Source of the DNA: a virus | Virus record (IMG/VR): IMGVR_UViG_3300045421_000292 | Coordinates: 1-20,164 of that record | Length of the DNA stretch: 20,164 nt | Reading direction: 5' to 3' (one strand) | Shown here: one piece after another, positions 1-20,164 of the stretch | Position numbering within the stretch: the stretch's first letter is position 1 | Layout of the letters: each line of letters starts with the position of its first letter | The notes under the pieces: model-generated | Database searches by the model: none | Told to the model about the DNA's origin: nothing | What the model saw: the letters and a program-made list of their open reading frames with translations, nothing else | Translations under genes and position numbers: made by a program

Positions 1-140
1 TGCGCAAGGCGGCCGAGAGCGGCGGCGTCACCTACAAGGGCACCGCCAAGGCGATGCGCGACCGCCTCAAGGGCCAGGCCGAGCGCTGGATCCCCGATGC
101 GGCGACGTTCGGCGCGCCGGGGCCGCGGGGTGCGGCATGA
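1..140 (+). CDS. C-terminal end of an unidentified phage gene (partial)
   Basis: An open frame enters from the left edge (first full codon at base 3) and stops at TGA 138-140, giving about 45 residues. The visible part is basic and helical-looking (motifs KGTAKAMRDRLKGQAERWIP and a Gly/Ala/Pro tail). I do not recognise the family. The next gene begins 16 bases later on the same strand, so this is probably the first visible member of the early operon. Such a basic tail could belong to a replication or DNA-binding protein, but the fragment is too short to say. Confidence 0.5.
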   Translation, partial: RKAAESGGVTYKGTAKAMRDRLKGQAERWIPDAATFGAPGPRGAA

Positions 141-156
141 CGCCGGAGATCGTGTG

Positions 157-381
157 ATGCGCGGCAGCGATACCCGGACCGGTCCGATCGAGATCCTGGC
201 GCAGCAGCTGCGGCCCGGCGACCGGTTTCAGCACGACGGCGCGGCGTGGTTCGCGGTGTATGTTGCGGTGACGCATGGCGGGCCGGTTGCCGTGCGGGCG
301 CAGGCGACAGCCGGCAATACGATCCTGTCGGCGCAGACTGAGATGACGCTGGCAGGGGATGAGATCGTGAGGTTGCGATGA
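157..381 (+). CDS. Small hypothetical phage protein, 74 aa
   Basis: This frame encodes a compact 74-residue protein with a beta-rich look: LRPGDRF, then a Trp-Phe-Ala-Val-Tyr strand, then further hydrophobic strands and a DEIVRLR end. I chose ATG 157 over an upstream ATG at 97 because GGAG at 145-148 sits eight bases before it and because the upstream start would overlap the preceding gene. No family is recognised; small beta-barrel proteins of this kind are common in phage early operons. Its stop (TGA 379-381) lies in the first copy of a 25-base tandem duplication whose second copy supplies the start of the TnpB-like gene, so the two genes were probably once directly coupled. Confidence 0.6.
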   Translation: MRGSDTRTGPIEILAQQLRPGDRFQHDGAAWFAVYVAVTHGGPVAVRAQATAGNTILSAQTEMTLAGDEIVRLR

Positions 382-407
382 GGATGAGATCGTGAGGCTG
401 CGATGAG
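357..407 (+). repeat. 25-base tandem duplication at the gene junction before the TnpB-like gene
   Basis: Bases 357-382 and 382-407 are the same sequence (starting GGATGAGATCGTGAGG) with one difference, T374 versus C399. The first copy contains the stop of the 74-aa gene; the second contains the GAGG ribosome-binding site (394-397) and the ATG (403) of the TnpB-like gene. At the matching place in the first copy there is an ATGA (378-381) in which the TGA is the upstream stop. Without the duplication the two genes would overlap by this ATGA. Confidence 0.9.
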
Positions 408-1836
408 TGATACCGAAGCCGAGATTGTGCGGCGCTACAACTTCAAGCTTTATCCGACGCACGCTCAGGCCGCGGCGCTGGATCGCATCCGCCGCCTGCA
501 CGCGACGTTCTACAACGCGGCGCTTCAGGAGCGGATCGACGCCTACCGGCTGGCGGGGAAGACGCTGACGCAATACGACCAGAGCAAACACATAAAGGTC
601 GTACGGGCCGACGATCCGGACTATGCGGCGCTGTCGGCTGACAGTCTCAACGGCACGCTCGCGCGTCTGGATAGGGCCTTTCAGGCGTTCTTTCGCCGCG
701 CCCGGGCCGGCCAGGGCGCGCAATCCGGCTTTCCGCGTTACAAGCGCAGCGACGACTACCCGGGTTTCTGGCATCGGTGGAAGAACGGATGGGCGATGAC
801 GCTTGGCCCTTCCGGCAAATCGGGGCGGATGTATGTCAAGGGAGTTCCGGGTGAACTGACCTTCCGCGGGCGGTTTCCGGCGCCACCCACCAGAATTCTG
901 ACTTGCGACATCCGCCTTGAAGGCGGCGTCTGGTGGGCGTCGGTAGCGGTCCGCATAGCGGCGCGCATGCGCCAGGACCACGAATATAAGGGCGAGGTCG
1001 TCTTCGACCTTGTCGAGACATTCGCGCGCATAAGGCGCGTGGACCGCGGACACGCCGCGGGGCCGGACGACGCGGGAATTCCCGCGGAAGATGGCCGAAT
1101 CATCCAACCACATCTGGGGGTTGGGGCTGCATCGGGTGCACACACCCCGGAAACCGGGGGTGACCGTGGGGGAAAGCCCCTGCGATCTTCCGCACCGGCC
1201 GGTGCACACACCCCGGAAACGGGGGGGGACCGTGGGAGCGGATGGTCCATGCCGTTCACGGCAACCGGCGCACACACCCAGGAAGCGGGGGGTGACCGTG
1301 GGGCAAAAGGCGAGACGTTGGAGCTGCGACCGGGTGCACACACCCCGGGAACGGGGGGTGACCGTGGGACGACGCCCTACGAGGCCGCGCAACGCGTAGA
1401 GCGCTTGCAACGCAGGATGGCCACATGCAAGCGAGGGTCCCAACGCTACCGGCGCTTGCGCCGACTCAAGGCCAGGATTGAGGCTCGGGCCGCGCGGCAA
1501 CGCAGAGAGCGGCTCCACGTGTGGACGACGGCTATCGCGCGGACGTTCGCCGAACTGACGATCGTGTCGCCTTCAATCAAGGAGACAACCCGGTCGGGTC
1601 GAGGCACTGAGCGCAGCCATGGCGCCGCCGTCGCGGTCAAAGCCGCGCTCAACCGTCACATTTTGGCGATGGCGCCGGCGACCGCGGTTGCGATGTTGGA
1701 ATACAAGATCGCCGAACGCGGAGGGATGGCACAGGTTGTGCGCGCCGGTTCTCATCCCGCCGAACTAGGCAATGCCATCGTTTCAGCCACCCAAGAAAAC
1801 CGCAAGTTGAGGAGAGCAATACGCAATGCACACTGA
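403..1836 (+). CDS. TnpB/Cas12-like (IS605 OrfB family) protein with a CRISPR-like array inside its frame; probably nuclease-dead
   Basis: Residues 1-200 resemble the N-terminal half of TnpB: YNFKLYPTHAQ at the start, a YNAALQERIDAYR helix, ALSADSLNGTLARLDRAFQ, FFRRARAG and a FPRYKR motif. A RuvC-I-like strand follows (VVFDLVETFARI, Asp202). Residues 245-322 are encoded by the array at 1135-1368 and read four times as GAHTPETGGDRG or a near copy. The family pattern resumes at once with YEAAQRVERLQRRMA and KRGSQRYRRLRRLKARIEAR (about 325-370). Without the array the length is 399 aa, normal for TnpB. Where TnpB has the RuvC-II VEDL glutamate, this protein reads IVSPSIKETTRSG (about 387-399). 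The Cys4 zinc finger and the RuvC-III DxNAA motif are absent. Known TnpB proteins are RNA-guided nucleases; loss of catalysis with retention of the fold would leave an RNA-guided DNA binder. It has no transposase A partner or IS ends, and its end overlaps the next gene by 11 bases. Confidence 0.8.
   Translation: MSDTEAEIVRRYNFKLYPTHAQAAALDRIRRLHATFYNAALQERIDAYRLAGKTLTQYDQSKHIKVVRADDPDYAALSADSLNGTLARLDRAFQAFFRRARAGQGAQSGFPRYKRSDDYPGFWHRWKNGWAMTLGPSGKSGRMYVKGVPGELTFRGRFPAPPTRILTCDIRLEGGVWWASVAVRIAARMRQDHEYKGEVVFDLVETFARIRRVDRGHAAGPDDAGIPAEDGRIIQPHLGVGAASGAHTPETGGDRGGKPLRSSAPAGAHTPETGGDRGSGWSMPFTATGAHTQEAGGDRGAKGETLELRPGAHTPGTGGDRGTTPYEAAQRVERLQRRMATCKRGSQRYRRLRRLKARIEARAARQRRERLHVWTTAIARTFAELTIVSPSIKETTRSGRGTERSHGAAVAVKAALNRHILAMAPATAVAMLEYKIAERGGMAQVVRAGSHPAELGNAIVSATQENRKLRRAIRNAH
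1135..1368. CRISPR. Mini CRISPR-like array: four 36-base repeats, three 30-base spacers, inside the TnpB-like frame
   Basis: Repeats lie at 1135-1170, 1201-1236, 1267-1302 and 1333-1368, exactly 66 bases apart. Each starts GGTGCACACACCCCGG (or one to two changes) and ends GGACCGTGGG or TGACCGTGGG. Differences from the consensus are few: one in repeats 1, 2 and 4, three in repeat 3. Spacers are 1171-1200, 1237-1266 and 1303-1332; they are unrelated to each other. Each repeat can fold: CACCCC pairs with GGGGTG, and an outer CAC with GTG. A 36/30 layout is typical of class 2 (types II and V) arrays and fits the TnpB/Cas12-like host gene better than the about 61-base period of type I-E. No AT-rich leader or adaptation genes are visible. 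The array would be transcribed with the operon. Whether it makes guides is inference. Confidence 0.8.
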
Positions 1837-2032
1837 TCTCGCCGAATGCATCGCGACCGCCCGCGCCGCCCGAGATCGCGTCTTGGACCAGAGCCTGCCG
1901 GTTCAGGTCGCGAACGCCGTCGCTGCCAACAACGCGACAATCGTCACTGCGCATGCGCTGAACCTGCGCATGCAGTTGTTCGAAGCCGAGCGCCGGCAGG
2001 ACAATATCCTCGCCCCGCCGAAGTCTGACTGA
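1826..2032 (+). CDS. Small hypothetical protein, 68 aa, coupled to the TnpB-like gene
   Basis: The ATG at 1826 lies inside the last codons of the TnpB-like gene (stop 1834-1836), in another frame, with AGGAG at 1810-1814 upstream. The 68-residue product is predicted to be mostly helical (LAECIATARAARDRVLDQ, then ATIVTAHALNLRMQLFEAER) with a short polar tail. It has no membrane segment or cysteine motif. I do not recognise the family. The 11-base overlap implies translational coupling, so the two products may be made together; whether they interact is not known. It could also simply be a conserved small early phage protein. Confidence 0.65.
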   Translation: MHTDLAECIATARAARDRVLDQSLPVQVANAVAANNATIVTAHALNLRMQLFEAERRQDNILAPPKSD

Positions 2033-2074
2033 TGCCGGCTTGGTGGCTCGGGCTTGCTGCGCGACCAGGCTTCT

Positions 2075-2091
2075 GGATGAATGAAACATCC
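2075..2091. promoter_or_regulatory. Short inverted repeat upstream of the excisionase-like gene
   Basis: GGATG (2075-2079) and CATCC (2087-2091) form a 5-base inverted repeat around AATGAAA in the 97-base gap before the excisionase-like gene. It is locally AT-richer than its surroundings and could be an operator or part of a promoter. The arms are short, so this is a weak call. Confidence 0.2.
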
Positions 2092-2129
2092 GGCGCGCTC
2101 CGGCCGGTGTCTCTGATGATGTTCCGGGA

Positions 2130-2459
2130 ATGTCGGACGAGATGATCCGCCACCTCCCCCCGATCGCCGTATCCCGCGACGAAGCCGCCCAGATGCTAGG
2201 CATCGGCGTCACGAAGTTCGACGAAATGGTCAGCTCAGGTCGCATGCCGGAAGGGCGGCACATCGACACTCGCGTGCTGTGGTCGGTGGAGGAGATCATC
2301 CAGGCCTTCCACGCGCTGCCCAGGCGTGGCCAGATGCGGGGGAATGATCCATGGGCCGACCTGACATGTCCGCGATCGAGCTTCCGTACGTCCAGGCCGT
2401 CCATGCGCGGGGCCAGACCTACTGGTATTTCCGCCACCGCGGGCGCCGGACGCGACTGA
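2130..2459 (+). CDS. Excisionase/AlpA-like helix-turn-helix DNA-binding protein
   Basis: Residues about 10-60 form a MerR/AlpA-type winged helix: AVSRDEAAQMLGIGVTKFDE (recognition unit), then MVSSGRMPEGRHI, then RVLWSVEEIIQAF. This is the usual layout of phage excisionases and regulators that bind near attachment sites. Such proteins bend att DNA and steer the integrase towards excision. The start may be ATG 2130 or ATG 2142; neither has a clear ribosome-binding site. The frame runs 109 bases into the integrase gene, and its last 40 or so residues look less protein-like than the domain. Position directly before the integrase supports an excision or integrase-control role. It could instead be a transcriptional regulator. 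Confidence 0.75.
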   Translation: MSDEMIRHLPPIAVSRDEAAQMLGIGVTKFDEMVSSGRMPEGRHIDTRVLWSVEEIIQAFHALPRRGQMRGNDPWADLTCPRSSFRTSRPSMRGARPTGISATAGAGRD

Positions 2460-3433
2460 CCGGCGCCCCAGGCAGCCCCGAATTCCTGGCGTCCTTCGAG
2501 GCGGCGCGCACCGCCGTCGCGCCGCCCGACACCCGCGCGGCCGCCGGATCGATGGCGGCCCTGGTCGCGTCCTGGCACGCGACCCCGGCCTATCAGGGTC
2601 GCCGATCGTCGACCAAACGATGGGACACGAGGTTGACGGACTGGCTGTGCGAGGCTTGCGGCGATCGCCCCGTCGCCGTCATGGACGCGCGAGCCGTGCG
2701 CACGCTGATGGCCGCGCATACGCCCGCGATGGGTAACAAGGTGCTGTCACTGCTGCGGGTGCTGATCCAGCACGCGATCAGCCTCAACTGGCGAGACGAC
2801 GATCCCACGAGGGATGTGCAGCGGATCGATTATAGACGGCGGCCATTCCCCACCTGGACGGATGATGACCTGGCGGCGTTCGAGCGCCACTGGCCGAGCG
2901 GCAGCCGCGCGCGCCTGGCTTATGCCCTGCTGTTGCATACCGGTCAGCGCCGCGGCGACGTGATCCGAATGGGCTGGCAGCACATCGCCGGCGGCCGCAT
3001 CACCATCGTGCAAGAGAAGACCGGGGCCCGGATCTCGATCCCTATCCATCCAGGCCTGCAAGCGGAACTCGACGCGACGGACAGAAACAACCTGACGTTG
3101 CTGATGACCGCGACCGGGGCTGGGTTCGCGTCCGGGAACGCGTTCTACAACTGGTTCCGGGATTGCATCCGCGCGGCTGGCATCGCGGGGAAGTCCCCGC
3201 ATGGCATGCGCAAGGCGACCGCGCGCCGTCTGATCGAGGCGGGATGCACGCCGCATGAGGCGGCCGCCGTCTCTGGCCATCGCAGCCTCGGCGAGCTGAT
3301 ACACTACGCGAGGGAGGCCGATCAGGCCCGCCTGGCGGATGTCGCGATCGGGAAAATTGCGGCCGCCGACCGGGGCGGCGCGCGGGGTGTGGCAAACATT
3401 TCCGGGAAAAGTGGCAAACTACGAAAAAGATAG
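2351..3433 (+). CDS. int: Tyrosine recombinase, phage integrase
   Basis: This 360-aa protein catalyses site-specific recombination between attP and a chromosomal attB. The catalytic set is visible: Arg200 (GQRRGDVIRM), Lys223 (QEKTGARI), His284 and Arg287 (SPHGMRK), His310 (SGHRSLGE) and the nucleophile Tyr319 (IHYARE). Residues 1-60 contain an arm-binding-like start (QAVHARGQTYWYFRHRGRRT); a SAM-like core-binding domain spans about 65-160. ATG 2351 has GGGGGA at 2338-2343 seven bases upstream; ATG 2366 is an alternative start. It overlaps the excisionase-like gene by 109 bases, which suggests coupled expression. The 3' end contains two of the four arm-type repeats, and attP lies 28 bases past its stop. 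Its length is normal for the family. Confidence 0.95.
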   Translation: MGRPDMSAIELPYVQAVHARGQTYWYFRHRGRRTRLTGAPGSPEFLASFEAARTAVAPPDTRAAAGSMAALVASWHATPAYQGRRSSTKRWDTRLTDWLCEACGDRPVAVMDARAVRTLMAAHTPAMGNKVLSLLRVLIQHAISLNWRDDDPTRDVQRIDYRRRPFPTWTDDDLAAFERHWPSGSRARLAYALLLHTGQRRGDVIRMGWQHIAGGRITIVQEKTGARISIPIHPGLQAELDATDRNNLTLLMTATGAGFASGNAFYNWFRDCIRAAGIAGKSPHGMRKATARRLIEAGCTPHEAAAVSGHRSLGELIHYAREADQARLADVAIGKIAAADRGGARGVANISGKSGKLRKR

Positions 3434-3573
3434 AGCAATAACATGATATTAGCAGCGCCGGTGGTGAGCCCGCTGGGACTCGATCTATTCAATGAAATCA
3501 GAGGCATGGACTGGCAAACGCCCAGTATAGCACCTCAACTTAGTCGGGGAGTTTTGCTCGAGTGGCAAACATT
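3389..3573 (+). repeat. Four TGGCAAAC direct repeats: probable integrase arm-type sites
   Basis: TGGCAAAC occurs at 3390-3397, 3412-3419, 3512-3519 and 3563-3570. The first, second and fourth extend to GTGGCAAAC, and the first and fourth extend further to GTGGCAAACATT. All are in the same orientation, two on each side of the tRNA-like core at 3462-3483. This is the arrangement of arm-binding sites in attP of tyrosine-recombinase phages. The two left copies lie within the last codons of the integrase gene. Confidence 0.8.
3462..3483 (-). other. attP: attP core: 22 bases identical in form to a tRNA 3' end
   Basis: Read on the minus strand, the 22 bases run TCGAGTCCCAG, then CGGGCTC, then ACCA. 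This fits tRNA positions 55 to 76 exactly: part of the T-loop, the 3' T-stem strand, the seven acceptor bases, the discriminator A and the CCA. The match to a tRNA pattern ends at the next base. The acceptor strand implies a partner starting GAGCCCG, which from memory fits alphaproteobacterial tRNA-Lys. No other part of a tRNA is present, so this is an attachment core and not a tRNA gene. It sits between the paired arm repeats, just after the integrase. Confidence 0.85.
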
Positions 3574-3593
3574 GTTGCGGTTGCGATCTGCCG

Positions 3594-3621
3594 CCGATCA
3601 GCGCGGTGACGGACTGATCGG
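3594..3621. terminator. Stem-loop after the last tail-operon gene, possible terminator
   Basis: CCGATCAG (3594-3601) pairs perfectly with CTGATCGG (3614-3621) across a 12-base loop. It lies six bases past the stop of the last minus-strand gene and between the two converging transcription units. There is no T-run on either strand, so it is not a standard intrinsic terminator. It may stop or stabilise transcripts, or be part of the right attP arm. Confidence 0.4.
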
Positions 3622-3627
3622 AGGTGC

Positions 3628-3753
3628 CTACCCGCCGGCCAGCCACCGCGAGACGACCGGCTCCAACCACACCAGACCGGCCCCGCACAGCACCGGCAGC
3701 AGCTTGACGCAGAAGACGCAGGGCCTGTCCCGAGCCTCCCTGGCGACGTTCAT
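3628..3753 (-). CDS. Very small membrane protein, 41 aa
   Basis: The frame starts at ATG 3753, which overlaps the stop of the preceding gene as ATGA (3753-3750). The product has a short basic N-terminus (MNVAREARDRP) and one hydrophobic stretch (CVKLLPVLCGAGLVWLEPVV, about residues 15-34), followed by a short tail. It is the last gene of the tail cassette. A lysis-related role (holin- or spanin-like) or a membrane-exclusion role is possible from position and shape alone; no family motif supports either. An in-frame upstream ATG at 3873 would make it longer, but that extension does not look protein-like. Confidence 0.5.
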   Translation of the reverse strand: MNVAREARDRPCVFCVKLLPVLCGAGLVWLEPVVSRWLAGG

Positions 3754-3971
3754 TCCCCAAACAACCACCGCAGCACCAACGCCCCCAAGGCGCCGGCAAT
3801 GGTCTTGCCAATCACGCCGCCCATCGCTGGCAGCGCTCCGTCCAACACCTTCAAAATCCCCCATCTCACCCATGAACCTACCCTCTGAAATGCGGTTGCG
3901 ACATTGCCCCGCGGCAGCGCTGAATTGAGCCTGCGCGGCTCGCGCGGGCTGTCATCGCTCACCACGTCCAC
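3750..3971 (-). CDS. Small glycine-rich membrane protein, 39 to 73 aa depending on start
   Basis: The C-terminal part (MGGVIGKTIAGALGALVLRW then LFGE) is a Gly/Ala-rich hydrophobic segment that could span the membrane. The start is uncertain. GTG 3971, seven bases after the previous stop, gives 73 aa with a polar N-terminus. GTG 3869, preceded by an AGAGGG site around 3880-3885, gives 39 aa. It overlaps the next gene by four bases. Proteins like this near the end of a phage structural cassette are often holins, but I see nothing that proves it. It could also be a small membrane-active accessory protein. Confidence 0.5.
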   Translation of the reverse strand: MDVVSDDSPREPRRLNSALPRGNVATAFQRVGSWVRWGILKVLDGALPAMGGVIGKTIAGALGALVLRWLFGE

Positions 3972-3977
3972 ACCGGC

Positions 3978-4853
3978 TTACGTCGGCGCGTCGATCGTGA
4001 CGATGGCGCTGGGCAGCACCTTGGCGCGGCCTGCCTCGACCTCGGCGCAGCGGTAGACGAAGTTTCGGACGGCGGCCGCGACGCGCAAGAACGCCGCGCC
4101 TGCGGTGAAGGTCACTACGCCGTCGTGCACGGAATAGTTGAACGCATCGCCGCCGCCCGGGAAACCCAATCCAGCCGCGATGCCCGCCCCGATGCTGGTC
4201 ATCGCGTTCAGCGCGTCGACCGACGTCGGATAGGTCCCGTTGGGCGCCCCAGCGCCAGTCACCGTCAGGCCGCCGATCTTCAGTGCGCGGGCTTGCTGCG
4301 CCAGCGTCAAGGTCCGATCGACGGCAATTGGGTTGCCGTCCATATCGGGAACGATCTCCTTGCCGTCGGCCTGCGCGGCCATCAGGGCCGCATGCTGCTC
4401 GCGAGTGACCTCGACTAGCGATCCCGGGAGGTCGTAGGGATGGAACGTCAGGTCATAGAAGCCGCGCGTCTCTTGCGAGTAGAAGATCGGAATGTTGACC
4501 CCGGCATAGGCGCCATTCTCGAGCACGATGCGCCCGTGCCGGCCCAGCGCGTGCTGGACATACTCCACCTGGTCCGGCGGAATTGCGACATGCAGCGCCG
4601 GCGGCGCCTCACCCGCTTCCAGCTCCACAACCACCAGGCGGAACTCTGTCAGTGCGTAGAACACGCGCGGTACGACCGGCTTGATCCCCCCGCCCTCCAG
4701 GACGAGGACGCGGCCGCCGGCGGCGATCGCCGCCTCGCACGCGGCGATCTGCTCATCGGGCACGACAGCACAACCGTCTGGCACGGGCTCGTCATCGGCC
4801 ACGGCCTGGACCTCGAGGCGGTTGGCCTCGAGCGAGTAGATATGTCTGATCAT
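3978..4853 (-). CDS. Tail-fibre accessory protein, DUF4376-like C-terminus
   Basis: This 291-aa protein has three visible parts. Residues 1-110 contain repeated acidic/hydrophobic segments (EVQAVADDEPVPDG, VVELEAGEAPPALHV). Residues about 150-185 carry a pattern common in tail-fibre assembly proteins (VTREQHAALMAAQADGKEIV then a DGNP motif). The end, from about 210, resembles DUF4376 domains (YPTSVDALNAMTSIGAGIAA, then VVTFTAGAAFLRVAAAVRNF). Proteins with this layout usually lie just after the fibre gene and are thought to help fibre folding or attachment. Its ATG overlaps the stop of the upstream fibre by one base (TGATG). Function is by family resemblance only. Confidence 0.65.
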   Translation of the reverse strand: MIRHIYSLEANRLEVQAVADDEPVPDGCAVVPDEQIAACEAAIAAGGRVLVLEGGGIKPVVPRVFYALTEFRLVVVELEAGEAPPALHVAIPPDQVEYVQHALGRHGRIVLENGAYAGVNIPIFYSQETRGFYDLTFHPYDLPGSLVEVTREQHAALMAAQADGKEIVPDMDGNPIAVDRTLTLAQQARALKIGGLTVTGAGAPNGTYPTSVDALNAMTSIGAGIAAGLGFPGGGDAFNYSVHDGVVTFTAGAAFLRVAAAVRNFVYRCAEVEAGRAKVLPSAIVTIDAPT

Positions 4854-5791
4854 CAGTGCCCCAGAGCTCTAGCGAATATGTTGACGGTCGACGACGCTTG
4901 GTTGTCGACTCCGACCTGGGTCGTGGTTGGCGTGCCCACGACGAGGTGGCCGTTCGGGGTGCCGGACGCAAAGCTGCACACGACGTTGCGACATTGGGAA
5001 GGGAAAGCGGTTGCGAATGTCCAGGTTGTCACACCCGTCGGGGCGGCGAAGAAATGCCACTGATCTATCACCCCGCCTGGCACCTTCTGATACCCGTTCA
5101 CCCCAAGCAGTTGGTTGGAGCCGGTGAATTCGCCCCGCAAAAAAGCCGTCGTGGCGATCTTCGTGCTGTTGTCGCCGCCGCTTGGGGTTGGGGCTGTCGG
5201 CGTACCGGTGAGCGCCGGCGATGCCAGTGGCGCCTTGCCTGCAATCTCACCCTGGACGAACGCGGTGGTTGCGATCCGTGTCGAATTATCGGCTGCGCTT
5301 GGCGTCGTGGACGCCGGCACCCCCGTGAAGGTGGGCGAGTTCACGGCAGCTTTCGCCGCCAGTTCCGTCTGCACCCACGCTGTCGTGGGGACAAAGGTCG
5401 AGTTGTCGCCGCCGCTCGGGGCGGTCGTGCGCAGATAACCGGTCGTGTCGTAGCTCGGCAGGTTCTGCGACAGTGGGACCAGGAAGATGTACTTCGTGCC
5501 ACTCGCCCAGGATAGGAACGCCGCCGTGCCGTCGGTGCGTCCCCTCGCGGTGACGCGCGAGAGCGTCGCCGGCGACCCAGTCGTGAAAACGCCCTCTCCC
5601 ATTTCAAAGTTCGTCGGCGAAGTGAGGCTGTCGAGCGCGATATAGGACACGCGCGATCCTGTCGTGATGCCGGCGGTGGCGAACGAATAATACAGCGTCC
5701 CACCCGGCGCCCCGCCAAGCTGATAGGTGCTGGTCCCGGTCGTCGTTGTCGTCTCGCACGCCCGGTTGGCAAATTTTACCTCGGTGCCCAT
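4853..5791 (-). CDS. Tail fibre protein with TAFV-type repeats
   Basis: This 312-aa fibre protein starts with a module of about 115 residues found in many phage fibres (CETTTTTGTSTY, FEMGEGVFT, ATLSRV, GTKYIFLVPL). About three copies follow of a repeat of roughly 35 residues ending GDNST, then IATTAFVQGE or a variant (about 125-225), typical of trimeric fibre shafts. The C-terminal 75 residues (GGVIDQWHFFA, FPSQCRNVVC, ending NIFARALGH) resemble the gp53-like C-terminal fibre domain. It probably binds the host surface at the tail tip. Its N-terminal module matches that of the 1187-aa fibre, so both probably attach to the same part of the virion. It starts one base after the upstream gene's stop (TAG 5795-5793). 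Confidence 0.8.
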   Translation of the reverse strand: MGTEVKFANRACETTTTTGTSTYQLGGAPGGTLYYSFATAGITTGSRVSYIALDSLTSPTNFEMGEGVFTTGSPATLSRVTARGRTDGTAAFLSWASGTKYIFLVPLSQNLPSYDTTGYLRTTAPSGGDNSTFVPTTAWVQTELAAKAAVNSPTFTGVPASTTPSAADNSTRIATTAFVQGEIAGKAPLASPALTGTPTAPTPSGGDNSTKIATTAFLRGEFTGSNQLLGVNGYQKVPGGVIDQWHFFAAPTGVTTWTFATAFPSQCRNVVCSFASGTPNGHLVVGTPTTTQVGVDNQASSTVNIFARALGH

Positions 5792-5792
5792 G

Positions 5793-6542
5793 CTACACTC
5801 CCGTGATGCCGCGCAGCTCGAGCAGGCTGCGCACGGACGCCATCGCGTCCGACTGGATCGCGGCCCGGGTCATCTGCTGACCCGACACGACGCCTACGAA
5901 CGCGATGTCCGATCCCTGCGTGCCAGTCGCCGTCGCCGCGCTGGTGCCGATGTGGAAGTAGTTCGCGGAACCTGCGTTAGACGACTGACCAGCAGCCGAG
6001 AGCGTTGCCTCCGCGTCGGCAGTCAGGTCCATGATGCGGCACGTCCCCGCCACGCCGCCGGCAGGCTCGGTCAGCGCCCACGCCCGCCAAGACCGGACCG
6101 TCGGCACAGCCAGCGTTGGGCCTTGCACGGACAGACGGATCGAAAACACGGTCGGCGCGTTGTCATTGGCCACGTCCACCTCTTTCGTGCGGATATGCAG
6201 CCGGACGTCGCCAGCAATCGGATGCGCCTCACCGATCATTCCCACCGAGGTCGAGCGACCGACCACGATGATGGTGATCGGCGCGTCCCCGCCATCGGCG
6301 TAGCGCTGCCAGTCGAGCCGCAGCGCGCCGTCGTAGCGACACGACACATGGTTTGACCGGATCGCCAGCGGTCCGGCCCCGACATTGACGATCGCTGGAC
6401 CACCAGGCACGAGGTTGGTGCCGTCGGATGACCAGGTCGAGCCGAAAAACGCCCAGGCGACCAGCCCGGAGATCAGTGGCTGGCTGATCGCCACAGGATC
6501 GACCGGCGTGATGCCTGACAGGATCAGCTCGGAGCCGCTCAT
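5793..6542 (-). CDS. LamG/concanavalin-like tail-associated protein
   Basis: This 249-aa protein is beta-rich with no signal peptide or membrane segment. After a short N-terminus (GITPVDPVAISQ), a jelly-roll-like pattern runs from about residue 28: LVAWAFFGSTW, ITIIVVGRST, VFSIRLSV, SWRAWALTEP and DIAFVGVVSG. Short helices close it (RAAIQSDAMASVRSLLELRG). In phages, LamG-like domains in this position usually decorate the tail tip and bind sugars. It overlaps the upstream fibre by four bases (ATGA) and precedes the second fibre. The fold assignment is by pattern, not by a specific motif. Confidence 0.6.
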   Translation of the reverse strand: MSGSELILSGITPVDPVAISQPLISGLVAWAFFGSTWSSDGTNLVPGGPAIVNVGAGPLAIRSNHVSCRYDGALRLDWQRYADGGDAPITIIVVGRSTSVGMIGEAHPIAGDVRLHIRTKEVDVANDNAPTVFSIRLSVQGPTLAVPTVRSWRAWALTEPAGGVAGTCRIMDLTADAEATLSAAGQSSNAGSANYFHIGTSAATATGTQGSDIAFVGVVSGQQMTRAAIQSDAMASVRSLLELRGITGV

Positions 6543-9500
6543 GCCGCGAAATCCTGCGCCTCGAGCGTCGGTTGGATGACGTAATGGGCGAACACACCCC
6601 CCGGATGAGGCCCGTCACCGCCGTGGAGCGAGGTGTTCTTTTCATCCTCGGACGTGGCCAGATCGTCCTGGGCGCCACGCAGAAATCGCTGGGTCCCCGG
6701 CCGGCTATACAGCCCGACCGTATCGTCATCGACCCATAGGTTGTCCACGGCGACGGTCAGGCCCGCGCCACTACACTCGATCACCGGCAGGTATGGCCCG
6801 CCGAACCGCAACACCATGGCGTCGATCACGGCTGGCACCTCGGCCGGCCGGCCGTCAACGTCGTTCCGGATCGATCCGAGGCAGTAGCGGACGAGCAGGT
6901 GGGTGCCGTTGACCGAGATCTCGATGTAGGGATCGGCGCCCGCATCGCCGGCCGCGTTGAAGGCGGACGCCGTCGTTGGCACGCTTTCGTGTCCAAGGAA
7001 AACCGTGCCGGCGGCGCTGCTTAGCGGCCCGTGCGGCCAGGCCGCGGTCAAGGTGCATTGGGTCCGGCTGGATGCACTAGAAACCGTGGTCTGATGGCTG
7101 TTGCCGCCGCTCACGATTCGGATGTCCGCCTTGGAATTCCCATCGTGGGCCAGGAACATCATGCCGCCGATGTAGACCGTGGCGTTTGCGTCGAAGTCGC
7201 CGCCGTCCCACGCCCCGTAATCGTGCACCCTGGCCATCGAATCAGTGCCGGTTATGGCCTTTTCGATGAATGTGCGCTGGGGCTGGGCGTCATAGTCGCC
7301 GCTCGGCAGCCACAGGCACTTGCCGTTATGGCCGCTATTGAGCGGCCCACTGCCCTCGGCGCCGATCTGAATCGAGGACCTGGCGTTGGCCCAGTAGACA
7401 TCCGCCGTAAACGCGGACTGACCTGTCGATTGGAGGGTGGCGCCGCTCGTTGTGAGCGTGCTGGCAACGGTCGCTCCCCATGTCTGTATCCGGTAGGTCA
7501 GAAGCCCCGATCCATTGGTCGAGAGCTCGAGGACATTGTCCGGTCGTTGCGACAGCCGCACGCGGAGCGTACCGATCGCCGCCCAGACCGCCGCGCCGCT
7601 GACACCGGTCAGGACGATCCGTGCACGCCAGGACCTGGTGTCGGCCGGAATGACCAGCGGCGAGCTGGGTGATAGGACGTGCGAGAACGCCGGGATGCGC
7701 CGCCGGATGGGCCGGGTGGGGTCGAACCCCCACAGCGACGCCATGGACGGCCCCTCGTAGTCGATCAGCCCGTAGCCGTACCGGACATGCAGGCCGCGGT
7801 AGAACCCGCACGCGCCCTCCTGCATCCGCTCCGACTGAAACAGCTTCGGCTTGTATGACACCGCGTTGTGCGGCGATCCCTCGAGCAGAATGTCCGGCGA
7901 CTGACCGCCGCGGGTGACCAGGGATCGCATCCGCTTGATCGCGCTGAACACATGGATCGGGTGAAACGACAGCTGGTCGTTGATGGCGTGATGCGCCAAC
8001 GCCAGCACATCGGGCACCGGCGACGCGCCGAGCGCGTAGGATATCCACGACGCGGTGGTGTTGGTGTACCACGGATACTTTTCATTGACGCTGGCGCGTG
8101 TCGCGCCATCACAGGCCTGCTCGGCCCAGGTCGCGCCGCCCATGGCGCGCGGCAGGATCGTGATGGCCCGGTCGAAATTGGGCGCCAGCAGCGCGCCATG
8201 GAACAGCGTCGCCGGCGTGCCGGCCTGGTCCTGCCGGCTCGGGTCGTAAGTGCCGACGCTGTCACCCATGATCATCACGATCGGGGCCGCCTGGGTGCTG
8301 AACGCCGCCAACGTCTTAGGGCCATGCACATGCCGCGGCGCCCGCGGGATCGGCGGTGCGTCGGCGGGGACCAGGCGCAAATAAGAGGCATCCCCCGAAG
8401 AGGTGAAGAAGACGCCTCGGGCCCGTCCGGTCTGCCAGACCGCGTCCAGCATCGCCGGCTGCTGCTGGTTGCCTTCGCCGATCGTGTTGTCGATCGCCAC
8501 GATTCCGCCCTGGGGGCCATATTCGGAGGACCCGCCGCGCAGCCGGAACGCGCAATAGATCCCGGCGCCCGGGAACCACAGGATGCCTTTTTGCTCGGCC
8601 GCCATCGCGTTGCCGGCATCTGAGATTGCCTGGGTATTGTCAGTCCCCCAGGTCATGCGCCGCACCGCGGCGGTGGCGGTGCCGGGGAGGTTGCGGTCCA
8701 GCGTCACGCTGAACGGCGAGACGTAGGCGCTGACGAACGCCAGGAACGGCTGGATCGCGACGTCGGTGTCATCCCGGTACTGGGTCAGCGTCGGACCGGC
8801 TGTCCGTATCCAATAGCCGCGCCCCATTGCGGCCTCGAGCCGAAAGGTCATGCCGGAGCTGCTTGTTGTGAAGCACGGCCACATCACGCTCTTTGTGGCG
8901 GCCGAAACGGTTGTGCTGGCTGCGTCCGCCAGCTCGACCACCGAGCCGTTCTTTACCTTGGCGATCGTGGTGATAAGGATACCGCCGGCGACGCCGGCGC
9001 CTTCGACGGCGATCGGCCAGCCTTCGTTTCTCCCGCGCTGGAACGCAACGCCCGACAGCTCGGTCAGGTCGATCGACAGCTCCCGCGATCCGCTGGCGAT
9101 CGTCACGGCGCCGCGGAACGTATAGGCGCTCAGAGTAGCGGAGGACGCCGACCAGGTCAGATAGAACCATTCGTCCGACCCGTCGCCGACGGCGCCGGAG
9201 CGCGTGACGTCGTAGGCGTGCTCTGGCATTCCCGGCGTGGTGGCTGATCCGGGCGATGCGACCTCACCGCGCATCGTGATGTCACCGGCGACCACCACAT
9301 CCCGGAAAAACCATGTGTCATCAACCCAGGCGGCGATGACCTTCCCGTCCGGCGCGCGGATCACATAGGGAAACGGCGACAGCCCGGCCTGGGCCTGGAT
9401 CGTCTGTCCGCCGGCCGACAGAACGGCATACGTTGCGACGGTTCCCGTCACGTCATCGATCACGGCCGTATCGATGGCGGCCGTGGTGGCGGTGACGGTC

Positions 9501-10102
9501 CCGGCGTTCAGAGCGTCGACCGTGGCGCTCGAGAATATCCCCACCGTGCCGGTCACGGTGCCGATCGCGGCCTGGCCGGCCGTCAGAGCGTTGACGTTGA
9601 TGCTGCCGGCCGTCAGCAGCGTCGAGATCGTCACGGTCCCGAAAAGCGTCGGATTGTTCGCCACCGCCAACAGGTCGGTGATGGCCTTCACCCATTGGGT
9701 GGTCGCGACAATCCCGCTATTTTCGCCACCCGGCGGCGTGACGGAATGCAGCATACCGTCGCTGTCGAGCAGGGCGAGCGCGTGTGCCAGCGGCAGGATT
9801 GTGACCCTTTTGGTGCCCGGCGCCAGGTTCAGGAACGTGCCGGACCCGTCATGAGCTTCGACGAAGGCGACACGCGAGAGAGTTGGCGTGCCGCCGCCGT
9901 TGTAGACCCCCTCGCCGTGCTCCCAGAACGCCGCGGGCTCGGCGCCGTCATCGATCCGGTACAGGACGCGCTCGCCGCCCACCAGGCCGGCGCCGGCGGG
10001 GGTCCGGAACCCGGTGGCGGCCGCGCCAACCGAGATCGCGGCCGTTCCAGTGGTAGTCGTTGTGAAGACGCACCGGTCAGCCAGGACGTGTGGCGTTCCC
10101 AT
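6539..10102 (-). CDS. Large tail fibre with SGNH/GDSL hydrolase-like domain
   Basis: This 1187-aa protein is the largest fibre. Residues 1-115 are the same anchoring module as in the 312-aa fibre (TTTTTGT, FWEHGEGVYN, TLSRV, GTKRVTILPL). A Thr/Ala/Val-rich repetitive section (about 150-240) looks like a beta-helical shaft. Near 485-520, NTQAISDAGNAM and GILWFPGAGIYC resemble the start of pectate-lyase-type depolymerase domains. From about 600 comes an SGNH hydrolase-like domain: block I VMIMGDSVGTY (Ser615) and block III AHHAINDQ (Asn708). A clear DxxH block V is not seen; His808 (AFSHVL) is a candidate. The C-terminal third is beta-rich. Known fibre-borne SGNH domains remove acetyl or other esters from surface glycans, so this fibre may modify its receptor. 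It overlaps neighbours by one and four bases. Confidence 0.75.
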   Translation of the reverse strand: MGTPHVLADRCVFTTTTTGTAAISVGAAATGFRTPAGAGLVGGERVLYRIDDGAEPAAFWEHGEGVYNGGGTPTLSRVAFVEAHDGSGTFLNLAPGTKRVTILPLAHALALLDSDGMLHSVTPPGGENSGIVATTQWVKAITDLLAVANNPTLFGTVTISTLLTAGSINVNALTAGQAAIGTVTGTVGIFSSATVDALNAGTVTATTAAIDTAVIDDVTGTVATYAVLSAGGQTIQAQAGLSPFPYVIRAPDGKVIAAWVDDTWFFRDVVVAGDITMRGEVASPGSATTPGMPEHAYDVTRSGAVGDGSDEWFYLTWSASSATLSAYTFRGAVTIASGSRELSIDLTELSGVAFQRGRNEGWPIAVEGAGVAGGILITTIAKVKNGSVVELADAASTTVSAATKSVMWPCFTTSSSGMTFRLEAAMGRGYWIRTAGPTLTQYRDDTDVAIQPFLAFVSAYVSPFSVTLDRNLPGTATAAVRRMTWGTDNTQAISDAGNAMAAEQKGILWFPGAGIYCAFRLRGGSSEYGPQGGIVAIDNTIGEGNQQQPAMLDAVWQTGRARGVFFTSSGDASYLRLVPADAPPIPRAPRHVHGPKTLAAFSTQAAPIVMIMGDSVGTYDPSRQDQAGTPATLFHGALLAPNFDRAITILPRAMGGATWAEQACDGATRASVNEKYPWYTNTTASWISYALGASPVPDVLALAHHAINDQLSFHPIHVFSAIKRMRSLVTRGGQSPDILLEGSPHNAVSYKPKLFQSERMQEGACGFYRGLHVRYGYGLIDYEGPSMASLWGFDPTRPIRRRIPAFSHVLSPSSPLVIPADTRSWRARIVLTGVSGAAVWAAIGTLRVRLSQRPDNVLELSTNGSGLLTYRIQTWGATVASTLTTSGATLQSTGQSAFTADVYWANARSSIQIGAEGSGPLNSGHNGKCLWLPSGDYDAQPQRTFIEKAITGTDSMARVHDYGAWDGGDFDANATVYIGGMMFLAHDGNSKADIRIVSGGNSHQTTVSSASSRTQCTLTAAWPHGPLSSAAGTVFLGHESVPTTASAFNAAGDAGADPYIEISVNGTHLLVRYCLGSIRNDVDGRPAEVPAVIDAMVLRFGGPYLPVIECSGAGLTVAVDNLWVDDDTVGLYSRPGTQRFLRGAQDDLATSEDEKNTSLHGGDGPHPGGVFAHYVIQPTLEAQDFAA

Positions 10103-11496
10103 TAGACGTCTTCCTCGATGACGATCTCGGTCTGTCGGGTCGGGAACGTGTTGCGGGCGATCACCGGCGGCGGGTTGAACACGCCCAACGCGCCGGTATT
10201 CGGCAGGTCGTCCGCGTCGCGCGCGGCGAACACCTGCCCCGTCGCCCCGACACTGACCAGCGCGTTTTCGAGCGCGTCCGCCTCGGCCGAGGTGAGATAG
10301 GCGTGTGACCAGGACAGACGGCGATACGGTCGGCCGAGCTGGACGTCGCGCACACCCGTGAGCGGGGCCCGGGCCGAGAGGCCGGGGTCAATGACTGTTT
10401 GGGTGTAGCCGTAACCGGCGTTCCGCGTCGTCACCAAAGTCGGTCCGACCCAGAGGCGGCCGACTTGAAGATAGTCGTCCCCGCCGCCGGTGAACTCGAG
10501 TTTCAGATAGCGGGCGGTGATCGGCGCGGCCGGCCGGTATGCCCACAGCCCGAAGCGGGCCATCTGCGCCGAGAGATACTGCATAGACGAGACCGGTGAC
10601 GCCCCGGTCGCGATATAGGCCGGCGGCGTCGACCCGACGCTGAATTGCGCATTATGCACATAGAAGCCCGAGATGTCGTTGCCGGTGTACACGTCGCCAG
10701 GTATGTCGTTAACCCATGTTGTTGCAAATCCAAGCCAAGCCCCTAACGTAATATCAGCGGCGATCACCCCCGCCACCCAGACCCTGTAAATTCCCCCGCC
10801 GATTGACTGGATGCCCCGTTCGACGAACTGCCCCGTTCCCCACGCCATGCCATTGGTGGCAGTCCCGAGCGCGAGATCAAACCTACAACCGAAACGGTTA
10901 GCCCCTTGGTAGCCGCCGTCGGTCACGTAGACCACGAGGTAACGCGCCGCGGCACCAATGTTGTTAGGCCCGGCCCGAACATAGGCCGACCAGCAATAGG
11001 TTTGCCCCGAGACGGCATTGATCGACGAGTCGAACCCGACCGAATGTCTTATGGAGGCGCCAGTCTCCAAGAACAGATCGGCGGTGTAGGCGCCGTTCTG
11101 ATCGGCGCCGGCATTGGCAATGACCGTGGTGTTCCTCTTTATCCAGGCCGCGTTCGCGAGATCATCCGAGAAAGGGATGAGGTTGTTGGGCGCGATATGA
11201 CGCGTATCGAGCGCATCCGCGGCGCCCGCCGACGCGGTGGACGCCAAAACCCGCACGAAGGCACCGGACGATGGCAGCAGGCCATCGCGCGGCGCGGCGA
11301 GCGCAATCAGGCCGATTGACTGAGACGACATAAGGTCGACGTGCACGTTGATGGTGCCAGTGCCCCAGGCGTTAGACCGCCAGACTTCCGAGATTTGCGG
11401 CGTCCTGACGTTGAGCAGACCGAGGCCGGCGGCCTCGCTGTCGCAAAACATCTCGGCCTTGTCGGCCAGGTTGGAAAAGCCAAAGAGCGCGCCCAT
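10102..11496 (-). CDS. Tail-tip structural protein with an inserted carbohydrate-binding-like domain
   Basis: This 464-aa protein looks like one domain split by another. The outer domain is residues 1-100 (FSNLADKAEMF, ISEVWRSNAWG, SIGLIALAAP) plus about 315-464 (ARYLKLEFTGGGDDYLQVGR, then RRLSWSHAYLTSAEADALEN). It is similar in style to galactose-binding-fold tip proteins of alphaproteobacterial phages. Between them, about 105-310 reads as a separate sugar-binding-like module (NLIPFSDDLANAAWIKRN, TYCWSAYVRAG, GIYRVWVAGV, ISGFYVHNAQF). The DNA of the insert, especially about 10660-11200, is visibly richer in A and T than the rest. That suggests the module was acquired separately. The gene lies between the hub-like protein and the large fibre. 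Confidence 0.6.
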   Translation of the reverse strand: MGALFGFSNLADKAEMFCDSEAAGLGLLNVRTPQISEVWRSNAWGTGTINVHVDLMSSQSIGLIALAAPRDGLLPSSGAFVRVLASTASAGAADALDTRHIAPNNLIPFSDDLANAAWIKRNTTVIANAGADQNGAYTADLFLETGASIRHSVGFDSSINAVSGQTYCWSAYVRAGPNNIGAAARYLVVYVTDGGYQGANRFGCRFDLALGTATNGMAWGTGQFVERGIQSIGGGIYRVWVAGVIAADITLGAWLGFATTWVNDIPGDVYTGNDISGFYVHNAQFSVGSTPPAYIATGASPVSSMQYLSAQMARFGLWAYRPAAPITARYLKLEFTGGGDDYLQVGRLWVGPTLVTTRNAGYGYTQTVIDPGLSARAPLTGVRDVQLGRPYRRLSWSHAYLTSAEADALENALVSVGATGQVFAARDADDLPNTGALGVFNPPPVIARNTFPTRQTEIVIEEDV

Positions 11497-13215
11497 TCAG
11501 CCCCACAACGTCACAGAGGTTCGCTCGCCCTGGATCGACACCCCGATCACGATGAGCTTCCGACCGGCAGCGAGGGCGCGGTGGCGCGACCAGGTGAGCA
11601 GGACGCAGGCCCCGAGCCGGAGCGTCGACCAGGCATACCCGCCAGCGCCGGGGCGAATGCGCACCACCCACATCCGCCGCGGCACGCCGAAGATCGCCAG
11701 CATCTGATCAACGCGCGACTGCGCATCGGTCTCCGAGGCGAAGATGCTGTTGACCAGCGGCGCGTCCTGCGCCTCTGCGTAAAGTCCCTGAATATCGGTG
11801 TCGTACGCCGTGGCGATGCGGGCGGCCTGCCTCCAATAGGCGGCGTCATCAGCCGCGACAGCGCCAGCGACCTGCTCATCCGTGAGGGTCCGGCCGAGCA
11901 AGTCGTAACCGAACCGAATGCGCCACCACGGGGCGCGGGTCGGGGCGATCTCCTCCGGTGGTGCCGCCATCATGGGCTGGTCGATCGTCAGCGTCGCGGT
12001 CAACGCCTCGGGCGCCAGCAGCATCCCGCCGTGGTAGGCCCCCTCGGCGTCCGCACCCCACCAGCCGAACACCCCCGCCGCAATCTGGTTCATCGCGTCG
12101 GCGACGCTGCCCGACCGGATCGACAGGCCCGAGGCCCCGACCGGCCAGTCGAAGTTCGCCGCATCGAACGCGACGCCTGCGACGCCTTCCAGCATCTTGC
12201 GGGCAAAGCTTGTGGGCGTGGCGCTGGAATAGCCACCGGTGCCGGCGGCGTTGTCACCCAGCACGTCGACCGTCAGCACCGATGGCCGGACAGCGGTCCG
12301 GGTCAGGCCGAGGGCGTTGCAGGTTGCGTATTGGCCGGATGACAGGCCGGCCGCTATGAGCGCCGCATAATCGGCCACATTGGTCGTGCTACTGAGCGGC
12401 ACGCCCCTATCGTAGGCGGCGGTGATCCCACCGATCGAGCCGCTGTGCACCATCGAGATCAGGTTTGCCTGGTCGATCAGAACCGGCTCGACCGACCGCT
12501 TTTCTCCCAGCAGCCGCGGTTTGAACTGCCCTGCCAGGCCGGGGTCGCCATCCAACCCGCCGCCACCACCGAAGACTTCGCAGGCGGAGACGTCGACCTC
12601 AGATGGTGTTCCTCGCAGCGCAAGCGCGAGGCGCGACGTGCCCGAGGGCGTGCCGGCGGCGCGCAGGTCGGCGATCACGCGCATATTGCTGAACGCGGCA
12701 TGGCGCGGGCGCTGGTGCGGCCCGTGGCGAATAATGACGCGCCGGCCACCCACGGCCCAATCGCCGGCGATGGCGTCCATCCGCTGATCGCCGTTCATCA
12801 CAGCGATCTCACCCGCCGTGGCGGTCAGGCGAGCGCCCTGGTCGGGATAGATCGGCAGGGTCCGCTCGATCGCGACAGGCGCCGCGAGCCGGGGCGGATA
12901 CTCGACGTTCGGCGCGATCGCGTCGGTCGGCTCGCCGATCCAGCCGCGGTCCGACAGCCGGATCACGGGCACCTGGGCCGCGACCGGTGCATATATTTCG
13001 GGCGCTGCCATGGGGCCGTGTCCGCCGATACCCCAGCCATACGGCGGCACCACAGCCACTGCCGCTGGCGGCAGCGTGCCGATATCGACCAGCCAGACCT
13101 GCGGGCCGGGCACCTGCGCCTCGATCGCCGGCACTTCGACGGTGCCGGCGATGTCGGGCGCTGCCCAGATCACGGCCATGGGAACGACGCCCAAGGGAGT
13201 GACGCCGGGGATCAT
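11497..13215 (-). CDS. Tail hub/tip-like protein
   Basis: The gene directly follows the tape measure (ATGA overlap, 13215-13212), where siphovirus-like phages place distal tail or hub genes. The 572-aa product begins with a hydrophobic Pro/Val-rich stretch. Its centre carries segments often seen in tail hub proteins (LIDQANLISMVHSG, ITAAYDRGVPL), and its C-terminus is beta-rich (MWVVRIRPG, RLGACVLLTWSRH, RKLIVIGVSIQGERTSVTLWG split by short turns). A short acidic helix with ASETDAQSRVDQMLAIFG lies near residue 505. I recognise no catalytic motif. It probably forms part of the tail tip connecting tube and fibres; this rests on position as much as on sequence. Confidence 0.6.
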   Translation of the reverse strand: MIPGVTPLGVVPMAVIWAAPDIAGTVEVPAIEAQVPGPQVWLVDIGTLPPAAVAVVPPYGWGIGGHGPMAAPEIYAPVAAQVPVIRLSDRGWIGEPTDAIAPNVEYPPRLAAPVAIERTLPIYPDQGARLTATAGEIAVMNGDQRMDAIAGDWAVGGRRVIIRHGPHQRPRHAAFSNMRVIADLRAAGTPSGTSRLALALRGTPSEVDVSACEVFGGGGGLDGDPGLAGQFKPRLLGEKRSVEPVLIDQANLISMVHSGSIGGITAAYDRGVPLSSTTNVADYAALIAAGLSSGQYATCNALGLTRTAVRPSVLTVDVLGDNAAGTGGYSSATPTSFARKMLEGVAGVAFDAANFDWPVGASGLSIRSGSVADAMNQIAAGVFGWWGADAEGAYHGGMLLAPEALTATLTIDQPMMAAPPEEIAPTRAPWWRIRFGYDLLGRTLTDEQVAGAVAADDAAYWRQAARIATAYDTDIQGLYAEAQDAPLVNSIFASETDAQSRVDQMLAIFGVPRRMWVVRIRPGAGGYAWSTLRLGACVLLTWSRHRALAAGRKLIVIGVSIQGERTSVTLWG

Positions 13216-16200
13216 GACACCAGCCTCTGCAAGCGCGTCACGCGGAGTTCGGCCCTTAGATCGGCGACTTCTTCCCGCAAGGCCGTTAGCTCGTCCCTCA
13301 GCGGCTCAGTGGCCCGCTCCAGGGCGGTTTCCAGATCCCCGCCGAACGCGGGCAGGTCGAACTGGCGGCCGATAGCCTCGAGCGTGGACCGGATCATGTC
13401 TTGCAGCGCGGCGTTTTGGGCGCCCGTCGCGTATCGCTCGGATCCCGCCGCGCTGAGGGCCTGCGCGGTCTGCACGAGCCGCTGGAGGTCGGCGGTGCGG
13501 ATACTGCCCGCCCGCGCCTGATCGACCGACCGCGCGAAATCCTGCTGCGCCAGGCGGAACTGATCGGCCGGCGATGCCGATGCGCGCGTCATCTGATCGA
13601 GGAACCCGGTCAGTATGTTCTGCGCGGACTGCACCCGCGTCGCGGCGTCGAGTTGGCGCCGCGCCTCCGTCGTCCCGACGATAGCGGCCCGCTCGGCCTC
13701 GAGGGTGCGGTTCAGCAGCGCGACCTGGTCGGCGTATGCCTGCGTCGCCAGGGCGGCGGCACCCCAGGTTTCGGTCCAGGACCGCTCGAGCTCGGCGCGT
13801 TGTAGCCGGGCCGCTTCATCCGTCGCGGCAAGCTGCGCCTGCGATGGATTCGCCGTGGCCTGGAGATAGCGGACATTCAGTGCCGCGTTGAAGGTGGCGA
13901 TCGCTGCGTTGGCTTGGGTGTTGACCTGTTCGATCTGCCGGTCGCGGGCAGCGACGAGCTGCTGCTCGGCCTGCACCAGCCTGGCGGTGACCGCTGGTGT
14001 GGCGCCAACCGCAGCCTGCACGTCGGCGATCGCCGCACCGAACTGGTCGGTGATCGCCTTGAGTTGGGCCGGAACGGCGCCCAGAGACTGCGCCAAGCCA
14101 GCCGTGACGTTGTCGATCAGCTTGATCGCCGCCCGTTCCTGTGCGGCCGCCAGGTCGAGCTGAGACTGCCGGAGCCGATCGGCGGCCTGCGGAGTCAAGG
14201 GGTCCGCCGCCAGGGCGTCACGCGCGAACGTGAGGGCGCCCTGGTAGGTTTCGTTCAGGCCTTTGAGGGCGTCGCTGAACTGCTTGGAGCGGTCCGTCAG
14301 ATCGGTGAGGGCGGCGACGGTCTGATCGAGGAAAGGCGTGACCTTCGAGGCCCGGTCGAGTGTCGCGGCGAGGGCCTCAGCCGACTCGAACGCGCGGCCG
14401 GTGATCGCGGCGTTGACGTCATCGTTCGCGGCCTGAAACCGCAACTCGCTGAACGGCAGGGACTGCGACCGGCCGCCACCCTGGCCGATCGCGGCGGTGT
14501 TCCAGTCATTGGTACTAGCGGCCAGGACGCGCGTCTGGCCGAATTCGTCGCGGTTCTGTGAAATCGCAGACTGCGCCAGGCGGGCGCCGTACTGCGCCAT
14601 CAGCGCGTTGACTTGCGCGACTGACTGTTGGAGCGCGGCTACCTCAGCCTCCGTGTTGACCAGCTGCGAGACTGTCACGCCAACGCCGAGCATGCCGGCA
14701 TCGTTCGCGGTCAGGCCGGTGGCGGAGAAGGGCGTGGCGGGCCGGGGGCCGATGAAAGCCCCGCCGCCGCCGCCCAGGATGCCACCCAGCAAGCCCCCGA
14801 CGAGCGTCCCGATACCCGGGATGAAGGATCCCGCGATGGCACCAGCCGCAGCACCAGCGCCCGCCCCTATGGTCGGTGCAGGCCCCGTCTTTCCCAACGC
14901 CGATTGCAGCAGGCCGCCGCCGAACGATCCGACGCCGAAGCCCAGGCCAATTCCGCCCAGGAGGCCCCCGATTGTGGTCGGAGCCATCGCCGTGCTGGCG
15001 GCGAGCGCGGGCGCCTCCATACCGGCCGCGGCGGCCGCGGCATATATCTCGGCGGCGGACGCGGCTGCCGCCGACGTAAAAACCGGGGTCGCGAGCAGTC
15101 CGCCAGCGCCGGCCAAGCCTACGCTGTTGAGTAGCCCCCCGTCGCCGGTGAGGCCGATCCAGTCCGTGAAACGGCTGATCTGGCCTCCTAAGTTCGTCAG
15201 ACCCAGCGCATCGGACGCACGGCCGAGGGACAACACGTTTGATCCCGAGTTTACCAGCGAACCAAGACCGCCGCCGGAACCACCAGCGGCACCGATGCCG
15301 CCGAAGCTCAGCGTCGGCCGCTGCTGGCTGGAGAAGCTGTTCAGGATTGGATTGATCGCCCCCAACTCGACGATGCCGGTCGCGATCGACGCAATGGCGG
15401 CGCGCCCGATGCGCGCGAAGGATGCAGCCCGGTTCTCGCCTTGCAGGAATGCGTCGACGAGGCCCTGGCCGATCCGCGATATCGTCTGGCTGAAGATGTC
15501 GAATGTGGCCTGGACGGATTGCTGGGCGAGCTGCAACGCCCGCGCGGCGTCTGACCCGCGATCATAGGCGGCGGCCAGGCGGTCGGTTTCCTCGGCGGCG
15601 CGACTGGTATCGGTGATGTTCGCCCGCTGGACTTCCGCGCGGGCTTTCTCGACGTTCTGCGCCCTGGCGACGGACTCCGCGGTGCCGTCGTATGCCGCGT
15701 TGATACGCAGCTGCGCCTCGGTGGCCGCATCGGCCTCCGCGACCTGGCGGCTGATGTCCCGGCCGCCCTCGGCGACCTTCAGGTCGATGATCCGCTTCGT
15801 CAGATCGGCGACGGCCAGATCGTATTTCTCTGTGCCGGGCACCAGGCCGTCGCTGATCGCCTTCTTCTGCGCTTCCTGCTCGGCCAGAATGCGCACGACC
15901 TCGTCTCGGTTCGTCGCATAGGCCTCGGCAAGGCGGTTCGCCGCCTTGATCTGGACTTCGTAGGTATCAGCGGCCTTCTCGAGGCCGGTGCGGTGCTGTT
16001 CGTTGGTTTTCGTGAGGTTGGCGATCTTATCTTCGTTCTCGCTGATCGCCGCTGAGTACACCCCGTAAAGATGGGTTCCCCTTTCGTGCAATGCCTGTTG
16101 AGCGCGCAGCTGCTCATTCTCGCGCTTGAGCGCTTCCTTCTGCCCCTCCTTCGTTCCGCCGACGATTGCAAAGGCCCGGTCCTGAAGCTCCTTGCGCCGG

Positions 16201-18188
16201 CGCTCGTCCGCCGCGTTCAGCGCGGATAGGCCGCTGAGGAAGGCCGATCCCTCCCAGTCCGGCTCAGAGCCGCCCCGCGTCTGGATCGGAAGCGCCTTGC
16301 GCTGCTCACGCAGTGGATCGAGCTGCTGATCTATCCGGCGGACCCGCCTTTGCTCGCTTGCGATCTGCGCCTCGAGGACTGTTGTTTCCGACGGCGCAAA
16401 CGGCTTGCGTGGCGGCCCATATTGGCGTTGCGCGTCCGTCAGTTGGCGCTGCAATGTCTCGGCATTGCGGGCCGCCTCCGCCCGCTCCGTCTGCAACCGG
16501 GCAATGCGGGCGTCGATTTCAGCGCCAGGCGACGCGCCAATGTTGCCAAGCCAGTCGACAGCATTCCCGACCGCGGTGACAGCCGACCCGAGGCGTTCAA
16601 CGGCAGCGACAACGCTCTCGCTCTTTGCCAGGCTCGTGATGAACCGGTCCCACGCGTTGCCGAGTTTCTCGATGGCCTCCCCCATCGGTGACAGAGACTG
16701 CTGCCGCAAGCCCTGGAACCGGTCCCTCACCGCACTCAGGGCAGCATCGACAGCGCGGGCCTTGTCACCCTGCTCGGCCCAGCGGTGGATATTCGCCGCC
16801 TGGTCCGCGGACAGGACGTTCCATTCCCGGTCCAGCTGCCGGATCGCCTCGGAGGTGCCCTTCGCCGCCTCGGCCATCTGTTTCATGGCGTCTGCCACAG
16901 AGATCCCGCGCCCGGCCGCGACGTCCGGGGCCAGGGCCGCGATCCGCTCGATCGTGTTCCCGGACAGCGCCGGGTTGCGGGTCAGATCGGCAATCCCCTT
17001 GACCGCGTCCGCGGTCGCCACGCCCTGCCGCTTCAGCCCTTCGACGTAGCCTTGCAGCTGGTCCGTGGACAGCTCGGCGGACTTGCCGACGCCGGCGATC
17101 GCGACGGAGAGCTCGCGCTGCTGGCCGGCCAGCGCGACAGCCCGGCCGCCCACCAGAAAGACGGCCGCGGCGAGCGCTGTGAAGGCCGCGCCGCCAGCGA
17201 TGATCCCAGCGTGGCTCGCGACGAAACCACGAATTGCCCCGGTCAGCGTGCCAAGCGAAGTGCCCGTTACCGCCATGACCTGTGCGACCTGGAGGCCTTG
17301 CTGGGTCAGCGTCGTCATGACCGAGGCGCCGGCGGACAGTTGGCCGATTACGTCAGGCATCTGCACCGCCACAGAGCGCAGCGCGAGCGCTCCGCCCTGG
17401 GTTCCGGCGGCTAAGGCACGCGCTGCGACCGCGACCTCATGCTCCTGCTGCGCCAGGCGCTGAAGCCCGGCCGCGTGCACCTCGGCACTGATCTTGCCCC
17501 GTTCCATTAGCGCGTTGGCGACGACGCGCTGGTCGTTGATCGCTTGGAGCGCGGCCGTGTGTGGGGTCGCGAACTGAGTGAAGCGGGCAGCCTGGTCGTT
17601 AAGCGCCGCCTCGGCGGCGGCGGCACGCTTGGCGGCGGCGGCGCTGCCATCGAGGCCCGCGATGCGCGCCTTGAGCATCGCGTCCTGGCGCTGGAGCGCC
17701 GTCGTCTGCTCGCCCCCCGTCAGGTGCCCACCAGCCGCGAGGCCGTTAATCTCCTTGATCGCCGCGGCGTGGGCGCGGTGGGCCTCGGCAATCGGGTCGA
17801 TTGCGGCCCGATAGGCCTGCGCCTTCTGCGCCGCAGCTTCTTGCGCCCGCGCCAGATCGAGGTTCGCAGCGGCAGCCGCCCGCGCAGCCTCGCCCGCTCC
17901 TAAATACTTTTGCCGCGCCAGATCGGCCAGCTCGACCGCCCGCGCCTGCGTGACCAGCCCGTCGGCCTGGGCTTGGCTGATCTGCCCCATCGCCGATGCA
18001 AGGCGCTTTTGCGCGTCCAGCGCGAGATCGAGCGATCGCTCGAGCCGCTGAAACGATGCCGCCGACCTGGAAGACGCCCGGTTGATGGCCTCGAGCGCAA
18101 CCTCCCCGGCGTCACCGACAGTGCGGAACGCACTCGTGGCCTGCGGCCCGCCCTCGACCCCGAGACGTATCGTTACGTCACGGGCCAT
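13212..18188 (-). CDS. Tail length tape measure protein
   Basis: At 1658 aa this is the longest gene, as usual for tape measures, which set tail length and help DNA entry. Residues 1-300 are long Ala/Gln/Arg-rich helices (ARQKYLGAGEAARAAAAANL and similar). A segment near 275-320 matches the family signature (VAVQMPDVIGQLSAGASV, then TQQGLQVAQVM), followed by a membrane-like stretch (AGIIAGGAAFTALAAAVFLV, about 325-345). Further coiled-coil sections run to about 950. A Gly/Ala-rich hydrophobic region (about 1040-1145) follows, then more helices and a coiled-coil C-terminus (LREEVADLRAELRV). No peptidase or lysozyme motif is obvious. At about 0.15 nm per residue it would correspond to a tail near 250 nm. 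It starts one base after the DUF6441-like gene ends. Confidence 0.93.
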   Translation of the reverse strand: MARDVTIRLGVEGGPQATSAFRTVGDAGEVALEAINRASSRSAASFQRLERSLDLALDAQKRLASAMGQISQAQADGLVTQARAVELADLARQKYLGAGEAARAAAAANLDLARAQEAAAQKAQAYRAAIDPIAEAHRAHAAAIKEINGLAAGGHLTGGEQTTALQRQDAMLKARIAGLDGSAAAAKRAAAAEAALNDQAARFTQFATPHTAALQAINDQRVVANALMERGKISAEVHAAGLQRLAQQEHEVAVAARALAAGTQGGALALRSVAVQMPDVIGQLSAGASVMTTLTQQGLQVAQVMAVTGTSLGTLTGAIRGFVASHAGIIAGGAAFTALAAAVFLVGGRAVALAGQQRELSVAIAGVGKSAELSTDQLQGYVEGLKRQGVATADAVKGIADLTRNPALSGNTIERIAALAPDVAAGRGISVADAMKQMAEAAKGTSEAIRQLDREWNVLSADQAANIHRWAEQGDKARAVDAALSAVRDRFQGLRQQSLSPMGEAIEKLGNAWDRFITSLAKSESVVAAVERLGSAVTAVGNAVDWLGNIGASPGAEIDARIARLQTERAEAARNAETLQRQLTDAQRQYGPPRKPFAPSETTVLEAQIASEQRRVRRIDQQLDPLREQRKALPIQTRGGSEPDWEGSAFLSGLSALNAADERRRKELQDRAFAIVGGTKEGQKEALKRENEQLRAQQALHERGTHLYGVYSAAISENEDKIANLTKTNEQHRTGLEKAADTYEVQIKAANRLAEAYATNRDEVVRILAEQEAQKKAISDGLVPGTEKYDLAVADLTKRIIDLKVAEGGRDISRQVAEADAATEAQLRINAAYDGTAESVARAQNVEKARAEVQRANITDTSRAAEETDRLAAAYDRGSDAARALQLAQQSVQATFDIFSQTISRIGQGLVDAFLQGENRAASFARIGRAAIASIATGIVELGAINPILNSFSSQQRPTLSFGGIGAAGGSGGGLGSLVNSGSNVLSLGRASDALGLTNLGGQISRFTDWIGLTGDGGLLNSVGLAGAGGLLATPVFTSAAAASAAEIYAAAAAAGMEAPALAASTAMAPTTIGGLLGGIGLGFGVGSFGGGLLQSALGKTGPAPTIGAGAGAAAGAIAGSFIPGIGTLVGGLLGGILGGGGGAFIGPRPATPFSATGLTANDAGMLGVGVTVSQLVNTEAEVAALQQSVAQVNALMAQYGARLAQSAISQNRDEFGQTRVLAASTNDWNTAAIGQGGGRSQSLPFSELRFQAANDDVNAAITGRAFESAEALAATLDRASKVTPFLDQTVAALTDLTDRSKQFSDALKGLNETYQGALTFARDALAADPLTPQAADRLRQSQLDLAAAQERAAIKLIDNVTAGLAQSLGAVPAQLKAITDQFGAAIADVQAAVGATPAVTARLVQAEQQLVAARDRQIEQVNTQANAAIATFNAALNVRYLQATANPSQAQLAATDEAARLQRAELERSWTETWGAAALATQAYADQVALLNRTLEAERAAIVGTTEARRQLDAATRVQSAQNILTGFLDQMTRASASPADQFRLAQQDFARSVDQARAGSIRTADLQRLVQTAQALSAAGSERYATGAQNAALQDMIRSTLEAIGRQFDLPAFGGDLETALERATEPLRDELTALREEVADLRAELRVTRLQRLVS

Positions 18189-18189
18189 G

Positions 18190-18864
18190 TCAGGCCCCGA
18201 TCTCCGCAGCCAGAACCGCCTCGGCCTGGACCCTTGCCGCGTCGACGTCTAGCCGTTTCGCGATCGTCACTCTGGGGACCAGCGTCGCAACCACGACTCC
18301 CGGGACGGCACGGCTCATCTGGTAGACCGCAACCATGCGTCCGCCAGGCCGCGGGATCAGCACGACGCGCGGCCCGGTGGACCGGCGGCTGCCACGCGGC
18401 CGCGAGCCGCCGCGGACGGACGCCGAAACAATTTCAGCATCCATCCGGTCCGCCCATGCCCCGAGATCGGCATAACGGCGCAGCCGGTTGCCCGGAATTG
18501 AGCCGCCCTTCCGGGACGACGAAACCAGGCCAAGCCCCATCCGTTCGCCGGCAGCGGTCGGGATGGTCAGAAAGCCGGCGCGGCGCGGCGAGATGCTCGC
18601 GCCTCGAGCGAACACTTCGTGCAGCAGCGGTGACCGGGAATAGACTAGCGCAGCCGGATGCAGTGTCCGGCGCCGTCGAGACGGATACACCGACCGGCCC
18701 CAGGACCGCGCAAGGCCTGCGCCGAGACCTGCCGACGCGACTTGGCGGCGGAGCTCATCCTGGAGCCATCTCGAGGCCGCGACGATCCCCGAGCGTAGAC
18801 GATCGGACAGCTCCTCCGCCTGGTAGTCGAGGATCTCCGGTATCGATCCCTCGATTTCGGTCAT
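18190..18864 (-). CDS. DUF6441-like tail protein
   Basis: The 224-aa product fits the DUF6441 pattern: a helical start (LQDELRRQVASAGLGAGLAR), then SWGRSVYPS, LHPAALVYSRSPLLHEVF, GASI and FLTIPT. Proteins of this family are found in tail cassettes of alphaproteobacterial phages, near the tape measure; the exact role is not established, though a tail-completion or connector role is plausible. I chose ATG 18864, 25 bases after the stop of the frameshifted chaperone. The frame stays open upstream to 19059, but that part would overlap the chaperone gene. The C-terminus is basic and beta-rich (RVVLIPRPGGRMVAVYQM). Confidence 0.7.
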   Translation of the reverse strand: MTEIEGSIPEILDYQAEELSDRLRSGIVAASRWLQDELRRQVASAGLGAGLARSWGRSVYPSRRRRTLHPAALVYSRSPLLHEVFARGASISPRRAGFLTIPTAAGERMGLGLVSSSRKGGSIPGNRLRRYADLGAWADRMDAEIVSASVRGGSRPRGSRRSTGPRVVLIPRPGGRMVAVYQMSRAVPGVVVATLVPRVTIAKRLDVDAARVQAEAVLAAEIGA

Positions 18865-18889
18865 TACCCGCACGGCCCTACCCCCGTCG

Positions 18890-19734
18890 TCACCGTTGCT
18901 GCTTCCGCTTGCGCTCGACCTCGTCCCACTCGGCCGCTGTGGCGGAGAGAAGACCGAACGCGTCGATCGTCCACGCCGATTGATCGAGTACCCCGCCCAG
19001 CTCCGGCCAGGTCGAGTACCCGCCCATCCCGCCTCGGCACATCGCCCAGAGCCGGACAACGTCGTGTATCTGCCTGGGCACCGCGAAGATGGGAGAGTCG
19101 GCCCAACTGTCGCTCCCGATCGCGAACGCGTCGCCGGGCTCGAGGTCTACTGCGAAGGCTGCGTGGTCTCGCGCGACGGCAAGACCTCCCCGGAGTTTTT
19201 TTCCTGTTCCTGCGTGAGGTGTGCCCGGTTCCAGATGTCCCAGCCGAGTTCGTCGAGCTCCTCTCGCGGCACGGCGTCCAGCACATCGTCGGGGACGCGC
19301 AGGCCGACCTTCCTGAGCGGCGGGAGGCCCGGACCCGCCCACGCCACAAGGCCGAACGCGGCGCACTCGAGAGGCAAGGCGTTGTTGCGCATCGCGTTGG
19401 TAAGCAGCATCCGGCGAAAGGCCTGGTCGGCGCGGACCAGGTCGTTGATCCCTTCCTGCGCACATTCGAGGTGGAACGCCAGCGGCTCACCGACTGGCGC
19501 ATTCTCGATTTCGTCCATTACCGCCAAAAGGTCGGGGAGGTCTGGCGGATTGACCCGTTGCAGCGCCTCACGTCGCCCGCGGACAAGCCGCTCATGCGGC
19601 ACTGAGGGGCCGTAGGTGGCATCGATCTGCGCATACATCGCCAGACGCAGGCGATGGCTCAGAGGCCGGAACGTGTAGGTGCGGCCCGAGCCGCCCGGCG
19701 AGAACGTCACCGGATCGAGAGAGACGAGTGTCAT
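18890..19734 (-). CDS. Tail assembly chaperone GT, made by -1 frameshift
   Basis: The product uses the first 180 codons of the chaperone gene (from ATG 19734), slips back one base at A-AAA-AAC (19201-19195) and continues from CTC 19195 to TGA 18892-18890, giving about 281 aa. The added 101-residue part (FAVDLEPGDAFAIGSDSW, then FAVPRQIHDVVRLWAM, then WPELGGVLDQSAWTIDAF) looks like a real protein domain, but no usable start precedes it in its own frame. In known siphoviruses, G and GT coat the tape measure and bring in tail tube subunits, and the T part contacts the tube protein. Position between tube and tape measure genes is exactly as expected. Confidence 0.85.
19147..19734 (-). CDS. Tail assembly chaperone G (zero-frame product)
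   Basis: This 195-aa protein starts at ATG 19734 with AGAGGA upstream (about 19744-19749). It is largely helical and acidic: LSHRLRLAMYAQIDATYG, PDLPDLLAVMDEIENAPVG, FRRMLLTNAMRNNALPLECA, VPREELDELGWDIWNRAHL. The last 15 residues after the slip site (NSGEVLPSRETTQPSQ) are low-complexity, as expected for the zero-frame tail of a frameshifted chaperone. The pair G/GT is conserved in long-tailed phages despite poor sequence conservation, so identification rests on position, the slip site and the overlapping second frame. Confidence 0.85.
   Translation of the reverse strand: MTLVSLDPVTFSPGGSGRTYTFRPLSHRLRLAMYAQIDATYGPSVPHERLVRGRREALQRVNPPDLPDLLAVMDEIENAPVGEPLAFHLECAQEGINDLVRADQAFRRMLLTNAMRNNALPLECAAFGLVAWAGPGLPPLRKVGLRVPDDVLDAVPREELDELGWDIWNRAHLTQEQEKNSGEVLPSRETTQPSQ
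19165..19201 (-). promoter_or_regulatory. Programmed -1 frameshift site: slippery heptamer plus stem-loop
   Basis: The heptamer A-AAA-AAC occupies 19201-19195 on the minus strand and is in the correct phase (zero-frame codons GAA AAA AAC). Eight bases later a stem-loop begins: GGTCTTGC (19186-19179) pairs with GCGAGACC (19172-19165) with one T-G wobble and a six-base loop. The spacing of eight bases is within the usual range for a stimulatory structure. The -1 frame then stays open for 101 codons. Confidence 0.9.
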
Positions 19735-19756
19735 GATTGTCCTCTGTCGAGAGGGC

Positions 19757-19780
19757 GGGGCGGCACCGACATGCCGCCCC
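19757..19780. terminator. Strong stem-loop between tail tube and chaperone genes
   Basis: GGGGCGGCA (19757-19765) pairs perfectly with TGCCGCCCC (19772-19780) around a six-base loop, 43 bases past the tail tube stop. There is no T-run on the minus strand, so full intrinsic termination is unlikely. It may partly stop transcription or protect the 3' end of the abundant tail tube message so that less chaperone is made. Confidence 0.5.
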
Positions 19781-19823
19781 GGAACGCGCGCGCGAACGCG
19801 CTACCGCTGTCGGGCGGTTCCGA

Positions 19824-20164
19824 TCAGTAGGAGCAAAGATAGACGCTGCGATCGGCGCCGTCCGCCTCGAGGCGGATCGCGTCGACGCCGAGATCGTTGC
19901 GGTCCTGTGGCGTAAGGTCGACGATCCGCACGATCGGCAGGGTCACGGCAAAGCGATTGCCTGCCGAGGTGCCGAGGCCCGTGATCAGCGATCCGGTCGC
20001 GCCATCTTGCAGGCGGCTGTAGCGCAGCGCCGACGTCGACATATTGCCGCCGGCAGCCGACACCACCGCGAACGGGTCCAGCTGCGCGGTGACGTCGCGA
20101 CGGGCCAGGACCGGCACGCCAATGCCCTGCGATGCCTCTGGGTCCTCGGGCATGACGGTCTCGA
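19824..20164 (-). CDS. Major tail tube protein, C-terminal part (partial)
   Basis: The frame enters from the right edge and stops at TGA 19826-19824; at least 113 residues are visible. An ATG at 20153 is internal, since the frame stays open up to the edge. The sequence is beta-rich with a pattern usual for tail tube proteins (GVPVLARRDVTAQLDPF, ALRYSRLQDGATGSLI, NRFAVTLPIVRIVDL, GVDAIRLEADGADRSVYLCS). In this family the final strands close the tube barrel. It lies directly before the G/GT chaperones, the standard siphovirus order. The missing N-terminus prevents a firmer family call. Confidence 0.7.
   Translation of the reverse strand, partial: ETVMPEDPEASQGIGVPVLARRDVTAQLDPFAVVSAAGGNMSTSALRYSRLQDGATGSLITGLGTSAGNRFAVTLPIVRIVDLTPQDRNDLGVDAIRLEADGADRSVYLCSY

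What the first reader, a model, noticed from the sequence alone, without database searches (positions are those of the whole stretch)
403..1836. TnpB-like protein that appears to have lost its nuclease centre
A RuvC-I-like Asp202 remains, but the sequence at the RuvC-II site (IVSPSIKETTRSG) has no glutamate in the expected place. The zinc finger and RuvC-III Asp are missing although the length without the array is normal. Exapted nuclease-dead TnpB proteins and dead Cas12 variants act as RNA-guided repressors. This one may silence a competing phage, a plasmid or a host gene.
Basis: partly seen in the sequence, partly recalled or inferred. Interest (0 to 1): 0.8.

Follow-up and report, generated by a model that had tools for sequence, protein, structure and literature searches.

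The report
Phage dead TnpB with embedded CRISPR array
A bacterial virus carries a relative of the RNA-guided DNA cutter TnpB that has lost its cutting centre but kept its RNA- and DNA-binding half, and a small CRISPR-like array sits inside the same gene; it may be a self-guided DNA-binding repressor, or a gene in decay that happens to hold a CRISPR array.

Summary
ORF 403-1836 (+) encodes a TnpB-fold protein (best solved match ISDra2 TnpB, Z 25.0, rmsd 3.1, 316 residues). RuvC-I Asp202 is present, but the glycine after it is deleted. The invariant RuvC-II Glu is Val388. The zinc finger and RuvC-III Asp are gone, so RuvC nuclease activity is very unlikely. More unusual is what lies inside the gene: four 36-nt repeats with three unrelated 30-nt spacers at an exact 66-nt period (1135-1368), in frame, between RuvC-I and the following long helices. 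Kin lack it.

The protein belongs to a 100/100-supported clade of proteobacterial IS200/IS605 TnpBs. Its N-terminal half keeps 31/35 conserved positions, its RuvC half only 19/36 (p = 0.0015). This fits exaptation as an RNA-guided DNA-binding protein (TldR-like or Cas12m-like). It does not exclude a tnpB that is decaying from its 3' half. Intact tnpB genes with CRISPR arrays just downstream occur in two other viral lineages (L016, L071).

No spacer target, scaffold RNA, host repeat or second copy of this architecture was found. In-frame read-through alone is weak evidence. Verdict: nuclease-dead supported; RNA-guided silencing plausible, unproven; new variant of a known kind.

The parts
403..1836 (+). 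TnpB-like ORF, 477 aa, RuvC centre lost
430..987 (+). N-terminal half (residues 10-195): the WED/REC part that binds guide RNA and target in TnpB; 31/35 conserved positions kept
   Evidence: (pLDDT mostly above 90); role from knowledge of TnpB structures
1006..1008 (+). Codon of Asp202, the RuvC-I Asp; the Gly that follows two residues later in kin is deleted
1135..1368 (+). CRISPR-like array inside the ORF: repeats 1135-1170, 1201-1236, 1267-1302, 1333-1368; spacers 1171-1200, 1237-1266, 1303-1332
1375..1545 (+). Long helices (residues 325-381) that follow RuvC-I in TnpB; homology resumes within a few codons of the last repeat
1564..1566 (+). Codon of Val388, in place of the RuvC-II Glu
1726..1836 (+). 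C-terminal tail (residues 442-477) where kin have the zinc finger and RuvC-III Asp; none kept
357..406 (+). 25-bp tandem duplication (357-381, 382-406, 96% identical) at the junction of the upstream 94-aa ORF and the tnpB-like start codon
1826..2032 (+). 68-aa ORF whose ATG overlaps the end of the tnpB-like ORF; GAGGAG nine bases upstream

Best explanation
A tnpB gene of the proteobacterial IS200/IS605 type was captured by a temperate phage, lost two of its three RuvC acidic residues and its zinc finger, and was kept for RNA-guided DNA binding without cutting (sequence losses and N-half retention shown; binding inferred). The CRISPR-like array inside the gene is transcribed with it and supplies guides: repeat-spacer RNAs are excised and loaded by the retained N-terminal half (inferred). 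The complex would sit on matching DNA and block transcription, as TldR and Cas12m2 do (inferred by analogy). Each transcript could be either translated or cut into guides (inferred).
For: TnpB fold, with a confident N half. RuvC-II Glu, RuvC-III Asp and zinc finger lost while the N half keeps 31/35 clade-conserved positions against 19/36 in the rest, Fisher p 0.0015. The ORF is open over its whole length and packed in a phage operon. The array has CRISPR geometry and unrelated spacers. Intact viral tnpB genes with adjacent arrays exist in two other lineages; viral TnpBs near arrays are published (PMC12607003). TnpB processes its own mRNA into guide RNA (PMC10278001). Phage TldR repressors (PMC13418256) and Cas12m2 (PMC10442227) show silencing without cutting.
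Against: The array interrupts the coding sequence, has no codon-position bias and would add about 100 disordered residues at the RuvC-I/helix junction. The RuvC half is relaxed beyond the catalytic residues (12/20 at 395-441). Repeats are imperfect and repeat 3 has no stable hairpin. No anti-repeat or scaffold, no spacer target, no relative with this architecture. In-frame openness is not rare by chance here.
Confidence: 0.4

Rival explanations
1. The gene is a tnpB in decay. A CRISPR mini-array, made for another effector (for example a host Cas system) or already orphan, lies in its middle; the frame stays open largely by chance and the protein no longer works.
For: Relaxed RuvC half and lost C-terminus; long branch of 1.82; array stretch without coding signature; chance openness of such an array 59%, and of 112-codon antisense stretches 19%; imperfect repeats. 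Viral mini-arrays that use host Cas systems are known (PMC11656645).
Against: The N half keeps 31/35 conserved positions. Neutral drift of the C part would leave no stop in only 9-28% of simulations, before counting frameshifts. Published mini-arrays have repeats identical to the host's, and this repeat was found in no sampled genome, plasmid or phage.
Confidence: 0.35
2. Only the N-terminal half works, as a DNA- or RNA-binding protein made from 403 to about 1130, or the gene makes two separate chains; the array and the 3' part are non-coding.
For: Constraint is concentrated in the N half. The array and the 129 nt before it lack the usual codon bias.
Against: There is no stop codon between the halves. 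The helices after the array keep 6/8 conserved positions and positions 1381-1560 keep a coding bias.
Confidence: 0.12
3. The 36-nt units are a protein tandem repeat that mimics a CRISPR array.
For: In frame, with a period divisible by 3. CRISPR-like repeats within coding genes such as vlpC of Helicobacter are reported (PMC13209394).
Against: Linkers are unrelated (8-9/30 identical) while the 36-nt units stay 32-34/36 identical, synonymous sites included. The peptide is predicted disordered. Codon bias is absent.
Confidence: 0.06
4. Assembly artefact: metagenomic reads from an array and from a tnpB gene were joined.
For: Single uncultured virus record; arrays are repeat-rich; no second example.
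Against: TnpB homology stops and resumes on either side of the array in the same frame, and both sides belong to the same clade.
Confidence: 0.06

Closest known systems
IS200/IS605 TnpB (ISDra2 TnpB, PDB 8exa)
   Same: Fold over 316 residues (Z 25.0, rmsd 3.1); HTH_OrfB domain; clade of proteobacterial IS200/IS605 TnpBs
   Different: RuvC-II Glu, RuvC-III Asp and zinc finger lost; no tnpA beside it; CRISPR-like array inside the gene
TldR (TnpB-like nuclease-dead repressors), including phage FliC-linked TldR (PMC13418256)
   Same: TnpB descendant in a temperate phage with an inactivated RuvC and a retained N-terminal half
   Different: TldR uses one gRNA encoded in its cassette and conserved partner genes; here there is a three-spacer array inside the gene, no conserved partner and no family of relatives
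Cas12m / type V-M (PMC10442227)
   Same: Small type V effector without cleavage that goes with a CRISPR array; same overall fold (8hhl, Z 13.1, rmsd 4.2, 365 aligned)
   Different: Cas12m2 chains are about 590 residues with an HDD site (PMC10442227); here 477 residues including the array-encoded part, one acidic residue left, array inside the gene
Viral TnpB genes near CRISPR arrays, type V-U-like (PMC12607003; L016 and L071 here)
   Same: tnpB homologue with a short array of 36-37-nt repeats; L016 has the same 66-nt period
   Different: Arrays there lie downstream of an intact nuclease gene; different clades
Virus-borne mini-CRISPR arrays (PMC11656645)
   Same: Small array in a virus genome
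   Different: Repeats there match a host CRISPR and carry one or two spacers; no host match was found here, there are three spacers, and it lies inside a tnpB-like gene

Membership tests
Active TnpB nuclease | TnpB fold with HTH_OrfB N-terminal domain | tested here: met
Active TnpB nuclease | RuvC D-E-D triad | tested here: not met
   Asp202 only; Val388 for Glu; RuvC-III Asp absent
Active TnpB nuclease | C-terminal zinc finger | tested here: not met
   No cysteine pair; two clade members, L002 and L003, also lack it but keep the RuvC-III Asp
TldR | RuvC inactivated, RNA/DNA-binding half retained | tested here: met
   31/35 against 19/36 conserved positions
TldR | Guide RNA encoded beside the gene, with a target in the host or element | tested here: inconclusive
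   No scaffold or anti-repeat found; no target for the array spacers
TldR | Conserved family with a linked partner gene | tested here: inconclusive
   No close relative found, so linkage cannot be judged
TldR | RNA-guided DNA binding and repression | not testable with these tools
   Needs an experiment
Type V CRISPR-Cas (V-U/V-M-like) | Cas12/TnpB-like effector with a CRISPR array at the locus | tested here: met
   Array is inside the ORF; Cas12f/u4/u2 profiles match
Type V CRISPR-Cas (V-U/V-M-like) | Array transcribed and processed into crRNAs bound by the effector | not testable with these tools
   Needs an experiment
CRISPR array | Regularly spaced direct repeats with unrelated spacers of constant length | tested here: met
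   Period 66 nt; spacers 8-9/30 identical
CRISPR array | Near-identical repeats | tested here: inconclusive
   32-34/36 pairwise: high, but every copy differs from the others
CRISPR array | Spacers that match mobile elements | tested here: inconclusive
   No match; collections limited, spacer 3 not scanned in viral contigs
Virus-borne mini-array for host Cas | Repeats identical to a host CRISPR | tested here: inconclusive
   No array with this repeat in genome contigs (20 fixed bases; one chance site in a Streptomyces sequence), plasmids or phages; host unknown

The most novel reading that the evidence does not exclude
A single phage gene encodes both an RNA-guided, non-cutting TnpB descendant and, inside its own open reading frame, the CRISPR array that guides it, so that each transcript serves either as messenger or as guide precursor.
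Probability: 0.2. Interest if true: 0.85.

Novelty: new variant of a known kind. Interest (0 to 1): 0.55.

Why it matters
Dead TnpB repressors and TnpB-array pairs are each known. A dead TnpB with a multi-spacer array embedded in its coding sequence would be an intermediate between transposon TnpB, which makes one guide from its own mRNA, and CRISPR-Cas12, which uses arrays. It would show a compact way for a phage to carry a programmable silencer. If it turns out to be decay, it still shows that an array can lie in a tnpB gene without closing the reading frame.

Tried and rejected
Single-protein search of viral contigs: no close relative. Repeat searches with three patterns: nothing in viral contigs; a fourth gave one chance single site in a Streptomyces genome. 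Spacer matches: array region by blastn to plasmids and phages, 17-nt seeds of spacers 1 and 2 in viral contigs, self-matches; all negative. Anti-repeat or tracrRNA: an apparent 17-nt inverted match between repeat 3 and 1734-1750 was no better than background by duplex energy. Rfam: no match near threshold. A larger 65-sequence alignment misplaced RuvC-I onto the array peptide and was replaced by a 22-sequence one. Chimera of two tnpB genes: both halves prefer the same clade. In-frame read-through as proof of a fusion protein: rejected, because chance openness is high in this GC-rich DNA. No further copy of the array in 20 viral records with TnpB or integrase kin. Relatives of a virus record could not be drawn from the genome set. 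The original TldR paper and the TnpB/Cas12 survey were not held.

Full report
What was checked. The window is a 20,164-base virus record from a temperate phage: tail genes on the minus strand, an integrase at 2351-3433. The tape-measure protein is distantly related to those of Rhodobacter phages, and the nearest tnpB kin lie on proteobacterial plasmids, so an alphaproteobacterial host is likely but inferred. It hits HTH_OrfB_IS605 and guided_TnpB profiles and Cas12f, Cas12u4 and Cas12u2 profiles in PADLOC.

Catalytic centre. In an alignment with 21 viral TnpBs Asp202 falls on the RuvC-I Asp; the Gly that follows two residues later in all kin is deleted. The RuvC-II Glu, invariant in 64 relatives, is Val388. 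The four zinc-finger cysteines and the RuvC-III Asp have no counterpart; from about residue 442 the tail is no longer TnpB-like. AlphaFold2 with this alignment gives pLDDT above 90 for most of residues 10-195, about 70-95 for most of the RuvC core, and below 50 for most of the array-encoded stretch (217-302, 311-320) and the tail 450-477. The model matches ISDra2 TnpB best (8exa, Foldseek E 2.6e-15; Z 25.0, rmsd 3.1, 316 aligned), then other TnpBs, Cas12f, TranC and Cas12m2. A working two-metal RuvC site is therefore very unlikely.

The array. Four 36-nt repeats (consensus GGTGCACACACCCCGGAAACGGGGGGTGACCGTGGG) lie exactly 66 nt apart with three 30-nt spacers. Repeats are 32-34/36 identical; spacers 8-9/30, which is random. 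Three of four repeats form a stable GC hairpin, repeat 3 a weak one, and none folds much better than shuffles (z about -1.2 to -1.5 at best). The array sits between the RuvC-I hairpin and the long helices. TnpB homology resumes within a few codons of the last repeat, and none of the aligned kin has an insertion of this kind there. The stretch has no codon-position bias in G+C (0.71/0.73/0.67), unlike the genes around it (for example 0.66/0.57/0.82 in the integrase). It is open in frame, but this is weak evidence: with the same repeats and random spacers 59% of arrays stay open in that frame, and 19% of 112-codon antisense stretches in this window are open.

Kin and descent. A search with the TnpB alignment gave 80 viral loci. 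A tree of 69 relatives puts the protein in a 100/100 clade with eight TnpBs of IS200/IS605 type from alpha- and betaproteobacterial plasmids and from viruses, on a very long end branch of 1.82. Both halves prefer this clade, so it is one gene and not a chimera. Measured on that clade plus two neighbouring viral TnpBs, conserved positions kept are 31/35 in the N half, 1/2 at RuvC-I, 6/8 in the helices after the array, 0/2 at RuvC-II, 12/20 at 395-441 and 0/4 beyond; N half against the rest, Fisher p 0.0015. Constraint therefore persisted on the RNA- and target-binding half while the nuclease half relaxed. This is the pattern expected of a TldR-like protein. It is also compatible with use of the N half alone, or with decay that began at the 3' end. 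Neutral substitution of the C part would leave no stop in 9-28% of simulations, frameshifts not counted.

TnpB-array pairs elsewhere. Two of the 80 viral loci carry clear CRISPR arrays directly downstream of an intact tnpB: L016 (seven 37-nt repeats, period 66-68) and L071 (eight copies of a 37-nt repeat, period 72-75). They lie in different parts of the tree from the window protein and from each other, so the pairing has probably arisen repeatedly, in line with published viral TnpBs near arrays (PMC12607003). TnpB is known to process its own mRNA into its guide (PMC10278001); phage-borne dead TnpBs act as repressors (PMC13418256); Cas12m2 silences without cutting (PMC10442227). These make an array-guided dead TnpB plausible but do not show it.

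What was not found. No spacer target, no anti-repeat, no known RNA family, no second occurrence of the repeat and no close relative of the protein. Published viral mini-arrays use repeats identical to the host's and carry one or two spacers (PMC11656645); no such host repeat was found here, but the host is unknown.

Local anatomy. The ORF begins in the second copy of a 25-bp tandem duplication of the end of the upstream 94-aa ORF (357-381/382-406), and its stop overlaps the ATG of a 68-aa ORF that has a GAGGAG motif. The gene is thus packed into a phage operon. The duplication may mark how it was inserted (inference).

Verdict. Observation confirmed. Nuclease-dead: supported. RNA-guided repressor: the most likely single reading (0.40), narrowly ahead of decay (0.35). 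The array inside the gene is the unusual part, and the part most in need of an experiment.

Noticed in passing
L016:652-1815 (tnpB) and L016:1918-2354 (array): Viral contig with an intact TnpB gene followed about 100 nt downstream by seven perfect 37-nt CRISPR repeats at 66-68 nt period; no cas1/cas2 looked for. A candidate minimal type V system of a phage.
   Followed up: partly
L071:2977-4449 (tnpB) and L071:4473-5027 (array): Viral contig with an intact TnpB (491 aa, C-terminal extension) followed directly by eight copies of a 37-nt repeat; two neighbouring spacers are identical.
   Followed up: partly
window 357-406: 25-bp tandem duplication (96%) exactly at the junction of the upstream ORF and the tnpB-like start codon, perhaps a scar of insertion.
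   Followed up: no
L002, L003 (plasmid TnpBs of Acidiphilium and Methylorubrum): Members of the same TnpB clade have lost the zinc-finger cysteines but keep the RuvC-III Asp: the finger seems dispensable in this lineage before catalysis is lost.
   Followed up: no
L005, L006 (Acidiphilium plasmids): tnpB genes of the same clade are cut short beside an IS21 istA/istB pair.
   Followed up: no
window 4853-5791 and 6539-10102 (-): Two tail-region proteins begin with a similar domain (CxTTTTTGT ... GEGVxxxGxPxTLSRV), probably a shared attachment domain of tail fibres.
   Followed up: no

What the first reader, a model, noticed from the sequence alone, without database searches (positions are those of the whole stretch)
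1135..1368. CRISPR-like mini-array embedded inside a TnpB/Cas12-like coding sequence
Four 36-base repeats with exact 66-base spacing and three unrelated 30-base spacers lie within one open frame whose two halves both resemble TnpB. Known class 2 systems keep the array outside the effector gene, and TnpB guide RNAs overlap the gene's 3' end. I know of no described system that carries its array inside the effector frame. If functional, one transcript would encode both protein and guides: a minimal, self-contained phage RNA-guided system.
Basis: partly seen in the sequence, partly recalled or inferred. Interest (0 to 1): 0.95.

Follow-up and report, generated by a model that had tools for sequence, protein, structure and literature searches.

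The report
CRISPR-like array inside phage TnpB-like gene
A temperate phage from a metagenome carries a gene derived from the RNA-guided DNA cutter TnpB, apparently disarmed, and in the middle of that gene, in frame, sits a small CRISPR-like array of four repeats and three unrelated spacers; if the array makes guides, one gene would supply both the protein and its guides, but only one copy is known and no target was found.

Summary
Four 36-nt repeats lie at 1135-1170, 1201-1236, 1267-1302 and 1333-1368, period exactly 66. They are 89-94% identical to each other and separated by three unrelated 30-nt spacers. Chance expectation is zero. They lie in frame inside ORF 403-1836 (477 aa), whose two halves both match TnpB and whose model resembles ISDra2 TnpB (Z 19.9). 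The array-encoded residues (245-322) are modelled mostly as a disordered loop. Fourfold sites in the repeats stay 83% identical while spacers are random, so the unit is kept as DNA/RNA, as in CRISPR, not only as a coding tandem repeat. The protein is probably nuclease-dead: the RuvC-II glutamate is replaced, and RuvC-III and the zinc ribbon are missing. Among 135 relatives none has an array inside the gene; four (V-U4/Cas12n-like) have one just downstream. No relative above about 40% identity, no related repeat and no protospacer was found in the collections searched. Best reading: a domesticated, RuvC-inactivated TnpB-derived phage protein with an intragenic guide array, acting by binding rather than cutting. 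Function is unproven; a fossil array, or a mini-array served by host CRISPR, remains possible. Known kind, new anatomy.

The parts
403..1836 (+). tnpB-derived ORF, 477 aa, with the array in frame
   Evidence: shuffled ORF never open
418..996 (+). N lobe (WED/REC) of the TnpB fold, up to about 40% identical to alphaproteobacterial TnpB
   Evidence: model pLDDT mostly 75-97
1006..1008 (+). codon of D202, the RuvC-I aspartate; the following W-G of relatives is replaced by L
   Evidence: (D202 invariant)
1135..1170 (+). repeat 1, 36 nt
1171..1200 (+). spacer 1, 30 nt
   Evidence: no hit
1201..1236 (+). repeat 2, 36 nt
1237..1266 (+). spacer 2, 30 nt
   Evidence: no hit
1267..1302 (+). repeat 3, 36 nt (most diverged, stem weakened)
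1303..1332 (+). spacer 3, 30 nt
   Evidence: no hit
1333..1368 (+). repeat 4, 36 nt
1369..1833 (+). C half: helices after RuvC-I and degenerate RuvC core; RuvC-II E replaced (IVSPSIKE), no RuvC-III, no zinc ribbon
1826..2032 (+). 68-aa ORF whose start overlaps the end of the tnpB-derived gene (operon-like); it occupies the place of a usual 3' omega-RNA
   Evidence: coding signal in its frame

Best explanation
ORF 403-1836 is a phage-domesticated, RuvC-inactivated relative of TnpB that carries its own guide array inside the gene. Shown: the array, its frame, the TnpB fold on both sides, the modelled disordered loop where the array is translated, and the loss of the catalytic Glu, RuvC-III and zinc ribbon. 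Inferred: the operon mRNA is either translated into the full protein (the array becomes a flexible loop) or cut at the hairpin repeats, by a host RNase or by the protein outside its RuvC site, into repeat-spacer guides. The protein binds these and occupies matching DNA of competing phages, plasmids or the host, blocking transcription or replication as TldR and Cas12m do, without cutting. Use of one RNA for both would limit expression. The period of 66 (22 codons) lets units be gained or lost without a frameshift.
For: Array far beyond chance. Repeats 83% identical at fourfold sites against about 34% expected at saturation, spacers 27-30%: maintained as nucleic acid. Hairpin stem kept in most copies. 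Both flanks TnpB-like; model matches ISDra2 TnpB Z 19.9/19.1 and Cas12f, Cas12m Z 13-15. Array-coded stretch mostly pLDDT about 30-55 between confident domains. RuvC-II Glu present in 125 of 135 relatives, gapped or misaligned in the rest (most of them short ORFs), replaced only here. Relatives with array partners exist (L005, L006, L066, L074), and about 50 independent TnpB-array associations and repeated RuvC inactivation are published (PMC12669027). TnpB cuts guides out of its own mRNA (PMC10278001). No free 3' UTR for an ordinary omega-RNA.
Against: One contig only, no close relative. No protospacer found. All four repeats differ and copy 3 has a weakened stem. Repeat hairpins fold only slightly better than shuffles (z about -1 to -1.5, and +0.4 for copy 3). 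TnpB omega-RNA processing needs an intact RuvC site (PMC10278001), absent here. No promoter-like site. A truncated, catalytically broken TnpB can equally be a decaying gene.
Confidence: 0.36

Rival explanations
1. Fossil: a spacer-integration event (Cas1-Cas2 acting outside a CRISPR locus, duplicating a repeat-like stretch of the gene) or capture of a small array left three spacers in a dying tnpB gene; it now has no guide function and is simply carried.
For: Repeats diverged; protein lost catalytic parts and C-terminus; no targets or relatives. Integration outside arrays is documented (Nivala et al. 2018, cited in PMC11788318).
Against: The 477-codon frame is fully open with two recognisable halves, and the gene end overlaps the next ORF. 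Landing in an RNA-guided protein gene would be coincidence.
Confidence: 0.28
2. Phage mini-array for the host's CRISPR-Cas: the repeats imitate a host CRISPR repeat, guides are made and used by host Cas proteins against rival phages, and the tnpB gene is only the landing place.
For: Mini-arrays with host-identical repeats are common in phages (PMC11656645); the repeat is palindromic as many CRISPR repeats are.
Against: Phage mini-arrays usually have 1-2 spacers and host-identical repeats; no such repeat in 385 alphaproteobacterial genomes at 3 mismatches or in viral contigs; copies differ. The host is unknown, so this is weak.
Confidence: 0.18
3. Coding tandem repeat: a 22-residue protein repeat (GAHTPETGGDRG plus 10 variable residues) in a linker, with no RNA role.
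For: In frame, translated as a disordered hydrophilic loop; 3 of 6 differences between copies are synonymous (sequences).
Against: Spacers are random while fourfold sites of repeats stay 83% identical: protein-level selection or simple duplication does not readily give this; codon-position GC loses its coding pattern in the array.
Confidence: 0.12
4. Assembly or binning artefact joining a CRISPR array to a tnpB contig.
For: Viral-contig record without reads to check.
Against: Junctions are in frame on both sides with the TnpB halves in correct order; each repeat and spacer is unique.
Confidence: 0.05

Closest known systems
TldR (phage-borne TnpB-like nuclease-dead repressors)
   Same: TnpB-derived, RuvC inactivated, carried by a temperate phage
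   Different: TldR uses one guide RNA at its own locus; here there are three spacers with CRISPR-like repeats inside the coding sequence. No target or partner gene identified
Type V-U4 / Cas12n and other TnpB-like type V systems
   Same: TnpB-sized effector associated with an array of hairpin repeats; some relatives found here (L005, L006, L066, L074)
   Different: Their arrays lie downstream of the gene with period 61; here period 66, inside the gene, different repeat, RuvC defective
Cas12m (V-M)
   Same: Array-associated small Cas12 that silences by binding without dsDNA cleavage
   Different: About 600 aa with long insertions and an outside array; only fold-level similarity (Z about 13)
IS200/IS605 TnpB
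   Same: Fold and closest sequences (up to about 40% in the N half)
   Different: No catalytic Glu, RuvC-III or zinc ribbon, no tnpA found beside it, no room for a 3' omega-RNA
Phage CRISPR mini-arrays
   Same: Short array without other cas genes seen in the fragment
   Different: Sits inside a TnpB-family gene; no matching host repeat known

Membership tests
CRISPR array | near-identical repeats of about 21-48 nt, regular spacing, unique spacers of similar length | tested here: met
   36/30, period 66, repeats 89-94% identical, spacers 27-30%
CRISPR array | spacers derive from mobile elements | tested here: inconclusive
   no match in phages, plasmids, viral contigs, 385 genomes for spacer 2
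TnpB/Cas12 superfamily | WED/REC-RuvC fold and sequence | tested here: met
active TnpB nuclease | RuvC D-E-D triad and zinc ribbon | tested here: not met
   D202 kept; RuvC-II E replaced; RuvC-III and ribbon absent; a relocated acidic residue such as E394 is not excluded for RuvC-II
IS200/IS605 TnpB | transposon context (tnpA, ends, omega-RNA 3' of the gene) | tested here: inconclusive
   neighbouring ORFs have no TnpA match, gene end overlaps ORF 1826-2032, but the window starts 402 bases upstream
TldR | RuvC-inactivated TnpB relative in a prophage or phage | tested here: met
   (integrase, tail genes)
TldR | guide RNA directly beside the gene directing repression of a defined target | not testable with these tools
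   no target found; expression not measurable
Type V CRISPR-Cas (V-U/V-F/Cas12n) | TnpB-like effector with an adjacent CRISPR array | tested here: inconclusive
   array present but inside the gene; association at this site conserved in no relative
Phage CRISPR mini-array | repeat identical to host CRISPR repeat | tested here: inconclusive
   none in 385 alphaproteobacteria; host unknown

The most novel reading that the evidence does not exclude
A single-gene RNA-guided system: one phage gene encodes a nuclease-dead TnpB-type protein and, inside the same reading frame, a multi-guide array, so that one transcript is both messenger and guide precursor.
Probability: 0.3. Interest if true: 0.92.

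Novelty: new variant of a known kind. Interest (0 to 1): 0.66.

Why it matters
How TnpB, which takes one guide from the end of its own mRNA, became Cas12, which uses arrays of many guides, is an open question. An array inside a TnpB-derived frame would be an unseen arrangement of protein and guides, with messenger and guide competing for the same RNA, and a very compact silencing device used by a phage. Even as a fossil it would show spacer-like integration inside a gene.

Tried and rejected
Repeat as remnant of the relatives' omega-RNA: a profile of the repeat finds nothing convincing in 166 fetched loci. Rfam match: none at gathering score, and lax hits in 900-2100 are not credible on the repeats. 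TIGR array: no second conserved segment in the 30-nt spacer and no Tas-like gene seen, so not followed. Self-targeting in the window: best 20/30. Host finding through neighbouring genes: only distant relatives of the 572-aa tail-region protein at about 30% in alphaproteobacterial genomes and one distant integrase. A first deep alignment placed relatives' RuvC-I on the GGDRG of a translated repeat; the smaller alignment A5 and local alignment place it at D202, and A5 was used for the model. Structural matches with Z under 12 were not interpreted. Two narrow order-level searches held too few genomes to mean anything. A second 'VRVDRG'-like stretch near D214 was considered as RuvC-I; its distance from the preceding strand fits less well than D202.

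Full report
OBSERVATION. The window is a 20,164-base virus record with no host genome. Four repeats of 36 nt stand at 1135, 1201, 1267 and 1333 with a period of exactly 66. With three mismatches allowed, the consensus occurs four times in the window and never in 100 shuffles. Repeats are 89-94% identical to each other; the three 30-nt spacers are as unlike as random DNA. The whole array is 234 nt, 78 codons, in frame within ORF 403-1836.

WHAT THE GENE IS. The N half matches the TnpB helix-turn-helix domain and TnpB families, the C half the OrfB/Cas12f/Cas12u4 profiles. TnpB relatives were gathered from plasmids, viral contigs and genomes; best identity is about 40% in parts, mostly in Alphaproteobacteria, with others in Beta- and Gammaproteobacteria, and they are mostly ordinary proteins of about 400 residues. 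In P0001 the distance from the RuvC-I aspartate to the KRGS motif is 141 residues against a median of 41 in relatives: the insert is specific to this gene. RuvC-I D202 is kept, but the W-G after it is changed. The RuvC-II glutamate, present in 125 of 135 relatives (the others are gapped or misaligned there, mostly short ORFs), is replaced by V/S/P, and RuvC-III and the zinc ribbon are missing. I infer a nuclease-dead protein; a relocated RuvC-II acid cannot be excluded, as rearranged sites are known in TnpB (PMC10278001).

STRUCTURE. An AlphaFold model from 20 sequences gives the N lobe and the central helices at pLDDT up to 95 and higher, most array-coded residues (216-302, 311-320) below 50 with no fold, and the degenerate RuvC core at 50-85. 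The best solved structures are ISDra2 TnpB (Z 19.9, rmsd 6.5 over 331; Z 19.1, rmsd 4.6 over 319), then Cas12f, Fanzor2, TranC and Cas12m at 13-15. So the array would be tolerated as a surface loop of a TnpB-like protein.

IS IT A NUCLEIC-ACID UNIT? Fourfold degenerate third positions of the repeats are 83% identical in pairs against about 34% expected at saturation (the latter from assumed third-position frequencies), while spacers are 27-30% identical. Selection on peptide sequence or simple duplication does not readily keep synonymous sites of one segment and randomise its neighbour. The codon-position GC pattern of the gene also disappears in the array. A stem of six pairs is kept in all copies but for two cells; the folding energies are only modestly better than shuffles. 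This is CRISPR-like anatomy. That spacers have no stops is uninformative (45% by chance).

RELATIVES WITH ARRAYS. In 167 loci, CRISPR-like arrays directly beside the TnpB-like gene appear only in Corynebacterium plasmids L005, L006 and viral records L066, L074, period 61, always downstream of the gene. I take these for V-U4/Cas12n-like systems from their anatomy and from my own knowledge of that group; P0001's C half also hits the Cas12u4 profile. None has an array inside the gene. Published work counts about 50 independent associations of TnpB with arrays and repeated RuvC inactivation with silencing by binding (PMC12669027, PMC11013384), and phage-carried nuclease-dead TldR repressors (PMC13418256). 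I know of no described array inside the effector frame; my paper searches found none, in an open-access library only. Arrays mistaken for protein are known (PMC7673337), but here the flanking protein is real.

TARGETS AND RELATIVES OF THE REPEAT. No spacer match in 50,697 phages or 72,556 plasmids, none of the 19-20 nt spacer starts in viral contigs, none for spacer 2 in 385 alphaproteobacterial genomes at 3 mismatches. No repeat relative in viral contigs or the same 385 genomes. The collections may leave out the window's nearest records, and metagenomes could not be scanned, so these absences are weak.

CONTEXT. Downstream ORF 1826-2032 overlaps the end of the gene and has a coding signal in its own frame, followed by an excisionase-like HTH protein and an integrase, then tail genes on the other strand: the early or integration end of a temperate phage. 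The usual 3' place of a TnpB guide RNA is therefore occupied, which fits a guide source elsewhere but does not prove it.

MECHANISM AND VERDICT. I favour a disarmed TnpB-derived binder with guides cut from its own message (0.36), over a fossil array (0.28), a mini-array for host CRISPR (0.18) and a plain coding repeat (0.12). Steps after transcription are all inferred. One difficulty is that TnpB needs its RuvC site to mature its guide (PMC10278001), so host RNases or another site would have to act. The finding is anatomically new, single-copy, and testable with cheap experiments.

Noticed in passing
window 358-407: A 25-nt near-perfect tandem duplication lies directly before the start of the tnpB-derived gene, possibly a scar of its arrival.
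   Followed up: partly
L006 3352-3484: On a Corynebacterium plasmid with a V-U4-like gene, the last spacer of the downstream array shares 21 identical bases (TCTGCGCATAAACGGTCACAC) with plasmid sequence just past the array, and spacer 2 shares part of the motif: possible self or regulatory targeting.
   Followed up: partly
L005 1428-1638: Sister plasmid with the same kind of array, in which two consecutive spacers are identical, and an effector gene missing from the PLSDB gene table.
   Followed up: partly
L066 4701-5190; L074 4741-5420: Viral records with a TnpB-like gene followed by arrays of about eight and a dozen repeats, repeat GTCCGGCCCGGGCGCGCAGGGGCTGACCG in L066 and a close variant in L074, whose 3' end resembles the window repeat's GGGGGTGACCG.
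   Followed up: no
window 67-1518 (-): A 483-aa ORF is open on the opposite strand across the array, a warning that open frames mean little in this GC-rich DNA.
   Followed up: no
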